A stretch of DNA of 64,000 nt from Entrophospora sp. SA101. Taxonomy: Eukaryota > Glomeromycota > Glomeromycetes > Entrophosporales > Entrophosporaceae. The notes under the pieces are model-generated. The model did no database searches. It was given only the letters and a program-made list of their open reading frames with translations, and had not been told where the DNA came from. The stretch lies in contig CAUDNR010000891.1 in assembly GCA_958430865.1 (NCBI GenBank), positions 45,535 through 109,534 of the forward strand. The letters are read 5' to 3'. Below are positions 1 to 64,000 of the stretch, in pieces (within the stretch, counting starts at the first letter, position 1; the number at the start of each line of letters is the position of its first letter). A program made the translations under genes and the position numbers.

Positions 1-1468
1 ATCATGATGTTGTTGATCAATGGTTGATAAAGTATTTAATTTTTTGATTAGTGATTGATTGAAATCATTATCATTACTAATATTAGGATTTTCTTCTTTT
101 GGTGGAGTTACAGCTGAAATGGTAGTAATTGGTGTAGGAATTGAAACCGTATCTTCTTCATTCAAGTTGTCGTTATCATTTTCTTTACTAATCTTGTTTT
201 CACTTGTACTATTCCAGTAATCAACATTATCTTGATAATCGTTATTATTTTGATTATCTTGTAATTCACTTCCCCAATAATCATCTTCATTATTCTTTTC
301 ATTAATATTATTATTACTCATGCTATTTATTAATTGATTTTCTGCGTCTCCCCAGTAGTCATCATTACTATTATTAGCAGTTTCAACGATATTATTATAA
401 TCTTCTACATCCTTTTGATTGTTACTCTGATTAGGGTTTTCAACAATGCTATTCCAACATTCGTTCTTTTTCCTATTAATATTTTCACTCAACCCTTCAT
501 TTTTTTCATTAGTATATTCAGTTACATTATTCCAACCTCGATTCTTCTCTTCATTGTTCTTCATATTCCAACTTCCATCATCCTCTTCGTTATTCTTCAC
601 ATCACAATCTTCATTCCTAATATCCTCCTCAATATTATTTACATTCCAGACTCCGTTGTTCTCTTCATTATTCTTCATGTCCCAACTATCATTATTCTGG
701 TTAGTAGCAGTAGCTTCAGTCTTAACATTCCAATAATCATCATTATCGTTTTTATTTTGGTCAGTTTGAACTACACTACTACACCAATAATCATCATCTT
801 TTTCGATTGTTGTTGTTGTTGTAGTTGGTTCCTTACTACTAGCAGAAGCTGCTGTTGAAGTAAAAGATGACACTGTATTACTTCTTGAAGATCTATTAAG
901 ATATGGATTGTTGTTGTTGTTAGCTAATGATGAAGAGGATGGGTCGGTGGTAGAGGGTGGTGGTGGAAATGTATTAGATCTAGTAGGCGCAACTCTGATG
1001 TTACTATTATCATTAACAAGGTTATATTTCGCGTATTTATTATTGACAAATAGCTTTTTCTCCTCCAAGGCCATAGCCTAAATGAATAAATATAATTAAT
1101 TAATTAGTTGAATAATCGATAAATAAATGAATATAACACATAATTTAACATGTACAGTTCACTCTCTCTGTATAACGACCATTTGGCCTAAGTAACAATA
1201 TCCATTATAGAGATAATCCGTTATAGACAGTAATAATTTATGTCCCATATATAAATTGGGCTTAAATTCTCATAGAGCAAGGTCCGTTATAGATAGAGTG
1301 AACTAATAAATGTAATCGATGTTTTTCTTTTCTTTCGTTTCTTTATCCCTTCATTAATGCATACATCACACGTACGTTTTGATCTTGACAAACCCCCAAG
1401 GTTGCTGCATTCCAAGGTCTAAAAATAGCACTCGGTCTTCTATTTGGTCTAAAAACTCTTGGATTCAT
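1..1468 (-). CDS. Asn/Trp-rich acidic repeat protein, 5' part only
   Basis: Two exons are visible: 1376-1468 (starts MNPRVFRPNRRPSAIF) and 1-1077, joined in phase 0 across a 298-bp GT-AG intron; the gene runs off the left edge. The second exon is open for its whole length on the minus strand. After a Pro/Ser/Thr-rich stretch it carries about nine Trp-centred acidic units (DDYW, DSW, DYWG, DYWN types) spaced roughly 15-25 residues apart in Asn/Glu/Asp-rich sequence. No signal peptide or membrane segment is seen. I do not recognise the family. The start is the first ATG of the exon that splices in frame; a later Met two codons into exon 2 could also initiate. The plus-strand frames here are artefacts of the biased composition. 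Confidence 0.6.
1155..1305. mobile_element. pogo/Tigger-like MITE inside intron
   Basis: Ends are inverted: left CAGTTCACTCTCTCTGTATA and right ...TATAGATAGAGTGAACT, with the ACGG/CGTT block just inside. TA dinucleotides flank it (1153-1154 and about 1304-1308), as for Tc1/mariner/pogo elements. It fills much of the intron of the gene at the left edge. An end with the same CCGTTATAGA..AGAGTGACTG block recurs near 35090-35236. Confidence 0.6.
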
Positions 1469-2069
1469 TTTTTAATTATTTTCTATAACTAACAAAGTAA
1501 ATGTGAAATTTATTATATTCGAAAAAAGAATTTTTGAGAAGAAAAGGATTTTTATGAATTATGAGAGTAAAGGTGAAAAAAAATTATTAGTGAGTTTTTT
1601 TTTAGAAAAAAAAAAAAGGATTAATCAACTACTAATACTAATGTAATTGTTTTTTATCAATCTAAATTGAGTACTATAAATACCATGTGTTTAGTATCTA
1701 TTTTTTCCAAACATAAATTAAGCTTTTTTATTATTATAAAGATTTAAGATTTTTAATTGTTACGATTTTATCCATATCTTTAAAATTTCCAGAATTTGCC
1801 AACAATTAAACCACAAATTCAAAACAAATTTATGCAAGGAAACAAATTTATAAAAAAAACACGTTTTTTCCTAGTCATGAGAAAATCTTAAAAATTAAGT
1901 AATGATCAGAAAGATTTAAAATTCGCCGTGTAAATAATTAGTACAAATTTAGAAACTTTACTCGTAGAAAATCACTAATGTATAACGTTACGCTAGCATA
2001 ATACACTGATTGCATGCAAGGGGACAATGATTTTCTTCAGTGGTAAAACACTAAATTCTGTCCGTGCTA
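1469..2069. other. intergenic, AT-rich
   Basis: Upstream region of the leftmost gene and the spacer before the Tc1-like element. No open frame, RNA gene or repeat is recognised; it has poly-A/T runs only. Confidence 0.5.
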
Positions 2070-3875
2070 CAGTCACTGGAAAAAAGTATCACAGTGAAAA
2101 TAATTGAATAACTCCTGTGATATAAAAAGTCATTATTTTACTAATTAAATCGATGTTGTGTGATAACAAAAAAATCTTTTCCATAATGAATTCTATAACA
2201 TGTTCAGGTTTCACAACATTCAAATTATTGGTAATTTTATAATCTTTAAAAGACAAAAAAAAAAATTTCCATAAATTTTCAAAAAACTTTAGATTAGAGC
2301 CAACTTTAGATGTCATGTTTTAACACATTTTGAGAGCTTAGTAAATGTTGTTTCTTTTGTCTTCAACTATATACTTACAAAACCTCACAATTAATCGTCA
2401 AATACCGGTCAAGAATTGAACTGAAATGTAAAAATGACTAAAAAAAATAAATGTGTTACATTTAAAAATTTTTTTTTCATACTGTTATTCGTTTGTAACT
2501 AAAACCATTACGTTTTTTTAACTCTTATTTTTAATCAACAACACAATGACTCTTACAGAAACAAATACACAAAATACTGAAAATACTGAATTAACTGACT
2601 TTGAAAGAGGAAGAATAATTGGTTGTTGGGAAGCTGGTCAAACAACTTGAGAAATAGCAAATGCCATTGGTCATACTCAAACACAAGTACAGTGTGCGAT
2701 AAAAGCATCTTGTGAAAAAGGTCAAATTACTGTTTTATCTAGAAGTGGAAGACCAAAAAGTTTAACAGATTGAGGCTCTAGGACTTTAAAAAGAATTGTC
2801 ATAAAAAATCATTTTATTCCTGCTAGAGATAACTAACATATTAAATGAAATCACAGACACTCCTATTTGTGATCAAACAGTTTGTAGCTATCTCCATGGA
2901 GAAGGATATTGTAGTCGAGTTGCATTGAGGAAACCTTTCGTTTCTGAAGTTAATCGAAAAAAACGATTTAGTTGGTGCAGAGAAAGAAAAAATTGGAACA
3001 TTGATGACTGGAATAATATTATTTGGAGTGATGAATCAAAATTCAACTTGTATCATTCTGATTGACGGCAAAGAGTTTGGAGAATTCCAAAAGAAAAGTA
3101 TGATGTTGACTGTCTTATTCCTACTTTTAAACATGGTGGAGGAGGAATAATGGTGTGGGGTTGTTTCGTGAACAATCAACCAGGACCCTTGGTAATAATA
3201 GAAGGTAAAATAACTGGTAAAAGATATCAAGAGCTTTTAGAAAATTCTTTATTGCCTTTTATGAATGAATTAGGAACTGATTTAAATATATTTCAAGATG
3301 ATAATGCACCAGTTCATACTGCAAAGGCAGTGCTTAAATGGAAAGAAGATAATTTTAATTCCTTCTCTTCCTTGGCCTGCTCAGAGTCCTGATCTCAACC
3401 AATTGAACATGTTTGGGATTATTTAGAAAAGGCAGTTCATAATCTAAAACCACATCCAAAAAATATTGAAGGATTATCTATTTATTTAAATGAAGAGTAG
3501 GAGAAGCTTGGCCGTAATTTTTTACAAGAAGAGTAGTTCGATTCTTGGCCGATATTTGACAATTAATTGTGAGGTTTTGTAAGTATGTATTTGAAACAAC
3601 ATTTACTAAGCTCTCGAAATGTGTTAAAACATGACATCTAAAGTTGGCTCTAATCTAAAGTTTTTTTGAAAATTTCCGAAAAATTTTTTTTTGTCTTTTT
3701 AAAGATTATAAAATTACCAATAATTATGAACATGTCATTATGGAAAAGATTTTTTTTGTTATTACACAACATCGACTTAATTAGTAAAATAATGACTTTT
3801 TATATCACAGGAATTATTCAATTATTTTCGCCGATCATCAGGTGAAGCGATACTAATACTTTTTTCCAGTGACTG
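2070..3875 (+). mobile_element. Tc1/mariner element with long TIRs
   Basis: The 1806-bp element starts CAGTCACTGGAAAAAAGTAT and ends with its inverse, flanked by TA on both sides (2068-2069, 3876-3877). The terminal inverted repeats extend about 300 bp: the block 2110-2350 reappears inverted at about 3590-3830 with small differences. A decayed transposase lies between them. Long TIRs of this kind are known in some Tc1 lineages. Nothing in the flanks suggests a captured host gene. Confidence 0.85.
2546..3565 (+). pseudogene. Tc1-family DDE transposase, decayed
   Basis: Begins MTLTETNTQN. It has an N-terminal HTH region (FERGRIIGCWEAG..EIANAIG), then a GRPKSLTD linker, then the DDE domain: WSDESKF (first Asp), HGGGGIMVWGCF, FQDDNAPVH (second Asp) and IEHVWDYLEKAV (the final acidic residue). 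The reading frame is broken by TGA stops in the HTH, after SLTD and in the DDE core, plus at least one 1-base shift just before the final catalytic block. It therefore cannot make an active enzyme. Family assignment rests on the motif order. Confidence 0.85.
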
Positions 3876-4329
3876 TACCTTGCACCCAAAAACGTAATAT
3901 GGCTTGGCGTTGTGTTTCTTGAGTTGATGATTCAGTTTTTACAGGAAAATAAAATGAAAAGACAGTTAAGAATTTGTTTACAAATAGATTTAAATAATAT
4001 TGCTTGTTTTATAAAAACATGATGTAAATCATTTACAAATTTGGTGACTTTACACATTCCTTTACAAATTCATAAAAATTATCATTTTTTTTGTTAATGT
4101 ACATTTTAAAAGGGATTATCAATTGTGACAACCAATTGATGTTGCCATTCGACAGCTGCATGAATACTACAACTATAATTTGTGAAAATTACTTATTTGA
4201 AAAAAAATAAAAGGTAACACCTATTCGCCATCATCATTAATTATAAAACTGCATACATGCATTCTCTTGGCCCTTCAAACAATTTGGTCTAACAAGATAT
4301 AATTGTCCTGCTGATATCTTAAGGATTCA

Positions 4330-4361
<32 letters not shown>

Positions 4362-5245
4362 ATAATAACATGAATATTGTGATACAGATATACTATGTAA
4401 TTACCCCAGACCAATTTATTACAAACATTAATTATTTCTTTTATTACCATTTATCCTGCTAAATTGAATTTTTATAATATTGATAACATGTGATAATGAT
4501 ACTAACTATAGAATAAAGGATAAAATGGTTATGAACGAAAAAGAACGTGCGCTATCATTGCTGCATCGTCGTTGGATTGATGAAGTTATTGACCATGGAT
4601 CATTATTCGTAATGATTATTATTTATGTAGATTACGCATGTGATGATGCCTATGGGTTTATAAAATAACAAGGAAGGGGATTTCCAACAAATCGTACTGA
4701 AGGAACTCCACTTCAGATTTGATTACTAATAAATTAACATTATTATATATAACGATAATTAATCAATGATAAGTTATTTAGAAGAAGAAACCTAATATGA
4801 AAAAATCAATATCAAGCATTGGCGCGAAACAAAAGAAGAATTAACTAACGATTTGGCTACAAACATTTACCGCAATTTTTGGTGATCAAAAATGTCGTTA
4901 CTACATATATATATTTTTTTATTATGTTTCATAAACCACTAGAACATTTTACAGAAGAAAAAGAATCAATGTGAAACGATAATAGTATTTCTGATAAGAA
5001 GTAGTTAAAAAAGAGAAATTATTTTATTGATGTTGATCTGTTCATTACGTATTTTCCTTTATTAGAATTAGTTTATTTTAAAATAATCACCAATTATTAT
5101 TATGAAATTTTTTCATTTACAAAATTTTTTTTTAAATTAAATTACCCAAATTACCCAAAAATAGAATTATTTATTGTTATATGACATAAATTTTTCATTT
5201 TCAATTTTTTTATTTTAAATTTTTATTTATCTTTTAAAAATAGAT
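3876..5245. other. intergenic with TA microsatellite
   Basis: Spacer between the Tc1-like copy and the rhomboid gene. It holds a (TA)n run at about 4338-4360. A 62-codon frame at 4480-4668 has no recognisable homology and no splice context, so it is not called as a gene. The last about 200 bp are the AT-rich promoter and 5' UTR of the rhomboid gene. Confidence 0.5.
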
Positions 5246-6872
5246 ATGTCAGAATCAAGTTGGAATTCACATTTCCATCATAATCAACCTTACGACACCT
5301 CCTCATACGACAGCGACAACAACAAAAACAATAACCATAGGAGAAGTATACCTATTTCTCCTATTTCTCAACAAAATCTTTCTTATGCTCAATATGGACA
5401 AGTGCAGAGTCACGAAAGTGTTAATATAACACAGCCAAGCAGCTATGAAACTAATATTAGAATTAACGATTCTGAAAAACACCTCTCTTCAGCTTCTTTT
5501 AATAATACTGGAAGTATAAATGAGAAAGGACAATTTCAGGAGCCTCCTACACCAACAACTCAACATGGAAATTATACAAATGATGGACTTACAGACAGTG
5601 ATGAGGACTTAGCTAAACGTTTGTATCGTGAAGAATCTGAAAATTATCATGGGCATAATACGGTCGCAGGAAGTCAAACCGGTGGAATGTATAGTCCTAA
5701 AGGAGAGGCTGCATCTTACTACGCAAATGTGAATGAGCCAGGACAAAGAGTCTCTGGAGCACAAATTCAAGGAACTACAGAAAACACCAAAAAACATCCA
5801 AAACCAGCCAGCGCATATGATGATCCTAAAATACAAGTACAGTTGGAAAAGCGACCAAGATGGAGACCATATTTTACATGGGTTGTTACTACTGTTCATT
5901 TAGCAATGTTTATTTACGGATTTATAAAAAATCAAGAATTATATGGAACTCTTATTCAGACACAACCTCTTAACCCAATGATCGGTCCATCATCACTGGT
6001 TAGTGGTTTTTTTATGAATTAATAATATATAACAAATATAAAAATATATAATTAATTAATTTTTACCTATTCATTTTTAGACTTTAATCCAACTTGGAGC
6101 AAGGTTTAATCCTTGCATGCGCCCAGTTGCAATTCAAGGAGAATTTGATTATCAATTTGAGTGTCCTTCAAATGTGGGAGGGCAATTTGTTGTTCAACAA
6201 TGTCCATTAAAAACGGCATGTGGATTTGATGGAAGAGGATTTAGAAACGAGGTTCCAGATCAATGGTTTAGATTTATCACACCAGTATTTCTTCATGCAG
6301 GTCTTATCCATTTCCTTTTCAATATGCTTTTTCAATTAAGAACAGGCATTTCAATAGAAAGGGATATTGGATGGTGGAGATATAGCATTATATATATGGC
6401 AAGTGGCATATTTGGATTTGTATTTGGTGGTAATTTCGCCACGCCTACTATTCCTTCTATGGGAGCATCAGGCTCACTCTTTGGCATTATTGGGATTTTA
6501 TTATTAGACACGCTTCAAAATTGGAAGTTAATGAAAAATCCATGTTTGGAACTTACAAAGTTGATGTTGATGATATTGTTTTCATTTTTGATAGGTCTTT
6601 TGCCAGGTTTAGATAATTTTTCACATATAGGAGGATTTATTATGGGTATATTAACTGGAATGATTTTATTGCCGACTATTAAATTTTCCAAATTTCATAA
6701 ATGGACAACGTGGATTCTAAGAATTGTAGCAATCCCGGCAGTGGTATTATTGTTTTTCTTCTTGATCAAAAATTTCTATACAAGTGACCCAAGGGATAAA
6801 TGTCCATGGTGTAAATATCTTGGTTGTTTGCCTGTATTTGGATGGTGTGATATCACTGGAATAAAACAATAG
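5246..6872 (+). CDS. rhomboid-family intramembrane serine protease
   Basis: Two exons, 5246-5998 and 6081-6872, joined in phase 0 by an 82-bp GT-AG intron, give 514 residues. The first about 200 residues are a polar, Asn/Ser/Tyr-rich cytosolic tail. A first membrane span follows (YFTWVVTTVHLAMFIYGFI). Exon 2 has the rhomboid signature: RFITPVFLHAGLIHFLFNM, the catalytic Ser in GASGS (about residue 381) and the His in FSHIGGF (about residue 433), spread over about six hydrophobic segments, then a Cys-rich tail (CPWCKYLGC). Both catalytic residues are present, so activity is expected; rhomboids cleave membrane-anchored substrates inside the bilayer. The long N-tail fits secretory-pathway rhomboids rather than mitochondrial PARL. 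It is convergent with the next gene. Confidence 0.92.
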
Positions 6873-7281
6873 TTAACAAGAGACAATTTAACACTTTAAC
6901 ATGCATAATTTTATCAATGTATTTTTATAATTTTTCTTTACATATATATAAATTACGTATAATTGAATTTTTAATGTTAAACAGTTAATAAAATGTGGGC
7001 GTATAGAGTTGTAGGGTTAAAATTTAAGGTATTTTGTGTAATTGGTTTATTATTAACCCAAAACTTACCATTACTAAAAATCTCAAAATGATGCCATAAC
7101 TAGCCGAGGTTCTTTACCTTGAACGATAAATAATGAAGAGGCATATATTCTCATTAGTGTTACTAATTCATAAAGACTATTAATATTAAATTCATTCGTT
7201 ACATAGCAAAATATAATTTTTTAATTTTTTAATAAATTTTTTTTTACATATGATATTCTTTTATAAAAACAAACAATAATT
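6873..7281. other. convergent 3' spacer
   Basis: Region between the 3' ends of the rhomboid gene and the NTF2-like gene. AATAAA-type signals occur near 6986. No further feature is seen. Confidence 0.5.
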
Positions 7282-8047
7282 TTATGCCCAATTCACTAGA
7301 CCATAAAACATTCCAACTGCTACAATGGCCCAAGTAAAAAGCCACTTCCAAAATAAAATCAGCTTAGGAACGAGAAATGGAACAAACGCACCAGCAAGTT
7401 CTTCAGGATGTATAAATACTTCTTGTTTCCGTATAACATATTTTCCATTTGTATCATATGAAAGATCCAATTTGATCAATAATCTACATTATAAAAATTA
7501 TGTTATAGAAAAAAGTCTACAATTATCATTATCATTATTCCTCCAGTATTTATTATTACCATCTATACCTTGTTGAATAATTAAACCAAAACCAAATTCC
7601 TCTTTTAGCGATTTGAGTTACGTCAATTATGGCTTTGAGAGAATCATCATTAAACCCTAAATTAAAATAAAAAAATATTGTTTTATATATAGTAGTAATT
7701 TCAAAGTTCCAATAAATATCAAGCATGACTTACAAATATCATGAATTATTTCACAATCGCTCCAAAGATACCCTTTAAAAATACCAATCAATATGTAAGA
7801 AGTATTAGAATTGAATCAAAACAAAAGTTAAAAGAGCCATTTTTATATGTAAATAACCTTTATTAAATTTATTGAGTGCAATTAATCTTTCTCTTGAATT
7901 ATGGGAACTTTGAATATAAGTTAAAAAATGCTTGTATTCGACATCATCTCTATAATATTTTTTTATCTCTTCTGCACACAACTTGTTTTCTTTCGAACCA
8001 ATAATTATCTTGATGATCTCTGGAATTTTGTCGATTGGACTATCCAT
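7282..8047 (-). CDS. SnoaL/NTF2-like fold protein with C-terminal membrane segment
   Basis: Four exons on the minus strand, 7858-8047, 7734-7772, 7569-7656 and 7282-7483, keep one frame and give 172 residues. It begins MDSPIDKIPEIIKIIIGS. The middle (EEIKKYYRDDVEYKHFL, then SLKAIIDVTQIAKRGIWFWF and KLDLSYDTNGKYVIRKQEV) has the helix-then-strand order of NTF2-like proteins related to fungal 'SigF-like NTF2-like' proteins. The C-terminus is hydrophobic (FWKWLFTWAIVAVGMFYGLV), suggesting a tail anchor. The function is not established. The family call is inference from pattern; the gene structure is well supported by consensus splice sites in every junction. Confidence 0.7.
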
Positions 8048-8069
8048 TGAAATTGTTAAAAATTGGCTC

Positions 8070-8105
<36 letters not shown>

Positions 8106-9070
8106 TTTATAAATGAAATTTACTCATTGTATGTACAATCACGTGGTAATTTTTTCTGTATCGGGTCTAATTGTGGATGATGAGAATTGGGTGGCGGCTT
8201 ATTCGGTTTTATTAGGCAAACAAATGGCAATGAATGGTTGTCACACAATATAAAAATTTAAATCGAAAAAATTCACATTTTTCAACGCATAGGAAGAAAG
8301 TTATCAAAAATTGGCGGAATATTATTTTCCACCTTCTGAATTTAAGATTATGATTACCTCGTGATTATTTTATTTGTAATCTATAAATAGATTTGAATTA
8401 TCCATTCAATTTAGGTGGTTTGTTTTTTTTTTTGAACTACTTAATTTTTGGAAAAACTCTTATCATTCCTTCTTTCGACACTTATAATACACATTATTGT
8501 TGGCTATATTAATATTATTTTATTTTTTTTAAAATTTTGTGACAATGGTTAAAAATAATAAAAAACCAAAGTAAACAAAAAAAGAAAGAAAACCCTTTGA
8601 AATGAGATATACTTGCTTACGAATTACAACAACAATAATAAAAACAATTGATATTCTTGAATAATTATAAAGCCACAAAATTAAAATGGCCGAAAAGAAA
8701 GATTTTTTTTACCTCCGTGTTACAAAAATTCATAAACGGTACATTAACGGCTTTTGAATGATTCCATATTACGACTTAAAAAAACTATATAATTACTAGT
8801 TTGTCACATTGTTTTTTTTTCAAAAAAAAATTTTGTTTTTGTATTTTTTTTAAAACAAAAAAATTTTTTGAAAAAGTTGTCCTGGAAGGCAATTTATTAT
8901 TTAGTAATAATAACAACGACAACAACGACAATAATAATAAAAAATAAAATAATAAAATAATAAAATAATAAAATAATATAATAATATAATAATAATAAAA
9001 TAATATAATAATAATAACAACAACGGTAATAATAATATTCATATAATATATTTTACACTATTAATTAGTC
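8048..9070. other. divergent spacer with microsatellites
   Basis: About 1 kb between two divergently read genes. A (TA)n run lies at about 8076-8102 and an AATA-type low-complexity tract at about 8925-9030. No gene is seen; a minus frame over the tract is only low-complexity sequence. Confidence 0.5.
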
Positions 9071-9826
9071 ATGTCAAATCATATTCAAAATCGTCATAGT
9101 TGTAATATTAAAACAAATAATTCAAATAATTCAAATAATTCAGAAAATGTCTTTAGATATAGTTATCCAAACTCAAGACCAGACATCTTACATACTAAGT
9201 TTGACATCCCAATTAAAAAGTCTACTATTAAAAGATTATCAAATAAATCAGTAGATTCTCAAGATTCAGGAATTGGTCTTTCCAAAGCAGATTACGAGAT
9301 TAGAAGAGCAATAAAAGCACAAAGAATTATTGAACGTCCACAGATAATTGTTATTCACAAAGGAAAACCAATAATGACAAGTCGCAATTACTACAATAAT
9401 GGTAATTCTGAAGATCTTGATGCCGATGCTCACATGATAATATCAGCTGCCACGGCATCCAAAATACACCGAAGAGAAATAGCTGTAATGCAAAAAAGAA
9501 ATACAATCATTTCATCATCATCATTATCATCATCATCATCATCATCATTATCACCATCATCATCTTTATCATTACCATCTTCTCCCTCGTTATACAACAA
9601 TGACAATTTTGAAAAAGAAAATGTATTTAATGGTTTCGAGTTCACTAGAAGCAACGATATAGAAACAAACGATATCAAGAAAGAGATTGATAATTATGAC
9701 GAGAAAAAGAAACCTCGAGGTTGCTCGTTCTTAAAAAGCAAACCTTCAATAAAAAGAGTTTCATCTGTAATTAAAAAATTAGTTGGAAAAGAAAAAAGAT
9801 TTATGACATGTGTTTACGTTAATTAA
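9071..9826 (+). CDS. Ser/Asn-rich protein of unknown function
   Basis: A single-exon frame of 251 residues that starts MSNHIQNRHSC. Features in order: Asn repeats (residues 15-25); a basic segment KKSTIKRLSNKS; DSQDSGIGLS, which resembles a phosphodegron-type DSG..S motif; a predicted helical part with ERPQIIVIHKGKPIMTSR; a poly-Ser tract (about 150-175); an acidic stretch; and a Lys-rich C-terminus ending TCVYVN. No catalytic domain, signal peptide or membrane span is visible. Non-repetitive, coding-like sequence on both sides of the Ser tract argues for a real gene. I do not recognise the family. Confidence 0.6.
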   Translation: MSNHIQNRHSCNIKTNNSNNSNNSENVFRYSYPNSRPDILHTKFDIPIKKSTIKRLSNKSVDSQDSGIGLSKADYEIRRAIKAQRIIERPQIIVIHKGKPIMTSRNYYNNGNSEDLDADAHMIISAATASKIHRREIAVMQKRNTIISSSSLSSSSSSSLSPSSSLSLPSSPSLYNNDNFEKENVFNGFEFTRSNDIETNDIKKEIDNYDEKKKPRGCSFLKSKPSIKRVSSVIKKLVGKEKRFMTCVYVN

Positions 9827-10626
9827 TTTAATTATAATATTTTCATTTTCAACACTGATTTTTTTAAATAACACATCAAAATATTATAAGCTTATCAATT
9901 TTATGATATTTTTTAATAAATGTATATACACACACACACATTCAATAAAATTCATTCACACACATTATTACACATTTATGCATTTAAATTTCATTTTTCA
10001 ATAACATAATAATGATAATAATACTATACTATTTTTTCTTTTGAAATCTTAAGATTTTTTTTATTACATCATTTATTCATGTAAATTTAATTTTCAATAA
10101 AAACATAATTTAAGATTTTAAGCAATCTCAAAATTGTTGTCTTCATATTATTCTCTTTTGGGAATTTTTTTACAAAATCTTGTAGCGTCATACAGTGTAC
10201 ATTAATGTATATATAATTAGTATACTAATTTTTCTTCAAACCTATTCTTGACCAAAAGCCTGCCTTCCATAGCATATTAATATACATATATGTATTCGGG
10301 AGCCTACGGAAGGGTTGAAACTTTTATTTTCTCCTAAAATCCCCTTGCATATAATAATAATCACATGATTAGTGTTGATCGCGCGGTTGTGTATTTATAT
10401 TAAATATATAATTTTTTTAGTTACCCAATCACCCATATAATAGTTCGCGGTCCTAAGACGCGTGTACAACTAACTATCTATGAATTTTTCGGGGTTCTTT
10501 TTTTTTCATATCTATTTATATCTATTATCTATTTGTAAAAAATCAGATTTAAAAAAAATTTTTAATAATATAATAACAATAAATAGACAAGCAACAAAAT
10601 AACAATTTTCAAAAAAAAAAAAAAAA
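9827..10626. other. intergenic, upstream of BTB gene
   Basis: Contains a short CA-rich stretch near 9928-9972 and AT-rich sequence. The 10440-10626 part is the presumptive promoter and poly-A-rich 5' UTR of the BTB-TLDc gene. Nothing else is recognised. Confidence 0.5.
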
Positions 10627-12528
10627 ATGCTTTCGTCTTTAGAAATTGTTACTAAATTGTTTAACGAACTCTTAACTACTGCTACCAATGAAAAAAGTGC
10701 ATCGACTATAAAATATATTAATAAACTTATAAATGATTTTTCTAAATTATTAAACGATCAGCCATTTTATGATGTAGAAATGACGGTTGGCCAAGATCAA
10801 GAACATACCAAAACTTTCCGAGTTCACTCAACCGTATTAAGGGCAAGATCTCCATATTTTAATGTAGCGTTGTCAAATGAATGGATTAGGAGATCTAAAG
10901 ATGGAATTATTATTTTTGAAAAGAAAAATACCACACCAAAAGTATTTGAAATTATCATAAAGTGAGTATTAATGATAGTAACAATGGTGGTCATAAATTA
11001 TTTAATATTTACATATTAATTATATTATTAATATACATAAAAACACAATTGCATATATATATATATACACATACATACATCTACGCATTAAACATAAAAT
11101 TTTTATTCAAGTTACATCTATAGTGGAATTATTGAAATAGATCATCTTTATCCATATGAAATATTTAGTCTGATTGAAGCTTGTGACGAATTATGCCTTA
11201 GCGAAGTCATTGATTACTTACAGAATCATCTAATTCAATGTAGTCAAGAATGGCTCAAACAGAATCTAAATTATATCAACCATATTTCATCAAATCACGC
11301 ACAATTTCTTAAACTTAATCAATATTGTAACAATTTATTTGATTCCAATCCAGCTTTATTTTTAATATCTGATGATTTTAGATCAATCGATAAATCAACA
11401 TTGATTTCCATAATAGAAAAAGATTGTTTACAATTGAATGAAATAGATATTTGGAAATATATTATAAAGTGGGTAATCGGGCAAATAAACTACCATATCG
11501 ATGAAGATAACAACAAAAATAATATTAATACTAATATTAGTATTATCTTACGGGAAAAACCAGAAAATATTGGTTTTCTAAAAAACTTACTAGATGATCT
11601 AATTTCTTCAATTCGATTTCCAGATATTTCCAGAGATGATTTCAACTATTTTGTCAAACCTTACCAAAAAATAATTAATGATGAATTATATGCTGAGCTT
11701 CTTCAATATTACAACAGTCCCCCGATGATAAATAGTAACGCTTGGCAATTAAAAGTAATGAATCAGAAAAGACGAAGAGTAGGAAGATTATTGAATCTGC
11801 CAATCAAATGTCTTATTTCTAATTGGATTGATAATAATGATCATTATTATGCTAACGAAGGTAGTATTCCGTACGAATTTAAACCAATTTTATGTGGAAA
11901 TTGTGACGGATATTCACAATCAGTATTTATTGAATTATGCTCGAATATTACACAAACAATTGTCCTAATGAAAATTAAAGGATCTGATGAGTTGGTTGGT
12001 GGGTATAACCCTGTCTGTTGGAATAATCAAAATATACCATCCAACTATAATTATTTCATTGAAACCATACAGAGTTTCATTTTTAAGATTGAACCGAATC
12101 GCATACAAAATTCTATCCTAAGTAGAGTCACGTATCCTGCACGTGCAATTTATCATTGTGGTAATGTTAATGATATCAATGTCAGTAGTAATGTTGACGG
12201 CGATAATAATGACGGCGACAACTACAACCACAATAAAAAAAATAATAATAATAGTTTTAGAAATAGAGATTATAATGGTGTTAAAAGTCAAAATAATGAT
12301 AATGATATGAAGAATAATTATGTTATAGATGGTATAGAAATATCTGAAAATTTAGTAAATTTTTATGATTTATGCTTATACAATAGTGTCAACAAACAAT
12401 CATTTTGTTATTACTATCACCATAACACCTTCTTATATTATGATCGAAATCTTGGATTGGATCATGGAAGCGGCAGTATGCATCTGTTAGAAGATTTCGA
12501 AGTCTATCATGTCATAAGAAAATTATAA
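10627..12528 (+). CDS. BTB-BACK-TLDc domain protein
   Basis: Exons 10627-10961 and 11112-12528 join through a 150-bp GT-AG intron to give 583 residues. The N-terminal BTB domain spans about residues 35-140 (FYDVEMTVG, FRVHSTVLRARSPYF, then NYIYSGIIEI across the splice). A BACK-like helical region follows (SLIEACDELCLSEVIDYLQ, LNEIDIWKYIIKWVI). The C-terminal TLDc domain is shown by CDGYSQSVFIELC, DELVGGYNPVCWN and SFIFKIEP, interrupted by an Asp/Asn-rich insertion of about 50 residues, and closes with DHGSGSMHLLEDFEVYHV. Such proteins act as substrate adaptors for Cullin-3 ubiquitin ligases in known cases. The family is strongly expanded in Rhizophagus. The particular substrate is unknown. 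Confidence 0.92.
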
Positions 12529-12761
12529 TTATTATTATTATAATTAATATAATTATTATTATTATTACTAAAATTATTATTATTATTACTAAAGTCATTA
12601 AAATTTATTGGTATTGATATTTGCATAATAAAAAATCTTTAATGTAAATTTATATAATATGTACACAGAATTACTATTAATTTAATTATTCTATTAATTT
12701 TATAATAATGTCCTCAAAAATGCACTTATATATATTATCTTTTATTATGCATAGATTAACT

Positions 12762-13458
12762 TTAAATTGTTTCATCGAATGTCATTGTAATATCAGAATC
12801 TTGTTGTTGCTGCTGCAATTGTTGTTCATTTATATCATTTTTTATAAAAGTATTTGTGTTAGCGTATTGTGTTGAATTTAAATATTCCTCTTCATAAACT
12901 CCAATTTGATACGATAAATCAATTTCCTCTTCCAATAAAAAATCTAAATATTTAAAAAAAAGATATTTATATATACATACTATATAATGTATGTATATAC
13001 GTATAAAGCTAAGATTTATTTTGTACCTTGCTCAATCTCTTGAAAAAATTCTTCTTGTTCTAAAGATGTATTAATATCTTGAATGATTTTATTAGAACGT
13101 ATAAGATCATTTGTTTGAAGTTTTTTCCATTCATTCAAAACTATCTTTCGAATCCACTATTATTTATTATTATAGAGTTGTGAAGTAAGAGAAGAAAACG
13201 AATAAATAAAGAGCGAGAGAAATAATATATGAAGAGGGTATATAAATAAAGATTAACCTGATGTTGGTCAGGTTCACTATCAACAAGTATTCCCCTTCGT
13301 TTATTTAGTTCTTGATCTTTTAGTTTCTTAATACTTTGTAAGCATTGTTTTTTAAAGTCTTCTCGCCAAACTTGGTTTGACTTTGATTTCATAAGAGAAC
13401 GATGTAGTCCAAAAGTTGGCTTGTTGTTATTCTTGAAATTATGCATTCTCGAAGACAT
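12762..13458 (-). CDS. RPA-interacting protein (RPAIN-like)
   Basis: Three exons, 13258-13458, 13027-13156 and 12762-12943, give 170 residues starting MSSRMHNFK. The N-terminal block LHRSLMKSKSNQVWREDF followed by KKQCLQSIKKLKD is the conserved Trp-containing motif of RPA-interacting proteins, which carry replication protein A into the nucleus. The middle is acidic and helical (IIQDINTSLEQEEFFQEI), as in the RPAIN central domain. The C-terminus is Gln-rich and ends TMTFDETI. It lacks the Cys-rich zinc-binding domain of vertebrate RPAIN. I chose the ATG at 13458; an upstream non-ATG extension is unlikely. It is divergent from the U2B''-like gene and convergent with the BTB gene. Confidence 0.75.
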
Positions 13459-13810
13459 TATTATTGCTATTGTCAAAAAAACGCGTTATTTTTAACCTTT
13501 TATGTTACCCAAAATTAAAATAATATTAATATTAAAGAATTAGGACCCCGACTGGAATACCCCCATGTAGATTTGTTAGCATAGTGGAAGTTTGTTGTTA
13601 CACGAAATGTTATACATATATAGTAATTCAAATCCAGTTTATCACTTAACTTTTTATTGCCAGAATGTTTGTAAAGTTGCGTTGCACAATATAAAAAATT
13701 AGTGTAACATTTCAAATTTCCACTATGCTGATTTTGTTTGATCTAGAAATTTAGCCAATGAACTCTAGTTTAGCATTCAATATTTTTTTTTGGCACAATA
13801 AAAAAAAAAA
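13459..13810. promoter_or_regulatory. divergent promoter region RPAIN/U2B''
   Basis: 352 bp separate the two start codons, so both promoters must lie here. The spacer includes an inverted-repeat element (13578-13729), listed separately. Confidence 0.5.
13578..13729. mobile_element. small MITE in divergent promoter
   Basis: Left AGCATAGTGGAAGTTTG and right CAAATTTCCACTATGCT are inverted copies with one mismatch; further inside, GAAATGTTA and TAACATTTC also pair. Flanks GATTTGTT and GATTTTGT resemble a decayed 8-bp duplication, which would suggest a hAT origin. Confidence 0.5.
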
Positions 13811-15111
13811 ATGTCTACAGCATCAACATCAACGACAAATCCAACCTCAGTATATGCGCCTCCGACATCCTTTGGAATAACACCTTCAACTACTACACCA
13901 GTGCTAACATCACCACCAACACCTAAACAATCTACATGTACAACGCCAAATAATACAATTTATATAAACAACTTGAATGAAAAAGTAAAGATACCAGGTG
14001 GTTTTCTCAGATCTATTTTACTTTTTGTTTAAAATTGGTTAGATTGTTTTTAATATATACATGCGTGCGTATGTGCATGATTGTTTGTTTTAAAATAGCT
14101 TTAAAGAAACATTTAAGTGCTATTTTTGAACAATATGGAGAAATACTAGAAATAGTAGCACATGGAAATATACGTATGCGTGGACAAGCTTTTGTTGTTT
14201 TTAAAGAGCAAGAAAGTGCAGCAAATGCTATAAAAGGAGTTCAAGGGTTTGCTTTACATGGAAAACCAATGGTATATAAATTTGTATTGTATTATTTATG
14301 TAAATTATTTTAAATAGATGATAACTTGGAATTAAAAAATCAAACTTATATTTTTACCAAAGGTGATTCAATATGCAAAATCAAAATCTGATGCAATTGC
14401 AAAAATTGATGGAACCATTGAAGATCACAAGCGTCAAAGATTGGAGGCTAAAGGTATTGATTAATATTATATTTGTATATTTTTATTTGATTTGTATTAA
14501 CCGTAAATTGGTTTTTTTTTATGATTAGAAAAACGGGTTAAAGAGCCACCAATGAAAAAATTCAAGCCAAATAACACTACAACGTTTCCAACAGGACCTT
14601 CAAATATTCCAGGAGGTTGGCTCGCTGTTTTGTATTTACTCATATATATATATACACATACATATTTATATAAATATAAATATCATCTTAATATCAACAA
14701 ATACTAACATTATTAGAATTGTTTTATTACAGCACCATTATTTCACTTTGGACATCAATTACCAGCACCTGGAAATATTCCTGACGAGTATCTTCCACCA
14801 AATAATATACTCTTTTTACAAAACCTACCTAACGATATAACTGGAGCAGTTCTTACATCTTTGTTTGAGCAGTATGTTTTTATTTTTTATTTTTTTTGGG
14901 GGGGAAGTTTCAATGAATAAATTTGTAATATTAAAATAATCGATATAATAGATATTCTGGATTTAAAGAAGTTCGTTCCATTCATCCAGCAAAGGGTATT
15001 GCATTTGTTGAGTATGATACTGAGCCACAAGCAATGGTTGCCAAGGAGGCTTTATCTAATCATCAAATGGGACCAGATCATAAATTAAAGATAACATATG
15101 CAAAAAAATAA
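13811..15111 (+). CDS. U1A/U2B''/SNF-type spliceosomal RRM protein
   Basis: Six exons (13811-13997, 14099-14271, 14363-14453, 14529-14615, 14733-14871, 14952-15111) give 278 residues in one frame. After a Thr/Ser/Pro-rich leader comes RRM1: [12 protein letters not shown] (RNP2), [16 protein letters not shown], and [11 protein letters not shown] (RNP1) followed by [19 protein letters not shown]. This is the arrangement of U1A and U2B'', which bind stem-loops of U1 or U2 snRNA. A Lys/Glu linker leads to RRM2: [22 protein letters not shown], ending KLKITYAKK. The two RRMs and their spacing match the family. Sequence alone does not say whether it serves U1, U2 or both; single-gene fungi and animals often combine the roles. 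Confidence 0.93.
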
Positions 15112-15642
15112 AATATGAATGGTTTGTTTTGGTTTGTGTTTCAAATTATTTACATGATTATCATTGTTTACGGTCTTACTTTATTTTATTTTTTCTTTTT
15201 TTTTGATGAATTTTATATTTACATAATACATTGCTTTTATCTATATGAAATTGATGAAAATACAAAAATATTAAGGTATGTCCAATATAACCTTGGATAT
15301 TGATAAATTATTAATCTACTAATTAATTATATATTGAAGATTTGTCCTGATGCAAAAAAAAAAATAAAAGGGCCCAGCGTAGTAAAATAAATAGATGAAT
15401 AACGTGTGTATGTAGGCATTTGTATGTTTGTATATATTATTAAATCCAAGGCTCACCCCGAAAATAATAATATATAGATGGTGTTCACATAAAAAAAAAG
15501 ATTCCCAAATAATAACATTAATAACTAAATTATAGATATATTTATTTATAATATATGTTGGAAAATTAAATTATTCATACCAAAAATCAAAAAAAAAACT
15601 ATTTTAATTATTTAAATATTGTTACTATTATTACAATTATTT
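15112..15642. other. convergent 3' spacer
   Basis: AT-rich region between the 3' ends of the U2B''-like and Cue2-like genes. A 62-codon plus frame starting just after the stop has no similarity and is not called. Confidence 0.5.
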
Positions 15643-17626
15643 TTATTTTTTTCTACCTTTGACGATCATATGACCACGATTTTCGACGAAATCCCAATTA
15701 TTTTTTAGAACTTGTCTCACAGCATTAGGTAATTTTGGAATTCCATTAGGTGAATGATTTCCTACTCCAGTAATTATTTTTAAAGGTTTACCACTATATA
15801 TATCACCTAACGTAATGGTAATGTATTATAATAAATAAATAAATATATATATAATACAGTACATTTATTTATTTACCTTTTGGATATAATCTATTTAAAT
15901 GCTTCCTCACTACATATACTGCTTGATCAACTGTTAATCCATGTAAATCAATAATATTCTTGCCATTCCTATTATAAATTTTTTTAAAAAAACCGAGTTT
16001 AAATATTATGAAATATTTTATATAATATATATATATATATGTGGATTTACCTTTGTTGTTCAGTTGACGACATTACATATCTCAAATTCCATGTTTTCAT
16101 TTCCTGATCATACTCTTGTCCCTAAGAACGAAAAATATTATTATTGTTTTAATTATTCCTTTAAATTTTATTATTATTAAAAATATAAATGTTTAATCTT
16201 GCCTCCTTCGAATAATAAGAAGTTATTCCACCTCCACCACGTCCAACCCTATAAGCTTCTGATGCATTTCTAAATGCCTTGTTTCTTAATTTTTGGCAAC
16301 GAAGAGCCTCACGGCGACAATGTCCCGGATTGTAACTATATTCGTCGTCATCTTCGTCATCTTCATATTCGTCATCGTCATCATCGTCGTTGTCATAATT
16401 ATTATTGGATATTCTAAAAGTATGAGATTGTTGATCATTTCCTTTTTTTTTTACTACTTTAAATTCATTTTCCGGAGAAATCAAACATTCCAAAGTAACA
16501 TCAAAGTTGCCATGATTTTCGTGAAACATTGATGAAATTGTCGCAGCGGGAATATTTGGAAACATTTCTTGAAGCATTTCAATATTGTTCCAGACATTTG
16601 TGTTAGATGAGTTTGAAGATGAAGAGGACCATGGTGAATTTTTGGATAATTTTTGAGGTTGACGTGATTTGTAATAACGTTTTTGATAATTATTTTTATT
16701 TTGATAATTATTTTTATTTTGATAATTATTTTTATTTTTATTATTTTTATTATTATTATTATTATTAATCTGTATACCATTACTTTTATTTTTGATTTTT
16801 GATTTCTTTTTTTTACGATTCTTATAATTGTTTGTTGAAAAAGAAGATGCTACTGATGAAGCGTTTGGAGATGAATTTGAAAAAGCGGTCAAAGAAGAAG
16901 AAGAAGAAGAGGAGGAGGAGGAGGAGGAAGAAGGTAACGGTCGCGTTTGCTGAATATTATTATTATTATCGGAATTATCATTATCTAATTCTGCCGAGGA
17001 CAATTCATTGAGAAGAAATAGTAGAACTGTTTCAGCATCATTATCATTTTCTTGAAATAATTGCTCGATTCTTGTGGTGGAAATTAATGGAAAACATTCT
17101 TTCAAGAATCCAGTTGGTGAATCAATTGATTTGTAATCATCCTTGGAAAGAATAAATGGTTCGAACTCATTATCGAACTCATTATCATCAAGAATGACAA
17201 GATCGTCATCACGATAATAATAGTAATAATTATTATTATTGGAATCGTCGCCTATCCCCCCTCCTACACCGCCTTCTTCTCCGAGACTAAGTGAGTCCAT
17301 TTGAGGTTCAAGACTCGTAGCCGACTCATCCTCTGTTAATGATAATAATTTTATCATTATAATTTTTTATTATTAATTAATAAAAAAAATTTTTTTTCTT
17401 CTTTACCATTTTCACCGGAACTTGACTCGCTTGCACTCTTATCATTACTATTTTCTGAAAATAATTCTGATTCGCCGTAACCCCTTTGTTCAGAATCTAA
17501 AACTAAGGTTGCTCCTTCAGCCAAAGAATTAAGAATATCTATACAAGTGTTGATATCAGATTCATCATTAACATTTTCTGCTACAATTTCTGCTACTAAT
17601 GTAGAGTCGAGTGGTGGGCAATACAT
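15643..17626 (-). CDS. CUE-CUE-DUF1771-SMR protein (Cue2/N4BP2-like endonuclease)
   Basis: Five exons (17407-17626, 16203-17332, 16051-16121, 15877-15968, 15643-15806) give 558 residues. Two CUE-like ubiquitin-binding motifs are clear: TGFLKECFPLISTTRIEQLF (about 147-166 onward) and IEMLQEMFPNIPAATISSMF (about 324-343 onward). They are separated by poly-Ser and Asn/Lys repeats. A DUF1771 segment follows (HCRREALRCQKLRNKAF to the exon 3 region QEYDQEMKTWNLRYVMSS). The C-terminal SMR domain has IDLHGLTVDQAVYVVRKHL, with the DLH motif, and IITGVGNHS, the TGxG motif. This order is that of yeast Cue2, which cleaves mRNA in collided ribosomes in no-go decay. The DLH and TGxG motifs are intact, so nuclease activity is plausible. 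The exon 2/3 intron uses a GC donor. Confidence 0.88.
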
Positions 17627-17647
17627 TGACTATGCGAGTGTATGTGG

Positions 17648-17726
17648 TTGGGTGTTGGGTGTTGGGTGTTGGGTGTTGGGTGTTGGGTGTTGGGTGTTGG
17701 GTGTTGGGTGTTGGGTGTTGGGTGTT
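17648..17726. repeat. TTGGGTG heptamer minisatellite
   Basis: About 11 uninterrupted copies of a 7-bp unit (TTGGGTG) start 22 bp upstream of the Cue2-like start codon. The tract is strongly G-rich on the plus strand, in contrast to the AT-rich surroundings. Confidence 0.95.
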
Positions 17727-18286
17727 AAGGGTAGTGGGAGTGGTTGCGTATATTTTCGAATGAATTCGAAAAAAATAAATCTTTAAAACTGATTGCTAAA
17801 TTCAAAATTAAAGGGCGAGTAAAAAGTATTTGTATTTATACGGCAAAGTCTTATGATCTTTGGACCACTTACCTCTAATTTCTTTTGTAAATTATTATTC
17901 ATTATTATTTTTCTAATCAATTTATAATTGTTGAGTTTTTTTTTGCAAGAATTAGTGAAAAAATAGAAACTGACGATAATAAAGTTGTTTATGTATGGTA
18001 TTGTTTATTGTTTGAGTGATGTAATGTTGATATTGCTGCTTTTATTATTTTTATTATTACTATTGTTAACCGTTGTTGAAACCAAAGAAGCAACAAAGGA
18101 AAAAAATTTGATTCTCATTTTTATTATATAGAAGAGGTAGGTACAAAACAACTAAATCAGTGATAGTGCTACATCGATTATTATTGAATGAAAAAAGTTA
18201 TATAACAACATTAATAATAATCAATGAAATATAAATTTACAAAATTAAGAGTAAAAAAAAATATATTTAATTTTACAAATAATTGA
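17727..18286. other. spacer upstream of Cue2-like gene
   Basis: Region between the minus-strand PEX12 3' end and the Cue2-like promoter. It is AT-rich, with ATT repeats near 18040-18060. No further feature is seen. Confidence 0.4.
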
Positions 18287-19966
18287 TCAAGATGAAGAAT
18301 TATAAACTTTTCTTAAATCATCAACTTCTACTTTAATCAAAGTAATTGGACAAAATCCATTATCATTTACAAAACGAAATATACAAGGATAACAAAACAC
18401 ATAACCTGAAGGAATGGCTGTTGGGTTTGTTAAATGATTATTACATAATGAACATATATTTGATGACTGCGGAAGAGGTATTCCTTGTGGATCGGGCTAA
18501 TTTATTAATGAGAAAAGAAAATTGGAACAATAATTCTTATTGTTTTTATAGTTAATGAGGAAATAAAAAATATTTACCGTGATAATTTCTGGGGGTGTTA
18601 AATCAATTCCATTATTGCCACTTTGAAGCCTTGCATATTCACTTGAATACCACCATTCCAAAAATCTGAAGAAAAATATTGACATTGGTAATAAAATTTT
18701 AATAACATCTATGCCTCTTGTGAACATATTGGTCAAAAAGTAACGACCGGCTTGAATTCTTGTTTCTGCTGGAATACCCGTTCTGGATCTCTGTTGACGT
18801 TTACGTTCATAATAATTTCTCTATACAATCATTTACATGTGGATATAATTATTTTAAATCTTGAAATGGTAATTATGGATGATTGATTGATTATATGTGG
18901 TTTTAAACTTACATAATCTTGTTCATTCATTCTACGAATTTCGATGCCCATTAAATGTAGCCACGGTGTATAATATCGTGTTTTATCATATAAATAACAA
19001 ATATTATATGATAAGATTGATCCGTGATAAAATGCATTTATCCATGGATAAAGATCTTTAAATAATTTTTTAATAAGCCTTCGTATTCTTTCTTTACGAT
19101 CCAACTTGAGAATGGAAGGATTATTTGTTTAGAAGAAGATAGATAATTCAAATATTCAGATTTTTCAAATAACATGTTACTAACTTGTTGGTTGCTATTT
19201 CTCAGTTGTTGATTATCTCGTGTAAATGCAGAGCCTAACAATCTTGCTCCGACACCACCACTCACTTTCTCGTACAAAATATCCAATTTAGTTTTAATAT
19301 AGGGGATTCCCACCTAATAATGATAATAACAATACGTAGGTGAATCGATGAATCTGATGAAATTGGAAACGAAAAAAAAAGAAAATCCTCGTCGCTATTT
19401 TTACCAATACAAATATTGATCTCCATACATCAACATTTCTTAAATTTTGTAAATTGGTGTCAGATTTAACTTCTTGTGAATGATGATGTCCAACTTTCAA
19501 TGAACGTATTCTTTTTAGTCCATAAAAATTTTCAGCAAAAGATGCACCTAATCAATAATTATGAAGAGGTCCATCTAATTATTATTACTAATATAATTAT
19601 ATTGTTGCTAACAACACCGAAATAATACCGAAATCATATATATGTACCTGAATCATTTAAATAATGCCTCTCTATAAATACCATAATCAATGTGTATATT
19701 TCATCAAATTGATTTACAAGTTTAAGTAAATATCTAGGATATCTTTGTGCATACACCTTTTTACATTGTAGTTGAAATATATTTAACATTAGAAAAAGAA
19801 ATTTAATAAAATTATTTTCACATTCTATTAAAAATGATTATCTTACAGATAAAACATATCTAAAAGCGGGTTGAATCAACTCTCTTAATTTTTCTTGTGC
19901 AATAAGTTCAAACAAAGAAGGTCTATAAATATCTGCACCTGAGGCAATATCACTCATAAACTCCAT
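18287..19966 (-). CDS. PEX12: peroxisomal RING E3 subunit PEX12
   Basis: Seven exons (19847-19966, 19648-19756, 19405-19547, 19185-19313, 18913-19104, 18578-18820, 18287-18496) give 381 residues, normal for Pex12. The Pex2/Pex12 N-terminal domain begins [20 protein letters not shown] and continues through [19 protein letters not shown]. Hydrophobic segments include [20 protein letters not shown]. The C-terminal RING-like domain has CSLC, then FCYPCIF and FCPITL, i.e. the reduced Cys set typical of PEX12, which keeps only one zinc site. With PEX2 and PEX10 it forms the membrane ligase that ubiquitinates and recycles the import receptor PEX5. All junctions are GT-AG. Confidence 0.93.
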
Positions 19967-20093
19967 GTTTTAAAATGTTGATTCGGTTTAAATCTATAAT
20001 AAAAATATTATTATTATGTTAACGTGATGCGCCACTGTTGTACATAACATTAGGTTGATTATCAGAAAATTTTTTGATTTTTTTAAAAAAAAT
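19967..20093. promoter_or_regulatory. 127-bp divergent promoter PEX12/RPA190
   Basis: Only 127 bp lie between the two start codons. The segment includes TGTTGTACATAACA, an imperfect dyad, near 20035-20050. No TATA box is obvious. Confidence 0.55.
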
Positions 20094-23000
20094 ATGAATA
20101 TTTCACATCCTCTTGGACTTCAAGCTAATTCTGTTGCATTTTCTTGCTATACACCAGAAGAATTAAGAAAATTATCAGTGAAAGAAATATTTAATCCAGC
20201 TACCTTCGATGAATTCGGTTTACCTGTACCCAGTGGGTCTTATGACCCCGCATTAGGACCTTTTAGTCAAAATTCGGTGTATGCATTCAAATAATTCTTT
20301 TCCTTCCACAATTTTATTTATAAATAAAACTCGTTTACATTCTATTTGATTTTGATTTTATATACATATAGTTGTGCAACTTGTTATTTGGATCAGTTTA
20401 ATTGCCCAGGACACTTTGGTCATATAGAGCTTCCATGTCCAGTTTATAATCCATTATTTTTTAATCATATTATAATTCTACTAAAAGCAATTTGTGTGAA
20501 ATGTCATAGATTCAGAATTAGCGAAGTTCAGGTAACAACTAATCTCTCGATTACATTTAGATCTTTTTGAAGTCAAGAAAAGAATGATTCAATATAATTT
20601 TTTTACATTTATAGAATTTTAAATACATTGCAAAGTTAAAATTATTAAATCATGGATTACTTTTAGAATCCAAGCAAATTGATTATATTGGCCAATCCGA
20701 TTTATTTGAAGATTTTAAAAGTGACATAAAATCAAATAAAGTGATTGATGATTGTAAACAAGAAATTGGTAATTGATAATTATTATTATTTTATCTTTAA
20801 TTAATAAATAATTTAATTTTAAATATAATATTTTTTTGGAATTACAGAAAACTTTTTGAATAAATCAATGAAAAATATAAAAAATAAAAAGGATGTTTTC
20901 AAATGTTCAGCAGTTAATGCTGAAAGAAAATTAGTAATTGCAGAATTATTAGCCCAATGTAATAGAAATAAGAATTGTCCATATTGCGATTCGTAAGATT
21001 ATTTCACATATAATATTTACATTTACATTTAACATTACATTTACATTTATCTATTATTTATTAGCTAATCAACTTGCAAAAAAAAATTTTTTTAGGCATT
21101 ATCGAACATTTAAAAAAGAAGGATATTCTAAAATTTTTCTCAAACCATTACCTCTCAAAATTCAAAGATTAGAAAGTGCAAGAAATGATGTGCCACAAAA
21201 TCGTGACGCAGATGATGACATGGAAATAGATGATGAATTAGTAGGTAATGAAAAAGCAAATGATCCAAAAAAATCAAAAAAAAATTTATCACAAGAACCA
21301 TTACAGTCATCGACTTTATCAAATACGGAAAACAAATACGTCACACCAGAAATAATACGCAGTCATTTTAGACAACTTTTCACTAATGAATCAGAATTAT
21401 GTTCTTGTCTGTATAATATGGAAACTTTTCCAATATCCCAATTTGAATATGATAACAATAATAAAGCTCTCAGAGCTGACATATTTTTTCTTGAAGTTAT
21501 TGGAGTCACCCCAGTTCGTTTTCGTCCCATATCTGTTCTTGAGGAAATGGCCATAGAAAATTCTCAAACAATTCATTTTACCAGAATATTAAAAGCCAGA
21601 AAACAGCTATGTTATATTGCTGGTCAGTTTAGTAAAGATAAAGAAAATATTCTTGAAAATTCTGTTGACATTAACGAATCAATTGATAATTTGATGAATT
21701 ATTGGGTGAATCTACAAGATGCTGTTAATGGATTATTTGATAGCTCCAAAGGAATTTATTCAGGTATTAAGGATCCACCACCTGGAATAAAACAAGTTCT
21801 AGAAAAAAAGGAAGGTTTATTCAGAAAACATTTGATGGGAAAACGCGTAAATTATTCTGCTCGTTCTGTTATTTCCCCTGATCCAAACGTTGATACCGAT
21901 GAAATTGGAGTAAGTTTTAATCAAATATTTTTTATTTTTTTTAATAAGAAACATTTTTATGTTACATTTTTGTTTCAAGGAAAAATTTATTAAAATTTGT
22001 TTTTGTTTATCAGATACCAATGGAATTTGCAAAAAAATTAACATTTCCTGAACCAGTGACCATCTATAATATTAAAAGATTGAGTAAAGCTGTCACCAAT
22101 GGACCAAATATATGGCCTGGTGCAACTCATATACAACATGAAGATGGCTCATTAACAAATTTATCAATGATATCTCAAAAATCACGTAATTCAATAGGAC
22201 AACAATTGCTCAATGAAGAACATAATAAATCGTCGTTTACTCAATATAGAATTAATACTCAATTTCTAAATAAAAAGGTATTTCGCCATCTTGATAATGG
22301 TGACATCTTACTTTTAAATCGTCAACCTACTTTACATAAACCTTCTATAATGGCTCATAGAGCTCGAATATTAAAAGGTGAAATGACTATTAGAATGCAT
22401 TATGTAAATTGGTATTTATAATTTACTTTTATGTGTGTGTATATATACATTATTTATGTGTAAAGGAAAGTTCCGACGACAATTCTAATCAATTAATAAT
22501 AAAATTTAGTAAACCTTACAATGCAGATTTTGATGGCGATGAAATGAATGTTCATTTTCCACAGAATGAAGTGGCGCAAACTGAAGCAAAAATGATTGGA
22601 AATGCAAATAAACAATACCTTGGCCCAACAACTGGTTCGCCACTAAGAGGATTGATCCAAGATCATGTAGTTACAGGTGTTTGGTTAACTTGTAAAGATA
22701 CATTTCTTACTAAAGGGGAATACCAGCAACTTTTATTTACCTCATTAAAACCTGATCCAAAAGATTCAAGAAAAATCTTAAATTTACATCCTGCTATTAT
22801 AAAACCAAAGGAATTATGGACCGGAAAACAATTGGTATTCATTATTTAATTATCATGCATTTAATATATAAAAAAAATTATATACACATTTTTACCTTTA
22901 ATAATTTAAATTTACTTGATTGTGTAGATAAGTACAATTTTATATAATATGACATATAATCGACAATCATTAAATTTGACTTCGAAAAATAATGTTTCTG

Positions 23001-26000
23001 ATGAACAATGGGGATGGAGTGGAAAAGAGGAGGGTACAGTGATTTTTCTGGACGGTGAATTACTAGTTGGCATACTTGACAAATCACAATTTGGTACAAG
23101 TGCTTATGGTTTTATTCATTCATGTTATGAAATTTATTCAGATGAGATAGCTGGTCAGTTGTTGAGTATGTTGGGTCGATTGTTTACAGCCTATGTTCAA
23201 ATGAAAGGATTTAGTTGCCGAATGGATGATTTGCAATTAAATACTGATGGTGATATTGGAAGAAAAAATTTATTGAATTCAGCAAAAAATATTGGAAGAA
23301 ATGCTGCATTTGAATATGTTAAAATGGATTATAATACTGTTAAAGATTCTATACCAACTAAAAATAAAGGTACACAATAATAATGATAATGGCGATGGTG
23401 GCAAGGATGATGATTATAATTTGTCATTTTTTGAATTTATGCCAATTATTTCTAATTTATTTATGATAAAAATATATAATGATAAAGAATTTGTAAAAGC
23501 AATGGAGGAAGTATTTAGAGATCCAGAAAAATATCAAGGACTTGAAACGCTGATGAAATCAAGAATTAGTGGTTTAACAACATCAGTTATATCAACTTGT
23601 ATTCCTAATGGCCTGGTAAAATATTTTCTATAAATTATATATATAAATTATTATTATTTTGATTTTTTTTGGATTGATAATATAATATATTATTTAGTTG
23701 AAAAAATTTCCACATAATAATATGCAAATGATGATTATACCAGGGGCAAAAGGAAGTAAAGTTAATGCTGCGCAAATTTCTTGCTGCCTAGGTTAGTCAA
23801 TTATCGCAAAAATTTAGATTATAATTTACCATTTTTTTCTATTTATTCAAATTTTATATCGGAAACGAATTACAGGTCAACAAGAATTAGAAGGAAAACG
23901 TGTTCCTATGATGATAAGTGGTAGGTCACTTCCATCTTTCATGCCTTATGATCCTTCAGCAATTGCTGGTGGGTTTATTGGTGGTAGATTTTTGACTGGT
24001 ATTAAACCACAGGTAAGTATTATTATTACTAATTTTACTGCCAATATTAATGATTTTTGCTAAATAACAAATAAATAATAAAATATTATTTTTTAATCAT
24101 AAGGAATATTTTTTTCATTGTATGGCTGGTCGTGAAGGTTTAATTGATACAGCAGTGAAGACAAGTCGATCTGGATATCTACAACGGTGTCTGATTAAAC
24201 ATTTAGAAAGCCTATGTGTTCATTATGATCACACAGTGAGAGATGGTGATGGTTCAGTAATACAATTTCATTATGGTGAAGATTCATTAGATGTTACCAA
24301 ACAAAAACATCTTTATGAATTCAAATTCAATGCCCAAAACTATAAATCTTTAATAGAAAATTTTAATATTTTACAAGCATCTGAACATCTTGATATTTCT
24401 ACTGCATCGTATTATGCAAAAATGGCAGCAAAACAACCTAATAAGTTTGATCCAGTACTTTCCAAATTCTCCCCAAGTAAACATTTAGGTTCTGTTTCAG
24501 AAAAATTTAGTAGCAAATTGGAAGAGTATATTAAAGAAAATCCAGATAATATACTTGATAATAATAATAGTAACAGTGGTGATGATTTGTTAAGCAAAGT
24601 AGCATTTAGAAAATTGATGCACTTCAAATACCTTAACAGTTTGGTGGAACCAGGCGAGGCTGTTGGATTACTTGCAGCACAAGGTATTGGTGAACCATCA
24701 ACCCAAATGACATTGAACACATTTCATTTTGCTGGTTTTGGTGAAATGAATGTGACACTGGGTATACCGCGACTTCGTGAAATAATTATGACTGCATCAC
24801 GCACTATTAAAACACCAATGATGAAACTCACGGTACTTGATGGAGTCTCTGATACAAAAATATCCGAGTTTTGTCAGAGTTTTAGTAAATTGACATTATC
24901 AGAAGTGATCGATAAGATGACTGTCACCGAATATATTTCAAGAAAGCGTGATGGATCAGGATCATTACGTAATAAAATTTATAGAATTCGTATGGATTTT
25001 TTCCCAAGAAATGAGTACAAAGAAGAATTTAATGTTGACGAATGGCAGATTAAAGAAGTTATTGAAAAGATATATATTCCTCGTCTTGAAGTTTTTATTA
25101 CCAAAGAATTAAAAAAGTTTTCCAAAAATGGTATCAGCATTTAATTCATCCATCAATCAATTTTATTGTCAAGAGTGTTTGGTATATTTAATTTTTCTTT
25201 TCTTTTCTCCTCTTGCAAAAAAGTAGATGATTCTACTAATTTTGATAAACTACTTAAAAAAGCCAAAGAATCTGATAAACAATTTAATGAAGATGAAGAT
25301 GTACCAAGTCCTAATTTTAATGGAAATGGTTAGTTATTAATAATTTTAAAATTCTAAAAAAAATAATTTTTCAATTATTAAATAACTTTGATTTTTTTTC
25401 AATTTCACCAGAATCTGATGACGGTGATGGTGATGCAACAACTGCACGTATCAATAAGCGAACCAAACAACATGCTTCATATGATGCACCAGATGAAGAT
25501 GATCTTGAAGTTATTAAACAAAATGATGATGAGCTTGATAAAATTGATTTGATAGTAATTGACGATGAGGAGGAGGATGATGGAGAAAATGATAATCAGA
25601 ATAACAATAAACTAAGTTATGGTGATGGTAATGATGCTAGCAGCAGCGACGGTTATGGCGATGATGGTGATAATAATGATAATTATATGATCCAAGATTT
25701 AGAAATTAATGAAAATAAAGAAAAAATTAAAAAGAAAATAATTGACGAAACATTTATAAAAAACAAAATTATCACAAATTCATTGTACGCTTCTAATTAC
25801 GAATTTGATGATAAAGATGGTGGTTGGTGTGAAATAGAATTAATGGTACATAATTTTTTATTTTTATTTTATTTTTGCACCGAGAAAAAAGTAAATTAAC
25901 AAAAAACTTTGTTTTTTAAATAGTTTCCTGCTGGTACTAGAAAGATACTATTGTTACCGTTAGCAGAAATGGCTAGTAAAATGTCAGTGATACATGAAGT

Positions 26001-26665
26001 TAGAGGAGTGACTAAATGTCAGCAGATTACCAATGATAATGAAAATGATAAAACAGTAAGTAGATTAATACTTGATAATTTAAAAGTTCATTTCTCAAAA
26101 AAATTGTTATATTAACAAACTTATTTAGAAATCACTAGTGACAAATGGAGTAAATTTTCAAAGTTTATGGAAATATGATAAATTAATTGATATAAATAAT
26201 ATATATTCTAATGATATTGCTGCAATACTTAAGACTTATGGAGTTGAAGCAGCAAGAATGGCAATTATAAGAGAAATTTCAGAAGTTTTTGGGCTTTATG
26301 GTATAAAGATAGATATAAGGCATTTGTCTTTAGTAGCTGATTATATGGTAGATATAATTTTTACATGAAAATATTTTTGCTGAAAAATAATTCCAAATCC
26401 TAACCAAATTTGTTATTTGTTATTTAAGACATTTGATGGAAAGTATAAACCATTTAATAGAATTGGTATTGACTCAAATGCTTCACCTTTCTTAAAAATG
26501 AGTTTTGAGACTACATGTAATTTCTTAACACAAGCAACGCTCTATAGTGATAATGATTTATTGCAAACACCATCTTCAAGATTAGTATTTGGTAAAGTGG
26601 TGCAAGGTGGAACTGGTTCATTTGAAGTTAGATATCCTTGTGATGATATAAAATTTGAAAATTAA
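20094..26665 (+). CDS. RPA190: RNA polymerase I largest subunit RPA190
   Basis: Seventeen exons give about 1723 residues: 20094-20278, 20372-20531, 20615-20768, 20848-20992, 21096-21909, 22014-22403, 22466-22834, 22928-23369, 23488-23615, 23698-23791, 23876-24012, 24104-25130, 25224-25328, 25412-25845, 25924-26055, 26129-26347, 26429-26665. It begins [20 protein letters not shown]. Landmarks are the Zn clamp [20 protein letters not shown], the lid/rudder zone [20 protein letters not shown], the catalytic [15 protein letters not shown], the bridge/trigger region [20 protein letters not shown] with [20 protein letters not shown], and an acidic Asp/Asn-rich insertion in exon 14 typical of the Pol I jaw. 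The C-terminus ([11 protein letters not shown]) closes the clamp. It transcribes rDNA in the nucleolus. The 8/9 junction is the least certain: the continuous frame breaks there, and a 118-bp intron (23370-23487) restores it. Confidence 0.96.
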
Positions 26666-27061
26666 TAAAAAATATATTGTAAATGCAATCAACCAATTAA
26701 TTAGTTTTAATTAAATTGTTCACTATTATTTTCATCATCACCTTTACCTCAGTGAAAAAAATAATTGGAATAATTGCGATAAAATATAATTTAGGTATAT
26801 AAAAAGACATTTATTCTTCCTTTGGCCAATGAATTATTTTTTAAAAAATATATAACGTGGACGCGGCACAACTTTGCAGCAAAGCACACAATTCTTTCCA
26901 AAATATTTAGCTTAATATAAATTCTTATTTTACTCGCATTAATTAATAGAAAATCATTAAATAAAAATTTCCAGATGTTTTTTACAGAATCACTATTACT
27001 ATCAACAAATATTTTTTCTATATAGTAATTAAGGATCTTTTCTATTTGTGTGGAATAAAGA
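26666..27061. other. convergent 3' spacer
   Basis: Region between the RPA190 and MIC19 3' ends. A 92-codon minus frame (26791-27069) overlaps the last small MIC19 exon and lacks recognisable similarity, so it is not called. Confidence 0.5.
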
Positions 27062-28141
27062 TTACTCATGAAAGAAAGACTATTTAAATTATTTTACTAA
27101 TTGTCTATAGTTGTTATTATTGGTAAGAATTTAATTTAATTTAATTTCTAAAAAATAAAAAAAATTTTTTATTGAAATTAAAAATAATAGTAAAAATCAA
27201 AAATATTTATAGTTTCTTTTTACCTTACTGAAATTTCGCACGATTTGACCATATTGTTTGGTTAATTCTGAACAATTGAGTGTACGAGAATTATTTTCTC
27301 TAAAAAAAAAAGATTTTAAATTAGAATTAGAATTGAGGATAAATGATGATTATTATGATAATTATGACAGTTAATTATTACTTGTAACAAGAAATTAGTT
27401 CATTTTTCTTAGCTGTTATTTCATTTGATTCTTTAAAATCATGTTTTCTAAATTATTAGAAAATCAAATAGAAAAATCAGAAAAAATTTTTTCTGATGGT
27501 TTCTCAACAAATTTTTCCTTGTTAGTTTATTTTCTCTATTTTTTTTTTTTCGCTCACCTTTCAACTCTTTTGATCAAATCGTTCAAATCATTTTCAATTA
27601 GATTGCTATTTAAATTTACATTTCTATCAAAATTGCTAGAGATATTAATAGCCTGTTTTAGTAATTGTTCATTAACTTTTCTCTTTACTTCAGATTCAAT
27701 ATCTTCGATTTCTCTTAATTTCTCATCTACTCTGCTAGATATAATTCTTTCTAATTCATCTTCTGATAAATTATAATATTGTTTTTGAGATAATGGTGGT
27801 GGTGCTGTTGCTGTTGGTGGTGGTGGTGCTGTTGCTGTTGGTGGTGCTGGTGCTGGCGCTGGTGGCGGCGAATATTTCTAAATAATGGAGGAATAAATTA
27901 AATTAGATTTTTAAGAAATATTATAAATAATTCAAAAATTATTTTAATTACCAATTTTTCTTTTTCTTTTTGTAGGTTATTGATTAAATTGTGAGATAAC
28001 TTTATTTTAATAATACAAATTTTTAGAATTTTAAATTCCAACTCAAAGAACCTTTCACGCAAATATTCAAAATTTTACCCTAATTTGTGGCTCATTATAA
28101 AACAACATGCTTTCACCAGGCATAGATTGTTTTGCTCCCAT
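27062..28141 (-). CDS. MIC19: MICOS subunit MIC19-like (CHCH protein)
   Basis: Six exons (28079-28141, 27952-27999, 27558-27877, 27382-27447, 27224-27299, 27062-27079) give 196 residues. The start MGAKQSMPGESMLFYNEP, with Gly2 as a possible myristoylation site, and the next segment LSHNLINNLQKEKEKL match the fungal MIC19/CHCHD3 N-terminus. A Pro/Ala-rich linker follows, then the coiled coil LSEDELERIISSRVDEKLRE. The CHCH region holds ISCYKENNSRTLNCSELTKQ, with the Cys pair spaced as in the C-terminal half. MIC19 helps hold cristae junctions at the inner mitochondrial membrane. If the last intron is not removed, translation instead ends at 27197 with VKRNYKYF; the spliced end SFFHE fits the family better. 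Confidence 0.75.
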
Positions 28142-28445
28142 CACCAACTTTGAGTCGTTAATATTATAATTACAATTTATTGGAAAAAAAAATCAAAAAA
28201 TGTTTTAGATTATCCTTCTGTATCACGTGTAAACGAAAAATTTTACCCACACGACCCCAGATTTATGCGGTAACAAACATTAAATTATGCATTCATCTTT
28301 TGGAAATTTGAATAAAATGTTTTTTAATTAACAATTCCAATATTGTTGTTTGCTTTTACTTTTTTTATTTTTTAAATTTATATCATGTGAATTCATTATA
28401 ATGTGATTAGTACTTATTATTCATTGAACAACTTAATATTAAATA
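28142..28445. other. upstream region of MIC19
   Basis: About 300 bp of AT-rich sequence before the transposon-rich block begins. No element is recognised. Confidence 0.4.
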
Positions 28446-28516
28446 TGGGGCATACTGCAACAAAACCAGACAAAGTGAACATTGGTATTACTAAGGATTT
28501 CAGGGGTCAATAATCT
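28446..28516 (+). repeat. left copy of 70-bp inverted repeat
   Basis: The sequence starting GGGGCATACTGCAACAAAAC is found inverted at 31630-31704 with only a few mismatches. The pair encloses 3.1 kb holding the RecQ relic and an opposing minus-strand gene relic. Confidence 0.8.
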
Positions 28517-28757
28517 TTAACATCACAACTGTCTCTAGATAAAAATAGTTAATATGAAACTCATTTATAGTACAATCAGAAATATTTTGATTTAACCTAT
28601 GTTTCAAATAAATAATACTCTGTTGGTTGAAAATTATCTAAGGAAAGAAAGAATAGAAAAAAGATCACAAACTCCCTTTTGCAGCAAATCACGAACTATT
28701 ATAATTATTTTATTATTATTATATTTTTATAATAAATATTATATGAGTTACATATCT

Positions 28758-29310
28758 CATTTGAGTAATTTATTGAATTGAGTCATAGTTAATGGTTCTC
28801 TCATATACTGAATCTGCCTCGGAGGTGTAAATTGACTACTTCTTTTTTTATAATCTTCCATGAGCCTAGATACTTGTTCCTATGAATATAAAAATTCATT
28901 ATTATTTCAAAATAAAAATTTAACATAAACTGAAAAAGTAAAAACAATTCATACTTCTAATGACATAAAATGGATTATAGAACTTTCAATTGCAGGCATT
29001 GTAGGTCTATCTATAACTAATTTTGTATTACCATATATCCATGACTGATAAATACCATCAAATTGTAAGTCTATCAAAAACAATTGAATCACATCACCTA
29101 CATTATAACAGGGTTGGCAAATTGACTGGTCCATTGAGAACTGATGGACTTTGAGCTGGTCCATTGCCATTAATAAAATACTAAATATAGTTAAAATGTT
29201 ACACTAATGGACCCAATAGACCATCAATGGACCACCAATGGACCACACATTCACCAACCCTGATTTAAAATATTGTGTATCATTTGTGACCAATGAAATT
29301 GCTTCTCTCC
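28758..29310 (-). pseudogene. unrecognised spliced gene relic, split by a MITE
   Basis: Minus-strand coding-like blocks run ISLVTNDTQYFK (about 29263-29300), then, after a 154-bp insertion, YNVGDVIQLFLIDLQFDG to MSLE (about 28953-29108), then across a GT-AG intron EQVSRLMEDYKKRSSQF to FNKLLK and a stop (28758-28880). The 5' end is lost in another repeat at about 29312-29380. I do not recognise the protein. It is read away from the RecQ relic, and both lie between the same inverted repeats. Confidence 0.5.
29109..29262. mobile_element. 154-bp MITE
   Basis: Bounded by CAGGGTTGG and CCAACCCTG, with internal GGTCCATTG / CAATGGACC blocks also inverted. The flanks ATTATAA and ATTTAAA are only similar, so the target duplication is doubtful. 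It interrupts the minus-strand relic above. Confidence 0.65.
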
Positions 29311-29395
29311 ATAAATGCACGCCCTCCATAAATGCACACTGTCTCTTGGTCCCAAGGGGGGAGCATTTATGGAGGTCTGACTGTATATATAATTT
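29310..29395. repeat. end of a TIR element with hairpin
   Basis: CTCCATAAATGCAC occurs twice and its inverse (GCATTTATGGAG) once, before GTCTGACTGTA. The right boundary CAGTCAGACCTCCATAAATG (reverse strand) looks like a Tc1/pogo-type terminus next to TA. TA-rich microsatellite sequence follows to about 29490. Confidence 0.5.
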
Positions 29396-29496
29396 ATATA
29401 TATACACATATACATATATACATATAAATATAATAAATAATTTTTATATATATATACACACATACATATAATTTATATATATATATATATTTATAG

Positions 29497-31418
29497 ATAA
29501 AAATAATATTTGGAAATCTTTTGAGCAACCAATTATGCAATATTTTCGGAATTGTGTGTATGCTGCTACCTTGAGAAAAACAACACCAGAAATAGTAACA
29601 CCAACAGATGAAGAACTGTTTCATGTGCAAGTAGATGGACTAGTAGCACACCTAAGTGGTGATCATTCTTTATGCTGGGATGAGGTATGCTGGTTGAAAA
29701 ATAATTCAGAATTAGAACTCAAGGAACTCATCTTTTAATGTATTCAGATATTGAATGAAAGGCTTTTAGAAAAATGCCACAAGAAAGTTTTACCTTGAAT
29801 CCCCAGCAAAGCCTTGTTATTCACATTTGTACTTCATATAATGAATCATTAAATCGTGAAAAGAATATTTTTCTAGATAAAAAAATAGACTTTTGGCAGT
29901 CTTTTGCTGCATGTCATAGTTTAACAGTAATTCATCATAATGAAGGACTTTTGGAAACTATAAAAAAGGCTAGATTAATTGCTGGTCTTGAAGATCTTAC
30001 CTTTGAAGACATTGAAAATATCAAAAAAATTGCCAACACTCAAGATTCTCAAAGAGCAAGAAATGTGGAAAGAATACAGGAAAGAAATAGAGAGAGGTCT
30101 GAAAGGATCATGCAACAAAACCAAGAATTAATATCTTTTGATTTTGATCAAGATTTAATACTATATGGAAAAGAATTTCAAAGAAAAATGATGTCATTTG
30201 AATACAAACCATCTTTTGCACACTAGTGTTGGTTTCCAAAACTAGAGAGTTTCGCAGCCGCGCGAAAGCCAAAAGGTTTCGCCATAAGTCAAAACTAGTT
30301 TTGATTTTTGACTATTAACTTTTGATTTAGTTTTGACATATAACTTTTAATTTTAGTTTTGACTTTCGCCTTTTCAAAACAGTTTTGGCGACCAACACTA
30401 TTGCACACTTTATTCATGATTTTAATACAATTTCTAAATGTTTGGCATGTCACAGTTTTCCAAAAGCATCATCATCAGGACTCTGTCGTGCATGTAATTT
30501 TTATCTAAAACATAATATGTATAACAGATTTCCTGATAAGTCTCTCCAATTACCAGATCAATACTCTTTTGATTCATCATTATCTCATACTCCTCCTCCA
30601 CCAACAAGTTTGATTATGTCACTGATCACTAAATTTTTTAAGTATGCAGCATATAGAGAATGTCAAAGAGAAAGCATATTTTCCTTTGTACAAGGTAAGG
30701 ACACAATGATTTTGTTACCAACAGGTGGAGGAAAAACTCTATGCTACTCTGCCTCTGCTTTATTATGTGAAGGCCTTACAGTAGTTTTCAGTCCTTTGAA
30801 AGCACTCATAGATGATCAAGTGGTATGGTAATTTTAATTGAATATTTATTAAATCTGTTCTAGAAAAAATTACTAATATAATTCTTTTAGATTGAAGTCA
30901 CTAAAATGGGTATCCCTTGTGCTGATCTTTATACTTCAAATGGAAAATCAGCATCTCATCAAAAAAAAGTATTTGAAGAACTATTATCTGGTTTTACCAA
31001 AATTCTTGTAACTCCTGAAAACTTTGACAAAAATATTGGATTTCAGAAAATGCTGCATAGGATCTATGAAAAATTTGGTTTATGTTTTGTAATTGATGAA
31101 GCTCATTCTATTAAAGAATATAGACATTTTAGGTTTGTTTCTATATTTTAAGTTGTATTTTAATTTTTTTAAAATAATAAATTTTTCTGATTTTACAGAC
31201 CATCATGGAGTAATTTGGGAAAGTTGAGAAATATGTTTCAAGAAGCACCCATAATGATGTTGGCAGCTACTTGCTTCAAAGAAGATGCAAATATAATTAT
31301 CAACTCCCTTAATATAAAACCAGAAAATCTTAATATTATAAGAAGCTCTTCTTTTTCACGTCCAGAAATTAAAATAGAAGTCTGTTCAAAAGGAGCCAAG
31401 GAAAAGATTATTGGTTAA
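29497..31418 (+). pseudogene. RecQ-like helicase relic
   Basis: Coding-like blocks run from NNIWKSFEQPIMQYFRN through a helical N-terminal part, then a Cys motif CLACHSFP..LCRACNF. The helicase core follows: YRECQRESIFSFVQG, Walker A LLPTGGGKTLCY, SPLKALIDDQV, then over an intron TKMGIPCADLYTSNG, LVTPENFDK, DEAH box VIDEAHSIKEY, and over a second intron RPSWSNLGKLR and MLAATCF. The order is that of RecQ family motifs 0-III. A TGA and a frameshift near 29735-29770, a 177-bp MITE insertion and loss of everything after motif III show it is dead. Downstream it is cut by repeat sequence and an N gap. Confidence 0.85.
30224..30400. mobile_element. 177-bp hAT MITE
   Basis: Terminal inverted repeats TAGTGTTGG.. 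and ..CCAACACTA, with CCAAAACT/AGTTTTGG inside, are flanked by a perfect 8-bp duplication TTGCACAC (30216-30223 and 30401-30408). Removing the element and one duplicate rejoins the RecQ-like frame at SFAH/FIHD. Eight-base duplications are diagnostic for hAT. Confidence 0.92.
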
Positions 31419-31448
31419 ACTAATTAGTGAAACCAAGAAGGAAAAATT

Positions 31449-31609
31449 ATAATATTAGAGCTCCGAAACGAGTCGGGTTGACCCGAACGGGTCGGGTCGG
31501 GTCATGATTTAATTGACCCGGGTTTGACCTGGGTCAACATCATGTTATAATTGCCTTTAAAAGTTCAAAATTATTTTTGAAACTAGTATAGATACTAATA
31601 AATGAATAA
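31449..31609. repeat. GGGTCGGGTC-rich repeat end, cut by gap
   Basis: Begins GAGCTCCGAAACGAGTCGGG and contains short direct and inverted GACCCG/CGGGTC units, then runs into ten Ns (31610-31619). It is probably one end of an unassembled repeat that truncates the RecQ relic. Confidence 0.5.
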
Positions 31610-31619
31610 NNNNNNNNNN
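31610..31619. other. assembly gap (10 N)
   Basis: A run of ten N of unknown true length. The right inverted-repeat copy begins 11 bases later. Confidence 0.99.
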
Positions 31620-31629
31620 CATTACTAAA

Positions 31630-31704
31630 TTTTGATCCCTGAAATTCTTGGTAATACCAATGTTCACTTTGTCTGGTTTTGTTGCAGTATGCCCCACATG
31701 ATCT
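31630..31704 (-). repeat. right copy of 70-bp inverted repeat
   Basis: Reverse complement of the 28446-28516 sequence with a few substitutions (for example ACTAAGG/ACCAAGA). See the left copy. Confidence 0.8.
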
Positions 31705-31792
31705 ACTCGCTAAAATTTATACCGATAATAATAATTCAGTCTGTGTAAATCCGTAACAGTAATAGAAAGTTCTTATTTTCAATTTACATATA

Positions 31793-31872
31793 CAGGTAAA
31801 CTCAATAAGTCGGACATTATATTTATATTATCAAACAATTGATTGAGAAGACTGACTTATCGAGTTTATCTG
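31793..31872. mobile_element. 80-bp MITE
   Basis: CAGGTAAACTCAATAAGTC at the left pairs with GACTTATCGAGTTTATCTG at the right, and TA flanks both ends. It is a minimal Tc1/mariner-type MITE. Confidence 0.75.
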
Positions 31873-32171
31873 TATATTTTTTTATGAAAATCATGGTTCA
31901 GAAGGTTATTTGCCAATATTTCTCCCGATTTGATTTTTTTATTCATGATGAAAAAAGCTTCTTAAATTTAAATAATTAGATGCATTAAATAAATGATTAA
32001 TATATTTATTTTTTCTTATTAATATGAATACATTCGCAAGCAACTAGCATTATATGTGAATAATTAATTCTGTCCTTTTAACCTCAACTTTTAATGTTAA
32101 TGTTAGTTTTAATTGTATCAAGATGTTTTATAAGCTAAATCTAATTTCAATTTATGATAATGCACCATTTT

Positions 32172-32400
32172 TTAAAAATTATAATTAGGTAGATCGTTTA
32201 ATTGATAATAATACACGTACGTATCTGGATCAAAGGATATGATATTAATATGGCTTGCCATAGTTACATCATCGAAAGTTGTTGCTTCCATTTGTGATTT
32301 TGGCAAATTTTTTGATATTTGATAGATTGCACCACCATCAGTAGATGAGATAAAAGTTGTACAATCCATTAATCTTGCTAAATTTAAATTCTGTGCTACC
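32172..32400 (-). other. small coding-like frame, unrecognised
   Basis: A minus frame starting at 32369 (MDCTTFISSTDGGAIYQ) ends NDLPNYNF and has balanced, coding-like composition. No upstream exon or family could be identified. It may be an exon of a relic gene. Confidence 0.25.
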
Positions 32401-32619
32401 AGCTGATATGATTATTATTACACATGTAAACAATACCACCTATGTACAGCAGATGCAATCAGTAGTAGTTCTAGCTAGTACTAGTATTAATAATACACCT
32501 GATCCAATAGAAATATCAAGGTTAATTGATTGTAGGCCCTATCCACAAACTACTTGTGGCCACTATTTTTTTGAAAATACCCCGGGTGTATTGGTTGGGG
32601 TTTTATCAAACAAATAGTA

Positions 32620-34870
32620 ATATTTGAAAGAATGCATTTCTAAAAAAAGATATAAAGAAGCCCATTTTAGTTTAATTAAAACATCCTATGACAATTTCAT
32701 TTGCACATGACATGTAATATTTTATAGATTTTATTATTTAATAATTGAATTTAGAATATTTTTTTGGAATTAAATTATAAATTTAGAGAAATTGTTAGTT
32801 AGTAGTAGTTAGGAAATCCACACTTAAGAATCATTGATGAGTATCCAGTGGAAATTTTCCATGCTACTTCTGCTGTTTACTCTGTATCTTCACAGGCATA
32901 GCTTGTTTTATTGTTTGTGAAAATGATACAACCAGATCTTCTTCAACCATAACTTCTTTGCAGGAAAGGATCTTCTTATTGATTGTTATAACTAATAATT
33001 AACATTAAAATGATTTTATTTAACTAAAATTACCTTTGAAGTAATCCAATTAAATTATCAGTATGATATTTAAATAGAATATTCCAAAAAAATACTAAAA
33101 AAGTTCTATTGTTGTCCAATAAGGATCATCTTGATGTGTGTTCTTTATGCATTTCAATAAAATTCCTGATCCAGGAATTTTAGAGGAAACATTATAATAG
33201 GAAATAAAACTATTAAGAAATCATTTAATGTTGGATATGCTGAAAGTATTTATGAATCAGAAGGACAGATATGATAAGAAATCAAACTTATACAATTTAA
33301 AATAGGAGAACAAGCTTTATTACAAGAAAGTCACCATGAAAATGTACACTTAGAAAAGCCTAGAGAAAAATGGTCTGGGATATTCCAAGTATGAAAACAT
33401 GGAGTATAAAATTTACAAGAAAAAGATTCACCTAGAGTTTTGAGTAAAGATGGCTCCTCAATTAATTGTGGCATATAAAATTTGAATTGTGGTTGTGGTT
33501 GCAGCATATGAAAATTGGATTGCGGCTAGTTGTGGTTCCCATCATTAGTTGCAAGTGTGGAAGACCTACAGCAAAAGCACCAATAATGGGACTATTAACA
33601 ATTATGCAACCCTTGTGAAAGGGAGAATCTTATGATGCCACCCAAGAATCATGGTACAATTCACCATATAAAGTTTGCAATTTGCCTATGGCAACCAATA
33701 TCAATGTTAGTTGGCAAAATGATGTCTGCTATGACATCTGTAAGTTTGCATACTTAGTGGTAATAATGGCAAATAAATTTTCTCATATCCTACAAAAGAT
33801 TAAAAATTATATTGAGACTAAGGTTGCTTGCTGAAACCTCTTAATGACTGCTGAAACTCTAATAAACAATTAATGTGTAACCTGCAAAAACTCTGCCAAT
33901 TGTCATAACCCCAAATGCAAAACTCTCCTGAAATTCTAATAAACAATTAGAGTAATGTGTCAAAACTCTGCCAATTGATTTCCGGAGGAGTTTTTGGCAA
34001 GCAATCATAATCGAGACAAAGAATTGCACTAAGGGATGAAGGGGATATAATAAAGGCTACAGAAACCTATTTATTATACAAAACTTTACAGACAACCAAT
34101 GGAAGAAGAGTATCATCAACAGTATTATAATAATGAAATATGTACCAATGCCAAAAATAGAATTAGAAAGGAATATGATCAACTGATGGAAAGAATATTC
34201 CATCAAACAAAAATACATTGATCAAGTGAACTGAGCATTCACCAAACATAGAGATGCTATCATTGAAAGATTATCAATGCTCTTAGATTTGAAGAAACAC
34301 CATTGACATCAGCATGACAAGATTAATCTTTGTCATAGTTGTCTCTACCATACCTCAACAATGAGTTAGTAATTGTTAGGAAAAGAATCCTTTGAATTTA
34401 TATCCAAGGAAGAAATGAGGACCATGTTACAAGGAACAATGGGATGAAGACAAAGAGAATACTCAACCAGATGAAATGGAAGAATACCTAAATTGTTGAA
34501 TAGAAACATGGAATGGCTCAAGAAACTTCATTCTCTTATGAGTGTGAATGGATAGGCCACAAGTTCACCAAGTGGTTAGGAATGTTTCATGTGGAGACTG
34601 TATTGAAGAATGGGTCAACAACTATATCAAAAAAAAGGAGAATGGGACTCTTGAAGAAAAACCATGACCAAAAAGAGGAGGAAATAAATCAAGATTAAGA
34701 AGAGACCTTAAATGAAGGGGGTGGACAACTATAGATGATTCATCAAGAGACAATTGACATATGTTTGATGACCAACAGCCATAGAGAACCACAATAAGGC
34801 ATGATAGCTTTGGGTTCATCAGATCTATATGTGTAGCCTTGACTTGTTCCCCATTAATTGACAATTGCAG
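32620..34870. other. degenerate region with unrecognised coding relics
   Basis: Less AT-rich than true intergenic sequence and with short coding-like stretches on the plus strand (for example at 34513-34698, a 61-codon frame with a Lys/Glu tail), but stops in all frames. It is probably decayed transposon or gene sequence. No family is recognised. A MITE sits at 33821-34007. Confidence 0.4.
33821..34007. mobile_element. 187-bp MITE candidate
   Basis: Left AGGTTGCTTGC and right GCAAGCAATCA are inverted, followed inside by AAACCTC / GGAGTTT. Two internal direct repeats end in AACTCTGCCAATTG. No clean target duplication is seen. Confidence 0.5.
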
Positions 34871-35084
34871 ATTCAGATATGGGTTTATTAAGAATTAATG
34901 AAGTGCATCAACAACTATGTTAATAAGATCTTTAGATAAAAATCTATTGGATAATTTTTTCAATAAGGCTTAAGTCAATTATATAATCCAGGAATCCCAG
35001 GAGGTTCTTATGCAAATATCGAAACAAGTTTTTTGTCGGGAGTTTTCTAAATCTGGAAAAGATTTCTGTATCATGTGATATAAT

Positions 35085-35236
35085 CGTCGGCCGTTATAGA
35101 CAACCCTTATTATTATCGTTATTGTTGTTTTACTTGTATATTATTAAATAGCAAAAAAACCAGGCTTTAATTCCCAGTTATTTATAGATTAGAGACAGCT
35201 ATAGAAAAGGCCGTTCGTTATAGAGAGAGTGACTGT
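35085..35236. repeat. partial pogo-like element end
   Basis: GGCCGTTATAGA recurs as CGTTCGTTATAGAGAGAG and ends in AGTGACTG, related to the ends of the intronic MITE at 1155-1305. The left terminus is not recognisable, so the copy is probably truncated. Confidence 0.45.
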
Positions 35237-35877
35237 AATAGCTTTGGATTACATGATTGGCACCATGCCAAATTGGACATTTGCTTTTAATATATCCATC
35301 ATCATTATGATGTTTGTTTTTATTAAAGTTTTTTTTTTAAATATTTATTTATTTATTTAAGGAAAAATAAGAAAATAATATGTACAAAATTAAAAAGAAT
35401 AAAATAAAAAAGTAGTAATTATTATTATTAATTATTAAAGCAATTATATTAGAATTAAAGAGAAATAATGATGTGTGTGAGTTGTTGTAATATGTAAAAT
35501 GTGCGAGTAAATTTGGAGAAAAAAAAAAAATATACAATCTATAATAATAACATCTAAAATATAAAAATCATTTCAAATCAATTGATAAGATTAAATATTA
35601 ATTGATTATCATCTCCAATTTCTTTAATTTCTTTTTAAAAATAAAAAAATTATTATTATTAAGGTGTGTATGTAGTTGGTTGATAGATGTCATATATTAT
35701 TATATTTGTTATTTCATCTTTACCTATAATATATTGTTTTTCCGATTTTTTTTCTCGGCGTGGTTTCTATATTTTTGTTGACACCTTTTTTTTTATAAAA
35801 GAATTTCCTCCCAGTAAAATTTTTTATAATCAATTTAAAAAATTCCGTGATTAATTAATTAATTATTATCGTTTAAC
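35237..35877. other. intergenic, 3' side of the RVxF gene
   Basis: AT-rich with ATTATT runs. No gene is seen. Confidence 0.4.
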
Positions 35878-36282
35878 CTATACATGGTGTTGATGATTAT
35901 TCGATGTGTTGGTAGATTGATGATCAGAAACAACAGCAGAGGCCTTCGTCATTTTATCTGCTTCTTTCCTTAAATCAATTTTTATTTGTAATAATTCTGT
36001 ATAGTCTTTGAAAGAAAGCCTTGCAGGTTCTGTTGACGTACGATCATACTCGTCGTTACACCAAGTTTCGTGAACCACCAAAAACCTTGAAAATTGCACA
36101 GATTTACGATGATTGTCGTGATGAATTATTGGTTCTTCCTGTTGTGATGATGTTTCTTCATCTTCGCTATCATTTGTTTCCAAACATATTGTTGTTGGTA
36201 TACATAATTCTTCTGGTGGTTCTGATGATAATAATGATGAAATATATGTGGTAGAATCTCTTGTAGAATCCATCATCATCAT
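35878..36282 (-). CDS. small protein with RVxF-like PP1-docking motif
   Basis: A single exon of 134 residues (MMMMDSTRDST.. ..NNHQHHV). The N-terminal half is acidic and Ser-rich. The core, HRKSVQFSRFLVVHETW then NDEYDRTSTEPARLSFKDY and LLQIKIDLRKE, has the pattern of fungal Bni4/Afr1-type proteins, where [KR]xVxF docks protein phosphatase 1 and EYDR..P..L..(Q)IK.EL is the conserved continuation. I infer a PP1-binding regulator on that likeness; the resemblance is short and unconfirmed. Any of the first four Met codons could start it. Isolation among repeats but with an intact frame and a 5' AT-rich promoter favours a live gene. Confidence 0.65.
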   Translation of the reverse strand: MMMMDSTRDSTTYISSLLSSEPPEELCIPTTICLETNDSEDEETSSQQEEPIIHHDNHRKSVQFSRFLVVHETWCNDEYDRTSTEPARLSFKDYTELLQIKIDLRKEADKMTKASAVVSDHQSTNTSNNHQHHV

Positions 36283-39200
36283 GATTTTAATTTTGGGGTT
36301 TTTTTTTGTGAAATAAAATATTTACAAAATTATTATTTATGGTTTATTTTTTGAAATAATATATTGAAATATATATATATTATATATGTATGTATATATG
36401 TATATATATATTAATTACAATTAAATTTGTATATTAACTAATATTGAATCGATTTGTATTATTTATATTTACAACAATTAATTTTTTTCGAAATTTTTAA
36501 AATCTCGTATCTCTATATATACATATATTATGCATATATATGTATAATATATAATACTCTGCCAAGTTTACTAAAAATAAAAAAATTATAGTTAAAAGCA
36601 CTAAAAAATCATTAAACACGAGACTTATTAATAGTGGTATAGAATGGGAAAAAAATGGCACCACAGATCAGGAGATATATGTTAACCGATTTTTCTGTAT
36701 TGTTTAATGAGGGTAAGGGTTATTTTTTTTGTTTTGAGTGAATTTTTATAAATTTGAGATTAAAAAATTTTTTTTTTGATTTAAATTTTTTTTAAAAAAT
36801 TTTTGTGGAAAAGGTAAAAAATTCGGATTTTTATACTCTAAGAAAAAAATACTTTTTTATGTGTGGCTAATAAATAAAATACATTATGTTTCATAAATAG
36901 CTTTTTATATTTGTTGTAAAAAAAAACATTCGTGTATGTGTAACATTAAAAAATGATTAAAAAAATTAGCAATTTAAAGAAATTTACATCTCTGGCAATT
37001 AAATTAAATGTTGGAGAGAAATTTATGAATAGCTTCAGCAATTTGAATTACATACTTGGTGATAGTCACTCAACATCAATGATGATATTAACGATTCATT
37101 TATTTTATACACTTGAATATATTGTTTTGTCAGTTCATTAGTTTAGTCGATCGTATAAATACATTTTTGTTTTGCATGTTTTTTTTTAGAATATTAATCT
37201 TAACGAATGAATTGCAATTTTAAATTTATGGTTTTTATTTGATTGATCATTTCATATACAAAAAAAAATATTAATTATTATTATTTGTATCAATCAAATG
37301 TATGAAAATTTGCCGTTGCGGAGGTCACGTGCTGCTGATATGAGAAAATCGATTAATTCGTCATAGTTATTTTTAAACTAGTTTTTTTTGGTAAATGATA
37401 GATACACATATATTACACAACAATTGTGTAATAGAAAACATCCATTTCCTTCTATTTTTTGTATTTTTGTTTACCATCTAAAGAAAGAAAAGGGAAAATA
37501 AATAATAGTATGTAATTTCAGCCGGAAAACTAACTGTTAAAATCCAGGAACAATCAAGCAGTTGAACAATCAATTAATCAAATTTGATTTTAGGAATCCA
37601 AAAAAATAAATTAATATGGCATATGTAACTTTTGATAATTAATAAATTATGTGGGAAAGTTTAATCAATAATGAAAATACCAAAAAAATCCGTCCAAATA
37701 TTTGCATCATGAGAATACTGTGAATATGTTTGATGTATCGTCTACAATTGTACGCAAGAATAATTATTATAAATAATTAAAAATTATTTAATGTGCATGG
37801 GGTGGATTAATTACTAGTTTTATTTCATGTGTTTTTTATCTACAATATCTATTTACCACGAGTTTCTTTTTTCTCCCTCTCACAAATTAATTTATTGTCA
37901 ACATAAGCAAACTTTAAATCATATATGATATGAAAAAGACATTGAAAATAAACAAATAAAATGAGACGCGTTGTCCTAACTATATTGATATCAATTAATT
38001 TAACTGATTTACATTTTACCCCCAACTTGCTTTTCAATTCATATCGTCTTTCTCCTCGCTCCACATAGAAAACTTCCATATCCATCCCATAAAAACTTTT
38101 GGAAGGAAAGATGGTAACAACTTTATCAGATAATAATAATAATACATAAATAAATAAATTAAAAATAAAATTAATTTATGTAACATTTTTATTATAAAAC
38201 AATTACACATTAATATATTTATTATAATCTCGTTCCTTGTTAAACCAATCAAAACAATCAATATTGATATTAATATTTTCCTTTTCTTTATGTGGTGTGA
38301 CTTTTAATTAATATTTGGTATGTATTATAACGTTATTTTTATATTTATATGTATATGCTATGCTTGACGCATACTTATATGCTAAAAATAAATAATAAAA
38401 TAAATAATATACATATTAATATTTATTTACTTTCTTTACTGCATGAGAAAATTGGTATCATGTGTAACAATTGCTATCATCATCATGATCGCTTTATTTA
38501 ACTCGTGTTTTCAACATTAATCTAAAAAGTCAAACAACTAATTAATTAAACAACGACACAAACAATTACAAATATCATTATCCTAATTTACTCTTACTAG
38601 CTGATTCTCCTTATGTAATATCCGGGTAAATGTCCACGATGATGCTAATAATTTGTTAAATTGACATTTTTTTGGCACATTGGTGCAGCGAGAAAAAACT
38701 AAAACAATTATTATTTATTATCTATAATTATCTAAATGTTTCTAATCTTCTTAATTTATCTCCATCCATAACTTTTCTGCTTCATCAATCATTACATCTT
38801 TATCACTTGCATAAATTCCACACCCAATAATAATGTTAATATTAACAATAATGCAATAATAATGCAGTGATATCATTTTACCATTTTTTTTATAGCTTTT
38901 CCCGTGTATTTTTCTTTCTGTAATCCTTTTGTATCATTTAATCCAACCTTCCCATACATAAATAAACAATGCATTTTACTACTTACTAAATTATTAAGGT
39001 CACGTGACATTATTTAGCGCATGATTCAGTTGTTGCTGCTGTTTAAACAAATTGACGTCTTTGCTATTAATAATATAACTCGCTCTGCTTATGTACACCC
39101 CCATCACCCGGCGTTGATGGTTGTGAGTGCACTTGTGCGTGTTCTACTATTTTATGGTTAGAATATTGAAGTTTCGATGTTTATTTACTAATGATATTAA

Positions 39201-39910
39201 ATAATTTAATTTGAAAATATACGCCGAATATATTGAAGTTCCCAATCTCTTTTGTTGAAACATAAGCTTCACTATAAATAATAATTAACCTTCGAACAAT
39301 TATCAAAATATCAATATATCATCATCATCATCATCATCATCATCAATGATGATAATAATAACTTTCAATTTTTTCTTGCAGTAGTAACATCAAATGCTAG
39401 ACTTGAATTATTTTTTTACGTTTTATTTTCCATTAAAATTCGCTCATCACTAAGTTATCTTTTAATATTATTAATCAATAACCTATATTTATATGGTTGT
39501 CAATAATAAAATTTATTTAATAAGACAAAAAAAAGAATGCTAATTGCTAAATCGCGCGTGCGCAAACAAAATTTTTGTATAAATTTACACGTTGTGATTA
39601 TTACTGTTACTATCATTACTATTGACATTAATACCTTTTGAATAAGGGACCTATGTACATGCCTATACCAATTAATTACTAAGTTGGAAGCGTGTAAGTT
39701 TTTATAAAAGTGTTGTCTAATATAAACAAGCTTATTATTATTGCTGCCTTTACTAAGCGGAAGGTGGATTTTCTTCGCACAAGTATGCAATTAAACAAAA
39801 TTTATTAATCATTTTCTTTTAGCAATCAAATATGTTAAATCGTTATTATTATGATAACAAATTCTAAATTCGCACATAGTATGCAATTGATTAATATTTG
39901 AATGCTGACT
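36283..39910. other. 3.6-kb gene desert
   Basis: AT-rich sequence with TA microsatellites (36370-36420, 36516-36555), a CAT/ATC microsatellite at about 39318-39345 and scattered short frames without similarity. No tRNA (no B-box-like GGTTCRA context) and no element termini are recognised. Its low coding content contrasts with the transposon-rich block that follows. Confidence 0.5.
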
Positions 39911-40088
39911 TTAGGGTCTCCATAAGAGGTTGTATGTAATGTTGATTTTGTGGCATCCTTGGCGGTAAGAAAGAAATCGAAATACTTTTTGACTCCTTTT
40001 TCGTAAAATTTTAAATTGAAACAAACATAAATGATCTTTAAAGCAGCCATCACCATTACCTTTTGATTGAAATCCTTTATACCCTAAC

Positions 40089-40805
40089 CAAGGTTGGGTG
40101 ACGAAAGTATTTTGGAGTGTAAAAAGTATTTCGTCAAATGGGACCCTTGTGACGAAATGTGACGAAAGTGACGAAACGTGACGAAAGTGACGAAAGTGAC
40201 GAAACGTGACGAAACGTGACGAAACGTGACGAAAGTGACAAAGGGTAAAAGTCAAAAGTCAAATTGTGATAAGATGACGAAAATATAAAATTCATTTTTA
40301 TTAAAACAAAAATTTAATTTAAACATTTTTTTTACATAGTAAATCATGTTTCTTGGTTGGATACTTAATTTTTGTACGCAAAATTTTAATAGGAATTGCT
40401 GCTTCACATCTATTGCTGGTTTCATAACTTTCTTCAAAATCTGTAGAATCATCTGATAATTCTGATTGTTGAAATGATTCTTCATTTACTATTTAATGGA
40501 ATGTAACCATACATCAAACACAGGACGTCCTGTAGCTAATTCTTGATTATTGTTAAATGAACTTTCAGGTATATCTAATTTTAATGTTTGCAAATTCATA
40601 TTATATGATGATGATTGAGAAGGAATTGGTGAATTGGGTGAATTAGAATTTGGCATCATGAATTTTATTTACTCCATAATTTAAAATCTCCAAAATAATT
40701 GGTTTATTTTATTGTTTTGTTGATTTCGTCACTTTCGTCACTTTCATCATTTCGTCAAATTACTCAACCCTATTTCGTCACGTTTATTTTCGTCACCCAA
40801 CCTTG
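40089..40805. mobile_element. non-autonomous hAT element, copy 1
   Basis: A 717-bp element with ends CAAGGTTGGGTGACGAAA and TTTCGTCACCCAACCTTG. Next to the left end, GACGAAA/GTGACGAAAC units are repeated about 12 times (40150-40240), a subterminal array. The interior retains, on the minus strand, the start of a BED-type hAT transposase (NSNSPNSPIPSQSSSYNMNL, TGRPVFDVWLHSIK) and then a deletion. The 8-bp flanks ACCCTAAC and ATGGCAGT do not match. Confidence 0.85.
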
Positions 40806-40931
40806 ATGGCAGTAGCACGTTGACGAACTGACTTGAGTTTATCTTCTAAATCCTTTGTGTAATCATGGCGAATTTTTTCTAGATGCTTCTTAAGCTCCCT
40901 GGCTTTATCAAATTTTTCCAAGTCATTTTGA
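40806..40931 (-). pseudogene. DNA topoisomerase I single-exon fragment
   Basis: After an AG acceptor the minus strand reads QNDLEKFDKARELKKHLEKI, then RHDYTKDLEDKL and SVRQRATA, the conserved helical segment of eukaryotic type IB topoisomerase just before the core active-site domain. The frame stops exactly at the hAT element end at 40805 and does not resume on its far side. No other topoisomerase exon is found nearby. It is a stranded exon, captured or left by rearrangement. Confidence 0.8.
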
Positions 40932-40955
40932 CTGATTTTTAAAAATAAAAAAAAA

Positions 40956-41138
40956 ATGTCTGCTGTTGCTGAAGAAAAAGAAAAGGAAAAGAGACTAAAG
41001 ATGTGTTTTAAGGATGGTGGTGGTTATCGCCCACCACTCGTCGTTACTCTAGTTTCATTAATACATTTTTTAACCAATATATTAAGAGAAAAAAAACCAA
41101 AAGAAGTTTTTTATTTGATCGACGCGCGTACACATTAA
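40956..41138 (+). other. short frame inside a dispersed repeat
   Basis: A 60-codon frame (MSAVAEEKEKEKRLKMCFKD..) whose middle is found inverted at about 54496-54552. Because the frame overlaps repeat sequence, I do not call it a gene. Confidence 0.25.
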
Positions 41139-41312
41139 TTATTTATCCTATTGGGGGTTTTTTTTTTGGTAGGACAGATGCAAATTGTTTTTTTTTTTTT
41201 TGGAAAAACAAATTTATTTTTTGACAGACAAAATGTGAGTGTTGTTGTTTGGTTTGGTTTGGGTCTCTTAAAGAATACGTGTTAATAACTAACCAGAGGT
41301 ACTTTTTTTACT
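41117..41312 (+). repeat. dispersed repeat, copy 1
   Basis: About 190 bp with TTATCCTATTG, GGTAGGACAGA, TTGTTGTTTGGTTTGGTTTG and AATAACTAACCAGAGGTA. A direct copy lies at 54651-54842. No terminal inverted repeat is seen. Confidence 0.85.
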
Positions 41313-41466
41313 TTTATTGATATATAGTCACCTAAATCCGTTGAAACGAGATAATGATCGACAGGATCAACAGGAAAAATTTTAATAATAATAATAAAGT
41401 GAGGTGAGTAATTTTCTCACTGAATTGTTATGTAACTGAAGTTACGCTGCCACTAGGATTAAAAAT

Positions 41467-41730
41467 GGAGAACTGGAAGCACTTCGTGGCCACAGCTTGT
41501 GAAAGTTACCAGTTGGGTAACCAGGCCCAATGTACGGTGGACGACCTGCTGTGAACGTCCTTCTCCGTTCGAAAAGCTAGCTGTTGAGCGAGTTTCCGGG
41601 GCCTGTGGTGAATAGGATACATGAAAAGAGAAATGGAAGCACTTCGTGTCCACAGCTTGTGAAAGTTACCAGTTGGGTAACCAGACCCAATATACGGTGG
41701 ACGGCCTGCTGTCAATGTCCGACTCTATTC
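41467..41730. repeat. GC-richer tandem duplication with hairpin
   Basis: An about 88-bp block (ATGGAAGCACTTCGTG..CCTGCTGT) occurs at about 41468-41560 and again at about 41635-41725 with about six differences. Each copy holds GTTACCAGTTGGGTAAC, a 6-bp stem with a 5-base loop. The region is much less AT-rich than its surroundings. Whether it is a short repeat or a structured RNA is unknown. Confidence 0.8.
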
Positions 41731-42283
41731 TTTACAATTAAGACACAAATGCTCACTAAAATTTTTTTTATTTACAATTTGTAGGTTGTGCCGTGGTGAT
41801 GGTGGTGTTTTAGTGCAATGTAAATGTATGGAGTGGATAGGTAAATTATTATAATAATTATTTTTATCTACAGATTATAGTTACGCGATCATCAATTAAT
41901 ATTAAGTTAAATATAAGGGCCGGCTTATGTACGCGATCTTCAAGGCGTGTTATCTGACCACATTCCAGGTGTTGTAGGTGTGTTAGTAGCAACAACCAAA
42001 GATAGCTTTAGTTGGCGTACAAGAACAAGAGCCTTCCTATCTGGTTTTGGAAGACATAAATTATATTAATAATAAACGCTCTGACGGATCTTTTTATACA
42101 TATGTAATGGATTTTATTAAAGTCTCTTTATTATTATTTATTGCATATCATACATATTATAAATAAATTATATATATATTTGATCTTTTGATCATATAAA
42201 CAAATTTTTTAAGGAAACCTATTACCATTATCTTTTGAAATCCTTTTAACAATTTGATATAATTAATTAATGTACATATTGTT

Positions 42284-42955
42284 GTGTAAAAATAACTGAT
42301 GGTTAGATATAAAATATTCAAAGCTCGTCACAATCTATTCTGAAATTCAATGCCGTCCTCATTTTCTATTCTGAAAATTCAATGCCATCCTCATTTGAAA
42401 ATGAAGACTCTTATAAAAATACCTCAATTTCTGGAATTCTTGAATGATTTAAAATTCCACTGTAACGTAGAAAAATAGGCTGTGTTCTTGTGTAGAAATA
42501 ACTTATGGTTACCTATAAAATATTCAAGGATCGTCACAATCTATTCTGAAAATTCAACGCCGTTATTGATTTATGGATGAAAGCTCCTATTAAAAGTATC
42601 TCAATTTCTGGAATTCTTGAATGATTTAAAATTTCACAGTAACGTAGAAAGATAGGCTGTGTTCTTGTATGGAAATAACTGATGGTTACCTATAAAATAT
42701 CCAAGAATCGTCACAATCTATTCTGAAAATTCAACGTCGTTATTGATTTATGGATGAAAGCTCCTAATAAAAGTATCTCAATTTCTGGAATTCTTGAATG
42801 ATTTAAAATTCCACAGTAACGTAGAAAGATAGGCTGTGTTCTTGTATGGAAATAACTTATGGTTACCTATAAAATATTCAAGTATCGTCACAATCTATTC
42901 TGAAAATTCAACGCTGTTCTTGATTTATGGATGAAAGCTCCTATTAAAAGTTTCG
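42284..42955. repeat. 177-bp tandem array, 3.6 copies
   Basis: Copies at 42284-42489 (206 bp, with an internal duplication of ATTCTGAAAATTCAATGCC), 42490-42666, 42667-42843 and a partial copy from 42844. The two complete central copies are each exactly 177 bp. Each contains ACTTATGGTTACCTATAAAA, TCGTCACAATCTATTCTGAA and TTCTGGAATTCTTGAATG. No open frame spans the units. Confidence 0.95.
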
Positions 42956-44010
42956 AATGGAGATATTCTCTTTCCCCACCTGCCAAAAAAAAAAAGAAAT
43001 GGCTTAGTTGGCTATAAGTAAACACTTGTCCCAATCACAGAATAATTTTAGTTTTACCTTTCTTTTGCATTTCTCCTTAATGGGACAGCAAAGTCAATTG
43101 ATATTATCATTACAAATAAATAGAGAAAATATTGCATCACCAAAGTAATAATAATACTATGACCATGCATGAAAAATGAAAATTTATTATATGGTTCTTT
43201 AAAAGACCAATAAATCTAACGTTTCTTTTTAGGTGTCAGATTTAATAAAATTATCTTTCCTGCATCTATGCAGGTTCTATCCATAACCTCCTACGTCGCC
43301 GCAACGAGTGATCACAGCAATGGCCGCAACCTCATCGAGTTGTAGCTTTAGAAGGGTGAAATCCATATCATAGATGAGCCTTCACAATCCCTTTCTCTGC
43401 ACATTTACGGTTCATTTTCCGTACCTATTCCGCCAACAATACGGTCCATGTTCCATAAAAAGAGAAAGAGACAAATGCAATTTAACAGAATATACAGCCT
43501 CCCGATCACACTGTGAATCCCTCATTGCATTTTATCCTTTAGCGATCAGTGACAGGGAGTTGGATTGGTTGATCTTTAAAAATCAAGGAAAGATGATATG
43601 AATACCAGAATTTTTTTTTTTTACTCTTCCAGAGTAAATAAAATCACCAAAGATGTGTAAAGGTTGTTCGTTCATTGATCCTTGAGAATAAAAAGAGAAA
43701 TAATAATAACCATTAAAACTACGTGGAAGACAGTGAAATTTTTTATAAACTTTTTTTTTTGTATAAAAATGAAGTCATTTATTTGATTGATGAAGCGTAA
43801 GAATATCTGTCACAATTACCTACCATCATCAAAAGTTGCAGTCAGCAGGTATCCTTAATGTGATGGATGGTTTGGGCGGTGCTTGTGGTGGTCTTTGAAA
43901 TTTAATAGATGGTTTGTTAGATGATGCATTATCTATCAATTTTTATAAACTAATTTAAGATAATAAGTATGTATACCTTCATTACTTGCCACCAGTATCA
44001 CTCTCGTATG
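42956..44010. other. unresolved accessory sequence
   Basis: Mixed composition. A 75-codon plus frame at 43374-43601 lies in a less AT-rich patch, but neither strand gives a recognisable protein. No element ends are recognised. Confidence 0.4.
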
Positions 44011-44699
44011 GTGCAAGTCACTTAGTCCCACAACTTTCTGCGCCATAGTGGCCAATTTTGAGAAAAAATTTCCAATCATAAAAATTTTATGGTCACATGA
44101 TTTTCAAAGATCATCACACATATTTATATGATTTATTAATTAGATAATATATAGTTAAATTTAAAATGAAATTTTTGACATTATCAATAGAAATAAAATG
44201 TATATATACTTCCATAAAATATACTTTTGGTGCTAGGTGGGAGATAGAAGTATATTTTGCACATTCTTTGATCAATGCAATAATCTATTTATTAAATTAA
44301 AATAAATGAACTTAGCTGTTCTTTGTATTTTTTTAATAATAAAGATAATTAATTATCTTCTCATTCATCTGGAAAATTCATGTGACAAAATATCTGTAAT
44401 ATAAGATAAATTTTTCAAATTTTTATTTTGTTTCAATTTGTCTATTTTTGATATTAACTTTTTTGTGTGTAACTGGCCATTTTAGGGCCAAGGATAGTAA
44501 ATTTGGTGAACTTTGTGCAACTTTAAAGCTCAAATCCTCCACAACAACATGACATATCAATGAAATGAAATCATAATTTTGTAGAGGAAGGTCTTGGCTT
44601 CAAATACACGATTTATTTTTGGGGTATTGCATTTCTATTTTTGGAGAATTTGAAAATTCACATGACCAATAAAAAGTTGTGGGACTAAGTGACTTGCAC
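44011..44699. mobile_element. 689-bp non-autonomous TIR element
   Basis: The left end GTGCAAGTCACTTAGTCCCA and its inverse at 44673-44699 form a perfect 27-bp terminal inverted repeat. The flanks TATG/TATA suggest a short TA-type duplication. No transposase remains. Confidence 0.85.
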
Positions 44700-44835
44700 T
44701 ATATATACCTACTTGACTTTTTGTCAGTCAGACAGGATTTCACACTTACTGATTTTACTATATGGGGGCTGTTCTAGGAAAAAGTGGGTTTCTTCAGATT
44801 TTTTGTTTTTGAGATATTCATAAAAACAAAAAGCA

Positions 44836-44845
44836 NNNNNNNNNN
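44836..44845. other. assembly gap (10 N)
   Basis: Ten N; the true distance is unknown. Confidence 0.99.
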
Positions 44846-45062
44846 TTGCTTCTTATCCATGAATGTTTTATTTCACAATATATTCACCTTTTATCAAAAT
44901 ATATTGTATATGCAATCATTGAGATTATTAATAGCGAATAAAGTTTTAAATATTTTGAATTTGGATTGTTTTTCAAATATAATAATGACGATAAAAATAT
45001 AAGCAATCAAATTTATATTAAGTTGTAACTATTAAATAATAATTAACGTTAATAATAAAAAA

Positions 45063-46705
45063 TTAAATTATTCTTATTTTTAACTGCAATTTAAAAAACG
45101 AGCTCTGGAGGAGAAAAGCTACATCCTTAGATGCAACAACAGACGTTGCATAGCATATTATCCTGTCAGGTAGTCTCCTAACAGCAACTCCAATACTGTA
45201 TGGACTCGGTAATTTTTTTGGTACTAAAACTTGCACTGTTTGAGCAATTGGTGTTCTAGTTTTAATTGGACAACTACTTCCATTACAAGGCTGCACAATA
45301 ATGGGATCACTTGCTATTGTTATTACGATATTCCCAGTAAAGAATACAAGTGTTGTCGGTTTCGATGATATCGTAATTTAGTATTCCAGTGATAGCAAAA
45401 GCATCAGTTGTTCCAACAACGACAGGATCAGGTGAAAAGGAGGCTACAGCAAGTGTAGCTGGTTACGATAATTAGGTAAACCACATGTTCCAAAGGTAAC
45501 TCTTTTAGGAAGTTGATGTGAATTAGGGATGTCCACCGAAACTATTCCAAGCTACCGAAAACATTATAGTATTACTTTTTTTCTGTATACCATAATTTTT
45601 CTTAAATCATATATACATATAATCTGTACAATTAAAAAAAAAAAGAAAAAAATTCAAATTAATTTTAATTTTCATCCAATTAAAATTGAAAAACATAAAA
45701 GTACATTACGGACAAAAGTCGGGAGCATTTTAAATTGCATAAAATCACACGTAATTTATATTATTCATTTTGTAATTCAAAATTTTACATGCAAAATTTA
45801 AATTTTCCATTGTTATTATGTCTAGGAGGAAAAAATTTTTTTTTGATAATAAAAGTCTCAATAAGTATCTTTCTTGTTTTTATTATTATTATTTTTTTTT
45901 TGTAAACAAACATCATTCTTAATAAATTTTTGAACAATTCCTTTGAAATCTTTTAAACTCGAAATATTAGCCTTAAATGATCGTTTTTCGGCAATTATTT
46001 TTTTTGGAAGAGAAAATAAATGGTTGAGATTTTATTTTTCTAATATTAGTTTAATAAAAATGATAAAGATGTGAAATTTTTTATATATAATTTGGTAACC
46101 TAAGTTGCAAAACGGAACCTTTTATTTAATTATTGTTGTGCAATTTTTGTTTAAAAATGCGCCTGACTTTTTTCCAGGTAGTGTATATACTATTAGTTCT
46201 GATGAGGAAATTAATTTAAAAGAAGAGATTGATAGATATGAAAATGATGAAGATACAAGTGATGAACATAATAAAAAAGTGAAGAGGTCAGACGGGTGAA
46301 GAAAGAAATCACGAAATGATTATGAATACTGCGAAAATAGAACAAATGATTATGAGACAAATGATATAGATATTGATGTAGATGATGAAAACCAAACCAA
46401 AACGAAAAGTGACTAGAAAAATATTAGAAATCATGCTAAGAAAATAATGTTTTGAATTTAGAAAAAAATTAGGATTAATTATAAATTTTGATAATGATTT
46501 TTTGATAATGATTCAAATAAAATAAGCGGTTTTTGTCAAATGTATTTATTGTTTGACTTTCGGTTTAGGTTTCTAACTTGCAAACGTTCGAAAGTACTTT
46601 CGGTACTACCGAAAAGGGGTTTCGGTGGACATCCCTAATGTGAATAGCATTGACAATGGAAAGAATAGCCAATAAAAGGAATGTGAAAATCAAATTCGTG
46701 ATTTC
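45063..46705 (-). pseudogene. ML-domain (NPC2-like lipid-binding) pseudogene
   Basis: On the minus strand a secretory leader (KEITNLIFTFLLLAILSIVN) lies at about 46650-46705. Past a 1.1-kb insertion the domain continues with VTFGTCGLPNY, SFSPDPVVVGTTDAFAITGI, NYDI, IVITIASDPI, NGSSCPIKTRTPIAQTVQVL and RIICYATSVV. This is the pattern of fungal MD-2-related lipid-recognition proteins (NPC2/PG-PI transfer type), secreted or vacuolar sterol and lipid binders, with the paired Cys positions. Several frameshifts between the blocks, no clear ATG and the inserted element make it non-functional. Confidence 0.75.
45524..46637. mobile_element. 1.1-kb hAT-like element inserted in ML gene
   Basis: Ends TAGGGATGTCCACCGAAA and TTTCGGTGGACATCCCTA, flanked by a perfect 8-bp duplication ATGTGAAT (45516-45523 and 46638-46645). 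The interior has only an acidic fragment (ISSDEEINLKEEIDRYEND) of a former protein, so it is non-autonomous. Confidence 0.9.
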
Positions 46706-47418
46706 TTTGTGAATGTAGTTGTTTGTTGATCAGAGTAAATTGAATTCATTGCCTTTTTCATATTCATGTAAATCGGTAATTACTTAAAAAAACCATGCGT
46801 GAATGCGTGAAATTCAAATTAGCCAATCAGAATTCGTATCCAAATTTTCATATGAAATCTACCATAATCTATATGGGAACTTTTCAATGGAAAAAAAAAT
46901 TTCTTGATTTTCAACGGAAAATATCTCAAATTTTATGGTTTCTAGGCCATCAAAAATTCTCTACATTAAGAGTTACTTACAGTGCAGTAATTTCCTTTTT
47001 GGGAGGTATGGTCCGTTTCTATTGGAAAGATGGAAATGACAGTATTAGTATTAGTATATTGGTATTATTAATATTTGTAGAATTCATGTAAATCAGTAGG
47101 AAGTTTGTATGCATCTAGATTTTATTCATGTAATATATAGTAAACTGATAATAATTGATAGATAGGCATACAACTATAATGATATCACGAAAAAGAAAAG
47201 AGAGATGTCAATAAATGCAAGGATATACATGATATACTTTTTTTTCTATTAATAAACAGAATAAAATAGCGACGAATATTTATATATGAATATCAAGTAT
47301 AACTTTTATGATTCCATCTTTGCGTGTAATTTTGAATATATCAAGAATTGAACTTGCTGCCAATAAGGGCATTCCTTTTCAATTGAGAATGACTATTGCA
47401 TATTTTATGTGTTACGAT

Positions 47419-48049
47419 CGAGGTTGGATGACGAAATGTCTCCTTTTCATCACATGACGAAAATAAATGTGACGAAATAGGGTTTTTACACTTTGAGTAA
47501 TTTGACGAAAGTGACGAAATCAACAAACAATAAAATAAAATAAACCAATTATTTTGGAGATTTTAAATTATGGAGTAAATAAAATTCATGATGTCAAATT
47601 CTAGTTCACCCAATTCACCAATTCCTTCTCAATCATCATCATATAATATGAATTTGCAAACATTAAAATTAAAGTTCATTTAACAATAATCAAGAATTAG
47701 CTACAGGACGTCCTGTGTTTGATGTATGGTTACACTCCATTAAAATAGTAAATCAAACAATCAGAATTATCAGATGATACTACAGATTTTGAAGAAAGTT
47801 ATGAAACCAGCGATAGATGTGAAGCAGCAATTCATACTAAAATTTTGCGTACAAAAATTAAATATCCAACCAAGAAACATGATTTACGATGTAAAAAATG
47901 TTTAAAATTAATTTTTTGTTTAATTTTATATTTTCGTCATCTTTATCACAATTTGACTTTTGACTTTACCCTTTGTCACATTTCGTCACATTTCGTCACA
48001 TTTGACGAAATACTTTTTACATTCCAAAATATTTCGTCACCCAACCCAA
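47419..48049. mobile_element. non-autonomous hAT element, copy 2 (inverted)
   Basis: About 631 bp. It is the reverse-orientation relative of the 40089-40805 copy, sharing the interior (for example ACAGGACGTCCTGTGTTTGA and ATTTTGCGTACAAAAATTAA), with ends GAGGTTGGATGACGAAA and TTTCGTCACCCAACCC. It lacks most of the subterminal GTGACGAAA array. Confidence 0.85.
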
Positions 48050-48951
48050 GATCTACCTACATATAGTGTTACGACCTTCCGGTAATTAACGGATTACTGG
48101 GTTGTAACGGGTTAGCGTTAATAGAAATTTTTTGCACAATAATAATAACAACGGTTGTTGACATTAATGAATTACAGTTGGCTTATTATTATTAAAGGAT
48201 TTGTTGTTACAATCCGCAACACTTATACCGAAGTGAGAGACTTTTCAAATGCTGGTAATTTATTAACATGTAAAAGAACACGGATGAAACTTGGTTTTTT
48301 AAAAAAATATGTACTTCAAAAGAAATAAATCACAACTTGAAACAATTCATCCTCTAAATTAAATAAATAAATATATTATTATTTTATAAATAAATGGTTT
48401 TAATTTTATTTAATATCATATCAGTCGCATGACATTTCCCGCTGATCTATAAGAGGTTGTAAAACTATATAGTAAAATTTTATAATCGAATGTCTTCACA
48501 CCCTCGTTTGATACCCTTGCTGTGTAGCAACCACCGCCAAATTTGAGATATAACTTCTTTATCATATATACTGCTTTAAGAAATTTTTTAAGGCAGGTTG
48601 TTAATAAAACCGAAAATAATCTGACCCTCAAAGTCAAATTTTGCTTTTATATTCATATATGTAAAATTTGTTTTGCCCGTTCAATTGCAAGTATATTACA
48701 TTATTATGAATATTTACAGATTTTTGATCACTCGGGTGTCTTTTATAAGTAAATAAATAAATAGATATTAAAATTTTCTTTATTATATATGTACTTAAAT
48801 AATGATTAGAATAATAAACAAGCAAAAATAATGAATAAATTAAAAGGTGTTTTATCTCTGACTTTATTCATTTAATTATTTATCATAGTGATGTTATTTA
48901 AGTTAAAATAAAAGAAAAATTTATATACATAAATAAATAACAAATATGACT
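48050..48951. other. possible LTR-like or repeat sequence
   Basis: TGTTACGACCTTCCGGTAAT begins at 48067 and looks like the start of an LTR-like block, but no second copy or closing terminus is in the window. Otherwise AT-rich with no gene. Confidence 0.3.
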
Positions 48952-49195
48952 ATTGAATGATTGTTAAAACGTTCGTTAGTATATTTGCAAGCTTCAAAGA
49001 TCTTGTCCTTAATGCTTACTTTGATCACTCTTACACATATTATTAAATAATTGATAAAACGTTTTTTAGTATATTTTGTTCATAGATCTTGTCCTTAATG
49101 CTTACTCCTACACAAACCATTGAATAATTGACAAAACATTCGTTAGTATATTTTGCAAGCTTCGTAGATCTTGTCTTTAACGCTTATTTCGAACT
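48952..49195. repeat. about 85-bp tandem repeat, 3 copies
   Basis: Three diverged units share TTGATAAAACGTT/ACATTCG, TTAGTATATTTTG, TAGATCTTGTCCTTAATGC and a CTTAC.. tail. Unit lengths vary between about 80 and 95 bp. Confidence 0.8.
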
Positions 49196-49849
49196 ACCAC
49201 AAACTGGATCTTAATCTTTATTATCATCATCAAAACGATGATTCGTTGTCGATTGCTATTTTGTTGCTACTAATATTATTATTTAATGTTGCTATAACAA
49301 CTACTGATTGATGTATATTCGTAATAATCATTAATGAATTTTAATCAATATAAAACAAACACTAATAAAATACCTTTTAGTTTTTGCTGAATCCCATCTA
49401 TATAAAATTTTCACGACTATTAAATTTCTATATAATAGTTTTTCCTAAGCCCCTCTAGAACCTATTAACCAATATCCCCCATAAAGTAATAACCATATGA
49501 AAGCTTAAAGTATTCTACACCTTCTCATTTACTATCAAGTCTTTTAAAGCGATATGAGAAATAATCTGAGCTTTGAAGTGAAAAAGTAATACTGTTTTTG
49601 AATAGCCGTGAATTCACAAAGAGAACACCTTTCGATATGAAAAGGTATTCATTAGAAAGCTTTAATGAATGTGGTACTTTCATTTTATTCTAACAACAAA
49701 GTTCAACTTTGTTATAAAAATAGCGAGATATTTTTAAAAAAATTTCATGTGACACGAATTTCGAATTTACTTTCATATAAAAAGCAGCCTCAGGGATATG
49801 TCACACGACCAATACATTCTAATCATTATCTGGTCCAGTTTTCATCTGA

Positions 49850-49996
49850 TCGGATTTGGGATAAGCAGGTAGTAATAGTAAACAAAGAATGCTTTTCCAA
49901 TTCCTGGAATTCCTAAAATGCAAAAGTTTTCTAAATCATCACTGTCAAAAATTGTCTTGGAGAGATCAGAATAACATTGAGGAACAAAAATATTTG
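49850..49996 (-). pseudogene. crinkler-like P-loop NTPase fragment
   Basis: The minus strand reads NIFVPQCYSDLSKTIF, then DLENFCILGIPGIGKAFF and VYYYYLLI before a stop. The order (aromatic leader, a Tyr-Ser-Asp-Leu helix, then GxPGxGK) is that of the NTPase module of crinkler (CRN) proteins, common in Rhizophagus. The residue after the Walker Lys is Ala rather than Ser or Thr. Only about 48 residues are readable and both ends are broken. Confidence 0.55.
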
Positions 49997-50337
49997 ATCA
50001 TTGACTTGATTGCTTTACACAATAAGTAAGCACCTCAGAGAAATTATTTCTTTGTCAATTTCAATATTCTGGATCTTTTAAAAAGGACTGTCATCAGGAG
50101 GAGCAATAGAATGCTTTTGAAGCGATTAATTAAGAAAATATTAAAGCGTCATTGGTCAAATAAATTCCGTAGTAATAGATAAAGGAAGGAAGAAAAAGAA
50201 GAAAAAGATACCGCAACAAATTAGTCATGGAAAATGTTGTATATGAAATTGAAATTATGTGAAATTGAAATATTATGGAATGGGGTGAAATTCTGATTGG
50301 CTAATTTGAATTTCACACATGTAAATTTGAATTTCAC

Positions 50338-50597
50338 ATATGGGGTCTGTACTAGGAAAATCAAGCTTCCAGCTATTTTTTTTTTTTTTTGTCTTTTTAC
50401 TCAATAATAATCTCTAATAAAGGATTTACAATTGGTGAAAAAATTGGACCCTATTTGCATAGTAGAAAAATGAGATACAAGGCTTGTAATATTTTCTTTG
50501 TATATTAAAAACATATGTGTAACCAAATTTATAAGGGTTGTTACCAAAAATAGATTTTTTGTCTGGAAGGTCGATTTTCCTAGTACAGACCCCATAT
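50338..50597. mobile_element. 260-bp MITE truncating the Helitron ORF
   Basis: Left TATGGGGTCTGTACTAGGAA and its inverse at the right, with CCAGC/GTCTGG inside. A related end (CTGTTCTAGGAAAA) stands near 44769-44783 just before the second gap. The right end replaces the 3' part of the Helitron frame. Confidence 0.8.
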
Positions 50598-52035
50598 GTA
50601 TAATTCTAATAAATTTGGCAATCCAAAACCCCTGAGCATTGTATTTAAATGAAGTTCCTTTTCATGAAAATAAGAATCTCCTGTTCTTATAAAAGTTGGT
50701 AGAGGTATTGTTATTTCTTCATTTATCTTTGGGGCTCCATTGTATTGACTATATGAGATTAAATTGATATCATCTGGTCTTGAATTTCCTTCTACTTCTT
50801 TTTGTCGTAAAATTCTTCTTGTATTTTGGTGATTTCTTAATTTTTCAAGCTGTAAATATGTGTGTGCAGGCCAATAGTGATCTAAGCGAAATCTTGGATC
50901 AAAAAGAAGAATCATGTGTTTTGCATATTTACCAAATGTTAAATGATTGTTATTGCCTTCCTTAATTAAATCATAATAATGACCTTTACCATTTAAAAAT
51001 AAATATGGAAACAATAAAGGCTCTAAATCTTTATGATTTGTTGAAATTGGTAGCTTTGTATTATTGTTTAACTGTACAAATCCACTTATTAGTTTATCAT
51101 AATGAAAATCTTCATTATGAACTTCATCTGGAAAATTATAATTCTGAATAATTATGTCTCTTGACAAATAAGGAGGAGCTGATTCATCATCAGTAACATG
51201 AGTAGCTGTTGGAAATGTTTCATTAATTGTGTTTTGTGTCAGAGTTAAAGCTTGTTTCGAAAAACTTTTTATATAGGGATTTTTTTCTGCTAACCAATCT
51301 GCAGCATTCTTTAAATTTTCATCAAATATCAATTCATTAGAAACATGATTGTTATTAGAAGGTTCTAGAAATGCTCCAATTGTCCCAGTATATAATGATA
51401 ATGCATGTATGTTGCAGGAATAACTCATAGTCCCAACTAAATTTCTATACTCTGTAAAAGAGTTACTGCCAGGGGTTCTTCCTAAAGAACAATGAATATA
51501 TGCTGGTGAAAGATATTTTCATTTATGTAAAGGAACTGATTCAATTTCAATTGGCATTGGAGAAATATAAGGAATCTTTTTACGTGTTCTTGGATTATGG
51601 CAAGATCTACATGTTGGAACTTTATTCACTTTTGTATTTGGATGAAATTCCAAATGAAAATTTTCAAAAGCTTCTTCAACTGGATATTTTATTTCTTGAT
51701 TATAAGGAACCCATTTTGCTTTTTCTGAGTATAATAACTTAGCACAATATACACATGCTACATTTGGATATTGTTTAAGAATTTTCTCTTGGAATTTTTT
51801 GAAAATCTTATTGAAACTAATTGTTAAAACCCAAGGTTTTATATGTATAAAGTTTATATTGTTTATTGAATAGACAGTGTTATTACTAACTAAATTATTT
51901 GTGTTTGTTTGATTAATTGTAGAATTTTGATTTTCAAAAAGATTTTGAATATGTGAATTATTTATTGAAAACTCATTCATACATTTTTCTGGTATATTCA
52001 CTTCAAATATATTGTATAAATGATGGTGATTCATC
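50598..52035 (-). pseudogene. Helitron helicase-like N-terminal protein, truncated
   Basis: Starts MNHHHLYNIFEVNIPEK. A Cys pair region (CVYCAKLL..CRSCHNP) precedes a single in-frame TGA at about 51516-51518. The frame continues YIHCSLGRTPGSNSFTEYRN into the Helitron-like N domain: LLFPYLFLNGKGHYYD, RFRLDHYWPAHTYLQL and NHQNTRRILRQKE. The Rep and helicase parts are missing because a MITE replaces the sequence from 50597 down. Motifs match the Helitron_like_N region of rolling-circle transposons. Confidence 0.75.
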
Positions 52036-52469
52036 TTTAGAGATTTTTTTTTAATGTTTTTTTTCTTCGAATTCAAGAAATGATGGATACTTATATCATT
52101 TTATTTTTTTGTTTGTTAAATTAGCTCTTTTTTTATATCTAAATTCAGTTATTTAATAAATTAAAAAAATTGAATTTATGCTTTATTTTTTTTACAATTA
52201 AAAAATTCTGCATGCGCACTTTAGCAAATTAAAAAAATTGATTTTATGCTTTATTTTTAATAAATATATAAAATAAAAATCTTGCGCGCGCATTTAGTAA
52301 ATTAAAAAAATTTAAATTATGCTTTGTTTTTTTTTTATAAATATATTAACAATAAAAACCTTGCGCGCACATTTAAATTGAATTTACAATTTATATATAT
52401 ATTTTTGTAAATAATTAATGAATATATAAAAATAAAAAATAAATATATATAAAAAATATGAATGTAAAT

Positions 52470-53513
52470 TTAATAGAATTCATATTCATCATTTTTTTCA
52501 TTTTTTTTTGATTGTCGTGTAATAATTTTTTTTGTATTATTAGATGTTTTATTGCTACCTTTTCTTTTATTATTTTTTTTTGGTTTACTTGTAGTAACAG
52601 CAGCAGCAGAATTATCATTGTCTTCATCTTCTTCCTTGGTACTAATAACAATAATATCATTTTTATTATCATCTTCATTATTATTATCAAAATTTTCCTC
52701 ATTATCAATATTAATAATTTCTTTATTAATTATTTTTGAAATTGATTTTCTGTTGTTTTCTTCTGGATCACTCCAATTATAGAGTGTTGTTGATGATTGT
52801 ATTGAAGTTGCTGATTTTACAGGCGTTTTTTGTTGATAACCTGGTAAATAATTAATATCCAAGATGTCAATAATAAATTGGCCATCAAGATCAATACCTA
52901 ATTCACCACAAACAAGTAAATGTGAATTTTCATTCAAATTATTTGTTTTATTAAACAATCTTTTGATCAATGTTTAAATATCTGCAATTAATTTGGTATT
53001 CTTTATCTTCAGCACCTTTTATCCACTCTTTGACTCTTATCTCAATATAACCAATTTCATTTATATTTTTAATTTTTGACATCATGCCAGTCAGGTAGAT
53101 ATTTAAAGCACTTATATGTAAATTTGGAATTGAAATTTTAGTTTTCTTTGCTGAGACAAGGATTATCTATAATTTAATTATATTATTATAAATTTATTAT
53201 ATTTTTTTACATTCAATAAATAATATATAATTTTTTAATCATATAAAAACGTTACCTTTATTTCATTTGTTTTGGAAAATTTAGTTAAATTGACTTTCCC
53301 AGATATTTCATAAATTGCACCTTCCACCAACTCATCAACAAATGAAGGTATCTGTGAGTTTTTATTATAATAGGCAGTTAGGTAGAGATTAAAAATGCCA
53401 TTTTTATTATTGTTATTTTTTTCTACTCTTGCAATGGCATTAGCTTCAATAACTGTGAAATTATTTGTTTCTTTGGTGCTGATTATTGAATCAATCACAC
53501 AAGTGTAGTCAAT
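52470..53513 (-). pseudogene. OB-fold ssDNA-binding-like protein relic
   Basis: Exon one (53256-53498) reads IDSIISTKETNNFTVIEANA to VEGAIYEISGKVNLTKF; over a phase-0 GT-AG intron exon two continues at 53166 with IILVSAKKTKISIPNLHIS and INEIGYIEIRVKEWIKGAED. A one-base shift near 52970 leads to HLLVCGELGIDLDGQFIIDI and an acidic, Lys-rich tail. Two successive beta-rich segments of this type suggest tandem OB folds, as in RPA-like proteins carried by Helitrons. It is read in the same direction and directly upstream of the Helitron relic. The start is eroded. The fold call is inference. Confidence 0.55.
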
Positions 53514-54480
53514 TTAAATGGCATTGTTTTTGATGAATTTATTCGAAATAATATTATTAAAATGTATAAAAAATTTTTTAATTAAATATTTGCAAATTGT
53601 TTTTGATACATCAATCTCAGTCCAAATCAATCATATTTATATACTTTAAAAATTCCTTTATTTCTTTTTTTTTATAAAAAATAAATTTAATCATTTGTTT
53701 ATTTGTTTTAGTAAATTCAAATAGATTTTTTTCTTATTATTATTAGATCAAAAATGATACATGCAAAAATTTCGAATGACCCATGTATCAATTTACGCAA
53801 AAATACACAGAATAAGTGTACAAAAAAAATATCAGCTTGTAGCCTAGGTTCTGTAGAATATGCATGTAAAATTTCTTGTTCTCTGATTTTCTATATCATT
53901 GTTAATTAAAAATAAATGAAATTCAATTTATTTTGAAAAAAATTTAATGTAAATCTTTGTTAAGGAAAATCAAAATTTGCATGTGTAACTTACAGTGTAC
54001 TTGTCATGTTCAAAATAACGATTTCAATGGTTTTCTTCAATTGCTTTTTTAGAAATAAACAATAATTTTTATCTAAAAATAAATAAACATTTATCTAGTT
54101 TTTTTTTAGTAATAAACTCACTTAAAAATAAAGTTTATCCGTCTGTTTTAGTATGATCAATAAATCTCGTCAAAAAACAATAATTTCAATGATTTTTTTA
54201 GAAATAAATATATTACGTACATATTTTTAATTTTTAAAAATATAAGATCATCAAAAATAATGATATTCTTTATTAAATATATATACCAATAATAATCATT
54301 CTTAATTATACCCAATTAAATTCAATTAAAAATTTGAATATATTTGTAAAACTAAAGATAATATACATATATATAAGAAAGGTTCATAGTTTTTTATCCA
54401 AACAATTTCCTTATTTGTATTTCTTTAGTCAAGATTGACAAGTTTTTTCATAACGAACTGAACACAGACCTTCCATCCAA
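53514..54480. other. AT-rich spacer
   Basis: No gene or element ends are recognised. Confidence 0.4.
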
Positions 54481-54495
54481 ACTTAACTTAATGTT

Positions 54496-54552
54496 AAACT
54501 AGAGTGATGACAAGTGGCAGGCGATAACCACCATCACCATCCTTAAAACACT
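54496..54552 (-). repeat. inverted match to 41003-41054
   Basis: Inverse of GTGTTTTAAGGATGGTGRTG..TATCGCC with about five differences over 50 bp. It lies next to the direct copy of the neighbouring repeat, but in the opposite relative orientation. Confidence 0.8.
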
Positions 54553-54650
54553 TACCCAGCAAAATCGGCTATTTCCTTTCCTTTGGTTCTGCTTTTAGTG
54601 TTGTGTTTTTGAGGCATTCTTTAACTTTGAAATCTGAAAAAAGTTTGTGA

Positions 54651-54842
54651 TATGATCAATGCATACACACTAATTATTTATCCTATTGGTTTTTTTTTTG
54701 GTAGGACAGACGTGAATTGATTTTTTTTTTCTTGGAAAAACAATTTATTTTTTGACAGAGTCCAAAATGACAAAACGCAAACGTTGTTGTTTGGTTTGGT
54801 TTGGGTCTCCTAAAGAAAACATGTAATAACTAACCAGAGGTA
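54651..54842 (+). repeat. dispersed repeat, copy 2
   Basis: Direct copy of 41117-41312; see that entry. Confidence 0.85.
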
Positions 54843-55236
54843 TTTTTTTTTATTTGTATGGTGTGGGACCTCTTAAACCACCAATTTTGCATGTGATTTT
54901 TAAAAGAATAGAAGTTCATTTCTGTATATTATTTTTAAAAAAATAGCTCTGTTATGACATAGATTAGGACCCAAGCTTTAATGTGACAGAGAGTTTTTTT
55001 CAAAATATTGGTGGGTTGTTGAGTACTATTCCTTTTTGTACATGTATTTTACTATGTTCACGAGGAATTTGGCCGCTTAAATTTGGGCAGAAATTATGAC
55101 ATCTGCTGATCCTTTTTTTAAATTCTGGTCAGTTAAAAAATCGTGTAACAGTAACATTAACGCGTCAATATTTTTTATTTACTCAAATATTCATTCCAAT
55201 AAATTTACATATATTGTCTTTAAGTATTGATTAAAT

Positions 55237-55416
55237 ATGCCACCAAAAAAAAGAAATTCCCAGATTAAAACAGCTAGACTTTCAAAAAAATTAAAAAATG
55301 AAAATAAACCTAATAATTTATTTGTTCAAAACACTCTCTTGCATGAACAACCTTTTGATTTTGTGTCAGAAACTGATGATGATAAAACTATTTATGAATC
55401 AGATCAAGTGGTATAA
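55237..55416 (+). pseudogene. N-terminal fragment of a basic transposon-type protein
   Basis: MPPKKRNSQIKTARLSKKLK then an acidic stretch ending SDQVV and a stop inside a palindrome. The Pro-Lys-rich start resembles the beginnings of many transposon ORFs in these fungi. Nothing of the rest is present. Confidence 0.4.
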
Positions 55417-55449
55417 TTATAGTCTGTACAGACTATAATTATACCACTT
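55406..55449. repeat. perfect 44-bp palindrome
   Basis: The arm AAGTGGTATAATTATAGTCT is followed by GT|AC and its exact inverse. It lies 7 bp left of the hAT target duplication. Confidence 0.98.
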
Positions 55450-55946
55450 ATTTCGGACTATAACCAGGGCTGGCTGCGTAACCTCAAGGTTTAGTCAACA
55501 TGACTTGACTAAAAGCGTTAAGTCAAGTTTAGTTTTTTTCATGCAATTTGACGTAATGACTTAACTTTAGTCACTGACTTAACTTTAGCCACTTGACTTA
55601 ACTTTAGTCACTTGACTTAACTTTAGTCACTTGACTTAACTTTAGTCACTTGACTTAAATTTAGCCATTGACTTAACTTTAGTCACTTGACTTAAGTCTG
55701 GCATAAAGGGGTTAAAATCCTAATTAGTAATGATTGACTTGACTTAATAATAATTATTATATAAATATTAATGACTAAATAGTTTAGTCAGTTTAGCCAA
55801 ATGCTCACGCTCATTTAAACTCTTTACTTCTCCATACTTCTCAATGTTATATTTACATCATTATATATTCCATTGAATATATAACAACAACTTTTATTTT
55901 TTTACAAATTAATAAAATTAATAAAAACTATAACATTTACATTCAC

Positions 55947-55953
55947 ATATATA

Positions 55954-55984
<31 letters not shown>
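55947..55984. repeat. TA microsatellite
   Basis: Alternating TA tract inside the hAT 5' region. Confidence 0.9.
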
Positions 55985-56224
55985 CGAATATCATTATCAT
56001 TACCATCTCAAAATCATCATAGTGGATTTTTTTACATCATTGTTATCAGTAGCAACAGTAGTATTAGTATTAGTAGTAGCAGCAGCAATAAAAAAATTCT
56101 TATTAAAAAACTATGGCATTTTATAATGTGTAGGTATTATAATAAATAAATAATAAACTCATATTAACTAATATTAATATAAATATAAATAAACTTATTT
56201 ACATAAGTTTTCATTGTTTTAGAG

Positions 56225-58613
56225 ATGATGATATAGGTGTAAATATTGAACATCCTATTAATTTAGTTGAAGATACTACTACTACTACTACAAATATAAT
56301 TAGAGGTGGACGACCTTCTTCAGATGTATGGCAATATTTTGAAAAAAATACATCTAAATCAAAAGGTCACTATACTGCAAAATGTAGATATTGCTTGAAA
56401 TTTTGGAGAAGAGGAATTCCAGATAAATTAGAAGCACATCTTGCACTTAAATGTGAAAAAGTTGATAGAGAAATTTCTCAAATATATTTAAAAAAACTTG
56501 CAACTAAAAATTCAGTATCAGATGTTGAGTCTGAAGATAAAATGTCAATAAGTACAGCAACAAATTCAAGGAATTCCTCTAGCTCTAAAAAAAAAAGGAA
56601 AACCAATAATAATTTACATTCATATTATGAAAATACTAATTGCAATATTGAACAAAAACAAAAATTAGATCAGGCCTTGTTACGTGCATTTGTTGTATGT
56701 GGGATACCTTGGAATGTTGTATCTAACCCATTTTTTATGGATTTTATGAAGTTGGCTAAACCTGGATATGATCCAGCTACACGTAAAGAATTATCAGGTC
56801 AACTTCTTAATAAACTTGTAAAAAGTGAAAGAAATATGACGTTGGGTAACGAAAATATATAATTTTTTATTAATTTATTTGTAAATTTCAAAATTTTTCT
56901 GTTAATATTATTTATTAATAATAGCCCTTGATGGTTGGACAACCCCGTCTGGTGGAGTATTGTATAGTTTTGTAATCCTCACACAAAGCAAAGAAGAATA
57001 TTTATTCAAATTAAAAAATTATAGTATAGTGTCACAAACAGCTGATTTTTTGACTTCTGAAATCAAATCAATTTTAGAAGAAATTGGTCCTAACAATTTC
57101 TGTGGTTTGGTGACTGATCATGCATCCAACATCAGAGGTGCAAGAAAAAATATCTGCAATGCATTTCCACATATTTTCAACATTAGGTGCATTGCACATA
57201 CAATTAACTTGATTGCTACTGATATGGCGAAAAATGAATTTGTGGCTGAAATAATTTCAAAAGTTGGAAAATTGGTGAGTTTTTTTAAAAAATCCCACAT
57301 TGGAAATGCATTGCTCCATGAAGGTCTGAAATCAATGAATATATCTGGTGGCTTTCTTGTGTCATATTCCAAGATACGCTGGGGGTCATTGTTTGATACA
57401 ACAAATTCTGTCTTAATATCCCAACCAGTTTTTGCAAAGGTATTTTATCTTATTTTATCTTATCTTATTTTATTTACTTAATTTATAAACAATAACTCAT
57501 AATTATTATTAAAAAAAGATTCTTGAGGAAAATAGGAGTGTGGTTACAAATAGAGATGTTGCAGCATTAATGTCTAATCAAGGATTTTTTTATGATGTAC
57601 GAATTATTTCACAAATTTTTAAACCAATCAAACAAATCATTCATTGCCTTGAACGAAGAAGTGCCAATCTTTCAGATTGTTTTTTAGGATTTGTGTATCT
57701 TGCTTTGGCAATTAAACAATTACCAAACAATATGAATTTACAATCAGAAATTATTAAAATTTTCAACTCCAGATTTAACTCTTTTGAAATTGACCTTTAT
57801 CTGCTTGCTTACTTTTTGCATCCAAAACATAAAGGTAATATTATCTATAAAATATATTATATTTATAATGATTTAAATAATGATAATTAATCACCCTATA
57901 TATTTATAGGGTATGCCATGAAACAAGGAAATTTTCGTCGAATATGTGATATTGCTGTTTCATATGTTTCAAGGTTAGGTTTTACAGATATAGCTGTTAG
58001 CCAACTCATCATGCAAATGCGTTCATTTAAGGATGGTTTATACCCTTATGATTTTATATTTAATGTTAACGATCCTATTACATGGTGGACAACAATTGAA
58101 GATAATCACAATTATTTGCAACAACTTGCAATTAAATTGTTTTCAATAGTACCTTCTCAGGCAAGTTGTGAGAGAACATTCTCAATACTTAAATGGATCC
58201 ATGGGTTGAATAGAAACTCTTTGTCAAGTGACAACTTGGAATCCATGGCAATAATCCGATCATATCTTATCTCAGATATTGAGAAAACCATGTTTTATGT
58301 ACCAAAAAAAAATAATGATATTGATTTTTCTAGTGTGGCTAACTCAGAAACAGTCATCGATGGATTGGATCTCGAAGAAGAGGAATCATTTACATCACTT
58401 GAATTAGAAGAGGATCTATCTGATGTTTCTGATAACAACATTGATAATAATAATTTATCAATTGAATCAATAATTGATTTATCAGTATTAATTTCAGGCA
58501 GTGATATTTCAGCCCAAGATATAACTAGTGATATAACTAGTCCATTTGCAGAAGGTATAACTGATTATAATCCTCATGAATTAGTTGCTAATTTGGTGAC
58601 AGAGGATGAATAA
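56225..58613 (+). CDS. hAT transposase (BED finger, hATC)
   Basis: Exons about 56225-56845, 56925-57439, 57519-57834 and 57910-58613 join in one frame without a stop. A BED zinc finger comes first: GGRPSSDVWQYFEK, CRYCLKFWRRG, LEAHLALKC. The RNase H-like core has LDGWTTPSGG (first Asp), CGLVTDHASNIRGA (second Asp) and FNIRCIAHTINLIATD. The C-terminal dimerisation region holds ITWWTTIEDNH, LFSIVPSQASCERTFSILK (the catalytic Glu) and LSSDNLESMAIIRSYL, followed by an acidic tail. All catalytic positions are present. The initiating ATG is not settled: the first exon appears to begin at an AG acceptor at 56222, and the only internal early Met (56395) would cut the BED finger. Confidence 0.88.
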
Positions 58614-58985
58614 ATTTAAATCCGACTTAATATTGACAAGTTGTTGTTTTTAATTTTTTTAATTGTAATATAATGGTATAGTCTTTTTTAATATTATTAA
58701 TTGGAGTTATATTTTGTTTTGTAATACAAATTTTCAATTTATAATAAAAACACATTTATTATCATTATTATCATTACATTATAATTAAAAATGTAACGGG
58801 ATAAATAATCAAGACAATCATTACTATATTAGGGTTTTACACTTTCGTCAACTGACGAAACTTTAGTCACTAGTTTCGGTTTCGCCAAACGTGACTAAAC
58901 CGAAATTAAATTGACTAAAGTTTCGTCAAATTGAGTTAGAGTTACGCAGCCAGCCCTGACTATAACCCACCCGAAAATGACATGC

Positions 58986-59143
58986 GTTTTGCATTTGCCT
59001 CGTCATTCGAGTGACGAACGTTTTGCATTTGCCTCGTCATTCGAGTGACGTGTGTTTTGCGTTTGCCACGTCATTCGAGTGACGTATGTTTTGCGTTTGC
59101 CTCGTCATTCGAGTGACAAACGTTTTGCGTTTGCCTCGTCAAA
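58986..59143. repeat. 34-bp iteron-like array (A)
   Basis: Units begin with GTTTTGCRTTTGCC at 58986, 59020, 59054, 59088 and 59122, an exact 34-bp period. The first four end in CGTCATTCGAGTGAC, whose 14-mer GTCATTCGAGTGAC is a near-perfect dyad centred on TCGA; the fifth switches into array B after CGTCA. The array lies downstream of the primase-helicase gene. Confidence 0.95.
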
Positions 59144-59263
59144 GATGAGGCACGTAGTGCCGAATCGTTATCTATTATGTTATCTTAGAATGAGGCATGT
59201 AGTGCCGAATCGTTATCCTATTTGGTAACCCGAGGATGAGGCACGTAGTGCCGAATTGTTATC
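59144..59263. repeat. hairpin-bearing 45-bp array (B)
   Basis: Three units start at 59144, 59189 and 59235 with RATGAGGCAYGTAGTGCCGA then ATYGTTATC. Each contains GGCACGTAGTGCC, a 5-bp stem with a 3-base loop (one G-T change in the middle copy). Confidence 0.92.
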
Positions 59264-59319
59264 ATTACTTGGTAATACGTAAAAGCACAATTTTTTCTTA
59301 CCTCTTTCCTCATATTATT

Positions 59320-59690
59320 CTACCTTTGGGCATTACCAAAAGTTTGCTATATTTTTCGATTCTAGAACTCTTTCTCATATAATTAATGATTTCGAATACT
59401 TTGCTTTATGTTAAAAAATTGGATTATATTTTTGATAACTTTTGCGTATTACATTTTTTGCTTTACGTTAAAAAATTTGATCGCTTTTGTATATTATTTT
59501 TTTGATAACTTTTGCGTATTACCAAAAGCTTGCTATATTTTTCGATTCTAAAACTCTTTCTCATATAGTTACTGTCTTCGAGTACTTTTATATCGTGTCA
59601 AAAAATTAGATCACATTTTTGATAACTTTTGCGTATTACATTTTTGATAACTTTTGCGTATTACACTTTTGATAACTTTTGTATATGACT
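59320..59690. repeat. direct repeats with TTTTGATAACTTTTGCGTAT units (C)
   Basis: The block ATTACCAAAAG..TTGCTATATTTTTCGATTCT..AACTCTTTCTCATATA occurs at about 59331 and again at about 59518. TTTTGATAACTTTTGCGTAT occurs five times (59430-59680), the last copies in tandem with a 24-25 bp period. Confidence 0.85.
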
Positions 59691-59899
59691 GAATTGACAT
59701 AAAGTACTAAAATCATGTGGTACAAAAATGGTCATAGTTACCTATCCTATGATCTGAATTAATTTTCGATTTGAATTTTTTCCAGCATTTATTGTAAGAG
59801 GTGACAAAAATGGTCTTACCTGAGGTGAATAGTTAGTTAAATGTAGCAATATACTTTCTGTCAGAGGTATACATACTACTTAATTAAATTGTACAATAA

Positions 59900-62800
59900 T
59901 TACGCATATTCAATGAAAGCTAAAGATTTATTTTTCAGTTCTTTTTTATGCGGAGTAGTAGGAACTTTCATTTTAGCCTCAAAGTTTCGTTTATATTCCA
60001 AGAAAGTGACCTCATCCATACTCTCGCGCTCTTTTTTCCAGTAATTCTGGTTATCCCGCATTTCAAAAGCAATCTTAGTTCGCCATTGTTCTAACCTTTC
60101 CTGAGACTTTTGTTGTAAAAGAAGGATAAGATTGTCTATATCAGATTCATTTTTAATGAGAAATTCTGAAGATAGAGGAGTTAAGGATTCGGGTATTTTT
60201 TTCTCAACTATACTGGCTTTACTAATAGTAGTATCAACATGGCATCTATCTTGGGAAAGACCAGCAGATTGATTACGGGCTGGTATTTTCAAAGGTAAAT
60301 CTTTTTCATCAATTGCATTACTAGATGAGTCAGAAATTTTATGCTCAACATGTTCTGAAGTAATATTATTAATAATAGGTATAGAATCGAAAAGATCCTG
60401 AATCTCATCACTTACCTTTGGCTTATATGATGGAAGAACTGGAGCTATAGGGTAATATTCAGGATTATCTAACTTTCTAGTCATTACTTCTTCTTGATTA
60501 TCAAAACCATGACTATTATATGGTTTTTGGTTAATTTGATATGAATATTTCCAAATCTGTTGTCCTTTAGGTCCTACCAATTTTCGTTCACTTTTTATAG
60601 TATAACCACACCAATTACCAACAATTGCATTAATTGCCTTTATAGCTGATTTAAGATCTGGTATTTCTTTTGCACGAGACTTAAAGCCAAAGAGCAATAA
60701 GGATTGATTTCGAATTTCTATAAATTTTTCACAGGATTGTATGAATGCTTCTGATACAATATTGCCAGGAAGGATACGTTTATCATCTATACCAGTAAAG
60801 CCCAGTACTTGAAAGAGTTCTCTTATAACCTTCCAGTGATTTGCTGAATAAGTTTTACGCAAGTCCTCCGCTACTGATTTTTCAAAATTCTCTTCGGCTT
60901 TATAACAGGTGTCTTCCCATTGTGCGAGATCCTTAGCTTCCAATCCTTCTATTGCACTTTCTTCATCATGACCAAGCCTCCGAAGATGAGATAGACGTAA
61001 GAAATGTTTTTGAGGTTCGGGAGATCCAAAATGTTCCACAAATTTTTTATTACAAAGTTTATCCCAATCTTCGATGCTCATATCCATATCTTTACCGGTA
61101 TAGAGACTTCGCAAATAGAAACGTTTAAGTGCCATAGTATCTGGGATAGAGCGTTCTTGATCAAACTTAAGAATTTCGGCTTCTTCAGGGATGAGATTTC
61201 GGGAAGTTGCAACAGCACAAAAATCTGTTTCCTTGATAACTGATGCTTCAACCCTGACCTCATTGCGGACCCTTTTGCGATTCCCTATAACTTCTTGGCT
61301 CTCATCCATTTTTATAAGTTGAAGAGAAGCACCTGTACTGGCTATAAGACTGCATGATATCTCAATGAAATTTCTTTCAGATAGACGTTTTTGATGTTCG
61401 ACTTCAAGGAATGATGTTACAGCAGGAGATTGATCAAGTTTATATGAAACAATATTTTTATCCCATTCACGATGGCCCTTAATTGCTGTAGGTAGATCAG
61501 TAGGACGAGCACTTTCAAGTTCAGCACGAATATTTTCATGGCCTGGCAAACGAGAAAGTTCATTGGAATTTTTTTGATAATAGAGAGATAGTATACACTT
61601 TTTACAATCACGAATTCGAAACATCATTTGGATAAAGGCTTCAACATTAACTGGAGTTGCAATATTTGTAATGCCTATAACCGCATCAAAGTGATCAGTC
61701 TTTTCAAAAGATATGCCTGCTTCCACTGTACTCGTATAAGCTACACAATCAAGTTCACCCCAAGCAGTATTAATATCTAAAAAGTCTTTTTTTCATTGTT
61801 TTCCATCCATATCTCCATAATAGGCACTAGCTTTGAAAGATAATTTAGAAGCTTTTTCTACTAATGCTCGAGCCATATTAGAACTTGTTACAACAAATGC
61901 CACACGTTTGCCTTGTCTGAGAAATTCAAACCCAATTCGCATAGCTTCAGCCCCACTATTTGGGTTGTAAAGATACTCAACAGTCTTACCTATAAGTGGT
62001 TGGAATTTATTATCAATTACTCGGATAGCGGAGCTAGTGCCAAGGCACATATTTTCACCATGATAAGCCCTGAGAAATGTTAGTGTACTTTCATTTGCAA
62101 ATGCATCCATGGCTAAAACATGTTGAGCTGATTTTAACACATCACGCATTGCATTTTCAGATTCCCGCGCATTTGAACCGCTATTCATTTGACGTTGAAT
62201 TGCATTGACTTCATCTAAAATAGCTACAATCGGACGGGCTGAGAATTCTATACGAGAGAGACTCTCAACTTGAACTATGATAATATCCCACTTATCTACG
62301 GACAAGCTCTGTTCATCTTGATAATTACAGATTCTGAGTCTGGATAATTTAAGATCATTAATTTTACCCATTGATTCATTACTAAGAGTTTTTTGGTAAG
62401 AAATCCAGATGACGCAAGGCATATTAGCTTTATTCTTGGTTAAGGAATTGAGATATTTTCTCAGACCTTTTGTTTTTCCTGTCATCATAGGAGAGCGAAT
62501 CAAAGTTGTACTGGGTTCTTTGCACAAGAAATTGGGATAAGCTCCTGGGAAATCTTCCATTTCCTTTACATTAATAACTTCTCCAGATAATTCAGGAAGT
62601 GAACGTGGATTTAATACAGCTTTAGCAATTCTTTCATTTAATCCCAATTTAGGTTTCACTGTTGATTTAACTTTGTCTGATACCTTACCGAAACTCAGTC
62701 CCTTATGATCCGGCTTGTACTGTTTTTGGCGATAACATTTAAGTACAAAATCTCCATTTTTTCGAATAAATCCATAGAGTTGATCTTTATCATGTTTAAC

Positions 62801-63853
62801 ATCACATATAGGGCATTCTTTAACCAATTGTGCTTGAAAGTTAACAAACCCTTTCTCGATTCTTCCAATCTGGAGCCACCCATATTTTTCAATAACCATA
62901 TTAGCCCCTTTAACCAAGGCATTTTCATCGTCGATAGGTTGGAATTCTTGTTTTACTGGCTCTTCAGAAGAAAAGGTTCGTGGCCAGATTTCTGAATAAT
63001 TTTCTTTAGGCTGAACCAAATAATCATCTAACTTTTGAAATCCAATTTTCACGGAAGAGATAGCAGGTCTTTTTATGCATCCTTCTTTTGCTGATCCAAG
63101 GAGCCGAAGACTAAAACGTGATTTGGGAAGGCCAACATCAATGAATTTCGAGTAAGGATTTCCTACTAATTCCATAACTTTTTCAGTAAAGCCTTTAAGT
63201 TCTCTATAATCTATAAATCGAGCATGAGGATAAATAATATGCCAACTACATTTCTCAGCATTCGATGAACTTGCTAATGCAAAAGAATTTAAGAAAGGTA
63301 TACATCCTGGAATAAGGCTTAATGTATCTGCACAAGCGACTAAAATTCTAGATATTAAATCTCCACGATTAATTTTTTCACTATCTAGAGAAGGAAGTTT
63401 AGGATCGGAAGGATCTGGTTTTTGCCTTGCATCAATATCGATAATTAAGCGGAGGGGTTGGTTCCCATCGATACATTCATGGGTATCAGGTATTCTATAA
63501 ACTTCACTAGGATGATCGATCACTGTTTAACCTTTTCCTGCTGTCCGAATTATATATTGAGAATGAATTTCTTCAGGTCGATATGCATCTAAAAGTGCAG
63601 TATCATTTTTATTAGTATGGCCATGACCCTTTATTGCAGAGCAATGACCCTTTGGGTCTAGGGTCGCCCCTTCGGGCCTGGATGCAAGCCAGTATTTATA
63701 AAATGTATGTTCTCTATGACCAGGTTTATAATCAAGATCCGTTAAACCCGTAAAAAGCCTTTTTGCTTCATTATATTCGGCCGATTTTTGATTTAGGCAC
63801 TGTTGTTGTAATGATTCGCATAACTGTTTTTTTGATTCACTAGATAAACTCAT
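59900..63853 (-). pseudogene. primase (PrimPol/UL52-like) fused to origin-binding-type SF2 helicase
   Basis: One minus-strand frame of 1317 codons starts MSLSSESKKQLCESLQQQ and is interrupted only by TAA at 63527-63529 (codon 109) and TGA at 61793-61795 (codon 687). The primase module (about 110-380) has DID (residues 139, 141), the SWH motif (203-205), FID (Asp 239) and a UL52-type zinc knuckle Cys347/Cys350/His354/Cys373. The helicase has Walker A MMTGKT (459-461 core), Walker B ILDEVN (547-548), FVVTSSNMARALVEKASK, and the arginine motif QMMFRIRDC (746, 748), as in origin-binding helicases. A C-terminal region of about 500 residues is unassigned, with Leu/Gln-rich helices at the end. Introns are absent, unlike its neighbours. 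It may be a mobile-element or virus-derived replication gene. With the two stops it should not make a full product unless these are sequence errors or read through. Confidence 0.8.
63640..63700. repeat. GC-richer in-frame insert
   Basis: A short GC-richer segment (GACCCTTTGGGTCTAGGGTC plus CCCCTTCGGG) with two small inverted repeats lies in frame in the N-terminal part of the primase-helicase gene and translates as SRPEGATLDPKGHCSA. It looks like a small mobile or expanding repeat tolerated in coding sequence. Confidence 0.5.
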
Positions 63854-64000
63854 TTATTGATTTGTATATATGCGTTGTTTGATCTGACAAAAAGTATATG
63901 TAGTATTATTTTGAAACTATATAATCGATAGATAAATCTTTAAAATAAAATTAATTATTCCAAAAATTTGATTGAAGTTTATTATATATACTTATGATGA
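63854..64000. other. upstream of the primase-helicase gene
   Basis: 147 bp of AT-rich sequence; any promoter or element terminus lies here or beyond the window. Confidence 0.4.

Follow-up and report, generated by a model that had tools for sequence, protein, structure and literature searches.

A window of 64,000 nucleotides from Entrophospora sp. SA101 (assembly GCA_958430865.1, contig CAUDNR010000891.1, positions 45,535 to 109,534 of the forward strand), the whole stretch of DNA analysed here, is best explained as carrying a mobile DNA element, of which this copy is decayed and only its right-hand part is present; the genes of the element are widespread in Glomeromycotina. The element codes for a protein in which an AEP primase is fused with a UL9-type origin-binding helicase. 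Three repeat arrays, in the order C, B, A, and then a long palindrome make up the end of the element, and host DNA begins at the outer edge of the palindrome. Two further points are supported, not proven: that the opposite end repeats these arrays and the palindrome in inverted orientation (inverted terminal repeats), and that a divergent recombinase-like gene and a small zinc protein belong to the unit. We assign a probability of about 0.5 to the element being a linear virus-like replicon or transposon with asfar- or pox-like termini. Apparently this is an undescribed family of elements of arbuscular mycorrhizal fungi with its own replication enzyme and with long palindromic ends, which are reminiscent of some linear virus and plasmid genomes with hairpin ends; no description of the element was found in titles and abstract beginnings of open-licence PMC papers. 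The preliminary description had proposed a candidate undescribed replicative element. This stands as the best reading, with one recurrent unit that has its own terminus beside many flanks, but the gene copy in the window is broken.

The gene is found on the minus strand as three open reading frames in the same frame (63853-63527, 63523-61793 and from there to 59900). The first piece (63527..63853) holds the N-terminus from an ATG and stops at an in-frame TAA (63527-63529). The second (61793..63526) contains the AEP primase core, a zinc cluster and the UL9-type helicase motifs, and stops at an in-frame TGA (61793-61795). The third (59900..61792) is the C-terminal part including a tail domain of about 90 amino acids (59903-60175), which lies upstream of most arrays for which DNA was in hand. 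Because these TAA and TGA codons, read from the bases, interrupt the frame, the window gene is a broken copy, and what had been taken for a single intronless frame does lie in one frame but contains two stops; other genomic copies are open. The region upstream of the gene (63854..64000) is where the contig ends, and since it ends at 64000 the divergent zinc-protein and recombinase-like genes that accompany other copies would be off the contig.

The origin-binding type of the helicase was borne out by profile comparison, both with Pfam PF02399, Herpes_ori_bp (E 3.4e-16), and with UL9 proteins in PDB (E 1.6e-11). N-terminal to the helicase lies the primase part, which is AEP by profile; the match is to the pox D5 primase only, D5/OPG117 being the best hit (E 1.7e-4) and the sole solved relatives at E ≤ 1. 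The motifs DIDAR, CSWHI and FIDxGL..LRLLGSAK, which we take to be AEP primase motifs, are conserved, and a zinc cluster CPIC..H..C is present. From the PrimPol/UL52-type primase with zinc knuckle suggested initially, the AEP assignment and the cluster were retained but the UL52 type was rejected, as no gene piece or copy among those scanned gave a match to Pfam UL52 (PF03121). A genome search with PF03121 found nothing, and its controls were equally silent. Structure models reached pLDDT values of 53.6 and 50.2, both too poor for searching, and the primase model was unusable.

Array C (59423..59681) consists of two stretches of 25-bp direct repeats (TTTTTGATAACTTTTGCGTATTACA), at 59423-59522 (62%) and 59613-59681 (97%). 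Array B (59144..59275) has 45/46-bp units (46 bp x 2.9, 82% match), each with a hairpin GGCAC-TAC-GTGCC, and in array A (58985..59141; 34 bp x 4.6, 91% match) every 34-bp unit contains a dyad CGTCA..TGACG, by eye CGTCA-N6-TGACG. The 34-bp dyad units, 45-bp hairpin units and further direct repeats noticed earlier are all there. Among the best candidates scored, at least 40 clusters across the genome contain DNA of arrays A and B, which puts these arrays beyond chance. For 24 array clusters the DNA was in hand (some loci may be duplicates), and in 19 of these, window included, the tail-domain coding points toward the array from 381-767 bp away, so the arrays are integral to the element. Furthermore, the DNA from the gene to array B is piecewise alignable between the window and four copies. 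Within 6 kb, the middle part of the gene occurs in the layout of the window in 9/40 array clusters (window included) and in another layout in 2/40, and 29/40 have no gene match. The gene-less clusters are partly accounted for by contig ends, N runs, truncated copies and diverged arrays. The concern that gene copies elsewhere might lack the arrays is borne out in part, given 29 gene-less array clusters of 40 and 57 gene clusters. Regarding the proposed initiator beside iterons, replication protein and arrays do form one recurrent unit, but the arrays are part of the element's palindromic end. The layout of an iteron plasmid, with the initiator beside iterons on a free replicon, does not apply; the element copies are genomic insertions that have a defined terminus and empty sites.

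The end of the element is split by a later hAT transposon, which hides the true terminus. This transposon (55465..58958, plus strand) does not belong to the element; it has the terminal inverted repeat CAGGGCTGGCTGCGTAAC, encodes DUF659 and hAT dimerisation domains, and made an 8-bp target duplication, ACTATAAC. One copy of the duplication (55457-55464) lies in the piece of element end between palindrome and hAT (55450..55464) and the other (58959-58966) in the piece past the hAT (58959..58984). The element does not stop at 58986, the edge of the region given in the preliminary description, but continues past the insertion to a palindrome at 55406-55449. Two candidates for element repeats, the TGACTTAACTTTAGTCACT array (55557-55695) and repeats at 58840-58935, were discarded, as both are inside the hAT ends.

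The right terminus is a perfect palindrome of 44 bp (55406..55449) with a core of 42 bp (AGTGG...CCACT, 55407-55448). Two empty sites, C1944 (99%) and C1617 (97%), run uninterrupted across the insertion point and place the junction at most one base from the outer edge of the palindrome, base 55406 being shared with the empty sites. Using arms of at least 16, a loop of at most 6, one mismatch and G+C above 15%, it was the only palindrome in the window. The flanking target DNA (54841..55405) lies within a repeated gene-like sequence. Empty sites were found for two element copies; the left target half was found neither for the window copy nor, among the 40 of 120 candidates scored, for the C1626 copy.

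Of 24 clusters, 19 have a palindrome after the arrays; this is a different set of loci from the 19 with the tail domain. Sixteen are exact; C1361 differs in one central base, and C1585 and C1923 each have one mismatched pair. The same terminus adjoins many different flanks. At C1489 the end breaks off 9 bases into the palindrome, and C1761 has an array end without any palindrome. In four aligned 42-bp palindromes, 4 of 21 pairs were changed on both sides and none on one side, with one pair having an unpaired cell. A pattern scan gave 19 palindromes of one subfamily, and 0 in the reversed control; 16 were perfect, with three kinds of paired change, 3 were imperfect, and 9 had no listed array beside them. 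Judged from these comparisons, the arms appear mostly to change together. Imperfect palindromes exist (the 3/19, and a one-base asymmetry common to C845 and C1585), and the arms are therefore not always re-symmetrised. Palindromes with co-changing arms would be consistent with covalently closed hairpin ends.

Evidence for inverted terminal repeats comes from four loci (C616, C640, C1348, C783). At C1348 there are about 10 kb between two palindromes, and 672+76 bp are identical; the inverted end of C616 carries TTTTGCGT.CTACC repeats resembling array C by eye. The outward flanks of C783 are inverted copies of one another, as are those of C1348, and at C1842 one flank plus the end is repeated before two different interiors, so that contigs near ends are unreliable and the evidence for inverted ends is weakened. 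A target duplication read from C783/C1348 was dropped because of these inverted flanks. Sequences unrelated to the element give equal-scoring matches in opposite orientations on one contig (C2030, C533, C1465, C1550, C1211), which suggests that the assembly may contain large inverted duplications.

The gene has at least 79 matches in the genome, in at least 57 clusters. Eight of the 79 cover at least 569 of 576 amino acids without a stop, in a frame of at least 1,162 amino acids; seven of them are free of N in the DNA in hand (1,162-1,301 amino acids) and the eighth (C1296) spans N. C813 and C1676 have similar scores and could be the same locus. Additionally, the recombinase-like gene is found beside 15 and the zinc ORF beside 17 of 29 other gene copies, at least one of the two beside 22 and, within the DNA in hand, neither beside 7; for these counts the query came from the C1626 copy, and there may be duplicate loci among the copies. 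The recombinase-like gene and the helicase share contigs in Diversispora, Gigaspora and Rhizophagus, and the two are linked in at least four genera. The median dN/dS was 0.236 for the primase-helicase (66 pairs, 12 copies), and the value was 0.257 for the recombinase-like gene (16/21 pairs from 7 copies, with 5 pairs dropped due to saturated dS). These two genes thus appear to be the recurrent, selected parts of the element.

As a linear replicon with asfar- or pox-like termini, the element would replicate as linear DNA, with the array dyads bound by the UL9-type helicase and synthesis started by the primase. The terminal palindrome may fold back into a covalently closed hairpin end or a concatemer junction of the pox/asfar type, and this fold-back would preserve the similarity of the two arms. 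Free ends and integrated copies would both arise from a cut at the hairpin base (AGT^...^ACT) by a recombinase or resolvase. Asfarvirus and poxvirus genomes have closed hairpin ends beside terminal tandem repeats, and in phage N15 an inverted repeat (telRL) is converted into hairpin telomeres by a tyrosine-recombinase-like enzyme (TelN). The N15 annotation contains the inverted repeat and a telomerase gene. This linear plasmid-prophage resembles the element in the inverted repeat and in the enzyme, for which the element has a candidate, but it is bacterial, and TelN has no profile similarity to the fungal protein. Only tentatively do we go further and propose hairpin-telomere mobile elements of eukaryotes, covalently closed linear replicons which would be copied by the primase-UL9 helicase, have their palindromic junctions resolved by a so far unrecognised enzyme of the tyrosine-recombinase-like kind, and insert all across the genomes of arbuscular mycorrhizal fungi.

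A circular tyrosine-recombinase element, similar to Cryptons or Polinton-like viruses, is a rather doubtful alternative. The recombinase-like gene would integrate the circle, and the palindrome would be a recombination site or replication terminator, not a telomere. This agrees with the linkage of the gene and with its conserved residues in the order R...R...H...Y, by which the divergent gene is a candidate tyrosine recombinase. One UniRef relative (P0176) is named 'Tyr recombinase domain-containing'; automatic names of other relatives are 'highly derived d5-like helicase-primase' (two) and 'OraA/RecX' (one), and 259 homologues passed the search. However, the protein had no recombinase match in Pfam, PHROGs, NCBIfam or PDB, and hhalign and hmmsearch comparisons of its family with lambda Int, Cre, HP1 Int and TelN scored like the controls or worse. 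A circular donor also predicts a shared core at both junctions, whereas the first bases of the right flanks have no common sequence by eye, and a single crossover would not be expected to leave one copy with identical palindromes at its two ends, as seen here if the contigs are right. Polinton-like viruses (PLV, PgVV, Tlr1) combining linear DNA, long terminal inverted repeats and a primase-helicase, some with a tyrosine recombinase, do exist according to the excerpt of PMC4642659. The element would share the first three features, its linearity and repeats being proposed, but it has a UL9-type superfamily 2 helicase, not superfamily 3/TVpol, as well as palindromic termini, and no capsid genes in the parts read. 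With Cryptons and Starships, fungal tyrosine-recombinase DNA transposons, it shares the possible tyrosine recombinase; it differs in lacking a Pfam recombinase family match and in having terminal arrays and palindromes.

We find it unlikely that the copies are what is left of endogenised large DNA viruses, asfar-like or other, having no mobility of their own, with replication gene and genome ends scattered by the host. The hairpin ends with terminal tandem repeats of such viruses would suit this explanation. So would the asfarvirus and mimivirus proteins in which a UL9-like superfamily 2 helicase is fused with an AEP primase (Table 3 of PMC1594570), the same architecture as in the element, and the 1.5-Mb asfar-like endogenous region of R. 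irregularis mentioned in the excerpt of PMC10640383. Against it are the recurrence of the same terminus beside many different flanks and the precise empty sites, and five viral-contig scans, at short-pattern sensitivity, found no sequence relative. According to the excerpt of PMC10640383, neither D5 nor the superfamily II helicase marker of viruses was detected in five R. irregularis genomes. In contrast to asfarviruses and mimiviruses, the element is short (about 10 kb at C1348), has many genomic copies and shows no capsid or polymerase gene in the parts read. A genome search for the capsid family PF04451 gave nothing, which says little because its controls failed to match too.

Improbable, too, is a cut-and-paste transposon with terminal inverted repeats, whose transposase binds the subterminal arrays and for which the primase-helicase is cargo. 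Apparent inverted ends with subterminal repeats, clean insertion, the hAT in the window and the Tc5/pogo-like gene flanking C1626 are compatible with it. Yet no DDE transposase domain was found in the element genes scanned; transposase-type matches were to the hAT and the C1626 flank gene (HTH_Tnp_Tc5, E 1.4e-4), that of the C1626 recombinase-like gene being below the cut-off (E 0.0034), and the recurrent, selected parts are other genes. Helitrons resemble the element in a hairpin near one end and in being replicative, but no HUH Rep domain was found in the proteins scanned, and the palindrome of the element is terminal and loop-free. It is highly improbable that the gene is an unrelated neighbour of an independent satellite or MITE made up of the arrays and palindromes: the few array clusters with the window layout and the array-less palindromes would fit, but the position and strand of the tail-domain coding in 19/24 clusters and the alignable DNA between gene and array B speak against the unrelated satellite considered earlier.

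Roughly two thirds of R. irregularis transposable elements lack a classification according to the excerpt of PMC11075540, and 'helicase-primase' genes were discarded as transposon-related in the annotation of one study (excerpt of PMC8647823). The element family described here offers an identity for such genes. No dsDNA virus infecting fungi was known in 2023, as stated in the excerpt of PMC10640383. If the reading of the ends as hairpins is true, closed-end, virus-like linear replicons would be linked to a fungal transposable element.

The primase-helicase reading frame of the window occupies 59900-63853 on the minus strand, as read from its ORFs with the bases inspected. The preliminary description had given it as a single intronless frame. 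It is in fact broken by an in-frame TAA (63527-63529) and TGA (61793-61795) into three ORFs, and the window copy is dead. The origin-binding type of its helicase was borne out: the middle ORF piece matches Herpes_ori_bp (PF02399, E 3.4e-16), and a profile built on 15 relatives matches solved UL9 origin-binding proteins in the helicase part (E 1.6e-11). The primase domain of that description was recovered as well. A profile was built on 14 N-terminal domains encoded in this genome; at E up to 1 it matched the poxvirus AEP primase D5/OPG117 (E 1.7e-4) and nothing else. DIDAR, CSWHI and FIDxGL...LRLLGSAK, which we take to be primase motifs, are conserved in this domain. Because the contig stops at the right edge of the window, the sequence lying upstream of this gene copy is not available.

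All organism-named protein relatives, among the 120 listed of 160 passing, are from Glomeromycotina, and no viral relatives of the primase-helicase were found in five viral-contig scans resting on few short patterns. The element resembles asfarviruses and mimiviruses in joining a primase to a UL9-like helicase, a fusion reported for both in the available portion of the paper of Koonin and colleagues (PMC1594570).

Within this genome the middle ORF piece has at least 79 matches, forming at least 57 clusters after merging. Eight of the 79 run without a stop over 569 or more of the 576 residues, in a frame of at least 1,162 aa. Seven of these open copies (1,162-1,301 aa) are free of N and the eighth, on contig C1296 (1,435 aa), spans N; contigs C813 and C1676 score equally and may be one locus.

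A tandem-repeat scan found the ordered arrays beside the gene as previously described: array A at 58985-59141, array B at 59144-59275, and the 25-bp repeats at 59423-59522 and 59613-59681. Array A+B DNA gives at least 81 matches in at least 40 clusters of this genome. Nine of the 40 clusters (window counted) have the middle part of the gene 2.36-3.33 kb off and arranged as in the window, two have it in another layout, and the remaining 29 have no gene match within 6 kb. Tail-domain coding points toward the array in 19 of the 24 clusters examined at the DNA level (excised stretches L031-L060), with 381-767 bp between it and the first B unit, and is absent at C1365, C1489, C1842, C1761 and C1923; these 24 are not all independent, as a flank is common to C136/C1229 and to C48/C543 and C1348 holds four of them. 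The tail of a neighbouring coiled-coil gene is related (58% identical), but identity to the primase-helicase tail is 75-100% at the array loci. Between the window and four copies, the DNA from the gene to array B can be aligned piecewise. The arrays are part of the element.

The tail domain common to the two genes (NESDI...YWKKDRESM...) is about 90 aa long and lies at 59903-60175 in the window and at 596-865, minus strand, of stretch L068 for the coiled-coil gene. Elsewhere in the window we noted a perfect GTTGGGT heptamer array (17647-17726, 11.4 copies) and a 177-bp tandem repeat (42365-42951, 3.3 copies, 91% matches).

Past the arrays, other copies have a long palindrome, beyond which the DNA differs between most loci. 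The palindrome is present in 19 of the 24 array clusters, exact in 16 and imperfect in three (a single central base at C1361, one mismatched pair at C1585 and C1923). It is not reached at C1748 and C1924 (runs of N) or at C861 (contig end), and none follows the array at C1761. At C1489 the element end halts 9 bases into the palindrome; this end, at about 6.1-6.4 kb (L034), is broken off before other DNA and may illustrate the way ends are opened or lost. The palindromes measure 32 to 76 bp and differ in sequence with subfamily, but they begin with AGT and end with ACT.

The window palindrome (55406-55449) is 44 bp long with a 42-bp core. Between it and array A sits a hAT transposon (55465-58958; TIR CAGGGCTGGCTGCGTAAC, 8-bp duplication ACTATAAC). 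The transposon carries a subterminal TGACTTAACTTTAGTCACT array and DUF659 and hAT dimerisation domains; its four ORF pieces may reflect either introns or decay. Beyond the palindrome, 54841-55405 is nearly identical to stretches of C1944 (99%) and C1617 (97%) that continue uninterrupted and lack the element. The last window base shared with these empty sites is 55406, the outermost base of the palindrome and directly before its core. The C1626 copy interrupts a Tc5/pogo-like gene; relatives of this gene that lack the insertion (84%; C1407, C1466, C149, C183) align with the flank starting at the base next to the palindrome. Alignment of flanks, proposed earlier as a way to the termini, gave one end with a clean junction at the C1944 and C1617 empty sites, but not the left half of the target, which was found neither for the window copy nor for the C1626 copy (best 40 of 120 candidates scored).

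Several loci bear on the other end. Upstream of the gene in C616, about 1 kb from its start, there is a palindrome with one central base, followed by short tandem repeats and then A-, B- and C-like arrays, all inverted relative to the window end. At C640 a palindrome and array in C616-like orientation precede a distant member of the family (43% identical) by about 2 kb. At C1348 two ends, with palindromes at 50413-50488 and 60452-60527, face each other across 10.1 kb; they are identical over 672+76 bp and differ in their interiors. C783 has two identical ends about 7.9 kb apart. These loci suggest inverted terminal repeats. However, at C1348 and at C783 the two flanks facing outward are mutual inverted copies (100% over about 390-917 bp), and at C1842 one flank and end are joined to two interiors. 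Element-unrelated sequences on C2030, C533, C1465, C1550 and C1211 also match in both orientations with equal score on one contig, which suggests large inverted duplications. All of this probably reflects amplification or an assembly artefact and weakens the case for inverted ends.

Of 29 other copies, 17 have a gene for a 94-aa zinc protein upstream and divergent of the primase-helicase, 15 have a recombinase-like gene there, and 22 have at least one of the two; the queries came from C1626, itself among the 29, and L012/L013 and L015/L016 may be duplicate loci. Some of the seven copies with neither are truncated or lie at the end of a contig. Consecutive locus tags or contigs of equal size indicate linkage in other genera as well, namely in Diversispora epigaea (Glove_495g14/g15; 406g20/g23), Gigaspora margarita (F8M41_023078/023079), G. 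rosea (5275_t/5276_t), Rhizophagus diaphanus (C1646_759822/759825) and R. irregularis (contigs of 2,006,788 and 32,370 bases). By NG86, computed with a purpose-written script, dN/dS was 0.168-0.456 for the primase-helicase (median 0.236; 66 pairs, 12 copies) and 0.15-0.351 for the recombinase-like gene (median 0.257; 16 of 21 pairs from 7 copies, five being dropped for saturated dS). These low values indicate that both genes were kept functional during family diversification.

Further out in C1365, reading by eye shows a RING-type gene in addition to the coiled-coil gene. The stretch between them (L069 107-332) has more than 20 occurrences at 81-93% identity, as if one promoter were common to several gene families. 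An F-box/LRR-like gene unit, named by eye, also recurs beside element copies (L065 866-2507; L066 846-2357 and 4564-5511; 89-91% identity), and in L066 it splits a primase-helicase copy.

The palindrome arms change together. Among 21 pairs in four aligned 42-bp palindromes, 16 are invariant, four changed on both sides, none on one side, and one has an unpaired cell. For these four rows only, 0 of 500 shuffles reached the covariation score or the percentage paired, 3 of 500 the pairs changed on both sides, and 15 of 500 the number of pair types. A palindrome pattern for a further subfamily, scanned with up to 2 mismatches, gave 19 sites against 0 in the reversed control. Seven are exact, nine of the other 12 keep a perfect palindrome via three kinds of paired change, and three are not perfect palindromes (C170, C45, C1861); an array cluster lies within 700 bp of 10 of the 19 (compared by eye). 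C845 and C1585 have a one-base asymmetry in common.

A hairpin end, once opened at its base, would leave just such a palindrome, with arms that covary from one subfamily to another. A replication protein, arrays, a terminal palindrome, a clean junction and selection on the genes are established for the element. We infer that its helicase would bind the array dyads and that a linear form would replicate. Fold-back synthesis through the hairpin end would keep the arms alike, and cutting at the hairpin base would lead to resolution and insertion. The main alternative is that the arms covary through selection for a recombinase site. The recombinase-like protein keeps MRPAE, LRKIG, RHK and YYA/NYA, in an order that we take to be that of tyrosine recombinases, and one relative (P0176) is named 'Tyr recombinase domain-containing'; other relatives carry the names 'highly derived d5-like helicase-primase' (two) and 'OraA/RecX' (one). 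Its closest named proteins, from Entrophospora sp. SA101 and E. candida, are partial matches at 94-96%. Pfam, PHROG, NCBIfam and PDB profiles gave no support for a recombinase, the family scored no better than controls against lambda Int, Cre, HP1 Int and TelN, and the predicted structure was too poor to use. We treat the protein as no more than a candidate tyrosine recombinase.

For this element, no description was found in the open-licence literature by title or abstract start. In the accessible part of one study, 'helicase-primase' genes were discarded as transposon-related (PMC8647823), and two thirds of R. irregularis TEs are unclassified according to the available text of another (PMC11075540). 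We file the element as a virus-like linear replicon or transposon, outside any named family.
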